Of a DNA stretch of 60,207 bases, positions 1 through 60,207 are shown piece after piece. Source of the DNA: Gammaproteobacteria bacterium (GTDB lineage: Bacteria; Pseudomonadota; Gammaproteobacteria; Acidiferrobacterales; Sulfurifustaceae); NCBI GenBank assembly GCA_029863005.1, contig JAOTWF010000008.1, forward strand, positions 1 through 60,207. The letters run 5' to 3'. The position numbers and the translations under genes are program-made. Numbering within the stretch: position 1 is the first letter of the stretch; each line of letters opens with the position of its first letter. The notes below the pieces were generated by a model. That model did no database searches. It was not told where the DNA came from and was given only the letters and a program-made list of their open reading frames with translations.

Positions 1-541
1 CCACCGACAAGCGGCCGAGATGCGCCAGTTCTGCCAGACTGTACAGAGTGCCCAACAGGATAACGCCGGATTTAAGTCCAAGACGCGAGAGTCGCACGCC
101 GTTCTCGGCCCAGTCCGGTATCTTGAATACATTGACGGTGATGATGCCGGCCAAGATACCCATGACCACGTAGTTGAGGTTCATGACCTTGGAGAAGTCG
201 AAGCCCAGCGTGGGCGCGGCTCCTTTGCCCCAGAGAGACATCAGGGGGTCCAGCCCCCACTTGACCACGAAGGCGATGACCATGATGAACATGACGCCCG
301 CGACAGTGGAAAGATAATAATCACCCTGACCTTCTTTGGGTTTGGCGAGCAATTGCCACAGACCAACGACGATGGCGACAGCGCCGAAGGCATAACCCAT
401 GTTGACCATCTCGCCGGTTAGCTTGGCGGTCTTGAGTATCTTGATCATGGGTTCGAGAGCGCCGGACTTTACCAGGTAGGCATAGCCGACCATGATGATG
501 CCGAGGATTAATGTCCACGGGGTTTTCTTGGTGTAGATCAT
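1..541 (-). CDS. Putative sulfate exporter family membrane protein (YeiH/UPF0324), 5' part only
   Basis: The gene is cut by the left edge of the window; about 180 N-terminal residues are visible. The start is the ATG whose complement lies at 539-541, preceded by an AGGAGAT ribosome-binding site. The visible protein is a string of hydrophobic segments (around residues 10-25, 45-60, 75-95 and 115-135) and contains NVFKIPDWAENG followed by a run of hydrophobic residues, which resembles the UPF0324/YeiH family. That family is annotated as putative sulfate exporters, but transport of sulfate is weakly supported in general, so the substrate is inference. It would sit in the inner membrane. No operon partner is visible on this side. 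Confidence 0.72.
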   Translation of the reverse strand, partial: MIYTKKTPWTLILGIIMVGYAYLVKSGALEPMIKILKTAKLTGEMVNMGYAFGAVAIVVGLWQLLAKPKEGQGDYYLSTVAGVMFIMVIAFVVKWGLDPLMSLWGKGAAPTLGFDFSKVMNLNYVVMGILAGIITVNVFKIPDWAENGVRLSRLGLKSGVILLGTLYSLAELAHLGRLSV

Positions 542-701
542 ATTTGCCTATCTCCTAGCTTGTTGTAGAGACAACCACGTCAAAACAGAATTTCGCGCGA
601 TTTATTAGAATTCACTTATATAGCTTCAATAGACGCGAGCATTCAAACACAAGGTCTGACAAGGCACAAGCTTTGTAATGACGTTAGCGGATGGTCGGTG
701 G

Positions 702-1763
702 TTATAATTTTTCCGTCTTGGCGGCAGGCGAAACCGAATAGGGCAGGGATTCCAACGAAAAAGCAGGCCCATTTTCACTACCGAGGTACAAATCTCCTAC
801 TTCGGCACTAGAGATTTGGATAACCGCCAGAAAATCAAAACCATTTTCCGGCGCAGGTTGTACGGCGACCACCGTCCCGGCCGATTGACCGGGAAAGTTC
901 GGCGCGAAAATGGCATCGCCCGGGCAGGGTGTGGCATCACCCTCGAAGTGCGCGCGGTACATACGTTGTTTGAGCCGGCCGAGATATTGCATGCGCGCCA
1001 CGATTTCCTGGCCGGGGTAGCAACCTTTCTTGAAATTCACGCCGCCGACGATTTCAAGATTAGCCATCTGCGGCACGAAAGCCTCGCTGGTCTCAGGCGC
1101 CACGCTTGGGATCCCCGCCATGATTTCCAGCCACTGCCACACCGGGGGGCCGACCGGGGCTGTATTGTTTTTTAACGCAATCCATAATTTCTTGGCCGCC
1201 TCTGTGGTTGCAATGATTTCAAATCGCGGTAGCGGGCCGGTTAATTTAATAACCGTAATGTCGTTACGCGTATCACAGCCGTCAACAATGGTCGGCGCAA
1301 AACCGGTGGCATCACGCAAAAGTTTTTCGGCCACCGGCCCGGATATCCCAAGACTGACCAGTTCATTATCTGCCTGATCGAGGGTGACTTTCGCGCGCAG
1401 CACGAACATTTTAAGGCGCTTCAGTGTGGGCTCGAGAAGCGAGGCGGGCAATTGCAGCAAGGTGTCGTCATTCCGGCGGAACAGCCGGAAGATGGCAAGC
1501 ATGCGTCCCTTGGGACTGCACCAGGCGGCGAGTTGGCTGTGCGTGGCGTCAAGCGCGCGCAGGTCGTTGCTAAGTTGGCCGTTCAAGAAATTCTGCGTGT
1601 CCGGACCATGCGCCCGAATCAGCGACAAATCGGAGAGATCCGCGAGCACATTCTCCTTCGCGGCGGCACGCCGTTCCCCCGCAGCGTCACCAAAATGCTG
1701 CACGCGATCGTTATCCAGCACCGCTCCCTGCTGTTGCAGGAAAGTTCTCCACGTCTCGTTCAT
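702..1763 (-). CDS. ygfZ: YgfZ-type folate-binding protein for iron-sulfur cluster enzymes
   Basis: This 353-residue protein carries the YgfZ signature KGCYPGQE at about residues 246-253, with the conserved cysteine near 248, in a GcvT-like fold. YgfZ is a cytoplasmic, tetrahydrofolate-dependent factor that helps maintain certain Fe-S enzymes such as MiaB, and in E. coli it lies near sdhE (ygfY) and ygfX. Here it is divergent from sdhCDA, whose enzyme contains three Fe-S clusters, so the linkage with succinate dehydrogenase assembly is kept in another arrangement. The ATG start has no strong ribosome-binding site. Length is near that of the E. coli protein. The 161 bases between it and the upstream minus-strand gene show nothing clear. 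Confidence 0.9.
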   Translation of the reverse strand: MNETWRTFLQQQGAVLDNDRVQHFGDAAGERRAAAKENVLADLSDLSLIRAHGPDTQNFLNGQLSNDLRALDATHSQLAAWCSPKGRMLAIFRLFRRNDDTLLQLPASLLEPTLKRLKMFVLRAKVTLDQADNELVSLGISGPVAEKLLRDATGFAPTIVDGCDTRNDITVIKLTGPLPRFEIIATTEAAKKLWIALKNNTAPVGPPVWQWLEIMAGIPSVAPETSEAFVPQMANLEIVGGVNFKKGCYPGQEIVARMQYLGRLKQRMYRAHFEGDATPCPGDAIFAPNFPGQSAGTVVAVQPAPENGFDFLAVIQISSAEVGDLYLGSENGPAFSLESLPYSVSPAAKTEKL

Positions 1764-1931
1764 GGTAGGCCGATGCCCGTTGTTTCAAGGAGCTAAATCA
1801 TAGCGGAATCCCCGCAGGCTTGGAAAAAACTAGACGCCGCGATAGAGCCGTTTAAACTATAGAGGCTTCAGGATTCCCTCTATCTCAAAGGGTTTATATC
1901 GGGACACGCAAGAACGATTTCCTCCGTTGAC

Positions 1932-2318
1932 ATGGCAAACAAAAAGAAACGTCCCGTCTACCTGAATCTTGTCAAAATCCGGCTGCCCGTGGGCGGTGTG
2001 CTTTCCATCCTGCACCGCATTACCGGCGCGATTCTGGTCCTGCTGCTGCCGTTTGCTCTATATATATTTGACCGCTCGCTGCAAGACCCCTCGGCCTTTG
2101 CCGAAATAGCCAGCCGCTTCTCTAGTCTTGAGGGCCGGATGGTCATTCTGATTATGGTATGGGCCTTCGCCCAGCACTTCATGTCCGGCATCCGGCATCT
2201 GTTGCTGGATGTCGGTATTGGCGATTCCAAATCCAGCGCGCGACGTAACGCCTGGTTGGCCTTTGCCGCATCGGGAGCTGTCGTGATTTTCACGGGGGTC
2301 TGCCTGTGGAACACCTGA
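1932..2318 (+). CDS. sdhC: Succinate dehydrogenase cytochrome b556 subunit
   Basis: This 128-residue membrane anchor of complex II opens with RPVYLNL and carries the quinone-site motif SILHR at about residues 25-29. GIRHLLLD follows at 86-93, and its histidine (H89) corresponds to the haem b ligand of E. coli SdhC. Three transmembrane helices are visible (about 25-47, 70-92 and 107-126). With SdhD it anchors the SdhAB catalytic head and passes electrons to ubiquinone. It starts the sdhC-D-A transcription unit and overlaps sdhD by 13 bases. The upstream 1764-1931 region must hold the promoter, but I could not fix a convincing -35/-10 pair. Confidence 0.93.
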   Translation: MANKKKRPVYLNLVKIRLPVGGVLSILHRITGAILVLLLPFALYIFDRSLQDPSAFAEIASRFSSLEGRMVILIMVWAFAQHFMSGIRHLLLDVGIGDSKSSARRNAWLAFAASGAVVIFTGVCLWNT

Positions 2319-2656
2319 GGAGCCCTTTAGGCAGCGCCCACGCCGGCATGATGCTATGGCTGTGGCAGCGGCTGACCTCGATCTACATGGCCGGCTTCGT
2401 GGTTTATATCGTTGTGCACTTGAGCCTGTCGCCGGTGCGCGACTACGCCACGTGGATGGCTTGGATGGCCCTCGGTTACGTGCGCTTGGCTTGGGCGATC
2501 TTTATCCTGAGTATCCTGGTGCACGCCTGGATCGGGATGCGCAGCATTTATTTTGATTACGTCCCCCCGCTGTGGCTGCGCTCCATCGTCTCGCTGCTCA
2601 CGGCATTGGGCCTCACGGCACTCGGCTTGTGGGCGGCGCGGATCCTGCTCGCATGA
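2306..2656 (+). CDS. sdhD: Succinate dehydrogenase hydrophobic membrane anchor subunit
   Basis: The 116-residue product has three hydrophobic helices and the motif HAWIGMRSIYFDYV in the second half, typical of SdhD, where this histidine and the D-Y pair lie near haem and the quinone site. It pairs with SdhC in the inner membrane. The chosen ATG lies inside the end of sdhC. A shorter form starting at the ATG near 2348 (MMLWLW) is possible but would lose a conserved-looking N-terminus. The stop codon overlaps the sdhA start in an ATGA arrangement, which points to translational coupling. Confidence 0.9.
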   Translation: MEHLRSPLGSAHAGMMLWLWQRLTSIYMAGFVVYIVVHLSLSPVRDYATWMAWMALGYVRLAWAIFILSILVHAWIGMRSIYFDYVPPLWLRSIVSLLTALGLTALGLWAARILLA

Positions 2657-4419
2657 CAAACATCGCGCGCCGGCGATTCGATTGCCTCGTCATCGGTGCC
2701 GGGGGCGGGGGCCTGCGCGCGGCGCTGCAACTGGCGCAGGGCGAGGCGCACGTGGCCGTGGTGTCCAAGGTTTTCCCCACGCGCTCGCACACGGTCGCGG
2801 CCCAGGGCGGCATCAATGCCGCGCTGGGCAATGTGCAGCCGGACAATTGGCACTGGCACATGTACGACACGGTAAAGGGCAGTGACTATCTCGGCGATCA
2901 GGACGCGATCGAATACATGTGCCGCGCGGCGGCGCATCTCGTCATCGAGCTGGAACATTACGGTGTACCGTTTTCGCGCTTGGAGAACGGGCGCATCTAC
3001 CAGCGCGCCTTCGGCGGCCAGAGCCAGAACTTCGGCGGGGCGCAGGCGCAACGTACCTGTCCCGCGGCCGATCGCACCGGCCATGCCATGCTGCATGCGT
3101 TGTACCAGCAAAACCTCAAAGCCCGCACGCATTTCTTCGATGAATTCTTCGCCATTGACCTGTTGATGGACGCGCAGGGTTATGCGCTCGGCGCGCTGGT
3201 CATTGAAATTGAAACCGGCGAGCCTTTGATCATCGAGGCCAAGACCACACTCATCGCCACTGGCGGCGTGGCGCGCGTGTACCGCACCACCACCAACGCG
3301 CTCATCAACACAGGTGATGGCATGGCCATGGCACTGCGGGCCGGGATCCCGCTACAGGACATGGAATTCGTGCAGTTCCATCCCACCGGCATTGCCGGCA
3401 TCGGCATTCTCATTTCCGAGGGCGTGCGCGGTGAGGGCGGATACCTGATTAACTCCGAAGGCGAGCGCTTCATGGAGAGATATGCACCGCACGCTAAGGA
3501 CCTCGCCAGTCGTGACGTGGTCAGCCGTGCCATCTACGAGGAAGTCCATGCCGGCCGTGGCTGCGGCAAGAAAAAAGATCATGTGCTGCTGAAAGTGGAT
3601 CACCTCGGCGAGGAGATCATCTCCAAACGCCTGCCGGGTATCCGCGAATCCGCCATCCGCTTCGCGCACGCGGACCCGGTGGAAAAACCGATACCGGTCT
3701 ATCCCACGGCGCACTACACCATGGGCGGTATCCCTACCAACCGCTTTGGCCAAGTCGTGGTGCCGGTGCACACCGGACCGGAAGAGGAGGTACCGGGCCT
3801 GTATTCCGTGGGTGAATGTGCCTGCGTATCGGTGCACGGCGCCAACCGCCTCGGCGGCAATTCGCTGCTCGACATCATCGTCTTCGGCCGCGCCGCCGGC
3901 AATCATATTCTCGAATTCCTGAAGGAAAACCCTCGCCACCGCGTTCTGCCGGAAGAATCCATTGACCGCGCTGTGGCGCGCCTGACGCGCTGGGACAAGC
4001 AGGGCAAAGGCGAATCGGTGGATATAATTTGTGACGAACTGCGCCTGATCATGGAGGAGCACTGCGGCGTGTTCCGCGAGCAGAAAATCCTCGATGCTGG
4101 AATCAAAAAGGTCACGGAGCTACAAGAGCGCCTGAAACTCACCACGCTGCGCGACCACAGCAAGATATTCAATACCGCGCGGATAGAAGCCTTGGAACTG
4201 GAAAACCTAATGGACATCGCGCTCGCCACGGTCCATTCTGCCGCCGCGCGCCTGGAATCCCGCGGCGCGCATTCGCGCACCGATTACCCCAAGCGTGATG
4301 ACAAGAACTGGCTCAAGCACACACTCTACAGCAAAGCGGGGAACAAGCTTGATTACAAGCCGGTGCGCTTGAAACCAATTAGTGTTGAGACGTTTCCGCC
4401 GAAGGAGCGGGTTTATTAA
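2653..4419 (+). CDS. sdhA: Succinate dehydrogenase flavoprotein subunit
   Basis: This 588-residue FAD enzyme oxidises succinate to fumarate. The N-terminus has the dinucleotide motif VIGAGGGG at about 14-21 and SHTVAAQGG at about 45-53, whose histidine is the covalent FAD attachment site in the family. Substrate-site motifs HPTG and RGEGG follow in the middle, and the C-terminus carries the usual SRGAHSRTDYPKRDD region. I chose the ATG that overlaps the sdhD stop (ATGA) rather than the upstream in-frame codon at 2572, which would run deep into sdhD. Unusually, sdhB does not follow: two opposite-strand genes intervene. Confidence 0.95.
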   Translation: MTNIARRRFDCLVIGAGGGGLRAALQLAQGEAHVAVVSKVFPTRSHTVAAQGGINAALGNVQPDNWHWHMYDTVKGSDYLGDQDAIEYMCRAAAHLVIELEHYGVPFSRLENGRIYQRAFGGQSQNFGGAQAQRTCPAADRTGHAMLHALYQQNLKARTHFFDEFFAIDLLMDAQGYALGALVIEIETGEPLIIEAKTTLIATGGVARVYRTTTNALINTGDGMAMALRAGIPLQDMEFVQFHPTGIAGIGILISEGVRGEGGYLINSEGERFMERYAPHAKDLASRDVVSRAIYEEVHAGRGCGKKKDHVLLKVDHLGEEIISKRLPGIRESAIRFAHADPVEKPIPVYPTAHYTMGGIPTNRFGQVVVPVHTGPEEEVPGLYSVGECACVSVHGANRLGGNSLLDIIVFGRAAGNHILEFLKENPRHRVLPEESIDRAVARLTRWDKQGKGESVDIICDELRLIMEEHCGVFREQKILDAGIKKVTELQERLKLTTLRDHSKIFNTARIEALELENLMDIALATVHSAAARLESRGAHSRTDYPKRDDKNWLKHTLYSKAGNKLDYKPVRLKPISVETFPPKERVY

Positions 4420-4467
4420 TGGTGCAAAGCATGTTTATTACTGTCGGAGTAATTTAATTCAACGTAA

Positions 4468-5130
4468 TTACCCCCGCCCTTTGAAGATGCGCTCCAGGTG
4501 TTCCAGGTCGTTCACTACACGCCAGTCGGTGGCTCCTGCATTGCGGGCGCGCTTTTCCCACCATTCGAGGCGACCGAGATAACGGCGCGGGTCGACGTTG
4601 TCGGTGGTGAGCTTGGTGACGTTGAGCGCGATGATACGAATGCCCTGAAGATTGATGGGAAAATCCCGCACGGTCTTGTAGTCCAGCTCTTCCTGCATGT
4701 CGGAGAAGATCAGGATGGTCTTTTGTCCCGCGCCAGTCTCGTTCAGGAATTCCGAGGCCTGGATGATGCCGCCGGTGATGTCGGTGTAGGCGCTGCCTTT
4801 CTTGAGATCGGCCTTAAAGGTGCCGACCTTGTCGGCGAAGGCGCGCTTCTGGTTGTTGATCTGCATTGGATCCTTGGACAGGGTCACCTTGGCGATGATG
4901 TCTTTCTCGGAAAAGCTGCGGCTCTTGACCCGCGCCACCGCGAGCGAATCGCCTGATTTCATGTTACCCAGCAGGTAACTCACCACACGTTGGGCCTTAT
5001 CAAGTTCCTGCGAGTATGTCCCCGAGGTATCCACCAGCATGTATATCGCCTGCGCGTGGGAACGCTGGTCGGCGCAGGAAACGAGCAGGCCGACAGCGAG
5101 TAGCGGAATCATCCAATAGTGCCGGCTCAT
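4468..5130 (-). CDS. vWA-like lipoprotein of unknown function
   Basis: The 220-residue product begins with a lipoprotein signal peptide whose lipobox is LVSC (Cys about 19). Directly after it, AIYMLVDTSGTYS gives a DxSxT metal-site (MIDAS-like) motif at about residues 34-38, and IFSDM later in the chain looks like the matching beta-strand and Asp of a von Willebrand A fold. This suggests a membrane-tethered protein that binds a partner through a metal ion. The stop of the upstream gene on the same strand overlaps its start by four bases, so the two are translationally coupled. The pair lies in reverse between sdhA and sdhB. I do not recognise a named family, and a role in complex II assembly would be speculation from location only. 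Confidence 0.7.
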   Translation of the reverse strand: MSRHYWMIPLLAVGLLVSCADQRSHAQAIYMLVDTSGTYSQELDKAQRVVSYLLGNMKSGDSLAVARVKSRSFSEKDIIAKVTLSKDPMQINNQKRAFADKVGTFKADLKKGSAYTDITGGIIQASEFLNETGAGQKTILIFSDMQEELDYKTVRDFPINLQGIRIIALNVTKLTTDNVDPRRYLGRLEWWEKRARNAGATDWRVVNDLEHLERIFKGRG

Positions 5131-6605
5131 AGGACATGCTCCCCTTGTTTGGATAAGGCGGCCATGCCGCCCGATCGGCCCGGTGGCAAGGCCGCTTGGC
5201 GCGGCCCACGATTCAGCACCGCGCGCTCGATGATCAACGGCAGGAAGATAATCGCATCGTAAAGATACTCCGTGCCCTTCCCGATCTGGCGTACCATGCT
5301 GGAGAAAAAACGCATGACAAAGCCAAGTCCACGGATGCCCAAGACCAGCAGCGCACCGAACACCGTACGCCCGGAATGAATCAGGTATTCCAGCGGAATG
5401 GCCACGAACGCGAGCGCGAAGGGCAGGGTAAAGCCCAAGATCATTTGTGCCGCCTTAGGAATATTAAGCGCCCAGGCGTTGGCCACCGCGCCCGTCATGA
5501 CCGCGCCGCCGGCCAATTCCTGCTTCAGGGCCACATCCGCAGAAATAATCATGTCGCGCATGACGGCCAGAGCGACTTCCACGCCAGCGAGGATCAGCAG
5601 GATGCTGAAGGAAATCCACACCAGCCAGCGACGCATGCGATTATTTATGTTGTTCAGCGGGAACAGATGCGTGTAGCCGAGTGACTCCATCAGGAACAAG
5701 CCCATCAACGTCTCAAAAAAGATGATCACCATCGCGGCGAGGTACGATGCCTGGATATCACCGACGATGTATTCCGAGCCGCCGACCATGGCGGCCATCG
5801 GGCGCTCGATGAGCCAGAAGTTCACAAACGCACCCCCGGCGGCGATCAGGATTGCCAGCAGCGAGATCACGAACAAGATCGTGGACGAGGAGGTCAGCGA
5901 ATGTTCGGCCTTTTCGCTCTTGGCGTGGATCTGCTTGTACTTTTCCACCTGCTCGTCGATTTTCGCGGCACTCTGCTGCATGCCGGTGAGATCTTTGTCG
6001 ACCTTTTTCAAAGTGCGGTCAACGGAGCGCCAGAACGGCATGAAATTTTTTAGAATATTGTGACGTCGTTTTGAGGAGTCGCGGTATTCGGCGATAACGC
6101 GCTCGTAGATTTCCTCGATGGAGTTGCTGATGTCTTCCAGTATCCTTTCCACCAGACCGTCGTCGGAGGGTTTGATCTTGGCGATGGCGGCCACGGCCTT
6201 GGTCCATTCCGGCGGGGGCGGTGGCACCTCGCCGCATTTCTGAAATTCCTCTTCAATGCGTGTGATCTCATCCATGAGTTTGCGTTGCAACGCCGGGTAA
6301 CCGTGCAGGTCGCGATCCACCAGATTGGTCACGCGCTCGAATTCTTTTACGATGCTGTGCGAGACTTCTTCACGACCGCGCGCCAGCAACACTTGCCTGT
6401 TGCGCTCGTGCAGAACTTCGGCGGTCTTGAACAGCCAGCGCGACAGAAGACGTAACGGGTTACTGACTGCGCGGAACATGGCCTGCAACAGGCTGTGCAT
6501 TGCCTGGCGCGCGCCGTACAGAATGGGGACGGCAATGAATAACAGGGCCAGTAAGGACAGCAGCAGCTTATCCGGCCAGATGATCAAGGCATGCAGGATT
6601 TCCAT
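5127..6605 (-). CDS. Multi-pass membrane protein with cytoplasmic coiled coil, unknown function
   Basis: The start at the ATG complementing 6603-6605 follows a GGAGAG site and gives 492 residues. One hydrophobic segment lies near residues 8-28. It is followed by a long charged, heptad-rich region (roughly 45-235, ending in KIDEQVEKYKQIHAKSEKAE) likely to form a coiled coil. Four or so further membrane segments follow (about 245-270, 290-315, 335-360 and 390-440). It is probably an inner-membrane protein with a large soluble helical domain. It is co-transcribed with the vWA-like lipoprotein downstream and overlaps it by four bases, so the two probably act together. I cannot assign a family. 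The pair interrupts the sdh operon. Confidence 0.7.
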   Translation of the reverse strand: MEILHALIIWPDKLLLSLLALLFIAVPILYGARQAMHSLLQAMFRAVSNPLRLLSRWLFKTAEVLHERNRQVLLARGREEVSHSIVKEFERVTNLVDRDLHGYPALQRKLMDEITRIEEEFQKCGEVPPPPPEWTKAVAAIAKIKPSDDGLVERILEDISNSIEEIYERVIAEYRDSSKRRHNILKNFMPFWRSVDRTLKKVDKDLTGMQQSAAKIDEQVEKYKQIHAKSEKAEHSLTSSSTILFVISLLAILIAAGGAFVNFWLIERPMAAMVGGSEYIVGDIQASYLAAMVIIFFETLMGLFLMESLGYTHLFPLNNINNRMRRWLVWISFSILLILAGVEVALAVMRDMIISADVALKQELAGGAVMTGAVANAWALNIPKAAQMILGFTLPFALAFVAIPLEYLIHSGRTVFGALLVLGIRGLGFVMRFFSSMVRQIGKGTEYLYDAIIFLPLIIERAVLNRGPRQAALPPGRSGGMAALSKQGEHVL

Positions 6606-6763
6606 GGTTCTCTCCAATGTGAAACACGGAAACGCCCGCTCCGTAGCCGTTTCCGTGCTTGATGAGTTAATTATTAGCGCTGGAGTGCAGACAGTCTGTT
6701 GTGGCCCGACCAAAGGCGGCAACCACGGGGATTACCGGTAAGGCTTATGTGAGGTTTATTCGA

Positions 6764-6779
6764 GAAATACTGGTATTTC
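6764..6779. promoter_or_regulatory. Palindrome upstream of sdhB, candidate operator
   Basis: GAAATAC and GTATTTC form a 7-base inverted repeat separated by TG, 32 bases before the sdhB start. It lies in the divergent region between the opposite-strand membrane gene and sdhB, where at least one promoter must exist. It could be a regulator-binding site or a short hairpin; no family consensus was recognised. Confidence 0.3.
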
Positions 6780-6810
6780 GCGGGTAAAGACAAAAGGCTA
6801 CACTCAGCGC

Positions 6811-7506
6811 ATGCGATTTTCGATCTATCGCTACAACCCCGAAACCGACAACAAGCCGCGTATGCAGGCCTATGAGCTGGCGGATGACAGCGAGGCGGTC
6901 ATGTTGCTGGATGCGCTGATCTTGCTGAAACAGCTAGATGACAGCTTGAGTTTCCGGCGTTCTTGCCGCGAGGGTGTGTGCGGGTCCGACGGGATGAATA
7001 TCAACGGCCGCAACGGTCTTGCCTGTATCACGCCACTTCACAGCCTGCGGGAGCCGATTGAGCTCAAACCGCTCCCGGGCGTGCCGGTGGTGCGTGACCT
7101 GATCGTGGATTTAAGCCAGTTTTACAGCGCTTACCGGGCGGTGAAACCCTGGCTGATCAATAACGACCCAGAACCCGAGATCGAGCGGCTCCAGACTCCG
7201 GAAGATCGGGACAAACTGGACGGCCTGTATGAGTGCATCCTTTGTGCTTGCTGCACCACAGCATGCCCGTCTTTCTGGTGGAACCCCGACAAGTTTTTGG
7301 GACCCGCGGCCTTGCTCCAGTCCCTGCGTTTCCTGGATGACAGCCGCGATCATGCCACCGGCGAACGCCTCAGTGACCTGGAAGACCCTTATAAGTTGTT
7401 TCGTTGCCACACCATCATGAACTGCACCGAGGTTTGCCCTAAGGGGCTGAATCCGGCCAAGGCCATCGGACATATCAAGATGATGCTGGCTAAGCGCATC
7501 CTTTGA
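6811..7506 (+). CDS. sdhB: Succinate dehydrogenase iron-sulfur subunit
   Basis: This 231-residue subunit carries electrons from the flavin to the quinone site. The [2Fe-2S] ligands are in SCREGVCGSDG with a later Cys (C52, C57, D60, C72; the Asp in place of one Cys is also seen in E. coli). CILCACCTTACP (C142-C152) supplies the [4Fe-4S] ligands. CHTIMNCTEVCPKG (C199-C209) supplies the [3Fe-4S] ligands. It begins a second transcription unit, sdhB-sdhE-ygfX, separated from sdhCDA by about 2.4 kb of opposite-strand genes, so the two halves of complex II need independent promoters. Confidence 0.95.
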   Translation: MRFSIYRYNPETDNKPRMQAYELADDSEAVMLLDALILLKQLDDSLSFRRSCREGVCGSDGMNINGRNGLACITPLHSLREPIELKPLPGVPVVRDLIVDLSQFYSAYRAVKPWLINNDPEPEIERLQTPEDRDKLDGLYECILCACCTTACPSFWWNPDKFLGPAALLQSLRFLDDSRDHATGERLSDLEDPYKLFRCHTIMNCTEVCPKGLNPAKAIGHIKMMLAKRIL

Positions 7507-7742
7507 TGGAAGACCGCCGGATGGCGCGGCTGCGCTGGCGTTCCCGCCGGGGACTATTGGAACTGGACGTTGTCCTTAAAAATTTCCTCGATCACTGCTA
7601 TGCCGACCTGACCCCGGCCGAGCAGGAGGCTTTTGAGCAATTGTTGGCTACCCCGGACGAAACGCTAATGGCGTACGTGCAGGGAAGTCAAAATCCACCC
7701 GAAAAAGAGTTAATGCAAATTGTCTCAAAAATCAGAAATTAA
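7506..7742 (+). CDS. sdhE: SdhE FAD assembly factor
   Basis: This 78-residue protein has the RRGLLELD motif (RGxxE) that contacts the flavoprotein in the SdhE/YgfY (CptB) family, which promotes covalent flavinylation of SdhA. The ATG at 7506 overlaps the sdhB stop (TGATG). An alternative ATG at 7521 would give MARLRWRSRRG, which is also a normal-looking N-terminus. Its position right after sdhB fits its role. Confidence 0.9.
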   Translation: MEDRRMARLRWRSRRGLLELDVVLKNFLDHCYADLTPAEQEAFEQLLATPDETLMAYVQGSQNPPEKELMQIVSKIRN

Positions 7743-8166
7743 TCTGATTTTAAACATAAAAGTATCTCATCTTTTGGCCGGGATATTTTTTTTCGTTCAT
7801 CTTGGCGCCATGGCTCTGGGAGCCGTCATCCCCATCGGTTGGCCTTTGCGTGTGGTCCTCTGGGGTCTCCTTGGATGGAATCTGTATTACTCCCTGATCA
7901 CTCATGCCTGGCGCTCCGGCCCCATGGCCATACAGGCCATTGAGCTTGATAACGAAGGCGTGGTTTCGGTGCGGTTGACAGGCAGCGATACATGGCAGCA
8001 GGCCCGTATCACCAGCCATTTTGTGCATCCCTGGCTGACGTTGATGTCGTTACGGTTGGAAAGCCGCCGCTGGCCGATGAACTTGGTGATCGCCGCGGAT
8101 GCGGTCGAGCCGGAGCCGTTCAGGCGTTGGCGCGTCGCCCTGAAACTTCAAGCGGTAGAGGTGTGA
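7720..8166 (+). CDS. ygfX: YgfX/CptA-like inner-membrane protein
   Basis: The product of about 148 residues has two hydrophobic helices near the N-terminus (about 16-37 and 41-60) followed by a soluble domain containing SHFVHPWLTLMSLRLESRRWP, matching the YgfX layout. In E. coli ygfX is the partner of ygfY (sdhE), and the same order is seen here. No ATG exists at the front of the frame. The best start is TTG at 7720, inside the end of sdhE, giving a 23-base overlap. The end overlaps the convergent nadB gene. Confidence 0.75.
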   Translation: MSQKSEINLILNIKVSHLLAGIFFFVHLGAMALGAVIPIGWPLRVVLWGLLGWNLYYSLITHAWRSGPMAIQAIELDNEGVVSVRLTGSDTWQQARITSHFVHPWLTLMSLRLESRRWPMNLVIAADAVEPEPFRRWRVALKLQAVEV

Positions 8167-9766
8167 GAACGGTGTCCTCGGGAGTTCCCGCTTGGGGCTG
8201 CGGGTAGTCGCGGGTGTAGTGCAACCCACGCGATTCGCGGCGCGACAAAGCGGAGCGGATGATCATTTCAGAAACCAACAATAAATTACGCAATTCAATG
8301 AGATCGTTCGTTACCTTAAAGTTACTGTAGAACTCCCGAACCTCCTCTTGCAGCATGCTGACCCGGTGTTGCGCCCGTTGCAGTCGTTTGTTGGTGCGCA
8401 CAATGCCGACGTAGCTCCACATGCCGCGGCGCAGTTCATCCCAGTTATGCGAGACCACCACCTGCTCATCGGGGTCGGTGACACGGCTTTCGTCCCAGGC
8501 CGGCAGACTTTCCGGGACCGGTCCAGCGGAAGGGAGAGATTTCAGAATATCCTCAGCCGCGGCCTTGGCGAATACTAGGCACTCCAATAGCGAATTGCTG
8601 GCGAGACGATTTGCGCCATGCAGGCCAGTGAAAGAACATTCACCCACGGCGTAGAGTCTATCAAGATCAGTTCGGGCACAAAGGTCGGTCATGACCCCAC
8701 CGCAGGTGTAATGCGCTGCCGGCACTACCGGGATCGGCTCACTCGTGATGTCGTAACCGTATTCCAGGCAGCGCTGGTAAATCGTCGGAAAATGGTCCTT
8801 GATGAAATCCGCCGGCTTGTGGCTGATGTCGAGATGCACGTAATCGAGGCCACCGCGCTTCATTTCGTAGTCGATGGCGCGTGCCACGATGTCGCGCGAG
8901 GCCAACTCGCCGCGCGGGTCGTGATTCTGCATGAAGGGTTGGCCGTCCGGTAGCGTCAGCTTCCCGCCTTCGCCGCGCACCGCTTCAGAAATCAGGAAAG
9001 ATTTGGCGCGCGGGTGATACAGGCAGGTGGGGTGAAACTGCACGAACTCCATGTTGGCCACGCGGCATCCGGCGCGCCAAGCCATGGCTATACCGTCGCC
9101 GGTTGAGGTGTCAGGATTGCTGGTAAAGAGATAGGCTTTGCAGGCCCCGCCTGTGGCGAGCACCAGAAATCTCGCGCCATAGGCGCGAATATGACCATCT
9201 TCCTTATCGAGGGCGTAGACGCCCAAACTGCGGTTGGGACCCGGGCGATCAAGCTTCTGGCTCGTGATCAGATCGATGGCGATGTGGTTCTCGTGCAGCG
9301 TGATATTCGGGTGACGGCGCACCTGGGCTTCCAGCGTTGTTTCCATGGCGCGGCCGGTAGCATCGGCGGCGTGGATCACCCGCCGGTGGCTGTGGCCGCC
9401 TTCGCGCGTCAGATGATACTCGATCAGTCCATTATTTTTTTCCTGGCTGAAAGGCACACCGTGCTCGATGAGCCAGCGGATCGCCCCCGGACCTTCGCGT
9501 ACGGCAAATTCCACCGTGTCTTGGTGGCACAAGCCAGCACCAGCGCTGATAGTGTCCTGAATATGCGACTCAAAACTGTCTTCTTCTGCATTCAGCACGG
9601 CGGCAACGCCGCCTTGCGCATAGAGACTGGCGCCTTCCGTTAGCGCCGCTTTGGCGAGGATGGTGACCCGGGCCTTGTCCGCAATGCGCAGGGCCAGGCT
9701 TAAGCCCGCGATTCCGCCGCCGATAATCAGGACATCCGAGGGCGGGGCAATGGGCATGAGAGTCAT
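8120..9766 (-). CDS. nadB: L-aspartate oxidase
   Basis: The flavoenzyme oxidises L-aspartate to iminoaspartate, the first step of quinolinate and NAD synthesis. The N-terminal VLIIGGGIAGLSLALRIA is the FAD-binding motif. LYAQGGVAAV, HPTCLYHP and VRGEGG are the family counterparts of the succinate dehydrogenase flavoprotein motifs, and HGANRLASNSLLECLVF is characteristic of NadB. I start at the ATG complementing 9764-9766; an ATG three codons later (9757) is equally possible, and a longer frame to 9826 is less likely. No clear ribosome-binding site precedes either. The divergent nadB/rpoE arrangement is conserved in enteric bacteria. Confidence 0.92.
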   Translation of the reverse strand: MTLMPIAPPSDVLIIGGGIAGLSLALRIADKARVTILAKAALTEGASLYAQGGVAAVLNAEEDSFESHIQDTISAGAGLCHQDTVEFAVREGPGAIRWLIEHGVPFSQEKNNGLIEYHLTREGGHSHRRVIHAADATGRAMETTLEAQVRRHPNITLHENHIAIDLITSQKLDRPGPNRSLGVYALDKEDGHIRAYGARFLVLATGGACKAYLFTSNPDTSTGDGIAMAWRAGCRVANMEFVQFHPTCLYHPRAKSFLISEAVRGEGGKLTLPDGQPFMQNHDPRGELASRDIVARAIDYEMKRGGLDYVHLDISHKPADFIKDHFPTIYQRCLEYGYDITSEPIPVVPAAHYTCGGVMTDLCARTDLDRLYAVGECSFTGLHGANRLASNSLLECLVFAKAAAEDILKSLPSAGPVPESLPAWDESRVTDPDEQVVVSHNWDELRRGMWSYVGIVRTNKRLQRAQHRVSMLQEEVREFYSNFKVTNDLIELRNLLLVSEMIIRSALSRRESRGLHYTRDYPQPQAGTPEDTVLTPLPLEVSGRRANA

Positions 9767-9896
9767 GAGCGAAGAGAGGGCACGTTGAGGGCGATTACGA
9801 TATCCTATCACCACACGCCAAGCCATCTTGACAGCGCTTGGGTATCTTCTAGGGACGGAAAATGAACAAAAATGGCCTTTTTTCAGCCTTGGCAGC

Positions 9897-9923
9897 GAAC
9901 TTTAGCCTAACACTCCGGTCTCT
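9897..9923 (+). promoter_or_regulatory. Candidate sigma-E (RpoE/AlgU) promoter of the rpoE operon
   Basis: GAACTT at 9897-9902 is followed after 16 bases by TCTCT (9919-9923), close to the GAACTT-N16-TCTGA pattern of RpoE/AlgU promoters. It lies 45 bases before rpoE, where autoregulation is known in the family. The -10 element is imperfect. Confidence 0.55.
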
Positions 9924-9967
9924 TAGTTTCGGACAACCCTGCTTCGCGTGTCTGGGGATAGATCCTC

Positions 9968-10546
9968 GTGAGTGAGCGCAGCATTGATCAGAAGCTGGTT
10001 GTCCGGGTGCAGAAAGGCGACAAGACCGCCTTTGACCTGCTGGTACGGAAGTATCAGCACCGGATTGCGAAGCTGGTCTCGCGATACGTGCGCGACCGGG
10101 GAGAAGTGGAAGACGTGACGCAAGAGGCCCTGATCAAGGCCTACCGCGCCATCGGCGGATTTCGGGGCGAGAGTGCATTCTATACTTGGTTGTACCGGAT
10201 TGCCGTGAACACGGCCAAGAATTATCTGGAGTCGCAGGGACGCCGTCCACCCGGATCGGACGTGGAGATTGAAATCGCTGAACTCGCCGACGGCGGCGCC
10301 ATTCTGCGCGAACAGGCAACACCGGAGCGACATATGCTGACGAACGAAATCGCCGCTACCGTGCACCGGGTGATCGAACGGTTACCGGATGATCTGCGTG
10401 CGGCGATTACGCTGCGCGAAATCGAAGGATTAAGTTACGAGGAAATCGCGGAGGTCATGGATTGTCCGATCGGTACGGTTCGTTCGCGCATCTTCCGCGC
10501 GCGCGAAGCGGTCGATCAGGAATTGCGGCCTTTGCTGGAGAAATGA
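9968..10546 (+). CDS. rpoE: RNA polymerase sigma-E factor (RpoE/AlgU)
   Basis: The 192-residue ECF sigma factor directs transcription of envelope-stress genes. Region 2 includes DLLVRKYQHRIAKLVSRYVRD and EDVTQEALIKAYRAIGGFRGES with TWLYRIAVNTAKN. Region 4 includes LPDDLRAAITLREIEGLSYEEIA and CPIGTVRSRIFRAREA. These match RpoE/AlgU closely and span the whole usual length. Translation starts at GTG. The gene heads an operon with its anti-sigma factor mucA, mucB and the protease mucD, and is preceded by a candidate promoter of its own class. Confidence 0.95.
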   Translation: MSERSIDQKLVVRVQKGDKTAFDLLVRKYQHRIAKLVSRYVRDRGEVEDVTQEALIKAYRAIGGFRGESAFYTWLYRIAVNTAKNYLESQGRRPPGSDVEIEIAELADGGAILREQATPERHMLTNEIAATVHRVIERLPDDLRAAITLREIEGLSYEEIAEVMDCPIGTVRSRIFRAREAVDQELRPLLEK

Positions 10547-10548
10547 AT

Positions 10549-11097
10549 ATGAGCAATACAGAAGACAATCGGGAAAAGCTGTCCGCCCTGGTGGACAATG
10601 AGCTCAACGATCTCGATGAACGCCGTGTTTTGACGGCGCTCGAGCAGGATGCCGAGTTGCGAAACACTTGGGAACGCTACCATCTGGTACGCTCGGTGCT
10701 GCGCCAGGACATGGACACGGTACTCTCTCCGGAAATTGCAAAACGCGTGTCGGCAAGTATTGAGAATGTGCCTGTGAGCGCAACCTTCTTTCCACGTCAG
10801 AAAGTTACCCGGCTCATCGGAACATTCGCGATCGCTGCTTCCGTAGCGGCCATCGCCATTGTCGGCGTGCAATTCCTGAATCGTCCCTTTTCAGGGCCCG
10901 TAGCGTCTCTGGCGGTGAACCAGCCCGCGCCGGAAAATATCATTCGCGCCGGTACCACGCGCTGGGACAGGAAGGAACCGGAGACGGAAAGTGAATTAAA
11001 CCACTTTCTCGTCGAGCATAACGAGTTTGCCTCGTCATCCGGAATCGGGGGGATGATGCCTTATGTGCGTGTTGTCGGTTACGACAATAATAAATGA
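10549..11097 (+). CDS. mucA: Anti-sigma-E factor (RseA/MucA)
   Basis: The 182-residue protein has an N-terminal cytoplasmic sigma-binding domain (EKLSALVDNELNDLDE, RNTWERYHLVRSVLR). One transmembrane helix follows at about residues 88-108 (LIGTFAIAASVAAIAIVGV), then a periplasmic tail. This is the RseA/MucA design: it holds RpoE at the membrane until regulated proteolysis. The ATG at 10549 has GGAG eight bases upstream; an ATG at 10543 overlaps the rpoE stop but sits too near the ribosome-binding site. It overlaps mucB by ATGA. Sequence alone does not separate RseA from MucA naming. Confidence 0.88.
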   Translation: MSNTEDNREKLSALVDNELNDLDERRVLTALEQDAELRNTWERYHLVRSVLRQDMDTVLSPEIAKRVSASIENVPVSATFFPRQKVTRLIGTFAIAASVAAIAIVGVQFLNRPFSGPVASLAVNQPAPENIIRAGTTRWDRKEPETESELNHFLVEHNEFASSSGIGGMMPYVRVVGYDNNK

Positions 11098-12068
11098 ATC
11101 ATCGTTTGCCCATCCGTCTTATTCTTTTCATCACGAGCGTTGTTTTCAGTTCCGCGGCGGTGGCCGCGGACCCGGCGCATGACTGGCTCATGAAAATCAA
11201 CCAGGCAGCGCGCACGCTGGACTACGATGGCATTTTCGTTTATCAGCATGAGTCACAGCTCGAGGCCATGCGCATCATCCACAAGGTTGAAAATGGATCG
11301 CACCGCGAAAGGCTTGTGTCGCTGAACGGCGCCCCGCGCGAAGTCATCCGGAACCCGCGCGAGGTCATCTGCTACTGGCCGGACAAGAACTCGGTGATGG
11401 TGGAATTCCGCAAGGCGAACAGCCAGACTTTTCCTGCCATCTTGCCGGAGCGCGTGCAGGATCTCGATGAATATTATTCAATCAAGCTGGGCAATACTGA
11501 GCGCATCACTGGCCGCCTGGCGCAATTGGTGATTGTCAAACCGATCGATCAATATCGTTACGGTTATCATCTGTGGGCGGACAAAGAAACCGGCCTGTTG
11601 CTAAAGGCCGACCTCCTCGATACCAATGGGAATATTCTCGAGCAATTCATGTTCACGCAAATCAGTATCGGCTCAACCATTCCGGCCTCGGCCTTGGAAC
11701 CTGGTGTGGTCAGCAAGGGCATGGTCTGGCATCGTGAAGAAGACAATAAGGCAACCACGACGAATAAGCGCGGTTGGACGGCGACGCGTCTGCCCAAGGG
11801 CTTCCGGCTTTCCGCCTATATTTCGCGCCAAGGGCTCATGCGCAAACGTCCCGTGGAGCATCTGGTTTATACTGACGGCCTGGCCGCGGTTTCTGTCTTC
11901 GTGGAAAAGCATGCCAAAGGCAATAAGCCCTTCATGTTGGGACCGAGCCGCATGGGGGCGGTGAACGCACTGGGTTCACGCGTGAACGAGTATCAGATCA
12001 TGACGGTCGGTGAGGTGCCGGCTGAAACCATTGCGCTGATCGGCGGTTCGGTGGTGCCCGCGCAGTGA
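11094..12068 (+). CDS. mucB: Periplasmic sigma-E regulator (RseB/MucB)
   Basis: This 324-residue protein begins with a cleavable signal peptide (hydrophobic to about residue 22, ending SSAAVAADP). The N-terminal domain contains LDYDGIFVYQH and MRIIHKVENGSHRERLVSLNGAPREV, and the C-terminal domain ends in VPAETIALIGGSV, as in RseB/MucB. The family binds the periplasmic tail of the anti-sigma factor, shields it from DegS-type cleavage, and senses lipoprotein or LPS stress. ATGA overlap with mucA and GTGA overlap with mucD indicate coupled translation. Confidence 0.9.
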   Translation: MNHRLPIRLILFITSVVFSSAAVAADPAHDWLMKINQAARTLDYDGIFVYQHESQLEAMRIIHKVENGSHRERLVSLNGAPREVIRNPREVICYWPDKNSVMVEFRKANSQTFPAILPERVQDLDEYYSIKLGNTERITGRLAQLVIVKPIDQYRYGYHLWADKETGLLLKADLLDTNGNILEQFMFTQISIGSTIPASALEPGVVSKGMVWHREEDNKATTTNKRGWTATRLPKGFRLSAYISRQGLMRKRPVEHLVYTDGLAAVSVFVEKHAKGNKPFMLGPSRMGAVNALGSRVNEYQIMTVGEVPAETIALIGGSVVPAQ

Positions 12069-13474
12069 ATAGTTGCAGCGTGTCGCTTTCGCGCGGCTTA
12101 GGTTTTTTCATCCTGTTGTTGGTATTACCTGCTTCGGCGGCACAGCGCGCGTTGCCTGATTTCAGCCGCCTAGTCACCACACACGCCACCGCGGTCGTCA
12201 ACATCAGCGTTACCCGTGATCTCCCGCGCACGGCTTTCTCGTCGGAAAAAGCTCCCTCCAATGACAACTCGCCGCGTGATTTCATGCGTCGTAATTTTGA
12301 TGAAGACGCAGAACCGGCGGATGAGAATTCGCTCGGCTCCGGTTTTATCATTTCGCCCGATGGTTACATCATTACCTGCGCGCATGTCGTCGATAACGCG
12401 AATGAGATTTTGGTGCGCCTGACCGACCGGCGAGAATACAGCGCACGGCTGGTGGGTTCCGACCGTCGCAGCGATATCGCCCTGTTGAAAATCGAATCCA
12501 CCGGGCTTCCTACCATTGTCATCGGCGATCCCGACAAGCTCCAGGTGGGCGAATGGGTTCTGGCCATCGGGTCTCCTTTCGGCTTCGACAGTTCTGCCAC
12601 GGCGGGCATCGTCTCGGCCAAGGGCCGCACACTGCCGAACGAAAATTACGTATCCTTTATCCAGACAGACGTGCCCATCAATCCCGGTAATTCCGGGGGA
12701 CCCTTGTTTAACCTGCGTGGCGAAGTCGTTGGGGTGAATTCGCAGATCTACAGCGGCACCGGCGGCTTCATGGGCGTGTCGTTTGCCATCCCCATCGATG
12801 CCGCCATGAACATCGGTGCGCAGCTAAAGCGCGAGGGAAAGGTGCGTCGCGGCTGGCTCGGTGTCAGTTTGCAGGACGTCTCACGAGCGCTCGCGAGCGC
12901 CTACGGACTGAATGTGCCACGCGGGGCTCTGGTGGCGGATGTCCTGCCGAAAAGCCCGGCCGCGAAATCCGATCTGCGTCCTGGCGACATCGTTTTAGAG
13001 TACGAGGGTAAGGTCATTGATCGTTCTTCCAATTTGCCGGCGCTGGTTGGGCTCTCCATGCCCGGCACGCATGCGCGCTTTCGTGTATTTCGGCGTGACC
13101 AGGGCCTGCAGACCGTGGTCGTGACGCTGGGAGAGCTCAGTGAAGAACCCTCAAAAAAAGTCTCTCCCCGGAAATCCCGTCCGGAGAATCGTTTCCGGTT
13201 CGGCCTGTCCCTGGGTGAATTAACGAATCAGCAGCGACGGGACCTCGATATCGATCACGGTGCCAGTGTTATCGACGTGGACGAAGGTTTTGCTCGGGGC
13301 GCGGGGCTGCGCCCGGGAGACGTGATTCTGGAGGTGGACGGGAAACGTGTCACTGACGCGGTTGGTTTACACCGACTCCTGGCACACATGCGTCCTGGCC
13401 GGCCGGCGGTATTGCGGGTGCGGCGTGGCATGGCGACGTTGTTCCTGGCACTGGAAAATGGTGACCGGCGTTAG
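12065..13474 (+). CDS. mucD: Periplasmic serine protease MucD/DegP
   Basis: The 469-residue product has a signal peptide (about 1-26), then a trypsin-like domain with the triad His107 (ITCAHVV), Asp137 (RSDIALL) and Ser210 (PGNSGGPL). Two PDZ domains follow (about 265-355 and 375-465). It degrades misfolded envelope proteins. Translation starts at GTG overlapping the mucB stop. The gene follows mucB directly, with no mucC/rseC homologue between, so the operon is the Pseudomonas type minus mucC. The region 60-88 is a polar, acidic insert corresponding to the Q-linker/L loop. Confidence 0.93.
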   Translation: MNSCSVSLSRGLGFFILLLVLPASAAQRALPDFSRLVTTHATAVVNISVTRDLPRTAFSSEKAPSNDNSPRDFMRRNFDEDAEPADENSLGSGFIISPDGYIITCAHVVDNANEILVRLTDRREYSARLVGSDRRSDIALLKIESTGLPTIVIGDPDKLQVGEWVLAIGSPFGFDSSATAGIVSAKGRTLPNENYVSFIQTDVPINPGNSGGPLFNLRGEVVGVNSQIYSGTGGFMGVSFAIPIDAAMNIGAQLKREGKVRRGWLGVSLQDVSRALASAYGLNVPRGALVADVLPKSPAAKSDLRPGDIVLEYEGKVIDRSSNLPALVGLSMPGTHARFRVFRRDQGLQTVVVTLGELSEEPSKKVSPRKSRPENRFRFGLSLGELTNQQRRDLDIDHGASVIDVDEGFARGAGLRPGDVILEVDGKRVTDAVGLHRLLAHMRPGRPAVLRVRRGMATLFLALENGDRR

Positions 13475-13579
13475 CGTTGAATATTTATGCAGACAGCTAA
13501 ATAAGGTATGCTTGCCGCGTAGGGTCTGCGTGAATAACCGATCACGGCCCTGAAACCTTTGACACTGACCATGATCCCG

Positions 13580-13599
13580 GGCGCCATTGGCGCCTTTTT
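13580..13599 (+). terminator. Intrinsic terminator of the rpoE-muc operon
   Basis: GGCGCC, a three-base loop ATT, GGCGCC and then five T residues form a compact GC-rich stem with a U-tract, about 105 bases after mucD and before lepA. Confidence 0.85.
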
Positions 13600-13656
13600 C
13601 ATACCCCCGATAAGGGACATTATCTTCGGGCTTATCCCGGAAGCAAGAAATCTTTC

Positions 13657-15459
13657 ATGAGTTGGAAACAGGAACGCATACGCAATTTCTCGATCATTGC
13701 GCATATTGATCACGGCAAGTCAACGCTGGCGGACCGGTTCATCCAGATGTGCGGTGGACTGGAAGCGCGCGAGATGCAGGCGCAAGTGCTGGATTCCATG
13801 GAGCTCGAACGCGAGCGCGGTATCACCATCAAGGCACAAAGTGTGGCGCTCGACTACAAGGCACGCGACGGCCATACCTATCGCCTTAACATGATCGACA
13901 CGCCGGGCCACGTGGATTTCTCTTATGAAGTTTCGCGTTCGCTAACCGCCTGTGAAGGCGCGCTACTGGTCGTGGACGTTTCGCAGGGTGTGCAAGCGCA
14001 GACGGTGGCGAATTGCTATACCGCTTCTGAGCTCAATCTTGAAATCCTGCCGGTGTTGAACAAGATCGATTTGCCCTCGGCCGACCCCGAACGGGCGATC
14101 GAGGAGATCGAAGACATCATTGGCATCGACGCGCGGGACGCCATCCGCGCCAGTGCCAAGACCGGTGAAGGTGTCGCAGATATCCTGGAAGCCATCGTCC
14201 AACGTATACCACCGCCAAAAGGCCGAAACGATGCCCCGCTCAAGGCGTTGATCATTGATTCCTGGTTCGACAATTATCTTGGTACCGTATCGCTGGTGCG
14301 CGTGATGGACGGCTGCCTCAAGCCTAAGGAAAAAATTCGCCTCATGGCCATGCAGCGCGATCATCTCGTTGAGCAAATCGGGATTTTCACACCCAAGCGC
14401 AAACTGGTCGAGGAATTGGGACCGGGTGAAGTGGGCTATGTCATTGCCGGCATCAAAGATGTCCGCAGCGCGCGTGTTGGCGATACCATCACGCACGTGG
14501 ATCGCCCAGCAGAAAAACCGCTGCCGGGATTCAAGGAGATCAAGCCGCGCGTGTTCGCCGGACTGTATCCGGTGGAATCCTCAGAATACGAGGCCTTTCG
14601 CGACTCGCTGGCGAAACTGCAGCTGAACGATGCCTCATTGCACTATGAGCCGGAGACGTCGCAAGCGCTGGGATTCGGTTTTCGTTGCGGTTTTCTCGGT
14701 ATGCTGCACATGGAAATCATTCAGGAACGTCTTGAGCGTGAATACGGGCACAATCTCATCACCACCGCGCCAACGGTGGTTTACGAAGTCGTAACGGCGA
14801 ATGAAGTACTGCTCGTGGAAAATCCGGCCAGGATGCCGGATCCATCCCGGATTATTGAAATCCGTGAACCCATCATCCGCGCGACCATCCTCGTGCCACA
14901 GGAGTACGTTGGCAACGTCATTGGGCTGTGTGTTGAAAAACGCGGGATCCAGAAGGACATGACCTACCATGGCCGTCAGGCGATGCTGTTGTACGAACTC
15001 CCCTTAAATGAAGTAGTGCTCGATTTCTTCGACCGGCTCAAGTCCGTCAGTCGCGGATATGCCTCACTCGACTACGATTTTGTGGAGTTTCGTGCTTCTG
15101 ACCTGTGCAAGCTTGACGTGCTGATCAATGGCGATAAAGTGGACGCCCTGTCGGTGATCGTGCATCGCGAACAAAGTCAGTATCGGGGGCGCGAGCTGGC
15201 GAACAAACTGCGTCAACTGATTCCACGACAGATGTTCGATGTCGCCATTCAGGCGGCGATTGGTTCGAAGATCATCGCGCGTGAGACGGTCAAGGCACTG
15301 CGCAAGAATGTGACGGCCAAGTGCTATGGCGGGGATGCCACGCGCAAACGTAAATTGCTGGAAAAACAGAAAGAAGGAAAGAAGCGAATGAAACAATTGG
15401 GTACCGTGGAAATACCCCAGGAAGCCTTTCTCGCCGTGTTGCGCGTGGATCAGAAATAA
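13657..15459 (+). CDS. lepA: Elongation factor 4 (LepA)
   Basis: A 600-residue translational GTPase. The G1 motif AHIDHGKST is at about 15-23, DTPGH is the G3 motif near residue 80, and NKID is the G4 motif. The C-terminus has the LepA-specific [18 protein letters not shown] and the basic tail [20 protein letters not shown]. The family back-translocates or remodels ribosomes under stress. It is followed four bases later by lepB, the usual lepA-lepB operon. Confidence 0.96.
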
Positions 15460-15463
15460 CGTC

Positions 15464-16294
15464 ATGGACTTTGCCTTGATCATGCTGCTGATTCTGATTG
15501 GCACCGGTGCTCTCTGGGGCTTCGACCGATGGATATGGGCCGACGGACGCGAGCGTCGCGCCAAAGGGCTGGCAGCGGCCGGGAAAGCCGATGAGGCGGT
15601 GTTGGCGCGCAAAGAGCCCATCTATGTAGAGTACGCGCGTGCCTTTTTCCCCGTCATCCTGATCGTGTTCATTATCCGCTCTTTTCTGGTTGAACCGTTT
15701 CGTATCCCTTCCGGTTCGATGTTACCGAGTCTCTATATCGGGGATTTCATTCTGGTGAACAAATTTGCCTACGGTGTGCGATTGCCCGTGGCCAACAACA
15801 AAATCATGGATATGGGCCAACCGAAACGGGGAGAAGTCGCGGTTTTCCGCTTTCCGGGAAATACTTCCATCAATTACATCAAGCGCGTGGTTGGCGTTCC
15901 CGGCGACCGTATCCTATATAAAGATAAGAAACTGTATATCAACGGAAGGTTGATGGACCAGACTGACGGAAGATCATATTCCTTTAGCTCGGGCGGAGAT
16001 GCTCTGGGCCAGGCGCTGCGGTTTACAGAGAGCCTTGACGGTGTTAAGCATGACATCCTGACGACGAACCGTCCGGATCCGCCTTTGCCGGAAATCGTGG
16101 TGCCACAGGGTCAGTATTTCGTCATGGGTGATAATCGTGATCAAAGCAACGACAGCCGCTACTGGGGCTTTGTGCCTGATCAGAATCTTGTCGGCAAGGC
16201 TTTTCTGATCTGGTTTAGTTGGGACGTGGCGGGCGAGGAAGAGTGGTTCTGGAAACGGATCGTCTGGAACCGTATCGGCAACGTGATCAATTAA
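15464..16294 (+). CDS. lepB: Signal peptidase I
   Basis: This 276-residue inner-membrane protease removes signal peptides. A first helix covers about residues 3-19. A second (about 62-76) precedes the catalytic serine S85 in IPSGSMLPSL. The general base Lys140 is in YIKRVVGVPGD, and GDNRDQSNDSRYWGFVP is the conserved box E. The length is typical for gammaproteobacterial LepB. It lies between lepA and a DUF4845 gene, as in Pseudomonas-like genomes. Confidence 0.95.
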   Translation: MDFALIMLLILIGTGALWGFDRWIWADGRERRAKGLAAAGKADEAVLARKEPIYVEYARAFFPVILIVFIIRSFLVEPFRIPSGSMLPSLYIGDFILVNKFAYGVRLPVANNKIMDMGQPKRGEVAVFRFPGNTSINYIKRVVGVPGDRILYKDKKLYINGRLMDQTDGRSYSFSSGGDALGQALRFTESLDGVKHDILTTNRPDPPLPEIVVPQGQYFVMGDNRDQSNDSRYWGFVPDQNLVGKAFLIWFSWDVAGEEEWFWKRIVWNRIGNVIN

Positions 16295-16330
16295 TGGATG
16301 TATACGACAGGATTTTTTAAGGAGATCAAG

Positions 16331-16711
16331 ATGCGAATTCCCAAGCACCAGTCAGGCATGACCATGTGGGGAATGTTGTACGTGCTCGGTACCTTGGCCT
16401 TATTTCTTTTTATTCTATTCAAGCTGATCCCTCCCTTTCTGGACGATGTTAAAATCAATGGCGCGCTGGAAAGCCTCGGACGTCAGCCGGATGTCGGCAC
16501 GATGCCAATCGGTGAAATTACTGAAGCTCTGCGCAAACGTTTAGAGATTGACAACATTGACAACTTCAATCTCGCAAATTCTCTCACAGTCACGGCACGC
16601 GGAAAAACAAAGGTCGTTCGTATCAATTATGAGTCGGTTACACCGTTGCTGTTCAATGCCTCGATCCTCCTGACTTTCGATCACAGCATTGAGGTCCGTG
16701 GCGCTGAATAA
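16331..16711 (+). CDS. DUF4845 family single-pass membrane protein
   Basis: This 126-residue protein starts at an ATG with a near-consensus AAGGAGAT site ten bases upstream, so the longer frame to 16298 is rejected. The N-terminus, HQSGMTMWGMLYVLGTLALFLFILFKLIPPFLDD, has one transmembrane segment and a pilin-like look. The rest (DNIDNFNLANSLTV, RINYESVTPLLFN) matches the DUF4845 proteins found between lepB and rnc in many gammaproteobacteria. The function is unknown. It overlaps rnc by 14 bases. Confidence 0.82.
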   Translation: MRIPKHQSGMTMWGMLYVLGTLALFLFILFKLIPPFLDDVKINGALESLGRQPDVGTMPIGEITEALRKRLEIDNIDNFNLANSLTVTARGKTKVVRINYESVTPLLFNASILLTFDHSIEVRGAE

Positions 16712-17381
16712 TCCGCACGCCGAGATCGAGCGAAGGTTGGCGTACACCTTCCACCAAACTGAGTTGCTCGATCGCGCGTTGACCCACCGCAGTAAAAGCG
16801 CCGAGAATTATGAAAGGCTCGAATTTCTCGGTGACAGTGTTCTGGGATTCGCCATGTCGTCCGAACTTTTCAATCGATACCCGGATCTCACCGAAGGCGA
16901 GCTCACGCGCCTGCGCGCCAGTCTCGTCAAAAAGGAAACGTTGGCTGATCTGGCCCGCGATCTTGACTTAGGCAGCTCCCTCAAGCTGGGTGAAGGCGAA
17001 CTCAAAAGCGGGGGATACGATCGTGACTCCATCCTGGCGGACTCCCTGGAAGCGATTTTCGGCGCCATCTGCAATGATTCATCGGTGTCTGAGGCCGTGC
17101 GCGTCATATTGCATCTGTACCGCAAAAAGCTTTCGGTCCTGAATCCTAAGTCCATCCCCAAAGACCCGAAAACACAGCTTCAGGAGTATCTGCAAAAGCA
17201 TTCCTTGCCCACGCCCACTTATCTGGTCCGGGAGGTCACGGGCGAGCCACACAACCAGAATTTCATTGTTGAATGCCGTGTGACGATGCTGGATCAGCCG
17301 GTGCAGGGGGAGGGCAACAGTCGACGCCATGCCGAGCAACAGGCGGCCGCCCACGCTTTGGATCTGCTCGGCAAAGGTTGA
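16698..17381 (+). CDS. rnc: Ribonuclease III
   Basis: The 227-residue enzyme cuts double-stranded RNA, including rRNA precursors. The signature ERLEFLGDSVLGF is at about residues 38-50 and holds the acidic catalytic residues. DSLEAIFGAI supplies the second acidic cluster. The C-terminal dsRNA-binding domain begins at PKTQLQEYLQKHSLPTPTY and ends RRHAEQQAAAHALDLL. I prefer the GTG at 16698, preceded by GAGG, over TTG at 16689. It is followed closely by era, the conserved rnc-era pair. Confidence 0.94.
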   Translation: MALNNPHAEIERRLAYTFHQTELLDRALTHRSKSAENYERLEFLGDSVLGFAMSSELFNRYPDLTEGELTRLRASLVKKETLADLARDLDLGSSLKLGEGELKSGGYDRDSILADSLEAIFGAICNDSSVSEAVRVILHLYRKKLSVLNPKSIPKDPKTQLQEYLQKHSLPTPTYLVREVTGEPHNQNFIVECRVTMLDQPVQGEGNSRRHAEQQAAAHALDLLGKG

Positions 17382-17388
17382 TACTGAT

Positions 17389-18282
17389 TTGACCACACGC
17401 AGCGGTACGGTGACCCTGGCAGGACGTCCGAACGTTGGTAAATCCACGCTACTAAACCGTCTTGTCGGCCAGAAGATCAGCATTACCTCCTCACGTGCTC
17501 AGACCACACGTCATCGTCTGCTGGGCATCAAAACCACCGAGCACGCCCAAATTGTTTATGTGGATACGCCCGGTTTGCACACGGATAATAAGGGTGTCAT
17601 GAACCGCTATATGAATCGCGTGGCCACCGCCAGCCTGCAAGACGTAGACTGCGTCGTATTGATGATTGCTGCGAGTGGCTGGAGTCGGGCGGATGAATTT
17701 CCTTTGAAACTGGCGATCTCGCCAGGTATCCCCGTGATTCTTGCCATCAACAAAATTGACCAGCTGAAGGACCGCGCCAGGTTGCTGCCGCTCATGGAAA
17801 CCTCCAGCCGCAAAGCCGGCTTCGCTGAGATCGTGCCAGTCTCCGCGCGCACTGGCGCCAATGCCGATGATCTGGAGAAAGCCATACTCAAACACTTGCC
17901 GGAGCAGCCATTCCTTTATCCCGCAGATCAGTTATCCGACCGTGGCGAGCGTTTTCATGCCGCGGAATTGATACGCGAACAAATCTTTCGCGGATTCCGG
18001 CAAGAAATCCCTTATGTCTCGGCCGTGAAAATCGAGCAATTCAGGCGCACCAAAGGCGCGCTCAATATTGAGGCGACGATCTGGGTGGAAAAAGAAGGAC
18101 AGAAACCGATTCTGATCGGCAAAGATGGCCAGAATCTGAAGAACATCGGCAGCCGTGCCCGACTAGCGATGCAAAAACAGTTTGGAGCCAAGGTACATCT
18201 TCATTTGTGGGTGAAAGTGCGTAAAGGATGGTCAGACAGCGATTCGGCGTTGCGCAGCCTGGGTTATGCCGACGGGGAATGA
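17389..18282 (+). CDS. era: GTPase Era
   Basis: The 297-residue GTPase helps mature the 30S ribosomal subunit. G1 is GRPNVGKS, G3 is DTPG, G4 is NKID, and the KH domain ends with KPILIGKDGQNLKNIGSRARLAMQKQFGAKVHLHLWVKV. The start is a TTG seven bases after the rnc stop, with AAAGG upstream. The longer ATG frame overlapping rnc adds unrelated residues. The downstream recO start is four bases past its stop. Confidence 0.94.
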   Translation: MTTRSGTVTLAGRPNVGKSTLLNRLVGQKISITSSRAQTTRHRLLGIKTTEHAQIVYVDTPGLHTDNKGVMNRYMNRVATASLQDVDCVVLMIAASGWSRADEFPLKLAISPGIPVILAINKIDQLKDRARLLPLMETSSRKAGFAEIVPVSARTGANADDLEKAILKHLPEQPFLYPADQLSDRGERFHAAELIREQIFRGFRQEIPYVSAVKIEQFRRTKGALNIEATIWVEKEGQKPILIGKDGQNLKNIGSRARLAMQKQFGAKVHLHLWVKVRKGWSDSDSALRSLGYADGE

Positions 18283-18285
18283 TCG

Positions 18286-19032
18286 ATGCGTTATCACCAG
18301 CAGCCTGCCTTTATTTTGCACCAGCATAACTACAGCGAGACGAGCCTGCTCCTCGAAGTCTTTACGTCCGCCCACGGGCGAATTGGCCTAATCGCCAAGG
18401 GCGCGCGCCGTCCCAGCAGTCGTCTGCGTGGTGTCCTCAAGCCGTTCCAGCGATTGTTAATCAGCTGGAGCGGTAAAAGCGAGCTTGGCGTGCTGACGGG
18501 AGCGGAGACGGATGGTCCGGATTCTGCTTTGGAAGGCCCAGCGCTCTTTTGCGGGTTCTACATGAATGAAATCTTGTTGCGACTGTTGCATCGCCACGAT
18601 GCACACGGTGCACTTTTTGAGGCCTATGCGTCGGCGCTCAGGAATCTGCGGCAAGATGCCTCCAACGAACCGATGCTTCGGATATTTGAGAAACGCCTGC
18701 TGAGAGAACTGGGATACGGGCTCGTTCTGGATCAGGACATTGAAGACAGGACGCCGGTTGACCCCGAATCCATGTATGACTACGTCCTTGACCGTGGCCC
18801 CGTCCGTTTGCTGCATCCGGAATTAAATATCCCCACAGTGGGAATACGCGTGCGCGGTGCCAGCCTGCTGGCGCTGGCACAGGAATCATTCAACGATCCA
18901 GCGGCGTTACGCGATGCCAAGGCACTCATGCGTGCCGCCCTGGCACGGCATTTGGGTGACAGACCACTGAACACCCGCAAGCTGTTCCGACATGTTGTAC
19001 CCCTTAATGTCGTGGAGCCGAAAGTTGATTAA
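18286..19032 (+). CDS. recO: DNA repair protein RecO
   Basis: The 248-residue protein loads RecA on SSB-coated DNA with RecR. The N-terminal OB-fold contains [22 protein letters not shown] and [33 protein letters not shown] and [13 protein letters not shown] are the family helical motifs. The end, [14 protein letters not shown], is typical. It overlaps the start of pdxJ. Confidence 0.92.
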
Positions 19033-19753
19033 GCTGGGCGTTAACATCGATCACGTCGCGACGTTGCGTCAGACCCGCGGTACACGTTATCCGGATCCCA
19101 TCCAGGCCGCGGTGGAAGCAGAAAAAGCCGGCGCCGACGCCATCACGCTGCATCTGCGTGAAGATCGCCGGCATATTCAGGAAGCGGATGTCGAAATGCT
19201 GCGCCAACTCATCCAAACGCGCATGAACCTGGAAATGGCGGTGGCTGATGAAATCGTGGCATTTGCCTGCCGTCTTCGTCCGCACGAATGCTGCCTTGTG
19301 CCCGAACGGCGGCAGGAACTGACCACCGAGGGCGGGCTGGACGTCATCGGCGGTTTTAAAAAAATCAGTCAAGTTTGCGCCAAACTGGCCACGGCCGGTG
19401 TCCGGGTTTCTCTATTTGTGGATGCCGATCCCGGACAGATCGAGGCAGCAGCCCGGACCGGCGCGCCGGTCATCGAGATTCATACCGGACACTATGCGGA
19501 CGCGGAACCCGGAGACGCGGTCCGGCGAGAACTGGCGCGTATTGAACAGGCGGTGCAACAGGGACGGTCCCTGAAGTTACAAATCAATGCCGGTCACGGC
19601 CTCCATTACGACAACGTTCAGGCCATTGCTGCCATTCCGGGAATATCAGAACTGAACATTGGCCATGCCATTATCGCACGTGCGCTGTTCACAGGGCTTG
19701 CCGAGGCGGTTCGTGAGATGAAACGACTTATGCTGGAGTCGGCGAAACGATGA
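19025..19753 (+). CDS. pdxJ: Pyridoxine 5'-phosphate synthase
   Basis: This enzyme of about 242 residues makes pyridoxine 5'-phosphate from 1-deoxyxylulose 5-phosphate and 3-amino-2-oxopropyl phosphate. [24 protein letters not shown] at the front, [26 protein letters not shown] and [14 protein letters not shown] are diagnostic of PdxJ. I prefer TTG at 19025 because GGAG stands six bases upstream and the resulting start matches the family; ATG at 19007 is possible but has no ribosome-binding site. It overlaps recO by eight bases and acpS by ATGA. Confidence 0.92.
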
Positions 19754-20130
19754 TATTCGGGATTGGCACCGACATTGTGCGCGTGGCGCGCATGCAACAG
19801 GATATTGACCGATTTGGCGATCGGTTTGCCGAACGCATCCTGTCCGCCGGAGAATTACAGGATTACCGGCAGAATGCCAACAAGCCCGGTTTTCTGGCAC
19901 GCCGCTTCGCTGCCAAAGAGGCGGCGGCCAAGGCGCTGGGCACGGGCTTCAGCCAGGGTGTGCTCATACGAGACATCGAAGTGACGCACGATCCGCAAGG
20001 GAAACCCATTTTGTCGTTCAGCGGACGGGCGAAGCAATTCATGCAGGAGAAAGGTATCGTTGTTTCCCACATTAGCTTGGCGGACGAACAAGATCACGCC
20101 GTGGCATTTGTCACACTCGAAACCGTTTAA
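19750..20130 (+). CDS. acpS: Holo-[acyl-carrier-protein] synthase
   Basis: The 126-residue enzyme transfers 4'-phosphopantetheine from CoA to acyl carrier protein. The magnesium-site motifs are [12 protein letters not shown] (Asp about 8) and [13 protein letters not shown] (Glu about 58). It ends the lepA-acpS block. A short weak stem (AACCG/CGGTT, 20121-20136) follows directly and might be a terminator. Confidence 0.94.
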
Positions 20131-20512
20131 TCGGTTCTTGTGTCTATCAAGCATTGGATTAGTCGGCACGATGGCCCTTTCTCGGAATCGGCCAGCGGCG
20201 CATACTCAAAATGTGCGATTACCGCGTTCACGCCATGATTACCTGTCCGACACATATTTCCCTCCGTACAGACATGACGTAGAAAAGATAGATTCTGTAA
20301 TCTCCGGCTGGTCTTTGGATAATCTTGTTGGACAATATTTTCGTTCCTGTAGCGGGAGATATGCTTGCCATCCCTTGTCATGTCGTCCATGAAGCGGTGG
20401 TGGAGGGGGGATGAAACGGTATTAGGCCTGGACGCTATCCGTAACGTTTAACGGATTTCATCCTGTTTCGATACATGACAAAATATACTGTCAGGAGGTG
20501 CTATCGGCGAAT
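20131..20512 (+). other. 382-base non-coding stretch before the oxygenase gene
   Basis: No convincing reading frame was found. It holds a hairpin ATCCGT/ACGGAT near 20437-20456 and an inverted repeat TGACA-N8-TGTCA overlapping the AGGAGG site at 20493-20498. A promoter for the downstream gene is expected here but could not be fixed. Composition looks more A+T rich near the end than in the core genes. Confidence 0.4.
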
Positions 20513-21214
20513 ATGAGTAGCGACATCATTCATCTGGGTATGAAAGCCATTGAAGTCTGGCCGAAGAATTGCGAATCGGAGATATGTGGCGATCCCACCA
20601 TCCACAAGATCACGTTTAAGGATACTCAGGAATACCATCCTCGTCTGATCGCCAAAATTCTTGAACTTGAGGAAAACCATCGCCTACGCAAGCGATATTT
20701 CCGTGGCGCGTGCGGCACAAAGCTGCATCATCTGGAGAAGTGGGCCAGCACCGAGGCCGAGTTGTTGACGGCGCGCGCTAAAGCGCTATTCCGCAAGTTG
20801 CTTGATTGTGACCAGTCGATTGTCGACTTGTGCTGGGCGAATGTCTACCGCCAAGGCGACTACTGCCTGCCACACAGCCATCTGCGCTCGACGGCGAGCG
20901 TGGTGTATTGTCTCGAACCCGGCGATGAAGATCCGGACGATGTTCAGAGTGGGAGGTTGTGTTTTGTCGACCCGCGATTACGCGATTGCTGTCAACATCA
21001 GGAAGGTTGCATGACGACGCCGTTCTATCCCGGCATGGTGGCTGGCACGATGCTGATATTTCCCAGCCAGCTGGTACATACCGTCAATCTCTATACCGGT
21101 AAGCGACCGCGCATCACCCTTTCGTGGAATATCAACAAGAATGTGCTGCCTGGCTCGTCTATACCAACGAACGTGGGCAACGAAATGTCAGGGAATGCTA
21201 AATACCGACCCTAA
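20513..21214 (+). CDS. 2OG-Fe(II) oxygenase-like protein
   Basis: The 233-residue protein resembles the putative 2-oxoglutarate/Fe(II) oxygenases of the 2OG-FeII_Oxy_5 type. YRQGDYCLPHSHLRSTASVVYCLEPGD supplies the first His ligand (H121, possibly H123). GRLCFVDPR follows, then GTMLIFPSQLVHTVNLYTG with the distal His (H189), and GKRPRITLSWNIN with an Arg to bind 2-oxoglutarate. Family members hydroxylate diverse substrates, and no substrate can be given here. Eleven cysteines is unusual for its size. AGGAGG lies 14 bases before the ATG, a long spacing; GTG at 20498 overlaps the site. It is tail-to-tail with a small membrane protein gene, sharing the stop region. Confidence 0.72.
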   Translation: MSSDIIHLGMKAIEVWPKNCESEICGDPTIHKITFKDTQEYHPRLIAKILELEENHRLRKRYFRGACGTKLHHLEKWASTEAELLTARAKALFRKLLDCDQSIVDLCWANVYRQGDYCLPHSHLRSTASVVYCLEPGDEDPDDVQSGRLCFVDPRLRDCCQHQEGCMTTPFYPGMVAGTMLIFPSQLVHTVNLYTGKRPRITLSWNINKNVLPGSSIPTNVGNEMSGNAKYRP

Positions 21215-21435
21215 GCGCGTTTCGACTTGACTTGACGCGACGATGATTCGGTGGGCTCAGTGTTACCAGAGTTGTCTATGCGCTGATGCAAGTATTTGAT
21301 TGTGCCAGCGGAGGAAACAAGGCTTTCCTCGTCTTCGGGCGCAGATAAATGGATTGCCTTGCCGAATGCGATGGCTGCCAACATTCCGGCGGCTGACCAG
21401 ACCAGCAAGACCACGAGAAGTGTATAGATGTCCAT
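21211..21435 (-). CDS. Small single-pass membrane protein, unknown
   Basis: The 74-residue product has one hydrophobic helix at about residues 4-27 and a charged tail containing APEDEESLVSS and ending in KSKRA. A GGAGGG site six bases before the ATG strongly supports translation. Its stop codon overlaps that of the oxygenase gene on the other strand. I do not recognise a family. Confidence 0.6.
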   Translation of the reverse strand: MDIYTLLVVLLVWSAAGMLAAIAFGKAIHLSAPEDEESLVSSAGTIKYLHQRIDNSGNTEPTESSSRQVKSKRA

Positions 21436-21906
21436 TAATTACCCTCCATGGAATTACGTGTTCAGAATTCCCTATTCCGCGGGTAAAAACAATCGTTTAA
21501 TCTATTTTTCTGTACCAGCGGCATCCCCACTCGGATGGACGGTTAGGAGTATATCGAGACGTTGGCTAAGTGGCTATGGCCTGAGTTTAAGTCATTTCAC
21601 GCCCAGGACAATACCTGAAAAAAATGGCCATGGTGGCGGTGATTGATCCATTTGCGAGGGCGCAAACCCCGCTTAAACTTTTTCCAATGTTGCACCCTAC
21701 GGACAGAGTTGCAGCCATTCCCGTTAAATACCCCCGGCAAGGCTTTGGGGGTTTGAACGTCCGTGTGGCTTCTGCCGCGGAGGGTGCGCACGGTAGAAGC
21801 CTTGGTGGCCCACCCGGCATCGAGCCGAACACGAGGAGCATTCGTCACGGACAGCACGGCGATAATCATGCCCGCCATGTCTGGAGAAACGTTCAGCAAT
21901 CGATAG
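21436..21906. other. 471-base region without a convincing gene
   Basis: Several open frames exist on both strands but none has a ribosome-binding site, family motif or coherent composition. The only structure seen is a CCCCC/GGGGG stem near 21730-21751 followed by TTT on the plus strand. It may be a decayed gene or a long untranslated region. Confidence 0.4.
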
Positions 21907-22299
21907 TCATTCGAGATATTTTATGGCGCGAGCGCGTACGGTGCGATAGGAATGCCTGACGGGGCGGTAACGTGGCCAGTATGTGCCGTAAGGATAGTAA
22001 TGAAAATCATCCAGCAGCCAGTCAGTCGTGGTTTTATCGTGGACGCTGACGATGATAATGGCATCCGCGCCAATCTCACGTGCTTTGCGCGAGAGACGTT
22101 CATTGATTTCCTCTGATGTGCCTCCGTAGATGTCACCCAGTATGGCAATGGTCTTGTGCGGGCGGGTAGGGCGGTCGAGCAGAACTTCAACAGTCAGGGT
22201 AGGCGGATACGATGCAATTTTGGTCAATACCTCCGCTTCCGGCGTTGCACATCCCGTCAGAAAAAGAAGCATTAGCAACAGCAAACTCAACCGAAACAT
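21907..22299 (-). CDS. Small lipoprotein, unknown
   Basis: The 130-residue protein has a signal peptide with lipobox LTGC (Cys about 17). The mature part includes KTIAILGDIYGGTSEEINERLSRKAREIGADAIIIVSV, an alternating alpha/beta pattern that resembles YbjQ/heavy-metal-binding or DUF4156-type folds in outline only. It ends in a Tyr/Arg/Pro-rich tail (YYPYGTYWPRYRPVRHSYR). Probably anchored in the outer membrane facing the periplasm. No named family is claimed. Confidence 0.65.
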   Translation of the reverse strand: MFRLSLLLLMLLFLTGCATPEAEVLTKIASYPPTLTVEVLLDRPTRPHKTIAILGDIYGGTSEEINERLSRKAREIGADAIIIVSVHDKTTTDWLLDDFHYYPYGTYWPRYRPVRHSYRTVRARAIKYLE

Positions 22300-22389
22300 T
22301 TCTGAATGTTAAGGCCTCAGGGTAATTTAGGAAACAGATTTTCAAGAAGACATTTGCGCGGCCTAGAAGTTTTCTAGCCTGAATAACGC

Positions 22390-22821
22390 CTACTCGGTTA
22401 CCAAACGGGCGGCCGTGTCAAAAGCAGCCTGCGCACCCGCGTGATCCCCACGTTTCAGGCGCGCTTCCCCTATCAGGCGCCAATTCTCGGCGCGCAGAGC
22501 CTTGTCTTCTCCCGCCCATCCGTTCGAACGAGCGGCTAGCCCCTCAGCTTGTTGATGTTGACCTTGTTGCAGACGCAATCGGGCCAGCTCCTGCCACAAG
22601 ACCGGATTGCGCGGCTCAATGCGCAATGCTCGTTCCAACGTGGCCACGGCGGCATCTGGTTTGCCGTTGGCATTATCTTTTCTGGCTGCATCCACCAGGG
22701 CCAAAACGGCGTTGTTGACTGAAACCGGCCGGGCCTCCGGCGTCGGCGCGTACAGGCTGGCACACGCCGAGAGGAGTGTCGTTATTACCACAATAACCAG
22801 ATAGAAAAAGCGAGTATTCAT
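22390..22821 (-). CDS. TPR lipoprotein, LpoP-like activator of PBP1b
   Basis: The 143-residue protein has a lipoprotein signal (SACAS, Cys about 20) and two or three tetratricopeptide units (AAVATLERALRIEPRNPVLWQELARLRLQQG and AENWRLIGEARLKRGDHAGAQAAFDTAA). In Pseudomonas a TPR-containing outer-membrane lipoprotein, LpoP, encoded next to ponB activates PBP1b in place of LpoB. This gene has the same architecture and adjoins mrcB with a four-base overlap, so the same role is inferred. Direct similarity to LpoP was not tested. Confidence 0.72.
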   Translation of the reverse strand: MNTRFFYLVIVVITTLLSACASLYAPTPEARPVSVNNAVLALVDAARKDNANGKPDAAVATLERALRIEPRNPVLWQELARLRLQQGQHQQAEGLAARSNGWAGEDKALRAENWRLIGEARLKRGDHAGAQAAFDTAARLVTE

Positions 22822-25121
22822 TCAAATAGCCTTCGAAACCAATTCTTCAGTGAACGTGCTGGCGCCGGATTCGCGCAGGGGGCCGTTTCTGTCGGCGCCG
22901 ATCCACGAATGAAAGGTAATTTGACTATTCCCGGGCAATTCTCATCGGCCCGCAAACCTGTAGTCGAGTCAATCCCGGCCCATTCAATGTTGTCAGGAAT
23001 CGGAGGCGCTAGAGGATCAGGGTCGAGCCGCGACATCATTTCGCCCCAGACCGTCATCGCGCCCCCCGCACCGGTCATGTTGATTGGCTGATTGTCATCC
23101 CGGCCGATCCACACCACCGCCAGCCGATCACCGGTATAACCGGCGAACCAACTATCACGCAAATCGTTGGTAGTCCCTGTTTTGCCAGCGAGATCCAAAT
23201 CTGAGGAAAAATATTTCTTGACGGCGCCAGCCGTGCCTTCGCGTACCACGTATTGGAGCGCGTGAGTCACGAGAAACGCGGCCCCCGGCTCGATGACCTG
23301 TTCTACCGATAGCGAATAGCGCTGTAACGGCTGGCCGTCCGCCGCTAACACCTCACGTATGGCACGCAATGGGATACGAAAACCGCCGCTGGCAAATGCC
23401 TGGTACATCTGAGTGACCTCCAGGGGGCTCAGACTGTCCGCTCCCAGTAGACTCGAAGCGTAATGGCGCAGTTCGCGTTCGATGCCGAGTTGTTGCGCAT
23501 TGTTCATGATACGGTTCACGCCCAACGCCAGACCTAAGCGTGTTGTGGAGACATTATAGGAATTCGCGAGTGCGACACGCAGCGGTACTTGCCCGTGGAA
23601 TTCCTTGTCATAGTTCTGGGGCTCCCAGACGGGGGTACCGCGCTCACGCAAGATGAGCGGACTGTCATCGAGCAGGGTTGCCAGTGTGTAGGTGTCCGGA
23701 CGTTGCAACGCCGTCAGGTAGACCACGGGTTTGATCAACGAGCCGACAGGACGCGCGGCGTCCAGTGCCCGGTTAAATCCTTCAAAGCGCGTGTCCCGAC
23801 CACCCACGAGCGCCTGGACTTCGCCGTTTTGTGAGCTGCTGACAACTATGGCACCTTCCAGGCTTTTGGGTGGGAGGCGCCGGTCTTTTTCCAATTGCGT
23901 CAGCCGGCTGGCGAGAGCACGTTCTGCTGAGACCTGTGCCACAGGATCCAGCGTGGTGAATATCTGCAGCCCTTCGGAACGCATATCTTCTTCACGATAA
24001 TCACGGCGCAGCTGGCGATGCACCAGCCCGACGAAAGCCGGGTAGCGAGATGTCCCTTCTGGGGCTTTTTCCACCACACCCAGAGGGGAGGAGCGTGCCG
24101 CGACAAACTGGGCCTGGGTCAAATAATCCAGCTTGCGCATCTCTTGCAACACCAGATTGCGGCGCGCCAGCGCGCGGGCCGGTTGGCGGCGTGGGTCATA
24201 ATGCGAGGGGCCTTTGACCAGGCCGACCAGCAAGGCGGCCTGGACCGTATCAAGCTTGGAAAGCGGCTTGTCGAAATAAAAATGACTGGCGAGCCCGAAC
24301 CCGTGGATGGCGCGATTGCCGTCCTGGCCAAGATAGATTTCATTCGCATAGGCTTCCAGGATTTCCTCTTTGGAATAATGCAATTCCAGAAGCAGCGACA
24401 TGATGACTTCCGTGAATTTCCGTCGTAGGGTTCGTTCGGACGTCAGGAAGAAATTTTTGACGAGCTGCTGCGTCAGGGTGCTTCCTCCCTGAATCCCGCC
24501 ACCGCTCATGATGGACAGCAACGCGCGGGCGGTACCGCGGAGGGAGAAACCATGATGCGTGAAGAATTTCCGGTCTTCGATGGCGATGAGTGCCTTGACC
24601 AAGTGCGGTGGGATTTCATCAAACCGTACCAAGACGCGATCTTCGTTGTGCGCCGGGTAGATTCCACCAATCAGCACAGGGTCCAGCCGTGCCAGCGTTA
24701 CCTTTTGGCCCGTATCACGACTCGTCAATTTCCCCAAGCGTGCACCGTCGAAGTCGATTTGTAACGACAGGGAGGATTGGGCTCCGTCCCAGAAGTCGAA
24801 TGGTCGCGTGAGGAGCATGAATTCATCCCCTCGGCGTCGATAACTTCCGGGAATTTTTGGTTCGGCCGACACTCGATAATCCAGCATGGCCAGTTCCAAC
24901 GCCAGCTGGTCAGCACGCAATTTCATGCCCGGATAAAGCTCAAGCGGACGCGCGTAGACCCGCGCTGGCATGGCCCAGCGTTTCCCCTCGAATTTCATGC
25001 GCACGGTGATGTCAAGATACAGCGCGAAGCCGGACAGCATCAGCGCCAGCGTAAGCAACAACAAACGCACGCGCTTGCGCGTAAACATATTTCTCAGATT
25101 TGTGAAGTATGAACGATCCAT
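22818..25121 (-). CDS. mrcB: Bifunctional penicillin-binding protein 1b
   Basis: The 767-residue enzyme polymerises and cross-links peptidoglycan. One transmembrane helix is at about residues 18-38, followed by a UB2H-like region. The glycosyltransferase motif IEDRKFFTHHG has the catalytic Glu at about 182, and GGSTLTQQLVKN follows. The transpeptidase motifs are SLIK (S461, K464), SYN (521-523) and KTGT (647-650). It is co-transcribed with a LpoP-like lipoprotein gene downstream. Length agrees with class A PBP1b. Confidence 0.95.
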   Translation of the reverse strand: MDRSYFTNLRNMFTRKRVRLLLLTLALMLSGFALYLDITVRMKFEGKRWAMPARVYARPLELYPGMKLRADQLALELAMLDYRVSAEPKIPGSYRRRGDEFMLLTRPFDFWDGAQSSLSLQIDFDGARLGKLTSRDTGQKVTLARLDPVLIGGIYPAHNEDRVLVRFDEIPPHLVKALIAIEDRKFFTHHGFSLRGTARALLSIMSGGGIQGGSTLTQQLVKNFFLTSERTLRRKFTEVIMSLLLELHYSKEEILEAYANEIYLGQDGNRAIHGFGLASHFYFDKPLSKLDTVQAALLVGLVKGPSHYDPRRQPARALARRNLVLQEMRKLDYLTQAQFVAARSSPLGVVEKAPEGTSRYPAFVGLVHRQLRRDYREEDMRSEGLQIFTTLDPVAQVSAERALASRLTQLEKDRRLPPKSLEGAIVVSSSQNGEVQALVGGRDTRFEGFNRALDAARPVGSLIKPVVYLTALQRPDTYTLATLLDDSPLILRERGTPVWEPQNYDKEFHGQVPLRVALANSYNVSTTRLGLALGVNRIMNNAQQLGIERELRHYASSLLGADSLSPLEVTQMYQAFASGGFRIPLRAIREVLAADGQPLQRYSLSVEQVIEPGAAFLVTHALQYVVREGTAGAVKKYFSSDLDLAGKTGTTNDLRDSWFAGYTGDRLAVVWIGRDDNQPINMTGAGGAMTVWGEMMSRLDPDPLAPPIPDNIEWAGIDSTTGLRADENCPGIVKLPFIRGSAPTETAPCANPAPARSLKNWFRRLFE

Positions 25122-25218
25122 TTAACGGCTTAAGGCGGGGCAACGGCCGGCGTTCTGATTCCCTGATGTGCGGCCGTGATTATACCGGAGAATGATACCG
25201 CGCCCCCGGAGAAAATTA

Positions 25219-26094
25219 TTACAAGGCAAAGGCGAGTGCCAGCGGCAGTGTGATGAAACCGGCTAGAGTTCCCAGCAGCACGATGGAAGCGACCTTGCCC
25301 GGCTCCTGATGATACTGTTCGGCTACAAGATAATTGAGCACGGCCGGCGGTAACATGCTGAAGACGAGCAGTAGGCTTGTTTGCAAAGGATTTAATTCCA
25401 GGAATGGTCGAAGCAACAAGAATATCGCCAGCCCCGACAAAGGACATACCAAAGCGCCCAATAGGCCGATACGCCATTCCGAGAAATCGATGCGCGTCAG
25501 CCGCGTCCCAAGCGCAAAAAGGAGCAATGGAATGGAAGCCTGGCCCAGCAGGCCGATCGCCTCGCGCAGCGGGACAGGGACTCTCCATTCCATGAGACTG
25601 AAAACTATCCCGGCGAGCGTGGCGAGCACGATCGGTTGCGCCAGAATTTTCAGGAAATGCGCGCGGTGATCCATGAGATAGGTGCCGAGGGTAAAATGCA
25701 GGCCATTTTCGACCAGAAACAGCACAACCGCCGCCGGCAGTGCCTGTTCGCCAAACGCAAACACCGCGAGCGGCAATCCGATGTTGCCGGCATTGGAGAA
25801 CATCATCGGTGGAACGAAGGTTTTATATGAAAGTCGCGTCAGCTTCGCTACTGGCAGTGCCAGCAGGCCTGAACCCAGCACGATGGCGACACCGCCCAAT
25901 GCGAGCCAGCCGTATTCGCCGAGCCGGAAGTCCTTGCCGGAGAGGACATGAAACAGCAGCGCCGGCAGCAGAATCATCATGTTAATCTGGTTGGCTGCGG
26001 TCATGTCCGGGCTGCGCCAGCGGCTGTAGAGGTAGCCGACCGCCACGATTACGTAAACCGGCAGTACGATACTGAAAAGATGAGTGACGAACAT
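25219..26094 (-). CDS. AEC family permease
   Basis: The 291-residue integral membrane protein has about ten hydrophobic segments in two halves. MMILLPALLFHVLSG, SNAGNIGLPLAVFAFG in the middle and LFSMLPPAVLNYLVAEQY near the end are typical of the auxin efflux carrier (AEC/BASS-like) family. Bacterial members move malate, other dicarboxylates or unknown organic acids; the substrate cannot be read here. It is divergent from the GlcG-like gene. It is the only transporter near the asparagine-synthetase/peptide locus, which may be coincidence. Confidence 0.85.
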   Translation of the reverse strand: MFVTHLFSIVLPVYVIVAVGYLYSRWRSPDMTAANQINMMILLPALLFHVLSGKDFRLGEYGWLALGGVAIVLGSGLLALPVAKLTRLSYKTFVPPMMFSNAGNIGLPLAVFAFGEQALPAAVVLFLVENGLHFTLGTYLMDHRAHFLKILAQPIVLATLAGIVFSLMEWRVPVPLREAIGLLGQASIPLLLFALGTRLTRIDFSEWRIGLLGALVCPLSGLAIFLLLRPFLELNPLQTSLLLVFSMLPPAVLNYLVAEQYHQEPGKVASIVLLGTLAGFITLPLALAFAL

Positions 26095-26230
26095 AGGCTG
26101 ATAAGGATGTGGGAAGACCGATTATGCGTAAACCTGATGCATTCTCACAAGTCCGGTGTGAAACATCCCTCAAATATCCGCGATTGGCCTTCCAGGACTA
26201 TTTGTGGATTGGATAAAATGGAGAATCAAA

Positions 26231-26650
26231 ATGCCTGAGAAAATTAGCCTTATGAATAAACCGATGCTAAATCTGGCGGTGGCCAGAAAAATTATAGCTG
26301 CGGCGGAAACCGAGGCGTTGAAGCAGGGCTGGCCGGTGGTCATTGCCGTCGTAGATGACGGCGGCCATCTGATCAATCTGCAACGCCTCGACAATGCCCA
26401 GTTTGCCAGCGTGGAAGTGGCGATTCGCAAGGCCAGGGCGGCCGTGGCCTTTAAGCGACCAACCAAGGAATGGGAAAAGATGTTGGCCGACGGTCAACAA
26501 CGTGTGTTGAATTTGCCCGGTGTCCTTTCATCGGAAGGAGGAGTGCCGCTGGTCTGGGAAGGCCTGATTGTCGGCGCTATCGGCGTCAGTGGCGTCAAGC
26601 CCTCCGAAGATGGCCAGGTCGCCCGAGCCGGCGCTTCTGTCCTCGAATGA
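26231..26650 (+). CDS. GlcG/HbpS (DUF336) family protein
   Basis: The 139-residue protein contains ARKIIAAAETEALKQGWPVVIAVVDDGGHLINLQRLDNA and GGVPLVWEGLIVGAIGVSGV, the two conserved blocks of the GlcG/HbpS family. Members bind haem or small ligands, or accompany glycolate and propanediol operons; the role here is unknown. The ATG at 26231 has GGAG eight bases upstream, so the longer frame is not used. It converges on the asparagine-synthetase-like gene. Confidence 0.85.
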   Translation: MPEKISLMNKPMLNLAVARKIIAAAETEALKQGWPVVIAVVDDGGHLINLQRLDNAQFASVEVAIRKARAAVAFKRPTKEWEKMLADGQQRVLNLPGVLSSEGGVPLVWEGLIVGAIGVSGVKPSEDGQVARAGASVLE

Positions 26651-26675
26651 AGAAAGGATCTTTAAGGGATACTTG

Positions 26676-28256
26676 TCATTGGCTGCGCTTTTTCTGCTTA
26701 TGCTGGTCATAGCGAAAGCGCCAGTAATGAACCAGCGCTTTCAAATTGGAAATCCACAGGGCGAGCCTTCCAATGGTCCTGTGCGGGTTAATGGGTTCAG
26801 ATAACAACTCCGGCCAAGCCTTCTGAATGGCGCGTTGAAATAGAAGATAGTTAGGGTCTCTCCGGTAACGCTCGTCTACGCCAAGGAGTGTCGCGAATAC
26901 CTGGCGACAATTGTAAGGCGTAAAATTTTCACGCCAGGCAATATCGAATTCAAGTGTCGTCATCGCCAGCCAGTTTCCATAATCCTGCTCCCACTCTAAC
27001 AGGTCGAGCAGCTTGACGTGGTTCTGTTGACCGGCATCCGCCAGCCATTCCCGGAAATGTTCGACAAGAAACGGATGCGTTGATCCATATTCAAGCCACG
27101 CCAGGAGTTCTGGCGTGAACCGTACATGGTCGGCATGAGGAAGCTTTCGGCGGAATGCGCAACGTCCCACCTCGGCGCCGCTGCCCGTAAGCACCGCCTT
27201 GGTGCGGCCAAAGTGATTGAGGATCGCCTCCGCATCGTGTCCGTAGTGGTCGTGCGCCAGATAAACGTTTCGTTTGAACGTCAAACTGAACTCGGGTGTC
27301 ATGGTCGATGTCGCGTGGACCACCTCGTGCGGTAGTCCGAGTTGCTTGAGCAGCCGTGCGGGAACATCAATATCCGGGAAATGATCGGGCATTCTTCCCT
27401 GTCGTAAAGTCATAATGCAAACAAGATTTGATACCTCTCTTGCGGTCGCGAGCATCAGTCGGCTATCGAAACCGGCAGTCAGCGAAAGTGCAATGTCAAA
27501 ACGTGCCGCCGCCGCACGGATCTGGCCGGACATCAGGGTGCAAACGCGGTCGATGGCTATTTCGGGAGTCAGGGACTCCAGGGGAGCTGATGGCCAGAAG
27601 CGAGCGCTTTTTCCCGTGCTGAGATTGAGCCAGTGATTTGGCAGCAAGTGCCGGAGGCCTTTGAACGTTGATGCCGCGGCAGGAAACCGGGCCTCAAATG
27701 TCCGACGGAAAGTCTGTGTGTCCAGGTAATCCAGCGCAGTTTCATCTGGTGTAAGCGACAACATCTCGCTGGCAATTCCCGCCTGCGACATGACCCACAT
27801 GGTGCCCAAAACAACTGGATCGGTATAAAAGGCCTGACGTTGTCCCAGGGCATCGTGGAAGAGAAATGATTCTTCTGCGCTTGTGGCGACCAGCAGCCAG
27901 CGCCCGCCGAACCGATTTGTCGCCTCGATTAGGGCATCACGGCTCGTGAAGTGGTGAAGAAGTGCTCGCACAATATCTTCGTTGGTCGTATCCGGAGTGA
28001 GAGGATCCAGGAGGTGCCCGATCAGCGTCAACTCACGGTTGCCATCCTTCACCTGGGTACAGGCGAGGTCGGGATGGGCGGTGAGTTTCAGTCCTTTCCC
28101 GACGGTGATCCGCTGCCAGTCTGCCAGCTGATCGGCAAACGCCGGACCCAGGATAAACTGGTTGAAATAACGATCCCTTCCCGGTGGACGGCGTGATAAG
28201 TTATCCTGGATTTCCTGAGAACGAACAAGGTGCGCATTAAGGTTGATACTTGGCAT
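26676..28256 (-). CDS. Asparagine-synthetase-like ATP-dependent ligase lacking the glutaminase cysteine
   Basis: The 526-residue protein has the layout of the asparagine synthetase superfamily. An N-terminal degenerate amidotransferase-like domain includes FLFHDALGQRQAFYTD at about 131-146. The C-terminal adenylating domain has SLTAGFDSR (258-266) in place of the SGGLDSS pyrophosphate loop and LTGSGAEVGR (356-365) in place of the GDGADE block. The product begins MPSIN, so the Cys2 nucleophile of class II amidotransferases is absent. Family relatives that lost glutaminase include lasso-peptide cyclases and beta-lactam synthetase, which form intramolecular amide bonds. It is divergent from a tiny repeat-peptide gene and from a full asnB. 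The ATG at 28256 has no clear ribosome-binding site. Confidence 0.75.
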   Translation of the reverse strand: MPSINLNAHLVRSQEIQDNLSRRPPGRDRYFNQFILGPAFADQLADWQRITVGKGLKLTAHPDLACTQVKDGNRELTLIGHLLDPLTPDTTNEDIVRALLHHFTSRDALIEATNRFGGRWLLVATSAEESFLFHDALGQRQAFYTDPVVLGTMWVMSQAGIASEMLSLTPDETALDYLDTQTFRRTFEARFPAAASTFKGLRHLLPNHWLNLSTGKSARFWPSAPLESLTPEIAIDRVCTLMSGQIRAAAARFDIALSLTAGFDSRLMLATAREVSNLVCIMTLRQGRMPDHFPDIDVPARLLKQLGLPHEVVHATSTMTPEFSLTFKRNVYLAHDHYGHDAEAILNHFGRTKAVLTGSGAEVGRCAFRRKLPHADHVRFTPELLAWLEYGSTHPFLVEHFREWLADAGQQNHVKLLDLLEWEQDYGNWLAMTTLEFDIAWRENFTPYNCRQVFATLLGVDERYRRDPNYLLFQRAIQKAWPELLSEPINPHRTIGRLALWISNLKALVHYWRFRYDQHKQKKRSQ

Positions 28257-28426
28257 GGCGGTTAGATGATTATGAATAGAGTCATAACTCGTATGCGCAC
28301 AGTTAGATATGGAGTGAAATTGTTTGTATCGAATGTAAATAAAAGTATTTGAATTTCTTGCTAACCAGCGCAAAATTGCATAAGTCTTTATTTTACGAGT
28401 GTTTAGGCGGTATTCGATAGCTGCCG

Positions 28427-28432
28427 TATAGT
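28427..28432 (+). promoter_or_regulatory. Candidate -10 element for the peptide gene
   Basis: TATAGT lies about 120 bases before the peptide start, with only a poor -35 match (TAGGCG, 17 bases upstream). It would place the transcript start near 28439. Weak support. Confidence 0.3.
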
Positions 28433-28442
28433 GTCAGTTGCC

Positions 28443-28553
28443 ATGACCCGCGGCCGGGAGGAGGGTGAAAGCTAAGGACAACCGGTCGAAAGGGCTGTAG
28501 CAGCCGGCAACTCAACGGATGGTTAAGCAATAACTGAAATGGAGGTAGGCACC
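28443..28553 (+). ncRNA. Possible structured 5' leader of the repeat-peptide gene
   Basis: The 111 bases before the peptide ATG contain several complementary segments. GGCTG/CAGCC (28493-28505) forms a hairpin with loop TAG. GGCCGG (28452-28457) can pair with CCGGTC (28482-28487), enclosing a purine-rich stretch. GTTA/TAAC (28522-28534) stands just upstream of the GGAGG site. No known riboswitch consensus was recognised. It could be an untranslated regulator or simply a long leader. Confidence 0.35.
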
Positions 28554-28631
28554 ATGCGAAATATCTTTATTGGTGGTGGCGGACAAACCGATCCGCGCAT
28601 TGGTGGTGGCGGACAGACTGACACGATATAG
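28554..28631 (+). CDS. 25-residue tandem-repeat peptide, candidate modified-peptide precursor
   Basis: An ATG preceded by GGAGG (28541-28545, eight bases away) opens a 25-codon frame. After MRNIF it encodes IGGGGQTDPR (residues 6-15) and IGGGGQTDTI (16-25), then TAG. The eight shared codons of the two units differ at three positions, all third bases (CAA/CAG, ACC/ACT, GAT/GAC), with no amino-acid change. That is good evidence the peptide sequence is under selection and not a chance frame. It lies between two asparagine-synthetase-family genes and is followed by a hairpin and terminator. It has no hydrophobic stretch, signal peptide or double-Gly cleavage motif of the usual kind. Function unknown. 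Confidence 0.65.
   Translation: MRNIFIGGGGQTDPRIGGGGQTDTI
28569..28628 (+). repeat. Two tandem 30-base units inside the peptide gene
   Basis: Unit 1 is 28569-28598 and unit 2 is 28599-28628. The first 24 bases match except for three synonymous third-position changes; the last two codons diverge (Pro-Arg against Thr-Ile). Confidence 0.85.
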
Positions 28632-28650
28632 TTGACTAGCCACTTGTGTG

Positions 28651-28678
28651 ATCGGTAACGGTATTCATCGTTACCGAT
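28651..28678. promoter_or_regulatory. Perfect 10-base inverted repeat between peptide gene and asnB
   Basis: ATCGGTAACG and CGTTACCGAT flank an eight-base loop. There is no T-tract after it, so it is not itself a terminator. It may be a protein-binding operator or a stabilising 3' hairpin of the peptide transcript. Confidence 0.5.
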
Positions 28679-28702
28679 GGTGTATGTGATATTTCTAACC
28701 TA

Positions 28703-28739
28703 ATGGCCCCTAGCTGTTCGCGGCTGGGGGCCATTTTTT
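28703..28739 (+). terminator. Strong intrinsic terminator or attenuator just before asnB
   Basis: A 12-pair stem (ATGGCCCC with GGGGCCAT, extended by TAGC/GCTG with one wobble) and an eight-base loop are followed by six T residues. It ends 16 bases before the asnB start, so any transcript entering asnB from upstream must read through it. Confidence 0.85.
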
Positions 28740-28755
28740 AATTGCATCCATTATT

Positions 28756-30669
28756 ATGTGCGGCATTGTAGGTCACTTCAGTCGTAACAGTACTGTTGAA
28801 GTTTCGGTATTGGATTCCATGCTGGATAAGATTGCACACCGCGGTCCAGATGATCGCGGTACCTGGGCTCAGGGGTCGGTTGGACTTGGCCACGCACGCC
28901 TGAGCATTCTGGACCTGAGCAACCTTGGCCATCAGCCGATGGTCACGGCCGACGGCCAGGGAATCATTGCCTACAATGGAGAGGTCTACAATTTCCAGGC
29001 ACTGCGCCATCGCCTGGAAGAATCGGGAATACGCTTTCGCAGCCATACGGACACAGAGGTAGTGCTCTACGCATTGCACCATTGGGGGCCAGAGCAATGT
29101 GTCGCGCAGTTTAATGGAATGTTCGCCTTCGCTTATTACGACAAGCGCGATCAAACGCTCTGGCTGGGAAGGGATCGGTTAGGCATCAAGCCGTTGTATG
29201 TAGCCCGAACCGGCACCAGCCTTGTGTTCGGCTCGGAAATCAAGGCAGTTTTGAGACACCCAGAGGTGGTAGGCCGTCCGGATATGCACGCACTCGTCAC
29301 TCAGATCGTCTACGAGCGGCTCGACGGGACATGGACGCCATTTGAAAAGATAGAGTCGTTATTGCCCGGAACGCTCCTCAAAATCAATGGCAACGACCAG
29401 ACAATTAATTATTTTGACCTGCTGCGCGATCTACAACCGCAACGCATTCTGGATGGCACCAACGAAGACTTTTCGATGCAACTTCAGCGCTTCGAGGAGC
29501 GCTTAGACGCCAGTGTGGGCATGCATTTGCTCAGCGACGCGCCACTTGCAACCATGTGCAGTGGTGGACTCGACTCCAGCCTAATTACTGCCTTTGCCAA
29601 GGATCACAAGCCGGACATCGTTGCCTACATAGCAGACATTGAGGGCGTGCAAGAATCCGAGGTTGAGCGCGCGCAGAGCGTTTGCAAACATCTGGATGTT
29701 GAGTTGCGCCCGGTAACAGTTAATTTGGAGAACTACTATCGGTTATGGCCGCAGGCGGTGTATGCGAATGACCAGCCCAATAATTTTTCGCAGAATATTG
29801 CTGAATTGGTAGTGGCAGAAAAGATTCAGGAAGATGGATTCAAGGTCGTGCTCACTGGCGATGGGGCCGATGAGTTATTTGGAGGTTATCAATGGTATGT
29901 GATCGCGTACAAAATGTGGCGGCGACGCAGACTGCACGCCAAATGGATTCATGACAATCGGTTCTTTCGATTTCTGGGACGTTTCCACCCGCGACTGGCG
30001 CCAATAGACCTGGACGCTTTGGCCGAGTCGCCATTTACACCTATTGCGCTGCTTGGTGATCAGGGCATGACTGGGCGGCAGACATGCGCAATGGATGGCG
30101 CCAAACGGCAGTTACGAAGTGCGGCGCTGTTCCACAAATTGCAACCATTGCCGCTGCATGAGGAACGTGCTTTTTTGGCCAGATCCTTTGCGGATTTCTA
30201 CGTCCATCTCGGAGAAGCCCTGCGCAGCAATGATCGTATGGCGATGTGGCGTTCCGTAGAGGCACGGGTGCCCTTTCTTGAAAATGAGTTGATCGATTTC
30301 GGAATCCATCTGCCGTACAAGGCGAAATACCACCGCGGCAATGTCAAGCGATTAATCACGGCACTTGCCATGAAGCGCTTGCCGCATAATGTGGTGCGGC
30401 TGCCCAAAATTGGTTTCATGGTTTCCGAATACATGTGGCAAGGCATGGCCGATTTTCTAAAGAATGGCATGGTTGCGGAGTTATTGAAGTGGGGTCGAGC
30501 AGATCAACCTGAAATTCTGCGCCTAATTCAGACCCAGCCGTACTTCGTGTTCCGTCTGTTGTGTTCTGAAATCTGGGCCCGAATTTACTTTGGAGGCGAG
30601 TCGCTAGAACAGTTGAGTGATGCGTTGTTACGACAGAGGCGGCTTGCCAGCTCGAATACAATTAACTGA
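28756..30669 (+). CDS. asnB: Glutamine-hydrolysing asparagine synthetase
   Basis: The 637-residue enzyme makes asparagine or an analogous amide using ATP and glutamine. Cys2 of MCGIVGHFS is the glutaminase nucleophile. AYNGEVYN (about 72-79) and TDTEVV (98-103) complete the glutamine site. SGGLDSS (269-275) is the pyrophosphate loop, and LTGDGADELFGGY and SVEARVPFLE follow. All catalytic motifs are intact, unlike in the divergent relative. No ribosome-binding site precedes the ATG, and a terminator ends 16 bases upstream, so expression is probably controlled by read-through or initiation nearby. Whether its substrate is free aspartate or a peptide or sugar intermediate cannot be told. Confidence 0.88.
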   Translation: MCGIVGHFSRNSTVEVSVLDSMLDKIAHRGPDDRGTWAQGSVGLGHARLSILDLSNLGHQPMVTADGQGIIAYNGEVYNFQALRHRLEESGIRFRSHTDTEVVLYALHHWGPEQCVAQFNGMFAFAYYDKRDQTLWLGRDRLGIKPLYVARTGTSLVFGSEIKAVLRHPEVVGRPDMHALVTQIVYERLDGTWTPFEKIESLLPGTLLKINGNDQTINYFDLLRDLQPQRILDGTNEDFSMQLQRFEERLDASVGMHLLSDAPLATMCSGGLDSSLITAFAKDHKPDIVAYIADIEGVQESEVERAQSVCKHLDVELRPVTVNLENYYRLWPQAVYANDQPNNFSQNIAELVVAEKIQEDGFKVVLTGDGADELFGGYQWYVIAYKMWRRRRLHAKWIHDNRFFRFLGRFHPRLAPIDLDALAESPFTPIALLGDQGMTGRQTCAMDGAKRQLRSAALFHKLQPLPLHEERAFLARSFADFYVHLGEALRSNDRMAMWRSVEARVPFLENELIDFGIHLPYKAKYHRGNVKRLITALAMKRLPHNVVRLPKIGFMVSEYMWQGMADFLKNGMVAELLKWGRADQPEILRLIQTQPYFVFRLLCSEIWARIYFGGESLEQLSDALLRQRRLASSNTIN

Positions 30670-30765
30670 TTCTGCTTGCCATTCAGCCTTCCTTAAGGGA
30701 AGTTAAACCTTATCAACATATTCTGTCTCTCTACCCATGGTAACAATTGTAGTGTTGTTGGATTC

Positions 30766-31083
30766 TTAGAAAGTCCTGTCTGATTTCTTGGACCGAGACT
30801 TCGATTGAATCTTCATCTCGGTCGGATTTAACTCACCGAGTGCCTCCAACGCGCCGGGGGTTGGATTCGGTTTCGCTCGACAGACTCCCGCCAAGTCTTG
30901 TGACGCCAGTCCAGGACCGCAGGGTGAAATCACAGGTGGGCTGACAAGTCTGGCGGATGGAGTACTCTCTAAACCTTGTTTACCGCGTTCGTGTTCCTTG
31001 ACGGGCCCGGTTACTAAGCGAGCGATACCAAAGGCGATAAGCGCCAGCAACGCCACTCCGAGAAAAATAATAAATTTTTTCAT
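30766..31083 (-). CDS. Small membrane-anchored protein, unknown
   Basis: From the ATG at 31083 the product is 105 residues: MKKF, a transmembrane helix (about 4-24), then a polar tail with CGPGLASQDLAGVC (two cysteines) and a basic end (SKSRSKKSDRTF). The longer frame runs into the tRNA gene and is rejected. The ribosome-binding site is weak. No family recognised. Confidence 0.45.
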   Translation of the reverse strand: MKKFIIFLGVALLALIAFGIARLVTGPVKEHERGKQGLESTPSARLVSPPVISPCGPGLASQDLAGVCRAKPNPTPGALEALGELNPTEMKIQSKSRSKKSDRTF

Positions 31084-31175
31084 CGAAGCTGACCCGGTGA
31101 CCATCTTGGTATTATTTTGTAGCAAAACGGGAAAGGGCGCATCGGCAGAACTGCTACAACCCTTAAAGAAGAAAT

Positions 31176-31251
31176 TGGCTCCCCGGGACGGACTCGAACC
31201 GCCGACCCGGTGATTAACAGTCACCTGCTCTACCGACTGAGCTACCGGGGA
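31176..31251 (-). tRNA. tRNA-Asn (anticodon GTT)
   Basis: A full cloverleaf of 76 bases reads on the minus strand: acceptor stem TCCCCGG/CCGGGGA, D-loop AGCTCAGTCGGTAGAGC, anticodon stem GGTGA/TCACC with loop CTGTTAA, T-arm with GGTTCGAGTCC, and encoded CCA (31176-31178). The anticodon lies at 31216-31218. Confidence 0.96.
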
Positions 31252-31307
31252 ATTGTCGGAAGGGCGCGTATGTTATGGCGGAAGGCGCACAGGGTCAAGG
31301 TAAGTGG

Positions 31308-31898
31308 TCAGGAACAGCTCAACGAACCCCCGCTCGAGTTAACGGAGGAAACGCGCGCGCGCCCGGTTCCCAACAAAATAACGGCCTTCGCCTTGGTCGC
31401 TCCACGCTCATCGCAGAAGGTAAACGTCCCATTCTGTTTTGTTGAACCATCGGCCTCAAAAGTGACCCATCGCCCAGTCCCCGGCCCCCAGGCGCTGAAT
31501 TTTATAGTATTGAGATTTGTTGCTTGCTCAATACGCAAGATAGGTTCATCCGGGTCGAGACCTCCATTGCCGTTTGTATCGGAAAACATGACCCATCCAT
31601 TTTTCCAGTCGCGTATTGCTTGGCATTCACCACTTGTGGTGCCCGGGCAAATCGTGATGGGCGTAGCCCGTTTGATGGCTTCGCTGCGGGCCAAGCTTAG
31701 ATTCCCCATGAGTTGATTTACTATGTTTGTCGTGCGCGTTGCCTGGAGCAATTCCGCCATACTGACGGCACCAACCCCGAGTACACCTACAACAGCGGAG
31801 GTGATAATGAGGTCATAAAGGGAAAAACCGGTTTGACGACAGCGCCAAACGGAGGGATGCGCCACACACTGACAGCTCGGATAGGGATTATTCATCAT
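31308..31898 (-). CDS. GspH/FimT-family pseudopilin
   Basis: The 196-residue protein has an unusually long 23-residue leader and then the prepilin peptidase site TG|FSLYDLIITSAVVGVLGVGAVSM, followed by NLSLARSEAIKRATPITICP, the GspH/FimT block. The C-terminal domain is strand-rich (GWVMFSDTNGNGGLDPDE, GTFTFCDERG). Minor pseudopilins start type IV pilus assembly or secretion pseudopili. The fifth mature residue is Asp in place of the near-universal Glu. No other pilus genes are in the window, so it is an orphan here. The ATG at 31895 is an alternative start. Confidence 0.8.
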   Translation of the reverse strand: MMNNPYPSCQCVAHPSVWRCRQTGFSLYDLIITSAVVGVLGVGAVSMAELLQATRTTNIVNQLMGNLSLARSEAIKRATPITICPGTTSGECQAIRDWKNGWVMFSDTNGNGGLDPDEPILRIEQATNLNTIKFSAWGPGTGRWVTFEADGSTKQNGTFTFCDERGATKAKAVILLGTGRARVSSVNSSGGSLSCS

Positions 31899-32024
31899 TC
31901 CATCTCTTTTATTATTTCTTTTTTATGAAAGCCATATGAGGCGGTGATCCAGTATGCCCCGGCTTTTTCCGGTGAAAGTATGCCTCGGCAATCATAAATT
32001 GCAATGCCGGGACTGGAGTGCGGG

Positions 32025-33221
32025 TTAACTTACGGTGCCAAAAAGATTTTCCAGACGATCAAGTGCCTTGTTGAGCGTTTTCATGGAAGTGGCGTACGAC
32101 AGTCGCAAATAACCTTCGGCGCCGAAGGCCGAACCCGGCACCAGCGCCACTTCAGCCATATTAAGTATGTACTCCGCCAAGTCTGAATCGTTTTTCACTC
32201 CATCCATCGAAGCGATGGCTTTGCTGAAATCCGGAAACGCATAAAATGTTCCCTGTGATGGCAGGCAGCGAACGCCACGAATCCGGTTTAAACGACTGAC
32301 GACCTGGTCATGCCGTTCCTTGAATGCACGCACCATGGTTTCGATACAAGTCTGATCGCCATTCAGTGCGGCTTCCGCAGCCACTTGGGAGATCGAGGTC
32401 GGGTTTGAAGTGCTCTGGGACTGGATCTTACGCATGGCTGTGATCAGGGCCTTGGGCCCGGCGGCGTAGCCAATACGCCAGCCAGTCATGGCATAGACCT
32501 TCGATACGCCGTTCAGGACGATTGTGCGGTCCTTGAGCTCTGGACAGGCATTGAGAATGTTGCAGAAGGGTTCATCGGCCCACAGGATATGTTCGTACAT
32601 GTCATCCGTGGCAATCAGCACATGCGGGTGCTTAAGAAGCACCTCGCCGAGCGCTTCCAGTTCTGCGCGCGTGTAGGCGGCCCCCGTCGGGTTGGAAGGG
32701 CTGTTGAGCACCAGCATCCGTGTCTTGCGGGTGATCGTGCGCACCAGTTGTTCCGGGCGGATCTTGAATGCCTGGTCGATGCTGGCCGATATGGAAATGG
32801 GGTTGGCGTCGGCCAGAAGCACCATGTCGGGATAGGACACCCAGTACGGCGCCGGGATAATGACTTCATCACCGTTATCGAGCAGCGCCTGCGCCAGATT
32901 GAAAAAGCTCTGCTTACCACCGACCGAAACCAGAATTTCCTCAGGCGCGTAGTCGAGGTCGTTGTCACGCTTAAATTTGGAAATGACCGCCTGCTTAAGC
33001 GAAGCGGTGCCGTCGACCGCCGTGTATTTGGTGAAACCCTCGCGAATGGCGCGGATAGCCGCCTCTTTGACATGTTCCGGTGTGTCAAAGTCGGGCTCCC
33101 CCGCACCCAGCCCGATGACATCCTTCCCCTGAGCTCTAAGTTCCCGGGCACGGTTGGTCACGGCAAGAGTGGGAGAAGGCTTGATGCGGTTGACGCGGTT
33201 TGAAAGGCGGATAGTGGTCAA
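32025..33221 (-). CDS. Aspartate aminotransferase (class I, PLP)
   Basis: The 398-residue enzyme interconverts aspartate and oxaloacetate. GLGAGEPDFDTPEHVKEAAIRAI, the NPTGAAYT turn, the PLP-lysine motif GVSKVYAMTGWRIGY, and the C-terminal RLSYATS with the carboxylate-binding Arg identify the AspC/AatA (1-gamma) type. It starts at TTG after a GAGGAAA site. It is divergent from uvrB, a pairing found in other gammaproteobacteria. Its product feeds asparagine synthesis by the nearby asnB. Confidence 0.9.
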   Translation of the reverse strand: MTTIRLSNRVNRIKPSPTLAVTNRARELRAQGKDVIGLGAGEPDFDTPEHVKEAAIRAIREGFTKYTAVDGTASLKQAVISKFKRDNDLDYAPEEILVSVGGKQSFFNLAQALLDNGDEVIIPAPYWVSYPDMVLLADANPISISASIDQAFKIRPEQLVRTITRKTRMLVLNSPSNPTGAAYTRAELEALGEVLLKHPHVLIATDDMYEHILWADEPFCNILNACPELKDRTIVLNGVSKVYAMTGWRIGYAAGPKALITAMRKIQSQSTSNPTSISQVAAEAALNGDQTCIETMVRAFKERHDQVVSRLNRIRGVRCLPSQGTFYAFPDFSKAIASMDGVKNDSDLAEYILNMAEVALVPGSAFGAEGYLRLSYATSMKTLNKALDRLENLFGTVS

Positions 33222-33292
33222 CGTTTCCTCGTGAATTCAAAATTTGAAAAACGCGGTAATATACCCTCATGTCAGCTGAAAAACGATAGCAC

Positions 33293-35365
33293 ATGAGCCA
33301 CCCATTCAAATTGTCCAGTTCCTTTTCACCCGCTGGCGATCAACCTCAGGCAATCGAGGCATTGGTCGCGGGGCTGTCGAGAGGCGATGCCTGCCAGACC
33401 CTGCTGGGTGTTACGGGTTCCGGAAAGACTTTTACCATCGCCAATGTCATACGGGAGGTCCAGCGGCCGACACTGGTACTGGCACCAAACAAGACGCTGG
33501 CGGCTCAGCTTTATTCGGAATTCCGCGATTTTTTTCCACACAATGCCGTGGAGTATTTCGTGTCCTACTACGATTACTACCAGCCCGAAGCTTACGTTCC
33601 GTCCACGGATACCTATATCGAGAAAGACGCCTCGATCAACGAACAAATCGAGCAAATGCGCCTGTCGGCCACCAAGGCCCTGTTGGAACGTGAAGATGCC
33701 ATCATCGTCGCCACGGTTTCAGCCATTTACGGGCTGGGCGACGTGGACGCCTACCACGGCATGATTCTGCATCTGCGCCAGGGCACGACCATGTCCCAGC
33801 GCGCCATTCTCCAGCGCCTCGCGGAGATGCAGTACACGCGTAACGATATCGAGCTGCACCGCGGGACATTCCGGGTCCACGGGGACGTCATTGATATATT
33901 TCCCGCCGAGTCGGAAAAACTGGCAGTCCGTATCGAGTTGTTCGGAGATGATATCGAGGCCTTGGCTGAATTCGATCCGCTGACCGGCGAGGTCGACAAT
34001 CGCCCGGTGCGATTCACTATTTATCCTTCCTCGCACTATGTCACGCCGCGCGAGACCATTCTCAAATCGATCAACGCAATCAAAGCTGAGTTGCGTGAAC
34101 GATTGGAGCAGTTGCGTGGGGCAGAGAAGCTGGTCGAGGCACAGCGGTTAGAGCAACGAACGCTTTATGATCTGGAAATGATGCGCGAAGCCGGATATTG
34201 CTCCGGCATTGAAAACTATTCGCGTTACCTGTCGGGCCGGAAGGCGGGTGAACCCCCGCCCACGCTGATCGATTACCTGCCGAAAAATGCACTGATCGTT
34301 ATTGATGAAAGCCATGTAACCATTCCCCAACTCGGGGGGATGTACAAGGGCGACCGCTCGCGCAAGGAAACCCTCGTTGAGTACGGATTCCGCCTGCCTT
34401 CAGCCCTGGATAACCGGCCATTGCGTTTCGATGAATTCGAACATCTCATGCCACAAACCCTTTTTGTTTCGGCCACGCCCGGGCCGTACGAAAGGCAACG
34501 CTGCGCAGGCGTGGTTGTCGACCAGGTGGTGCGTCCTACCGGACTGATCGACCCGGAAGTTGAAGTACGGCCAGCGACCGCCCAAGTAGATGATTTGTTA
34601 TCTGAAGTGCGGGCACGTGCAGCGGCCGGTGAGCGTGTCCTGGTCACTACGCTCACCAAGCGCATGGCAGAAGATTTGACGGAATATCTGCATGAGCATG
34701 ACGTACGCGTGCGTTACCTGCATTCGGACATTGAAACCATCGAGCGCGCCGAGATCATCCGAGATCTGCGCGCCGGCACCTTTGACGTGCTCGTGGGCAT
34801 CAACCTGCTGCGCGAGGGTCTCGATTTGCCCGAGGTCTCGCTGGTGGCCATTCTGGATGCCGACAAGGAAGGATTTCTGCGCTCGACCCGCTCCCTGATT
34901 CAGACTATTGGGCGCGCTGCCCGTCACATTAACGGTAAGGCCATTCTTTATGCCGACCGGATGACCAACTCGATGCAAGAGGCGATTGGTGAAACCGAGC
35001 GGCGTCGGCAGAAACAGCTTGCCTACAATGAGGCTCACGGCATCACGCCCAAAGGCATTATCAAGGCGGTCAAAGAAATGATCGATGGGGTACCGCCGTC
35101 GCATCCACTTTTCGGCGCCAGAGACTATGCCTCGAAATCCGCGCACCCCGCACGCGAATTCCTGCGCGCCGCGGAAGAGGAGGCCGAGTATGCGGCCATG
35201 GCCCCGAACGCCCTGGCGAAACTGCTCAATAAGCTGGAAAAGCAGATGTACTCCCACGCGCATAATCTCGAATTCGAGAAGGCGGCAGAGGTCCGTGACA
35301 AGATTAATGCTATCCGCTCGCGCCAGTTTGGCATCATCGAAGGTTCCCGCCGCCAACAGCGCTGA
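33293..35365 (+). CDS. uvrB: Excinuclease ABC subunit B
   Basis: The 690-residue protein acts with UvrA and UvrC in nucleotide excision repair. Walker A is [10 protein letters not shown] near residue 40. The beta-hairpin [21 protein letters not shown], the helicase motifs [21 protein letters not shown] and QTIGRAARH, and the C-terminal UVR motif ([24 protein letters not shown]) are present. No LexA box (CTGT-N8-ACAG) is visible in the short upstream region. Confidence 0.97.
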
Positions 35366-35426
35366 CACGATTACGATGACACCCTTGCGGGCAGCACATA
35401 TACCTTCCCCTAGAGCCGCAATGAAA

Positions 35427-35446
35427 CGATGAATGAAAATTCATCG
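35427..35446 (+). other. Perfect hairpin with GAAA loop after uvrB
   Basis: CGATGAAT and ATTCATCG pair around a GAAA tetraloop. A T-run (seven T) lies 20 bases further, so it may help stop transcription but is not a standard terminator. The 35366-35584 gap holds nothing else clear. Confidence 0.5.
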
Positions 35447-35584
35447 CCGCATCAGTAAGTTGTGGAATTTTTTTGCCCCATCCCTGTGTAACTGTGGAAC
35501 AAGTCCAAGCTCGTGGCGGCACGCTTTGTGCGCGGTGTGCTATTAGTTAAGTGTTCTACTATAGAAACGTATCGGGGTACTGAT

Positions 35585-36502
35585 ATGACATTCTTTCACA
35601 AACTGACAGTCATTGGATCATTGTTCCTGATGATTCTGCCGTCTCTTTCTGCCATGGCATCCGTTGAGACCAAGAAACTCACGTGGGCGGGTTGCGGCAT
35701 ATCCAAAAACGCCTTCATGGCGGAAATGGCCAGTGCCTACAAGAAGAAGACCGGTGTCGAAATCGATTTCAAAGGTGGTGGTGCCACCAAAGGCATTCGT
35801 CAGGTCGCCTCACGCGAAGTCACCATCGGGGGGACTTGTCGTCATGTGATTGAAGACCCAGAGAAATACATGACCCTGCCGGAAGAGCGGCGCGTCAAAC
35901 TTACGCCGGTGGCTTGGGATGCGCTGGCTGTTATCGTTCACAAGGACAATCCAGTTGAAAATATCACGATGGCACAGGTGCGTGAGCTTTACACTGGTCA
36001 GATCACCAACTGGAAACAGCTCGGCGGAAAAGATGAACCGATCGAGCTCTACGTTCGAAAGGGAAAAATCTCGGGTGTGGGCCGGACATTGCGCGAGTTG
36101 GTTTTTAACAATTACGAGCAGGAATTCACGGCGACCCACGTGGTTAATTCATCAGGTCCACTTGAGAAAGCCATTATAGAGAATCCGCGTGGTATCGGCA
36201 TTACGGGCATCAGCAGCGCCCGTAAAATACCGGTGAAGATTCTTCCTCTCAATGGAAAGGCACCGAGCTACGAAAACATCAAACTGGGCGAATATCTGCT
36301 TTACCGCCCCCTGTACATGGTGACTCACCTGCAAGAGAAGAATTCGGAAGTTAATAAATTCATCAATTTCGTCATGGGCCCTGAAGGCAAACAGGTTATG
36401 CGCGGCGTCGGGACAGTACCCTATGAAGATGCGATTGACTTGTGGCTCAAATATCTTGACCAGCAAAACCGCGCCCTGGCTCGCGGGCTCGGCAAAAAAT
36501 AG
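35585..36502 (+). CDS. PstS-like phosphate-family substrate-binding protein
   Basis: The 305-residue product has a signal peptide (about 1-25, ending SAMASVE) and a PBP-like domain: GGGATKGIRQVASREVTIGG, VIVHKDNPVENITMAQVRELYTGQITNWKQLGGKDEPIELYVR, GIGITGIS and a C-terminal helix-rich end. These match the PstS/PBP_like_2 group of periplasmic binding proteins. It stands alone without the transporter genes, so a sensing or scavenging role is possible, and phosphate as ligand is only the family default. The ATG at 35585 is chosen over the longer frame because the signal peptide begins there. Confidence 0.82.
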   Translation: MTFFHKLTVIGSLFLMILPSLSAMASVETKKLTWAGCGISKNAFMAEMASAYKKKTGVEIDFKGGGATKGIRQVASREVTIGGTCRHVIEDPEKYMTLPEERRVKLTPVAWDALAVIVHKDNPVENITMAQVRELYTGQITNWKQLGGKDEPIELYVRKGKISGVGRTLRELVFNNYEQEFTATHVVNSSGPLEKAIIENPRGIGITGISSARKIPVKILPLNGKAPSYENIKLGEYLLYRPLYMVTHLQEKNSEVNKFINFVMGPEGKQVMRGVGTVPYEDAIDLWLKYLDQQNRALARGLGKK

Positions 36503-36527
36503 ACCCCTTTCCTAGATCCCCCGAAAT

Positions 36528-36569
36528 TCAGCCTGAGCTTGAGGCTGATCACTGAGTTGTGATATTTTT
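36528..36569 (+). terminator. Double-stem terminator after the PstS-like gene
   Basis: TCAGCCT/AGGCTGA (36528-36534 and 36542-36548) and a second small stem ATCAC/GTGAT (36548-36563) are followed by A and five T residues. Confidence 0.55.
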
Positions 36570-36570
36570 C

Positions 36571-36590
36571 CGCGCCTGTTTGCAGGCGCG
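36571..36590. repeat. Inverted repeat covering the 5' acceptor strand of tRNA-Val
   Basis: CGCGCCT (36571-36577) is the complement of the tRNA 5' strand AGGCGCG (36584-36590) and identical to its 3' acceptor strand. The leader can pair with the tRNA 5' end in competition with the mature fold. Confidence 0.6.
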
Positions 36591-36658
36591 TAGCTCAGTG
36601 GTAGAGCACCACCTTGACATGGTGGTGGTCGGTGGTTCGATCCCACTCGCGCCTACCA
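36584..36658 (+). tRNA. tRNA-Val (anticodon GAC)
   Basis: 75 bases with acceptor stem AGGCGCG/CGCGCCT, D-arm GCTCAGTGGTAGAGC, anticodon stem CCACC/GGTGG with loop TTGACAT (anticodon GAC), T-arm GGTTCGATCCC, and encoded CCA. Confidence 0.96.
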
Positions 36659-36754
36659 TTAATCCGGGCCGGCACCGCCGGTAGTATTTCCAGGATGCTG
36701 AAACCCGTTTACGCGGCCATTCGTAGCGGTCGCCACTGACGAAAGGGTCTCGAT

Positions 36755-38698
36755 ATGCCAGTTATTACGTTGCCAGACGGCAGCCGCCGTGATTTCCCCA
36801 AACCTGTGACGGTCGCCGAGATTGCCGCGAGCATCGGCACCGGTCTCGCTCGTGCCGCGCTGGCCGGGCGTGTCAACGGCAAACTGGTCGACACATCGTT
36901 TATGGTCGACCACGATGCCCAGGTGACCATTGTCACCGATCGCGATCCGGAAGGCATCGAGATTATCCGTCATTCCACGGCACATCTTCTCGCACAGGCT
37001 GTGAAAGAACTGTTCCCCGAGGCGCAGGTCACGATCGGCCCGGTGATTGAAAACGGTTTTTACTATGACTTCGCCTTCAAGCGCGGCTTTACCGAGGGAG
37101 ACCTGGTAAAGATTGAAGAACGCATGCGCGAGATTGCCAAGCGTGACTATCCTGTTGTCCGCACGGTCATGCCGCGTGATGAAGCTGCTAAGTTCTTTCG
37201 TGATATGGGAGAGGAATATAAAGCCCAGATTATCTCGGATATTCCTGCCGGCGACCAGATCTCGCTATACCGCCAGGGCGAATTTATCGACCTCTGCCGC
37301 GGCCCACATGTGCCCTCGACCGGAAAGCTCAAGGCCTTCAAACTCATGAAGGTGGCCGGCGCCTACTGGCGCGGTGATTCGCGCAATGAAATGCTGGCAC
37401 GCATCTACGGCACGGCCTGGACCAGCAAGGAAGCGCTTGATACCTACCTTCACCAGATCCAAGAAGCCGAGAAGCGCGATCACCGCAAACTCGGACGCCA
37501 GTTGAACTTGTTTCACATGCAGGAAGAGGCGCCGGGCATGGTCTTCTGGCACGAGCGCGGCTGGCGCCTGTACCAGCAGATTGTCCAGTACATGAGCGAG
37601 CTATGGCGCGAGCACGGTTACCGTGAAATCCGCACGCCGCAACTGGTCGATCGTTCTCTTTGGGAAAAATCCGGGCATTGGGAGCAATTCCACAAAGACA
37701 TGTTTGTCACCGAATCGGAAAAGCGGTTGTACGCGGTGAAACCAATGAACTGTCCCTGCCATATCCAGGTGTACAACCAGGGGCTCAAGAGTTACCGAGA
37801 TTTGCCGCTGCGGCTAGCGGAATTCGGCTCCTGTCATCGTAACGAACAGTCTGGCGCTCTGCACGGCCTGTTGCGCGCACGCAGTTTCGTGCAGGACGAT
37901 GCCCATATTTTCTGCACGGAAGCCCAGATACAGAATGAAGTATCGGACTTCATCGATCTCCTCCATCGTGTTTATGCTGATTTCGGTTTTCGGGAGATCA
38001 TATACAAACTTTCCACACGCCCACCTCACCGCATCGGTTCTGATGAATCCTGGGACAAGGCGGAGCATTCCCTGGAACAAGCCTTAAATTCGAAAAAGCT
38101 CCAATGGGACCTGCAGCCAGGGGAGGGGGCGTTCTACGGCCCCAAGATCGAATTCTCGCTCAAGGATAGCCTTGGCCGGGTATGGCAGTGCGGGACCATC
38201 CAGGTGGACTTTTCCATGCCGGGACGTCTGAACGCATCCTACATCGCCGAAGACGGCAGCAAACAGGTGCCGGTCATGCTGCATCGGGCGATTCTCGGCT
38301 CGCTGGAGCGCTTTATCGGCATCCTGATCGAGGAACATGCCGGGTCGCTGCCCGCCTGGCTCGCTCCCGTCCAGGCAGTGGTACTGACGATTACCGACGA
38401 ACAGCAGGATTACGCCCGAAAACTTGAAAAATACCTTGATAAACAGGGTTGGCGGGTGGAGTCAGACTTGAGAAACGAAAAAATAGGCTTTAAAATTCGG
38501 GAACATACCTTGCAGCGCATTCCCTATTTGCTGGTGGTCGGCAAGAAAGAGGCGCAGGAAGGTACCCTGGCCGTGCGCACGCGCAAGGGTGAGGATCTGG
38601 GCGGGATGACGCCTGAGGCGTTTCACGCCACGCTCACCCGGGAAACCGCGAGCCGCGGCGTTACTATTTTGGAGGAACAGAAACATCGCGACGGATAA
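36755..38698 (+). CDS. thrS: Threonyl-tRNA synthetase
   Basis: The 647-residue class II synthetase has the N-terminal TGS domain ([19 protein letters not shown]), the editing domain with [16 protein letters not shown] (HxxxH metal site), the catalytic motif 2 [28 protein letters not shown], and a C-terminal anticodon-binding domain. It charges tRNA-Thr and edits mis-charged serine. A GAAAGGG site precedes the ATG. Its final 14 bases overlap infC, which is read from an ATC start. Confidence 0.97.
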
Positions 38699-39317
38699 AG
38701 AGGTACGTGTCAACGGGCGCATCAATGCCCCGAAAGTCAGGTTGATCAGTAATGACGGCCAGCAAATTGGCATAGTTCCCATCAGTGATGCATTGCGCCG
38801 GTCCGAAGAGGCTGGCCTCGATCTTGTAGAGATTTCACCCAACGCGGCACCGCCGGTATGCCGCATCATGGACTTCGGGAAATACCAGTACGAAGAGAGC
38901 AAACGCAAGCACGCGGCCAAGCGCAAGCAGAAACAGATTCAGATTAAGGAAGTCAAGTTTCGCCCCGGCACGGATGTCGGCGATTACCAGACCAAGTTGC
39001 GCAACTTGATTCGTTTTCTGGGGGAGGGCGACAAAACCAAGATCACTTTGCGCTTTCGCGGACGTGAACTGGCGCATCAGGAACTGGGGCTCGAAATGCT
39101 CAAGCGCCTGGAAAATGATCTCAAGGATTATGGCATCGTGGAGCAGTTCCCGCGACTGGAAGGAAAACAAATGGTGATGGTACTGAACCCGAAGCCAGGC
39201 GCGGGTAAGCCCGCGAAGAGTGAAAAAAAGACAGCGAAACTGGTGTCGACATCAGGGGTGAAAGCACAAGCCAAGACCGAACTGAAGGCAGAACCGAAAA
39301 CCAAGACGGCGTCTTAG
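38685..39317 (+). CDS. infC: Translation initiation factor IF-3, probable ATC start
   Basis: IF-3 keeps the 30S subunit free and checks the start codon. The typical N-terminus continues upstream of the first ordinary start (TTG at 38742) as [24 protein letters not shown]. The fitting start is ATC at 38685, nine bases after GGAGG (38671-38675). Unusual AUU/AUC/AUA codons are a known infC feature that allows IF-3 to repress itself. This gives 210 residues. [21 protein letters not shown] and [13 protein letters not shown] are IF-3 motifs. A 35-residue Lys/Ala-rich C-terminal extension follows [10 protein letters not shown], where most IF-3 proteins end. Confidence 0.93.
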
Positions 39318-39393
39318 CCGCAACGTATTTACCATTGCGACCGAACGGGCCATGCATGTGCCCGCAGGCGCTTACTTTTAAGGAGTATTAAAC

Positions 39394-39591
39394 ATGCCCA
39401 AGTTGAAAACCAATCGCGCCGCGGCCAAGCGGTTCAAAAAAACTGCGAGTGGCGGATTTAAACGCTCACGCTCGCATCTGCGCCATATCCTCACCAAGAA
39501 GAGCTCCAAGCGCAAACGCCATCTGCGCGGTACCACGACGGTGTATTCCACCGACGTCGCCGGCCTGCGTCGCTTGCTGCCGTACAGCTGA
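39394..39591 (+). CDS. rpmI: Ribosomal protein L35
   Basis: The 65-residue basic protein [20 protein letters not shown] with [19 protein letters not shown] is L35 of the large subunit. AAGGAG precedes the ATG. It lies between infC and rplT in the conserved order. Confidence 0.96.
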
Positions 39592-39603
39592 GGAGAATAG
39601 AAC

Positions 39604-39963
39604 ATGCCAAGAGTCAAACGTGGAGTCACGGCCGGTGCACGCCACAAGAAAGTGTTGTCGCAGGCCAAGGGTTATTACAATGCCCGCCGAAAGGTTTACC
39701 GTGTCGCTAAGCAGGCAGTCGCGAAAGCTGGGCAGTATGCTTATCGTGACCGTCGTGTCCGCAAGCGCGAATTCCGCGCCCTGTGGATTGCCCGTATTAA
39801 TGCCGCAGCGCGAGAGTGCGGTCTTTCCTACAGCCGATTTATGAATGGTCTTAAAAAAGCCACCATCGACATCGACCGAAAAATTCTGGCCGATATCGCG
39901 GTGCATGACAAGAAATCCTTTTCCGTTCTGGCTGACAAGGCCAAGGCGGCGCTCTCCAGCTGA
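39604..39963 (+). CDS. rplT: Ribosomal protein L20
   Basis: The 119-residue protein starts [20 protein letters not shown] and contains [33 protein letters not shown], typical of L20, a 50S assembly protein that can also repress rpmI-rplT translation. GAGGAGAATAG precedes the ATG. Confidence 0.97.
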
Positions 39964-41100
<1,137 letters not shown>

Positions 41101-41203
41101 ATACGATGAGCCCACCGTTGAACACGGATAAGCATGGATCATTATTTTTCAGTCAGGCAATTATCTATGCCCGTATTTGTTCATCACCGTTTTCGTCATT
41201 CAT

Positions 41204-43582
41204 ATGAAAATTAGTGAACAATGGCTGCGTGAGTGGGTGTCGCCGAGGCTGGATCGGAAAGCCCTGACGGAACGCATGACAATGGCCGGGCTGGAAGTGA
41301 GTGCGATCGAACCCGTGGCCCCCAACCTGGATAAAGTCGTGGTTGGGAGAATTGAATCTGTCGCACCCCATCCCTCGGCAGAAAAGCTCCGAATATGCCG
41401 CGTTGATATCGGTAAGGATCGACGGCTTGATATCGTGTGTGGCGCCGCCAATGCCGCTGTCAACATGCTGGCTCCTGTCGCGCTGGAGGGCGCCACATTG
41501 CCCGATGGCATCCGCATCAAACGTGCCGAAATTCGGGGAGTGCCTTCATCCGGCATGCTTTGTTCCGCACGGGAATTGGGTCTGAGCGAGTCCGCCGAAG
41601 GCCTGCTGGTTCTGGATATGGATGCGAAGCCGGGAACAACCTTGTCGGAATACCTCGGGCTGAACGATGTCTCCCTGGAGATCGACCTGACACCAAATCG
41701 CGGGGATTGCCTGAGCGTAGCAGGGCTCGCGAGGGAACTGGTGGCCATCACCGGTACGAAAATGAAATTCCCCATCACCAAGTCGGTGAAACCAAAGCAT
41801 CGGCAACGAATCCCGGTGAAACTCGATGCGCCACGCGACTGTTCACGTTATGTTGGCCGCATCGTAAACGGAATCAATCCGCGCGCGGTGACGCCAATGT
41901 GGATGCGGGAAAAACTTCGCCGCAGTGGTGTGCGCAGCATTCATCCAGTGGTGGATGTGACCAATTATGTCATGCTCGAATGGGGTCAACCCATGCATGC
42001 CTTCGATCTTGCGAAAATCAATGGAACGATTCATGTGCGCCTTTCCAAGAAGAGCGAATCACTATCGCTGCTGGATGGAAACTGCCTGACGCTCAAACCT
42101 GGCTATTTGCTGATTGCTGACGATAGGCGTCCGTTGGCCCTGGCTGGCATCATGGGTGGCATGGATTCCGCCGTTGGCGATGCGACAGAAAATGTATTTC
42201 TGGAAAGCGCCTGGTTTCGTCCGGTCACGATATCGTCTCGATCACGCGATCTGGGATTGCAGACAGAATCCTCGTATCGGTTTGAGCGCGGGGTCGATCC
42301 CAACTTGCAGATTCTTGCCATGGAGCGGGCCACGGCCCTGTTATTGGATGTTGTTGGCGGCCGTCCGGGTCCCTTGATCGAACAGTTTGCCAAACGTCAT
42401 CTTCCACGCAATGCGCCGGTAACGCTGAGGCAGAATCGGATTGACCGGCTTCTCGGAATCCGTTTCTCTCCCAGGGAAACGGAAAAAATATTGTCCCGTC
42501 TCGGGATGATGGTGAAAAAATTTTCAAAACGCTGGACCGTCACACCCCCGTCATACCGGTTTGACATTAATTGTGAAGTCGATCTGATCGAGGAAATCGC
42601 ACGTATTCATGGCTACGAAAATATTCCCAGTCGGCGCCCACGGCTGGAAATGGTTGCGGCACCGCTGCCTGAATCCGACGTGGGGGAATCCCGCGTACGC
42701 GCTGCCCTGATCGACCGGGATTATCAGGAGATCGTGACCTATAGTTTTGTCGATCCCAAAATTCAGGCACTGGTGGATCCCGAGATAACTCCTGCCAAGC
42801 TTGCCAACCCCATCAGCGCGGACATGGCGGTCATGCGCACTTCTCTTTGGCCCGGGTTGTTGCAAACCATTCTCTATAACCAAAACCGCCAGCAACCGCG
42901 TGTGCGTCTCTTTGAAATTGGTCATGTTTTCCGGCTTTCTGGAGAGGATTTCAGCGAGCAAGCCATGTTGGCCGGGGCTGCCTACGGCGATGTCGCACCG
43001 GAGCAATGGGGGATCTCTCGACGGGAGACCGACTTTCATGACATCAAGGCGGACGTGGAGGCAATACTGACTCTGGCCGGCGTCGGGTTGGACGCCCAAT
43101 TCTTGCCCGGGCAGCATCCGGTGTTACACCCGGGTCAAACAGCGGAAATCCGGTTTCAGGGCGCTCGGGTGGGGTTGATGGGAGTCTCGCATCCGGAGAT
43201 CCAGACTCGACTTGGCCTGGACCGCCCGGTAGTGCTTTTTGAGATCAAATTGGATGCCCTGCGTAACGGGAAAATCCCGAATTTCCACGAATTTTCAAGA
43301 TTTCCCGCAATCCGCCGAGATCTTGCTATTCTTGTAGAGGATGCAATTCCTGCCCAGGCCGTATTGGATTGCGTGCGTCAGGTGGCAGGAAGCTTGCTTG
43401 TCAACCTTGAGCTATTTGATGAGTATCGTGGGAAAGGTATTGATTCCGGAAGAAAAAGTTTGGCACTGGGCTTGACCTTGCAGGACTCTTCGCGCACTCT
43501 TAATGAGGAGGACGTGGAGCGGGTGATGGCGGAGATAATATCCGCTTTGCATTCCCGGCTGGGAGGCCAGCCACGTCAGTAA
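41204..43582 (+). CDS. pheT: Phenylalanyl-tRNA synthetase beta chain
   Basis: The 792-residue subunit starts MKISEQWLREWV, has the EMAP/tRNA-binding domain (VVGRIESVAPHPSAEKLRICRVD), B3/B4 editing domains (DLTPNRGDCLSVAGLARE) and the ferredoxin-like anticodon domain at the end (FSRFPAIRRDLAILVED). The ATG at 41204 fits the family start; no ribosome-binding site is evident. It follows pheS by about 100 bases. Confidence 0.96.
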   Translation: MKISEQWLREWVSPRLDRKALTERMTMAGLEVSAIEPVAPNLDKVVVGRIESVAPHPSAEKLRICRVDIGKDRRLDIVCGAANAAVNMLAPVALEGATLPDGIRIKRAEIRGVPSSGMLCSARELGLSESAEGLLVLDMDAKPGTTLSEYLGLNDVSLEIDLTPNRGDCLSVAGLARELVAITGTKMKFPITKSVKPKHRQRIPVKLDAPRDCSRYVGRIVNGINPRAVTPMWMREKLRRSGVRSIHPVVDVTNYVMLEWGQPMHAFDLAKINGTIHVRLSKKSESLSLLDGNCLTLKPGYLLIADDRRPLALAGIMGGMDSAVGDATENVFLESAWFRPVTISSRSRDLGLQTESSYRFERGVDPNLQILAMERATALLLDVVGGRPGPLIEQFAKRHLPRNAPVTLRQNRIDRLLGIRFSPRETEKILSRLGMMVKKFSKRWTVTPPSYRFDINCEVDLIEEIARIHGYENIPSRRPRLEMVAAPLPESDVGESRVRAALIDRDYQEIVTYSFVDPKIQALVDPEITPAKLANPISADMAVMRTSLWPGLLQTILYNQNRQQPRVRLFEIGHVFRLSGEDFSEQAMLAGAAYGDVAPEQWGISRRETDFHDIKADVEAILTLAGVGLDAQFLPGQHPVLHPGQTAEIRFQGARVGLMGVSHPEIQTRLGLDRPVVLFEIKLDALRNGKIPNFHEFSRFPAIRRDLAILVEDAIPAQAVLDCVRQVAGSLLVNLELFDEYRGKGIDSGRKSLALGLTLQDSSRTLNEEDVERVMAEIISALHSRLGGQPRQ

Positions 43583-43622
43583 AGTAAAACCCTTTGGGAA
43601 TAAAGAGAAAAGGTAGCGACCT

Positions 43623-43955
43623 ATGGCATTGACCAAAGCAGATCTTGCGGAAAACCTGTTTAACGAGCTGGGTCTGAACAAGCGGGAGGCAAAGGAGTTT
43701 GTCGAAATCTTCTTTGACAGGATTCGGGGGGCTTTGGCTGATGGGGAGCAAGTAAAACTCTCCGGTTTTGGCAATTTCTCCCTGCGTCAGAAGAATTCCC
43801 GCCCCGGTCGAAACCCGAAAACCGGCGAAGAAATACCCATTACCGCCCGGCGCGTGGTTACCTTCCGCGCCAGCCACAAACTCAAGGAACGAGTCGAGCA
43901 GAACGCCAATGCGAACCGTGAAAAGTTCAAGAATCAGGCGGAACTAAATGCTTGA
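43623..43955 (+). CDS. ihfA: Integration host factor alpha subunit
   Basis: The 110-residue DNA-bending protein has [29 protein letters not shown] and the beta-arm [37 protein letters not shown] with the tip proline that kinks DNA. IHF assists sigma-54 promoters, one of which occurs in this window. It overlaps the MerR gene by eight bases. Confidence 0.96.
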
Positions 43956-44307
43956 CCCAGGCGAGAATCACGAGCTTCCTACAATACCCGGCAAGCGCTA
44001 CTTCACCATCGGTGAAGTCAGTGATTTGTGTGCGGTCAAACCTCACGTGCTGCGCTATTGGGAACAGGAATTTCCCCAGCTGAAGCCGGTCAAGCGCCGT
44101 GGTAACCGGCGCTACTATCAACGCCATGACGTGATTCTTATACGCCAGATCCGCAGCCTGCTCTATGTCGAAGGCTTCACCATCAGTGGAGCACGCAATA
44201 AGCTTGAGCTGGATAATCCCGTTCCCCTCGATGCCAATCGTCAACAGGCCATCAAGACGCTCATTCACGAGCTGGAAGATGTCCTGACTATGCTGAAAAA
44301 AATCTAA
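43948..44307 (+). CDS. MerR-family transcriptional regulator
   Basis: The 119-residue protein has a MerR-type winged helix: [45 protein letters not shown], then a dimerisation helix ([23 protein letters not shown]). This small MerR follows ihfA in many gammaproteobacteria; its targets are unknown. No effector-binding domain is present. Confidence 0.9.
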
Positions 44308-44397
44308 TTTCTCCTTGTTTCATGCGGATTCTCGGGTATGATGTCGCCCGCAACTCTGCGGCACATCATGCGGGATTCTTCCACGCCAATACACAAT

Positions 44398-44475
<78 letters not shown>

Positions 44476-44747
44476 TCCGATAGCGCTTGCCCGCCCTCCA
44501 TGGCGCGATTTTATCGACTTCGAATAACCCCGGCCGGCGCATCCATGTACCGGCGCTCGGCGGTGTTTCACTCGCCAGCTCAGGAAATGCCATCCATGGC
44601 ATGGTTATTCGACGACACGAACATCCACCGGACGTGCGTGAAAGCCCCGTCTAACCTTCGTGCGGGTGTTCGTCGGGGTGGAGAGACGTTAAGAGTCTTC
44701 GCTTGTTTTGACTTGCTCTCTCACCCCGAATCATTAAGGCAGGATTG

Positions 44748-45494
44748 ATGCGTATCCTTCTCAGCAACGATGATGGTTATCTCGCCCCCGGGCTGGCCTG
44801 TCTGGCACAGGCCTTGGCGTCAGTTGCCGAGGTGGATGTAGTGGCACCGGAGCGCGATCGCAGCGGTGCCAGTAACTCGCTCACGTTGACGCACCCGTTG
44901 CGTGTCCAAAAAGGCGACAACGGTTTTTTCTATGTTGATGGTACGCCGACCGATTGCGTGCATCTGGCTATTACCGGACTGCTCGAACAGGAACCCGACA
45001 TTGTCATTGCGGGCATCAATCGTGGCGCCAATCTCGGCGATGACGTGATTTACTCCGGCACGGTAGCGGCTGCGATGGAAGGACGCTTCCTGGGGCTGCC
45101 GGCGATCGCGGTGTCGCTCGCGAGCAAGACCGGGACGAATTTCAAAACCGCTGCGCACGTAACATTGCGATTGCTCGAGAAGCTGAAACGCGACGCACTG
45201 CCGGCGGACACCATCTTGAATGTCAATGTCCCGGACGTTACGGTAGAACAGCTCGCCGGATTCGAAGCCACGCGCCTTGGCCATCGGCACAAGGCCGAAC
45301 CGGTAGTGCGCGCGGACGACCCGCATGGCAATCCAGTCTATTGGGTGGGCGTACCGGGAGAAGAAGATGATGCGGGTCCGGGCACGGATTTTTACGCCAT
45401 CCGGAATCGCTCTGTGTCCATCACCCCTTTGCATGTCGACTTGACGCGTTATACTGCCATGGATCAGGTTTCCGCCTGGCTCAAGAAATTCTAG
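44748..45494 (+). CDS. surE: 5'/3'-nucleotidase SurE
   Basis: The 248-residue metal-dependent phosphatase has [13 protein letters not shown] (metal Asp pair), [15 protein letters not shown], and [23 protein letters not shown]. It removes phosphate from nucleotides and short polyphosphate in stationary phase. The ATG at 44748 follows AGGCAGGA; TTG at 44745 is less likely. It heads the surE-pcm-nlpD-rpoS order. Confidence 0.95.
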
Positions 45495-45520
45495 CAAAAC
45501 TGACGATACGGAAAGCATTG

Positions 45521-46180
45521 GTGAGAACGGACGTTGATGGCATCGGCATGACCTCGCGACGAACCCGCGACCGGCTTATTCAGCGCCTGCGCGAGGAGGG
45601 CATCCGCGATGAACGAGTTCTCGAGGCGATTCGCAATGTGCCGCGACATGTTTTTGTCGATGAAGCCTTGGCGACCCGCGCCTACGAGGACACGGCCTTG
45701 CCCATCGGTCACGGCCAGACCATCTCACAGCCCTATATCGTCGCTCTTATGACGCAGGCGCTGATTGCCGGCGATCGTTTGAAAAAAGTTCTGGAGGTGG
45801 GAACCGGTTCGGGATACCAGACGGCGGTCTTGGCAGGCCTGGTTGATGAGATTTATTCCGTGGAACGCCTGGAACCGCTGATGAAGCTGGCACGCAAACG
45901 GTTGCGCGAAATTGGCTGTCGTAATGTTCACGTTAAACTTTCAGACGGCAGCTGGGGCTGGAAGGAGCATGCGCCCTACGATGGCATTATAGTCACGGCG
46001 GCCCCGGCGGAAGTTCCGCAAGCACTTCTCGAACAACTGGCACCGGACGGTAGGCTTGTCATTCCGGTGGGCGGACCGGCCATGCAGGAATTGTTGCTGG
46101 TGCAAAAAACGGATAAAGGGCTGAACCAGGAACGCCTCGAGCTTGTGAATTTTGTCCCCCTGGTGAGAAATTCGTTCTGA
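45521..46180 (+). CDS. pcm: Protein-L-isoaspartate O-methyltransferase
   Basis: The enzyme methylates isoaspartyl residues in aged proteins. [23 protein letters not shown] is the isoaspartyl site, [17 protein letters not shown] the SAM motif, and [32 protein letters not shown] completes the fold. GTG at 45521 gives 219 residues; ATG at 45548 (210 residues) also fits. Confidence 0.95.
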
Positions 46181-46212
46181 AAACGCGGCATTTCCCGATT
46201 GGGAAGGCACGG

Positions 46213-46971
46213 ATGAAATCCTGGCTTAAATTGTCCGGCGCTGTTTTCCTAACCCTCGGTATGACTGCTTGTGGAAGCTTCCCATTGCCTCCTGTCAGCG
46301 AACTGGGCAAGGAGGCGCGGCAGCCGGCGTCCGCGTACCGTATCGTCCAGACGGGAGACACGCTGTACAGCATTGCCTGGGAGTCCGGACGTGATTACCA
46401 GGATGTCGCACGTTGGAACCATATTTCCCCGCCGTATCTCATCAAGCCGGGACAAAGGCTGAGGCTTTATCCTCCATCGAATGCGGCGGAAAAACGTCCG
46501 CCGTCAGAATCTACCGCCAAATCGCAAATCCGGAGTCGGCCGCCGTCGGAACAGCCGGATCAATCATCACTGCCGAACCAAACACCGTCATCCGCGAGCA
46601 TGAAGCTTAACTGGTTATGGCCAACCCAAGGTGAACTGCTGGAACGTTTTTCCGCCAATGGACCGAACAAGGGAATTGACATTGCCGGCAAGAAGGGGCA
46701 ACCGATTATTGCCGCGGAAACGGGACAAGTTGTATATCAGGGAAGTGGACTTCGAGGTTACGGACAGCTTATTATCATTAAACACAACGCTGACTTTCTG
46801 AGTGCTTATGCCCACTGTGACAAGATTTACGTCAAGGAAGGGAATGTGATAAAACGGGGTCAGAAAATCGCCGACATGGGCAGCAGCGGCACTGACAGGG
46901 CCATGCTGCATTTCGAAGTTCGATATCGCGGCGCCCCGGTGGATCCGCTAGCCTATCTTCCCAGAAAGTAA
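46213..46971 (+). CDS. nlpD: Murein hydrolase activator NlpD
   Basis: The 252-residue lipoprotein (lipobox MTAC, Cys about 20) has a LysM domain ([28 protein letters not shown], about 43-86), a Ser/Pro-rich linker and a C-terminal M23 domain (about 138-250). The first zinc His of active M23 enzymes is replaced (NKGIDIAG), and HLHFE is MLHFE. The protein is thus probably an activator of amidases and not a hydrolase. It precedes rpoS by two bases. Confidence 0.92.
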
Positions 46972-46973
46972 CT

Positions 46974-48041
46974 ATGCCTCCACGCAAACCGACTCACCCG
47001 GCCTCCAAAAAAGGCAAGGGAAAGTCCAAGTCCAGACCCGCGCGGACCAAAGCAGCGCCGGAAACCGAGGAGACGGATGACGAAACCCTCGTGGCGGCTG
47101 ATGAGTCCGAGGAAGAAGAAGAGGCGGCCGAGCCTGCCGCCGAGGCGCCCAGCAAAGAGGGAGAAGCCGAGGCCGAATCCGCTGAGCGTGACAAGCGGGA
47201 TGCCTATTATTCCCACGCCGATGCCACCCGAATTTATCTGAAGGAAATCGGCTTTTCGCCGCTGCTGTCCGCCGAGGAAGAAGTGTTTTTTGCGCGTAAG
47301 GCGCAAAAGGGCGATGGCAAGGCGCGCAAACGCATGATCGAAAGCAATCTGCGCCTGGTGGTCAAGATCGCACGGCGTTACATGAATCGCGGATTGTCAT
47401 TGCTGGATTTGATCGAAGAAGGCAATCTCGGGCTCATCCGCGCTGTGGAAAAATTCGATCCCGAGCGCGGTTTTCGTTTCTCCACCTATGCCACCTGGTG
47501 GATCCGGCAAACCATTGAGCGCGGTATCATGAACCAGACCCGCACCATTCGTCTGCCGGTGCACGTGCTCAAGGAAATCAACATCTATCAACGCGCCGCC
47601 CGCTATCTCGCGCAGAAGCTGGATCACGAACCGTCTCCAGAAGAGGTGGCCAACCTGCTCGACAAGCCGGTTGACGATGTGAAGGGCATGCTGGGCCTGA
47701 ATGAGCGCATCGCTTCTGTGGATGCCCCTTTGGATGATGACCCCGATCGATCGCTGCTGGATGCCATTGCCGACGAACGCACGCCTGATCCGGAAAAGGT
47801 GCTGCAGCGCGATGACCTGCAACAGCTGATTCAGCAGTGGTTGAACGAACTTAATGACAAACAGCGAGAAGTGGTTGAAAGACGCTTCGGATTGAACCAC
47901 CGTGAAATCTCAACCCTGGAAGAGGTCGGGGCCGATATTGGCGTCACGCGTGAGCGCGTGCGCCAGATCCAGGTTGAAGCCTTGAAGCGTCTGCGCGTGA
48001 TTCTGGAAAAGGCCGGTTACTCAGTCGATTCCCTTTTCTAG
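46974..48041 (+). CDS. rpoS: RNA polymerase sigma factor RpoS
   Basis: The 355-residue sigma-70-family factor governs stationary phase and stress genes. Regions 1.2 ([25 protein letters not shown]), 2 ([65 protein letters not shown]), 3 and 4 ([17 protein letters not shown]) are intact. The N-terminal 75 residues form a Lys-rich then Glu/Ala-rich extension ([15 protein letters not shown]), longer than in E. coli RpoS. It overlaps the convergent Mth938-like gene by 21 bases. Confidence 0.94.
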
Positions 48042-48413
48042 TTCCTCGATCATGAGCAGGGCGGCAGCCACACGCCGGCCGTCACTCATAAGTATGTTGT
48101 AAGTGCGGCAGGCCGCGCCGGTATCCATCACCTCCAAACCGATATTTGCTTCCACCAGCGACCGGATCAGGCGGGGAGCCGGAAATTTCAGGCGTGCGCC
48201 GGTGCCCAGGATGACAACCTCCGGTTGCATGGCGGCGATTGACTCGAAATGCAGTGCGAGGAGATCGTCGAAACTCACTGGCGGCCATGGCAGAACCCGC
48301 TCCGGCGTGACAATCAGACTGCGGTGATGCGCCGTGTCATTGATGGTGATGACGCCGGGTGCGTAGGCGCGGATCAGATGTTGCCCGACGCCCGATTCGA
48401 GGTGTATTTTCAT
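48021..48413 (-). CDS. Mth938-like (DUF498) domain protein
   Basis: The 130-residue protein contains [24 protein letters not shown] and [58 protein letters not shown], the conserved core of the Mth938-like family. Members are small cytoplasmic proteins of unclear function, some linked to complex I assembly in eukaryotes. Tail-to-tail with rpoS. Confidence 0.88.
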
Positions 48414-48544
48414 CTTGAGTCGGTTATGGGTCGGTATTCGTCTGTTCCAAGTTTGGCTTGTTCCATCGTTATGACGAAAGCCCTATAATGCATGCGATTC
48501 AATATCTTGGCGACCGTTGACACTATAACAGCCCGGCGAACAGC

Positions 48545-49759
48545 ATGTCACAAAACGAAGAATTTTCCCGCATCAAGCGGTTGCCACCCTATGTTTTCAA
48601 CATTGTCAACGAACTAAAGGCGCAGGCGCGCCGGCGCGGGGAAGACATAATTGATTTCGGGATGGGCAACCCCGATGGCGCCACACCCCGGCATATCGTG
48701 GACAAGCTCGTAGAGGCCGCCCAACGTGATGACACCCACCGCTACTCCGTCTCGCGCGGCATTCCACGTCTGCGGCGTGCGATCTGTCAATGGTACAAAC
48801 GCCGCTACGACGTCGACATTGACATGGACAGCGAGGCCATCGTCACCATCGGTTCCAAGGAAGGACTGTCGCATCTGGCGTTGGCCACGGTAGAGAAGGG
48901 CGACTCGGTGCTGGTCCCAAACCCGAGCTATCCGATCCATTCCTATGGTTTCGTGATCGCGGGTGCCGATATCCGGCATGTCCCGCTCGTGCCGGGCGTG
49001 GACTTTTTTGCCGAACTGGAGAAATCCATTAAAAACGCCTGGCCCAAGCCGAAAATGCTGGTGCTTAATTTTCCGGCCAATCCAACCACACAGTGCGTCG
49101 AGCTGGATTTCTTTGAGAAGGTTATCGCGATCGCCAAAGAACACAGCATCTGGGTGATCCATGATCTGGCCTACGCCGACATTGTGTACGATGGCTACCG
49201 CGCGCCATCTATTCTTCAGGTGCCCGGCGCCAAGGAAGTGGCCGTGGAATTTTTCACGCTTTCCAAAAGCTACAACATGCCCGGCTGGCGCATCGGGTTT
49301 ATGTGCGGAAACAGCAAACTGGTGGCGGCGCTTTCCCGGCTCAAGTCGTATTTCGACTACGGAATGTTCACGCCCATCCAGGTGGCGGGCATACTCGCGC
49401 TCGAGGGGCCACAAGATTGCCTGGCGGAGATCCGGCAGACCTACCAGAACCGGCGCGATGTGCTGTGCAACGGATTATTCTCCGCCGGCTGGATGGTCGA
49501 GCGGCCCAAGGCCACGATGTTTGTTTGGGCGCGCATCCCCGAGCACTACCGGGCCATGGGGTCGCTCGAGTTCTCCAAAAAATTGCTGACGGAAGCGAAG
49601 GTGGCGGTGTCGCCCGGGATAGGATTTGGCGAATACGGCGATGACCATGTACGCTTCTCGTTGATCGAAAACGAACACCGCACACGCCAGGCTGTGCGCT
49701 CTATACGCGAAATGTTCCGCCGCAACAAAGTCGGCAAAATAAAAGAACAATCTTTATGA
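48545..49759 (+). CDS. alaC: Alanine/pyruvate-type aminotransferase (AlaC-like)
   Basis: The 404-residue PLP enzyme has [35 protein letters not shown], the NPTTQCV turn and the lysine motif [15 protein letters not shown], as in AlaC (glutamate-pyruvate aminotransferase), which is often linked to hom-thrC. The stop overlaps hom by four bases, supporting an alaC-hom-thrC operon. The exact substrate is inferred from the family. Confidence 0.88.
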
Positions 49760-51081
49760 AACCGGTAAAAATTGGAATCCTCGGCCTCGGCACCGTGGGC
49801 TGCGGCACGGTCAATGTGCTCGCGCGCAATGCCCAGGAAATTACCCGCCGGGCCGGGCGGGAAATCCGGATTGCACAGGCCTCGGCGCGCGATCTGCGGA
49901 AAAAGCGCTCCTGTTCCACAGGTGGCATCCAGCTGGTGCAGGATCCACATGCAATCGTGAGCAACCCTGAAATCGATGTCGTCATCGAATTGATCGGCGG
50001 CTACGAGCCGGCACGCGAGCTGGTGTTGGCTGCGATTGCCAATGGCAAGCACGTGGTCACTGCCAACAAGGCCTTGATCGCCATGCACGGCAATGAAATT
50101 TTCGCGCAGGCGCAGAAAAAAGGCGTCATGGTGGCGTTCGAGGCCGCGGTGGCAGGGGGAATTCCCATCATCAAGGCCGTGCGGGAGGGGTTGGCCGGCA
50201 ACCGCATCGAGTGGATGGCCGGTATCATCAACGGCACCTGCAATTTCATCCTGTCGGAGATGCGCGACAAGGGTGCGGACTTTGCCGATGTGCTCAAGGA
50301 GGCGCAACGCTTGGGTTATGCCGAGACCGATCCGACCTTCGATGTCGAAGGGACCGACGCGGCGCACAAGCTCACAATTCTGGCGGCGATTGCTTTCGGC
50401 ATCCCGCTTAAGTTTAAACAGGTCTATACCGAGGGCATCACGAAGCTGACGCGCATGGATGTGCAGTACGCCGAGCAGCTGGGATACCGCCTTAAACTCC
50501 TGGGTATCGCCCGGCGCACCAATGGCGGCGTGGAGATGCGCGTGCACCCTACGCTGATTCCGGAGCGACGCTTGATCGCCAACGTGGAGGGGGCCATGAA
50601 TGCCGTGCTGGTCAAGGGAGATGCCGTCGGACCGACCATGTTTTACGGGGCCGGCGCGGGCGCCGAGCCCACGGCCTCAGCCATAGTGGCCGATCTGGTC
50701 GACGTGGTGCGCACGCTGACTTCGGATCCGAACAACCGGGTGCCGCATCTGGCGTTTCAACCGGACGCACTCGTCGATTTTCCGATTCTGCCGATCGAGG
50801 AAATCGAGACCTCGTATTACCTGCGTCTGCATGCGCAGGACAAGCCCGGTGTGCTGGCCGATGTCACGCGCATCCTGGCCGATCTCGGTATCAGCATCGA
50901 AGCAATATTGCAGAAGGAACCTGATGCCGGAGAGGAGACGGTACCGGTGATCATCCTGACACAGCGCGTGAAGGAAAAAAATATTAACGATGCCATCGCC
51001 CGTATCGAAAAACTAAACCCGATCAAGGGCGCCGTGGCGCGCATTCGTCTTGAGCACTTGAATCCGAACTGGTGCCCATAA
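49756..51081 (+). CDS. hom: Homoserine dehydrogenase
   Basis: The 441-residue enzyme reduces aspartate semialdehyde to homoserine. NAD(P)-binding [16 protein letters not shown] is at about 7-22, then [23 protein letters not shown] and the catalytic [10 protein letters not shown] region. A C-terminal ACT domain ([31 protein letters not shown]) suggests threonine feedback. It lies between alaC and thrC. Confidence 0.95.
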
Positions 51082-51165
51082 CATATAGACAGGATGTCTG
51101 GAAACGAGAATCTATCTGATCGATTCCTGAACCAGGCACCCTGTTAATCCAGTTACATTGCATAA

Positions 51166-52311
51166 ATGAACCACACATCTCGTTACACCGGCCTCATCGA
51201 AAAATACCGTGACCGCCTGCCGGTCAAGAAAGAGACGCGCCTGATCAGCCTGGGTGAGGGCGCCACCCCCCTGATCCGCCTGCAAAACATACCGCGCACG
51301 CTCGGTAAGCAGGTGGAGTTGTACGTGAAGTACGAAGGCCTTAACCCTACAGGCTCCTTCAAGGACCGCGGCATGACCATGGCTGTCACCAAAGCGGTGG
51401 AAGATGACAGCCGCGCAATCATATGTGCTTCCACTGGCAATACCTCGGCCGCGGCCGCGGCCTACGCCGCGCGCGCCGGCATTGCCTGTTTCGTGGTCAT
51501 ACCAGACGGAAAAATTGCGCAGGGTAAACTGGCGCAGGCCATGATCCATGGTGCGGTCGTGATCCAGATCCAGGGCAACTTCGATGCCGGCATGGCGCTG
51601 GTGAAGCAGGTGGCCGACGAGGCACCGGTAACGATCGTCAATTCCATCAATCCTTACCGTCTGCAGGGTCAGAAAACGGCGGCGTTCGAGATCATCGAAG
51701 ATCTCGGTGTTGCGCCTGATTTTCACTGCCTGCCCGTGGGTAATGCCGGCAACATCACGGCGCACTGGATCGGCTATTGCGAATACTCCTCAGCTTCCGG
51801 CAAGAACGTTACTGCCGCCTGCACGTTCTGCCAAGGTCAGTGCGCCTTTGCCAATGGTGCCGTGTCAAAAAGCCGGCCTAAAATGGTCGGTTACCAGGCA
51901 GCGGGAGCGGCACCCTTCCTGCGCGGTGCCATGGTTGATAACCCAGAAACCGTCGCTACCGCCATCCGCATCGGACATCCTCAGTCCTGGGATCAGGCCT
52001 GGAAGGTCAAAGAGGAATCCGGAGGCTGGTTCGCTGAATGCACCGACGATGAAATCCTGACCGCGCAGAAACTGCTCGCCGAAAAAGAGGGAGTGTTTTG
52101 CGAGCCGGCTTCGGCCACCTCCCTGGCCGGCGCACTGCGCGACATCAAGACAGGCAGAATCCCGGAAGCCAGCCGGGTAGTATGTACTTTGACCGGCCAT
52201 GGTCTCAAAGACCCGGACACCGCCATCAAGCAGTCCACAGGACCGCTACACAAGGTCAGGGCCGAGCTCGGGGCGGTAAAGAAGGTCATTTTCGACAACA
52301 TGCCGCGCTAG
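51166..52311 (+). CDS. thrC: Threonine synthase
   Basis: The 381-residue PLP enzyme converts homoserine phosphate to threonine. The PLP lysine is in NPTGSFKDRGM, the phosphate loop is CASTGNTSAAAAAYAARAG, and PVGNAGNITAHWIG follows. It ends the pathway started by hom; homoserine kinase is not in the window. Confidence 0.95.
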   Translation: MNHTSRYTGLIEKYRDRLPVKKETRLISLGEGATPLIRLQNIPRTLGKQVELYVKYEGLNPTGSFKDRGMTMAVTKAVEDDSRAIICASTGNTSAAAAAYAARAGIACFVVIPDGKIAQGKLAQAMIHGAVVIQIQGNFDAGMALVKQVADEAPVTIVNSINPYRLQGQKTAAFEIIEDLGVAPDFHCLPVGNAGNITAHWIGYCEYSSASGKNVTAACTFCQGQCAFANGAVSKSRPKMVGYQAAGAAPFLRGAMVDNPETVATAIRIGHPQSWDQAWKVKEESGGWFAECTDDEILTAQKLLAEKEGVFCEPASATSLAGALRDIKTGRIPEASRVVCTLTGHGLKDPDTAIKQSTGPLHKVRAELGAVKKVIFDNMPR

Positions 52312-52619
52312 CGGCTGACAGTCTCCGCAGTCCCTGCCGAAGAAGGACAGGGTCTAGGCTGTTCTCGTGGTTTTCAATTGTTCCCCGGTATTTTTGAATG
52401 TTGCCCTCCGTGCATGGGTGCAGGGGCTAAAAATGGCCATTTTCTGCTTTTTTCTGCCGCCCTCACTCGGCCATTTCCCATAAAACCGAGATTAATACAG
52501 GGAAATCCTAAGCCCTGGCACAGCTATTGCTATAACTAAAGAGTAGTTAAGTGAAATGCCCGGGCTCCCCCCGGTGATTGAAATTGACACGGACTGCAGA
52601 CCCCGCAGGAGGGGCCGTC
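52312..52619 (+). other. 308-base gap between thrC and the chemotaxis operon
   Basis: Apart from the sigma-54 promoter near its end, it holds a 14-base palindrome AAAATGGCCATTTT (52430-52443) followed by a T-rich stretch. That could end the thrC transcript or bind a regulator. No reading frame was convincing. Confidence 0.5.
52516..52531 (+). promoter_or_regulatory. Sigma-54 (RpoN) promoter of the chemotaxis operon
   Basis: TGGCAC-N5-TTGCT with ten bases between the -24 GG and -12 GC matches the sigma-54 consensus. It lies about 90 bases before the first chemotaxis gene. Activation would need an enhancer-binding protein such as FleQ and possibly IHF. Confidence 0.8.
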
Positions 52620-52937
52620 ATGGTTAATAGCATGGACCCGGTGCACATCGAGCAAACCGCCAACGCCACACTCGTGGCGCTGGAGGCAACGCTCGGCATT
52701 CAGGACGCCCGCGTGCTTCACGAAAGGCTCGGATCCTTGCTGACCGCCGCCAAGTCGGTTGTCGTGGACGGCAGCCGGGTTGAACGCCTCGATGCCGCCA
52801 TCTTGCAAGTGCTGGCCGGTTTTGCCCGAAGCGCCCATGAACGTGGTTTGGCGCTCAGCTGGCATAGTCCGTCTCCCGTGTTACAGCAGGCCGTGCACGT
52901 GCTCGGACTTGAATCCATTCTTGGGATGACATCATGA
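52620..52937 (+). CDS. STAS-domain protein of the chemotaxis operon
   Basis: The 105-residue protein has the STAS core [32 protein letters not shown]. The residue at the phospho-serine position of SpoIIAA-type STAS proteins is Ala, so it is probably a binding module and not a phosphorylation switch. A good AGGAGGGG site precedes the ATG. It overlaps the next gene by four bases and is first in the operon. Confidence 0.85.
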
Positions 52938-54313
52938 ACGGACCTTTTAATTTCATTCCCGCCTCACTGGTTTCCCCGGTTTCCTGGCCGCGCTGGTGGC
53001 TGTGGGCCGCTGTTGGCATCACTGTCTCGTTATCGTGGACGGTTCCGTTCGTTCCTTGGTGGGCGGCGCTGGGCAGCTGGATGTGCGGTGTACTTACATT
53101 GACGATACTCGCCTTCTTTGCCCGCAAGGAAAGCGAAAATATCTCACTCGAGAGCAAAGAAACCCTGGAAGGGGAAGAAACGAAAAATGTCCTTGAGCAG
53201 GTGGATGCACTGATGGCGCATTCGAAGGACATTGAACAAATGCCGCAAGTCGACGAAGTTCTGCAAAACATGGCCGCGGACAATCAGCGCCGTCGCCTCG
53301 ATGACCTGATGCGCCGCTGGGTCGAGGTGGCGCAGCGTTACGGCGAAGCGGCCTTGGTCCTGCGTCGCGAGATCGTGAACGTCATCAAACAAACTGAGCA
53401 AGCGGCCAATACCATTGCCAGCAGTTTCGAGGCGGTGATTAACAAAGCCACCATCCAGGCGCGCCAGGCGATGGAACTGCTGGAAGGCACGCAAGGTGCC
53501 GCGAACGACGGAACGCCCCAGTCCTTGAAGGACTTCATCCAGGTTTCAGACGAACGCCTCAACAAGATGGCGGACGAAGTCGTGCGTGTTGCTGACCTGT
53601 CCGTCAACATGGTGCGCGAGCTTGACGGCGTTCAGAATCGTACACAGGCGATCGATGGATTTCTGCTCGACGTGGAAAAGCTGGCGGACCAGACCAGTCT
53701 GCTGGCGCTGAATGCAGACATTGAAGCGGCGCGCGTCGGCGAACACGGACGCGGGTTCTCGGTGGTGGCCTCCGAGGTCCGCCGGCTCAGCAAGCGCTCA
53801 CATGAATTCAGTGACCGCATCCGCGTTCACTTGAAGGAAGTGAGAACCGGTCTGAGTAAGACCTACGGTGACATGCGCACCCTGTCCGCCGCCGACATGG
53901 AGCATGCGCTGACGATCAAGGATGACGTTCTCTCGTTAACTCAGTCGCTTGAGGGCAAGAACCGCGAGGTGGCAGAGACAGTCAGTCGCATCAACGAAAT
54001 CAGCAAAGAAATTGCTCAAGATGTTCAGAATGTCGTGGTCTCGCTGCAATTCCACGACATCACCAGTCAGAAACTCAGCGGCATGCTGGAGCCGATGGAT
54101 GACCTGCGCCGCACGTTGTTCCACCTGATGCAGGAAACCGTGAGCCTGGACAAAAACTTGTTGAAAAATCTTCCTCGAAACGAAAACTGGCTGTCACGTA
54201 TGCGTGACGATTCTGCGACTGGGGGCGAGGCCAAACCGGAATCAGAGGACACCCAGAACAAGCCCAAGTTGCGTGGCGCTTCAGGAAATGGACCCGCTGT
54301 GGAATTGTTTTGA
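52934..54313 (+). CDS. Methyl-accepting chemotaxis-like protein, short sensory region
   Basis: The 459-residue protein has two adjacent transmembrane helices (about 17-37 and 41-65) with almost no periplasmic part. A long coiled coil follows with the signalling tip [38 protein letters not shown] (about 255-292). This design suggests sensing of membrane or cytoplasmic state, perhaps with the STAS protein next to it. [11 protein letters not shown] near 375 is a motif found in several MCP-like proteins of this kind. The C-terminus lacks a CheR tether. Confidence 0.85.
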
Positions 54314-54325
54314 AGGAGAAATACC

Positions 54326-54688
54326 ATGGCAACGATACTGACAGTTGACGATACCGCTTCGATGCGCCAGATGATCAGCTTCACGCTGAACAGCGTAGGA
54401 CACGAGGTGATTCAGGCATCCGACGGGAAAGAGGCGCTCAAACTCCTTCAGGGAAAAAAAGTCGATTTGGTAATTGCCGACATTAACATGCCCAACATGG
54501 ACGGTATCACGCTGGTCAAATCCCTGCGCGAGCAGGCGGAATACAAGTTCATCCCGATCCTCGTGCTAACCACGGAGTCGCAGGAGGCCAAACGCCAGCA
54601 GGGTAAGGTCGCCGGCGCCACCGGTTGGATTGTCAAACCTTTCAATCCGGAACAATTGCTGACGATCGTGAATAAAGTCTTGGGATAG
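54326..54688 (+). CDS. cheY: Chemotaxis response regulator CheY
   Basis: The 120-residue receiver domain has Asp8/Asp9 (TVDDT), the phospho-acceptor Asp52 (ADINMPNMDG), a Thr in VLTTESQ and the conserved Lys in WIVKPFNPEQ. There is no output domain, so it should bind a motor or another partner. AAGGAGAA precedes the ATG. Confidence 0.93.
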   Translation: MATILTVDDTASMRQMISFTLNSVGHEVIQASDGKEALKLLQGKKVDLVIADINMPNMDGITLVKSLREQAEYKFIPILVLTTESQEAKRQQGKVAGATGWIVKPFNPEQLLTIVNKVLG

Positions 54689-54692
54689 GACC

Positions 54693-56720
54693 ATGGCCAT
54701 CGACATGCGCCAATTCCATCAGACCTTCTTCGAGGAAAGCCTCGAGGGCCTGGCCAACATGGAAACCGAATTGCTCCACCTGGAAAAAGCCGCGGCCAAT
54801 AAAGGACAAGAAACCGTAGCGGCCGACCCGGAAATTCTCAATACCATTTTCCGCGCGGCTCACTCCATTAAGGGTGGCAGCAGCACCTTCGGATTCGAGG
54901 ACGTCGTGGGTTTTGCCCACGTACTGGAATCACGGCTCGACGCGATGCGCGACGGTCGTTTAACCCCGACGCGGAATGTCATCAGTTTGCTGTTGCTTTC
55001 CGTCGATTGCCTGCGCAGCCTGATTATCTCCGCCCGAACCGGCAAGGAGGGCGACAATAATGCCATCGACAGCATACGCAAGCAGCTTGAAAACCTGGAA
55101 AGTGAACAGCCGTCTTCGCCGCCCTTAACCGTTCCGGTGTTGAAGCCACCACAGGGAACAATTTCCCACTGGCAGATAACGTTTCGACCCCATTTGCATC
55201 TGTTTCACACGGGTAATGATCCACTGCGAATCCTGCGCGAACTGGATGATTTGGGAGAATGTCGTGTGCAGGTGGATATCAGCAGCCTGCCGGGTTGGGA
55301 CCAGATAAAACCCGAAGAATGCTATTTGGGGTGGAAGATTGAGCTGATTGGTCCGATCCCGCGTGAAACCATCAACGAGATTTTCAGCTGGGTCGTAGAT
55401 GATTGTTCTCTTGAAATTGACCGAAAGCCCATGCAATCCCTGGCCCCGCGCTCCATCGCCGAGGCTGTCGCTTCCATGGATGCCCAGGCGGGCACACTGC
55501 GGGTGAGCGTACCCAAAGTCGATGCGCTGATTAATACCGTGGGCGAGCTGGTGATCACGCAGACCATGCTGAGCCTGATTGCGTCCAATTTTTCCTTTGA
55601 CAATTTATCCCGACTGTTTGCCGGGATAACACAGCTGGAACGGAACACGCGTGAATTGCAGGAAAGCGTTATGAGCATCCGCATGTTACCGCTCAGCTTT
55701 GCGTTCAACCGGTTGTTGCGAATGGCTCATGACATGAGCCAAAGACTGGGGAAAAAGGTTGAGCTGATTTTTCAAGGTGAGCAGACAGAAATCGACAAGA
55801 CGGTCATTGATCGCTTGATCGATCCGCTGATGCACCTGGCGCGTAACAGCCTCGATCATGGTATTGAACTTCCTGCCGAGCGCCTGGCCGCCGGAAAGCC
55901 CGAGACCGGATACATCACTCTCAAGGCTTACCAGAAAGGCGGCAATGTCGTGATAGAGGTGCGCGATGATGGTCGAGGCCTGTCGCATGAGCGAATATTT
56001 GCGAAAGCCGTGGAACGCGGCATGGTTTCCTCATCCTCAAATCTGTCTCCGGAAGAGATCGCTGAGCTGATTTTTCTGCCCGGCTTCTCCACTACCGAAT
56101 CTGTCAGCGATTTGTCAGGTCGCGGTGTCGGCATGGACGTGGTGCGCAACAATATTCGCAGCCTGGGCGGTAGTGTCGAAATTGCCACACAGCCAGGACG
56201 GGGTACTTGCTTCACGCTGCGATTGCCACTCACCCTGGCCATACTCGACGGCTTGAGCGTACAAGTCGGTGATCAAACCTACATCCTTCCACTCGTGAAC
56301 ATCGTCGAGTCAGTTCGTATTCTCCCGCAGCAAGTAAGCCGACCCGTCGGGAGTTCCGAGATGTATGGATTGCGTAAAGAATTCATGCCGCTCCTTCGTC
56401 TTAACGAGTTGTTTCACGTCGAGTCGCGTTCCACCGATTTTTCTCAAGGTCTGCTTGTCATCGTCGAGGCGGAGGGAAAAAAAGCCGGTTTGTATGTTGA
56501 CGATCTGCTTGACCAGCAGCAGGTGGTCATTAAAAACTTGGCGACCCACTACCGCAAGGTCGAAGGTATTTCTGCGGCCACCATTCTGGGTGACGGTACC
56601 GTGGCCATGATTCTGGACGTACCCGGATTGATACGTTTGGCGCACACCGGGACTGTTCACGCGACACCTCACGCAGGTGATTCACCCGCTTCGTCTATGG
56701 CCACACCAACACTGAACTGA
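54693..56720 (+). CDS. cheA: Chemotaxis histidine kinase CheA
   Basis: The 675-residue kinase has an Hpt domain with phospho-His57 (FRAAHSIKGGSSTFGFEDV). A linker follows, and a second small domain (about 160-245, FRPHLHLFHTGNDPLRIL) of the type found in some CheA proteins. Then come the dimerisation helices (RVSVPKVDALINTVGELVITQTML), the ATP domain (RNSLDHGIELP, DDGRGL, DLSGRGVGMDVVRNNI) and the CheW-like domain. It phosphorylates CheY and CheB. Confidence 0.95.
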   Translation: MAIDMRQFHQTFFEESLEGLANMETELLHLEKAAANKGQETVAADPEILNTIFRAAHSIKGGSSTFGFEDVVGFAHVLESRLDAMRDGRLTPTRNVISLLLLSVDCLRSLIISARTGKEGDNNAIDSIRKQLENLESEQPSSPPLTVPVLKPPQGTISHWQITFRPHLHLFHTGNDPLRILRELDDLGECRVQVDISSLPGWDQIKPEECYLGWKIELIGPIPRETINEIFSWVVDDCSLEIDRKPMQSLAPRSIAEAVASMDAQAGTLRVSVPKVDALINTVGELVITQTMLSLIASNFSFDNLSRLFAGITQLERNTRELQESVMSIRMLPLSFAFNRLLRMAHDMSQRLGKKVELIFQGEQTEIDKTVIDRLIDPLMHLARNSLDHGIELPAERLAAGKPETGYITLKAYQKGGNVVIEVRDDGRGLSHERIFAKAVERGMVSSSSNLSPEEIAELIFLPGFSTTESVSDLSGRGVGMDVVRNNIRSLGGSVEIATQPGRGTCFTLRLPLTLAILDGLSVQVGDQTYILPLVNIVESVRILPQQVSRPVGSSEMYGLRKEFMPLLRLNELFHVESRSTDFSQGLLVIVEAEGKKAGLYVDDLLDQQQVVIKNLATHYRKVEGISAATILGDGTVAMILDVPGLIRLAHTGTVHATPHAGDSPASSMATPTLN

Positions 56721-56730
56721 GGAAATAATC

Positions 56731-57240
56731 ATGGAATCGGTGCATGCCTTGGGCTTGAAAGGCCCGCAAACCAGCGATAAGCAATTCCTGACCTTTCGTC
56801 TGGACGGACAGGACTACGGCATTTCTATTCTCAAGATCCAGGAGATCAAGGGTTGGGACAAGGTTACGCCAATCCCCAACAGCCCGGCCTACGTCAAGGG
56901 TGTCCTTAATCTGCGTGGCGTGATCGTGCCGGTGATCGATTTGCGCCTCCGCTTCGGCCTGGTTGAAGCCGAACGAGACATTTTTACGGTCATCATTGTG
57001 GCCAACGTCGGTGGCCGGCTGGCGGGTATCGTGGTAGACGCCGTCAGTGATGTCATCAACGTCGATTCGGAGCACTTATGCGAGGCGCCCGAATACGAGG
57101 GTCAACAAAATCGCGAATTCATCAAGGGGCTGGCACAGGTCGAGGGCAAACTGCTCGTGCTGCTGGATATCGACCGGTTGGTCAATCCGGAGTCGCTGGA
57201 TAAAACAACCGCCGCGACATCGGTCGCGGTAAATGGGTAA
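56731..57240 (+). CDS. cheW: Chemotaxis adaptor CheW
   Basis: The 169-residue coupling protein has the CheW fold: [51 protein letters not shown] and [10 protein letters not shown]. It links receptors to CheA. It overlaps the upstream end of the next receptor frame only outside the chosen start. Confidence 0.94.
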
Positions 57241-57271
57241 CAGGCAATCTTTTTCGCAAGAGGAGTGTGTT

Positions 57272-58681
57272 ATGGAAATGTACTATGCAAAGGGGTTAAA
57301 TCTGCGGATCAAGATTATCAGCGCCGCGATCATCATCTCTGTATTGATGCTGGTTGGCGGAAGTATCGGATTATACAAGCTGAGTGAGATCATGCAGCAT
57401 GCGGAGGGAGTTTCTACGCAGCTGCAAAAGGAAAGGCCCAAGGAGGCGGTGACGTATGCCAACCAATTCACTCAGCTTAAAAAGGCCAACCTCACCATCC
57501 AGGCAATCACCACCGGCGGAATTATCTTCTGCATCGTATTGCTCGCGGGATTTACTTTCTATTTTATCCGAACCGTATCCGATCCCCTGAATAAACTGGT
57601 AAATGCCCTGCAACGCGTGGCTCAGGGCGAACTTACGGTTTCCCTGTTCACGGAACGTCGGGATGAAGTTGGCCAGGCCATCGGGGCGTTGAACGTGCTG
57701 GTGGATGAATTCCATGAAAGCATGGTCCAGGTGGCACACTCTGCCGAGTCAGTCGCCAACGGTTCCTTGGAGTTGAGTTCGGCTGCAGAACAACTGTCCT
57801 CGTCGGCGCAGGAGCAGGCCAGTTCGCTCGAGGAGACCGCAGCCTCGATGGAAGAGATGACTAGCACCGTCAAACAGAATGCTGACAATGCCCTGCGCGC
57901 TGACAAGGTAGCGCTGGACGCGCGTGAGGCGGCAAACGAGGGGGTGGTCATGTCGTCCTCGGTCAGACGCTCGATGGATGCGATCAATTCCAGCGGCACC
58001 AAAATCGCTGACATCATCGGTGTCATTGACGAGATCGCGTTCCAGACCAACTTGCTGGCGTTGAATGCCGCTGTGGAAGCAGCACGCGCCGGCGAACAAG
58101 GACGTGGCTTTGCCGTGGTGGCCGCCGAGGTGCGCAATTTGGCACAACGCAGCGCCTCCGCTGCCAAGGAAATCAAGGCGCTGATTCAGGACAGCGTGGA
58201 GAAGGTCCAGGACGGTACGCAACTGGTTGGCGCGTCGAGCAAGACGCTGGAAGACATTGTGGAGAACGTCAAAAACACGGCCGAGATTATCTCTGAGATC
58301 AGCGCTTCCAGCCAGGAACAAGCCTCTGGTATCGAGCAAGTCAATCGTGCCATCATGCAAATGGACGGTGTCACCCAGTCCAACGCCGCTCAGGTCGAAG
58401 AGCTCTCCGGCACCAGCCAGTCGTTGGCATCGCAAGCGGAACAGTTAAGAGAACTGGTATCGCATTTCACCTTCAAGGCGGACGCGATGAAGCGCTTTGC
58501 TGTGAAACCCTCTGACATTACAAAGCCGGCTGATACAACGGTAAAACAGGCCAATGTGTCAGTTCCTGTGGATTCCGGGATGTCCGAGAAAATGGCGAAG
58601 GCTCAAAATGTGCAGTATCTCAAGCCCCGCCCTGTCACGCAGAAGGCCAATGCAGTGGGAGGCGACTGGACAGAATTCTGA
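57272..58681 (+). CDS. Methyl-accepting chemotaxis protein with CheR-binding tail
   Basis: From the ATG at 57272 (GAGGAG upstream) the product is 469 residues. TM1 is about 10-31, a periplasmic loop of only about 50 residues follows, TM2 is about 80-102, then a HAMP domain. The tip is [43 protein letters not shown]. The last residues are GGDWTEF, close to the NWETF-type pentapeptide that tethers CheR and CheB. The short loop argues against a classical large ligand-binding domain. Confidence 0.92.
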
Positions 58682-58772
58682 GCAAGGCAGCGCCAATCCA
58701 ATAACCGGTGCGTGATGGAGAGGATATCCAACACGCGCCATGACATCCCCGTAGCGGCGAAGGAAAATCATC

Positions 58773-59660
58773 GTGACCAGCCCAACGGTCGCCGGAAAAA
58801 GAGGTTCAATACTGGACGACAGCCGGCTGACTATCACGGACAATGAATTCCGTCAGCTGCGCCAATTTATCCAAGATCACACCGGCATAGCGCTTTCCGA
58901 GCATAAACAAGCGCTGGTGTGTTCGCGCCTGTCCAAGCGCCTGCGTCATCACGGTCTGCAACATTATTCCGATTATTACGTGCTCCTGGTTGAGCGGGAT
59001 CCTGGGGGAATGGAATTGATCGCCATGATCAACGCCATCACCACCCATAAGACCGAATTTTTCCGCGAACAACATCATTTTCTTTTTCTGAAGGAAGTAG
59101 TATTTCCATCCTATCAGAAGAACCCAAATCGCGAGAAGCCTTTTCGCCTGTGGAGCGCGGCCACTTCCTCGGGTGAAGAAGCCTATTCACTCGCCATGAC
59201 TGCCCTCGAAGCCATGCCATCTTTCAATGAGAAGAATATTAATATCCTCGCAACCGATATCGATACCGACGTGCTGTCACACGCTGCTAACGGAATTTAC
59301 ACGCAGTCACTCGCAACCCAGATACCGGAAGCGCTGTTGCATCGCTATTTTTTGAAAGGGCAGGAATCGAATGAAGGGAAAATCTTGGTAAAGCCCTTGC
59401 TCAAGTCATTGGTGCACTTTCACCGACTGAACCTGCTCGACAATCCCTGGCCAATGCATAATAAGTTTGACGTCATTTTTTGCCGTAACTTGCTAATTTA
59501 TTTCGACAAGGCCACGCAATCGGATATGTTCAGGCGCATGGCAGGAGCGCTCAGGCCGGGCGGTTATCTGATGCTTGGTCATTCAGAGGCCATTCACGGG
59601 ATGAACGAAGTTTTTCACGCTGTCGGCCACAGTACCTACCAGTTGCGGGGTAAGTCCTGA
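58773..59660 (+). CDS. cheR: Chemotaxis methyltransferase CheR
   Basis: The 295-residue enzyme methylates receptor glutamates with SAM. The N-terminal helical domain (EFRQLRQFIQDHTGIALSEHKQALVCSRLSKRLR), FRLWSAATSSGEEAYSLAM (SAM motif), ILATDIDTDVL and FDVIFCRNLLIYFD identify CheR. It starts at GTG after GGCGAAGG. Confidence 0.94.
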   Translation: MTSPTVAGKRGSILDDSRLTITDNEFRQLRQFIQDHTGIALSEHKQALVCSRLSKRLRHHGLQHYSDYYVLLVERDPGGMELIAMINAITTHKTEFFREQHHFLFLKEVVFPSYQKNPNREKPFRLWSAATSSGEEAYSLAMTALEAMPSFNEKNINILATDIDTDVLSHAANGIYTQSLATQIPEALLHRYFLKGQESNEGKILVKPLLKSLVHFHRLNLLDNPWPMHNKFDVIFCRNLLIYFDKATQSDMFRRMAGALRPGGYLMLGHSEAIHGMNEVFHAVGHSTYQLRGKS

Positions 59661-59661
59661 C

Positions 59662-60207
59662 ATGAAATCCCAGCAACCTACATGCGTAGTCAGTACACGG
59701 CTCCCGGACAATCTGGATGCCGACCTGACGCGCATGACAATTAACATCGGTGGACTGCAAGCCAGCCGTATGCCGCTGTTACTGGATACTGTCCTGGGGT
59801 CCTGCATTGCCGCCTGTTTGTACGATCCGGTACTCGGTATGGGCGGTATGAACCATTTCATGCTCCCGGAAGGCTTCGATCCGGGGGATCCGACGAGCAC
59901 ACGCTACGGTGTCAATGCCATGGAATTGCTTATCAGCGATCTCATGAAGCTCGGTGCCGACCGCCGGCGTTTTCAGGCAAAGGTTTTCGGCGGCGGTCAT
60001 GTGCTCAACATCCGCGAAAACCTCGACGGCGTGCCACAACGGAACATCGAGTTCGTCAGGCGGTTTCTGGAAACGGAACAAATCCCCGTCGTCCGCGAGG
60101 ACTTGGGCGGTTTCCAGCCGCGCCGCGTACTGTTCGAGACGCACACGGGAAAAGTTTTCCTCAGGTATCTGGGCAAGACCGAGGCCGAACGCACGGCTGA
60201 GGAAGAA
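59662..60207 (+). CDS. cheD: Chemoreceptor glutamine deamidase CheD, 5' part
   Basis: The gene runs off the right edge; 182 residues are visible, with no stop. GSCIAACLYDPVLGMGGMNHFMLPEG holds the catalytic Cys and His, and AKVFGGGHVL follows. CheD deamidates receptor glutamines and binds CheC in some bacteria. It follows cheR by one base; cheB probably lies beyond. Confidence 0.93.
   Translation, partial: MKSQQPTCVVSTRLPDNLDADLTRMTINIGGLQASRMPLLLDTVLGSCIAACLYDPVLGMGGMNHFMLPEGFDPGDPTSTRYGVNAMELLISDLMKLGADRRRFQAKVFGGGHVLNIRENLDGVPQRNIEFVRRFLETEQIPVVREDLGGFQPRRVLFETHTGKVFLRYLGKTEAERTAEEE

Follow-up and report, generated by a model that had tools for sequence, protein, structure and literature searches.

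We found that a short repeat-peptide gene and a divergent gene for an AsnB-like enzyme lacking the glutaminase Cys occur together in four genomes, which suggests that the two genes form a peptide-modification system of a kind not yet described. The window analyzed here is a stretch of 60,207 nucleotides from a gammaproteobacterial genome, and the features of the locus are listed in Table 1. The sequence-only reading had suggested a compact RiPP-type system of undescribed kind; the pair indeed recurs, and at present it is best read as a RiPP-like system of non-lasso type, but a core role for the complete AsnB gene is not supported. Among the best-ranked matches of a literature search, no description of the peptide or of the pair was found.

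Table 1. Features of the peptide-enzyme locus, in window positions
Feature	Position	Strand	Remarks
Cys-less AsnB-like enzyme, 526 aa	26676-28256	-	divergent from the peptide gene
Conserved upstream stretch with promoter end and 5' leader	28421-28553	+	alignable in L148
Shine-Dalgarno GGAGG of the peptide gene	28541-28545	+	GGAGG likewise in L067, L148 and L034; GGAG in L033
Repeat peptide gene	28554-28631	+	encodes MRNIFIGGGGQTDPRIGGGGQTDTI; relatives in L067, L148, L033 and L034
Hairpin 3' of the peptide gene	28651-28678	+	12-pair stem; z -5.92 for 28632-28745
Predicted intrinsic terminator of the peptide transcript	28702-28739	+	15-pair stem, then T run; mean of shuffles 0.4
Complete glutamine-hydrolysing AsnB, 637 aa	28756-30669	+	accessory or coincidental; counterpart in L067

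The 25-codon frame that had been proposed behind a GGAGG site is present and reads MRNIFIGGGGQTDPRIGGGGQTDTI. Frames with two GGG[GE]Q blocks occurred once in the 60 kb window, at this gene, and never in first-order Markov replicates (50 of the window and 50 of the GC-rich locus L034), which indicates that the repeat frame is more than chance. When up to 6 kb at each of 11 loci was scanned for Shine-Dalgarno-preceded ORFs of 18-110 aa with repeated exact 5-mers, the window, L033 and L034 each yielded one repeat ORF, and the remaining eight loci yielded none. Across 15 repeat blocks from five genomes, departures from the commonest base numbered 0, 1 and 26 of 75 at codon positions 1, 2 and 3, respectively. 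This near confinement of variation to third codon positions shows that the peptide sequence is under selection. The window and L067 differ by an in-frame 3-base deletion. The repeat number varies from 2 to 5 across loci, the putative leader part has 5-8 residues, and the precursor of genome G016 contains neither Asp nor Glu. A CPPPP frame on the antisense strand was rejected, because the GGT that serves as fourth Gly codon in the third L034 repeat gives that antisense frame a stop codon.

The proposal depended on relatives keeping the peptide next to the enzyme, and three further genomes do so: the peptide lies beside the Cys-less gene in L067, in G016 (locus L033) and in G011 (locus L034), with 2, 4 and 5 repeats among them. 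In the window and these three genomes the two genes are always divergent and about 225-300 bp apart, amid unlike neighborhoods. The four peptide-linked enzymes form one clade with 100/100 support in a tree of 26 proteins (the L067 protein is partial). Among 91 other AsnB-like loci, a set in which at least two contigs and probably three are counted twice, three had a frame with two GGG[GE]Q blocks, and these three are the other clade members. Within the order, the enzyme branch (>1000 bits) was detected in 3 of 57 genomes and the peptide (E <1e-7) in 4 of 57, including all three enzyme genomes; rows above E 0.02 in this peptide search were taken as background unread. In a sample of 369 genomes of the class, two had the enzyme at E 1e-100, both of them from the family, and two had the peptide; at 1e-60, 1 of 398 sampled phylum genomes had the enzyme, namely its own genome. 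Enzyme relatives at 40-50% exist in other phyla. A first scan of contigs gave no match, although a second scan, run with a different set of patterns, picked up L067 at 94%. Viral contigs gave four single-pattern matches, none with two blocks in one frame, and no enzyme.

Absences of the peptide carry little weight, since the single-peptide search missed the peptide of the window itself and that of G002; 10 rows of that search other than true ones were taken as background, five of which were read (L056, L058, L061, L063 and L064). Repeat-bearing ORFs in distant AsnB-like loci (for example L074, L082, L091, L097, L103, L113, L136, L139, L141 and the masked L088) were set aside on visual inspection because they looked low-complexity or were masked. 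Small ORFs common to Thiogranum loci seem to fall within larger conserved genes. In G002 (L148) the peptide and its 5' leader are kept, the enzyme is not adjacent, and a DUF3530 hydrolase lies in the divergent place; the sole enzyme relative found in this genome, which is 87% complete, is a 46% paralogue.

The minus-strand protein had been read as AsnB-like without the glutaminase Cys, and alignment agrees with this: its residue 32, an Asn preceded by 31 residues, aligns to residue 1 of E. coli AsnB. Pfam and NCBIfam, including PF00733 (Asn_synthase) and the lasso cyclase family NF033535, gave no match to the enzyme, and a PDB sequence search with its profile returned 0 matches. The program hhalign matched it to AsnB (E 3.2e-14), and a PP-loop-like site, T[AS]GxDSR, is present in 11 of 11 aligned homologues. 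The structure model (pLDDT 83.7, pTM 0.86) scored Z 18.3-21.5 against AsnB-family chains in VIA-align, compared to 8.5 for the next family. Taken together, profile and model show the AsnB fold with an Ntn-like N-terminal domain and a PP-loop synthetase domain, and the protein is a diverged member of that fold without the N-terminal glutaminase nucleophile.

Beta-lactam and carbapenam synthetases, in which a Cys-less AsnB fold closes an intramolecular amide, held the top Foldseek ranks for the model (3e-16 to 7e-13). However, they share only 12-16% identity with the enzyme and act on small molecules, and VIA-align did not separate them from AsnB (Z 21.5 for AsnB, 21.2 for each synthetase), so the cyclase resemblance is not specific. 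The Tyr of the catalytic Tyr-Glu dyad of beta-lactam synthetase lies in a TGYG motif; at the place aligned to it by reading, the enzyme has TGSG.

Asparagine synthetase-like genes had been reported on both sides of the peptide. The plus-strand gene does encode a complete AsnB beginning MCGI (TIGR01536, 406.3 bits versus a cut-off of 267.1), and the flanking arrangement is found in the window and the sister locus L067; in G016 and G011 the Cys-less gene is the only AsnB-family gene flanking the peptide. The complete AsnB thus adjoins the pair in two of these genomes, which does not support it as a core part. On that side L033 has a convergent amidohydrolase gene and L034 a convergent RND efflux gene, with RND efflux genes next door. 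No RRE, protease or peptide exporter was found among the 10 window proteins scanned, and no maturation gene recurred with the pair among the neighbors scanned. The genome has a C39-peptidase match elsewhere, on C76. The PF13471 leader peptidase (lasso B2-type) had 0 matches at E 0.01 in this genome, which is 95% complete; as a control, the profile gave signals in three of 14 genomes and exceeded the cut-off in one of them.

Lasso systems, which combine a precursor, B proteins and an AsnB-family cyclase, resemble the pair in having such an enzyme beside a short ribosomal peptide. They differ in that here the repeats are in tandem, the enzyme is not seen by PF00733, the genome yielded no PF13471 peptidase and the G016 precursor lacks an acceptor residue. 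A lasso core has an acceptor Asp or Glu at position 7-9; the window sequence alone would allow Gly1-Asp7, but the G016 precursor does not fit. The last two of these differences make lasso chemistry unlikely, and the view that this is not a standard lasso cluster stands on peptidase, cyclase family and acceptor residue alike.

AsnB-family enzymes are known to modify other ribosomal peptides; examples are lasso cyclases, TsrC, ScdTA and PesC (PMC13060819). As described there, the C-terminal amidases TsrC and ScdTA, and also PesC of the nitrilobacillin cluster, are AsnB-like and work on the C-terminus of a RiPP; the nitrogen used by PesC comes from glutamine or ammonia, and all three enzymes keep a Glu-Tyr dyad (PMC13060819). 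The enzyme here differs in lacking the N-terminal Cys and, at the places aligned by reading (TGSGAEVGRCAF), the Glu-Tyr pair described in AsnB, PesC and others (PMC13060819); no MNIO was found among the neighbors scanned, unlike in the nitrilobacillin cluster.

We consider it an even chance that the two genes form a minimal RiPP-like pair, in which the repeat peptide would be the substrate and the divergent enzyme its ATP-dependent modifier. The enzyme would adenylate the C-terminal carboxylate of the peptide and pass it to an amine other than ammonia from a glutaminase of its own; the product would be a macrolactam, an amide or a conjugate. A side chain is the less favored site, given that Asp and Glu are both missing from the G016 precursor. 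The repeats would represent several core peptides, which either act uncut or are released by a protease whose gene lies elsewhere. The peptide without adjacent enzyme in G002, the short leader and the lack of a recurring maturation gene among scanned neighbors count against this reading, as do the unspecific resemblance to cyclases, the Glu-Tyr pair not seen at the places aligned by reading, and the sugar-related genes near relatives in the wider enzyme family. A further step, which we put forward tentatively, is a new two-gene RiPP class: its precursor would carry several GGGGQ cores and little leader, and its ligase, of AsnB fold but glutaminase-less and outside PF00733, would form ATP-driven amide bonds at freed C-termini.

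The peptide may instead remain unmodified and serve as a small binding partner or regulator of the AsnB-like enzyme, which would act on a polysaccharide or small molecule. Of 38 loci of the wider enzyme family (one contig counted twice), 16 hold a family-2-type glycosyltransferase (10), a complete AsnB (9, including the window and L067) or a polysaccharide-type ABC ATPase (6), which suggests that the ancestral substrate may be a sugar, and the short leader and unseen maturation genes fit as well. However, the shared glycosyltransferase clusters contain no protein from L033, from L034 or from positions 15-42 kb of the window, and the repeat number varies as in multi-core precursors, so we regard this alternative as unlikely. 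The same glycosyltransferase context, with an enzyme without its own ammonia source, would suit a cleaved peptide whose oligo-glycine amine is the nucleophile, with the enzyme joining it to a carboxylate on a different molecule, for example a uronic-acid polymer; this is wholly inferential, no cleavage enzyme or polymer genes were seen with the pair, and we think it very improbable.

It also seems improbable, though less so, that the locus is a conserved regulatory RNA that contains a small frame, in which case conservation would concern the leader together with the frame and the 3' hairpins, and the enzyme would be a mere neighbor. The leader is 96% identical to that of L067 (128/133, versus 916/967 for the enzyme coding sequence) and persists in G002, although the enzyme gene does not adjoin it there. 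Against this, the codon pattern is that of a selected peptide, and the leader is unmatched at the G016 and G011 loci, which keep peptide and enzyme. The leader folds no better than shuffles (z -0.15). Of its 27 predicted pairs, a single one has changed on both sides among three sequences. It has no gathering-level Rfam match, six permissive matches all being under the cut-off; neither a convincing structure nor a known RNA family was thus obtained. In addition, its outermost predicted helix shares bases with TATAGT (28427-28432), a candidate -10 element by visual resemblance that the promoter scan did not list. The order peptide, terminator, AsnB in the window would allow an attenuator in which Gly and Gln codons sense tRNA charging and the terminator gates AsnB. 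We rejected this as the least probable explanation, since the peptide and a terminator-like hairpin persist without a following AsnB in L033, L034 and L148 (hairpins with T runs were seen by eye in these and in L067), and L067 has about 325 more bases between terminator and AsnB than the window.

A class such as the RiPP-like one tentatively proposed above would be missed by genome mining, because Pfam is blind to the enzyme and the precursor has only 25-55 residues. A PF00733 survey counted some 3,800 members close to RiPP elements, of which about 300 are uncharacterized (PMC13060819); the present enzyme, which Pfam does not match, would not enter a survey of that type. If the peptide is the substrate of the enzyme, AsnB-family peptide chemistry gains a new branch with this pair, and very small precursors with repeats are going unnoticed next to unannotated enzymes.

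Between two divergent AsnB-family genes, the sequence-only reading had placed a 25-codon frame with a GGAGG site, and this frame is present in the window. The surrounding genes are ordinary (HbpS-like, membrane transporter, GspH-like pilin, aminotransferase and a tRNA; also, named by reading, uvrB, acpS and a penicillin-binding protein). The tRNA gene shortly past the complete AsnB gene is a possible integration point of the module, and a 2OG-Fe(II) oxygenase gene lies about 5.4 kb from the gene of the Cys-less AsnB-like enzyme.

Features of the peptide locus and of loci of the wider enzyme family
Feature	Coordinates	Strand	Remarks
Peptide frame	28554-28631	+	MRNIFIGGGGQTDPRIGGGGQTDTI; GGAGG site before it
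5′ leader	28421-28553		
Terminator	28702-28739		second of two hairpins 3′ of the peptide frame
Cys-less AsnB-like protein	26676-28256	-	526 residues; left of peptide, divergent
Complete AsnB	28756-30669	+	right of peptide; TIGR01536 match
tRNA	31179-31251	-	GTT anticodon by reading
2OG-Fe(II) oxygenase	20498-21214		PF13759; TIGR02466 below cut-off
Thiogranum three-gene set	L075:4650-5953, L078:4702-5960, L080:4690-5948		Pfam names from L080 only
Two AsnB-like family members	L070:5739-7259, 8270-9751		
Two AsnB-like family members	L093:5974-7467, 7510-9030		

The sequence-only reading had proposed looking for the repeat near asparagine-synthetase genes of other genomes, and it was found there. 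Frames that carry two GGG[GE]Q blocks are confined to L033 (genome G016), L034 (G011) and L067 (the sister locus) among 91 AsnB-like loci besides the window (11 + 80 loci, 1.09 Mb; L043 and L088 partly masked; at least two contigs, probably three, entered twice). At all three the peptide gene is divergent to the Cys-less enzyme gene, and start-codon spacings at the four loci are 298, ~300, 225 and ~240 bases. G016 and G011 hold the nearest family relatives of the enzyme (61-63%), and the L067 enzyme is 94% identical over residues 1-340, where its contig ends. The four peptide-linked enzymes form a single clade (100/100 support, 26-protein tree), and no such peptide lies near either of two own-genome paralogues (45-47%). 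A profile of the five peptides detected four of 57 order genomes at E < 1e-7 (G000, G002, G011, G016) and a further part of the G011 peptide at E 0.001; all other rows had E > 0.02 and were treated as background. All three enzyme genomes are among these four, for which the chance, ignoring kinship, is 4/29260.

Evidence against this link comes from G002, which keeps the peptide and its leader (bases 2-269 of the query match at 74%, E 1.1e-42) next to a DUF3530 hydrolase. Searches of this genome turned up no more than an enzyme paralogue at 46%, and because the assembly is ~87% complete and in ~350 contigs, this does not prove the enzyme absent. The peptide and enzyme genes nevertheless need not lie side by side.

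Relatives of the peptide occur in five genomes, window included, with two blocks in the window (25 aa), L067 (27 aa) and L148 of G002 (26 aa, one block GGGEQ), four in L033 (43 aa) and five in L034 (55 aa). Across the 15 blocks, departures from the commonest base at codon positions 1, 2 and 3 number 0/75, 1/75 and 26/75. An in-frame deletion of 3 bases separates the L067 and window genes (frame identity 66/75), whose C-termini also differ. Judged from these sequences, the codon-position pattern and in-frame deletion are the mark of selection on the protein. The leader is 128/133 identical to L067, compared with 916/967 for the enzyme coding sequence, and is alignable in L148; no match was found at the G016 or G011 peptide loci. 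It had no gathering-level Rfam family and folded no better than shuffles, three sequences being too few for covariation. Its outer predicted helix uses 28431-28435, which overlap a -10-like TATAGT, and therefore these bases may not be transcribed.

The claim of two flanking AsnB-family genes held for the window and L067, where a complete AsnB adjoins the pair, and failed at L033 (convergent amidohydrolase) and L034 (convergent RND efflux gene). Complete AsnBs recur with other enzyme-family branches (9/38 loci, including the window and L067, one contig twice), and the complete AsnB is best treated as accessory. The window AsnB starts 16 bases past the terminator T run (28740-28755), with no ribosome site by eye; L067 has ~325 more bases there. 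Among neighbour clusters common to at least 3/38 loci, Pfam also named family-2 (10/38) and GT4 (6/38) glycosyltransferases, and a polysaccharide-type ABC ATPase (6/38) was named by reading. At least one of these or a complete AsnB occurs at 16/38 loci; L033, L034 and the window have no glycosyltransferase-cluster members. Three Thiogranum loci carry a WelO5-like Fe/2OG oxygenase, a GNAT (weakly FeeM-like) protein and then an AsnB-like enzyme of the Cys-less family.

The Cys-less enzyme matched nothing in Pfam or NCBIfam, even at E 5, and hhalign related it to complete AsnBs (E 3.2e-14). Its AlphaFold2 model (pLDDT 83.7, pTM 0.86; residues 1-25 and 288-297 poor) matched carbapenam synthetase, beta-lactam synthetase, TsnB9 and AsnB in Foldseek (3e-16 to 1e-9). 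The same four tied in VIA-align (Z 20.6-21.5, 368-410 residues, 3.7-4.3 A), followed by human ASNS (18.3-18.7) and the next family (8.5). Taken together, the profile and model comparisons show that the protein is an AsnB-fold enzyme. A PP-loop-like site (T260, G262, D264, S265, R266) is shared by eleven relatives, as are T357, G358, S359, G360, E362 and R365. As aligned, the enzyme cannot be an N-terminal-nucleophile amidotransferase, because 31 residues precede residue 32, which aligns with the AsnB nucleophile site. PMC13060819 reports a Glu-Tyr pair in PesC, TsrC, ScdTA, AsnO and E. coli AsnB, which our reading of the sequences assigns to the ADE..GGY stretch. The Cys-less family has AEVGRxxF there, so that, on this alignment by reading, the pair is missing from those places.

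The G016 precursor lacks an acidic side chain, and therefore the side-chain isopeptide of lasso peptides is unavailable to it; among the sequences, this is the strongest hint for C-terminal activation. Our preferred reading, at even odds, is a RiPP-like pair in which the Cys-less enzyme would activate the C-terminal carboxylate of the peptide.
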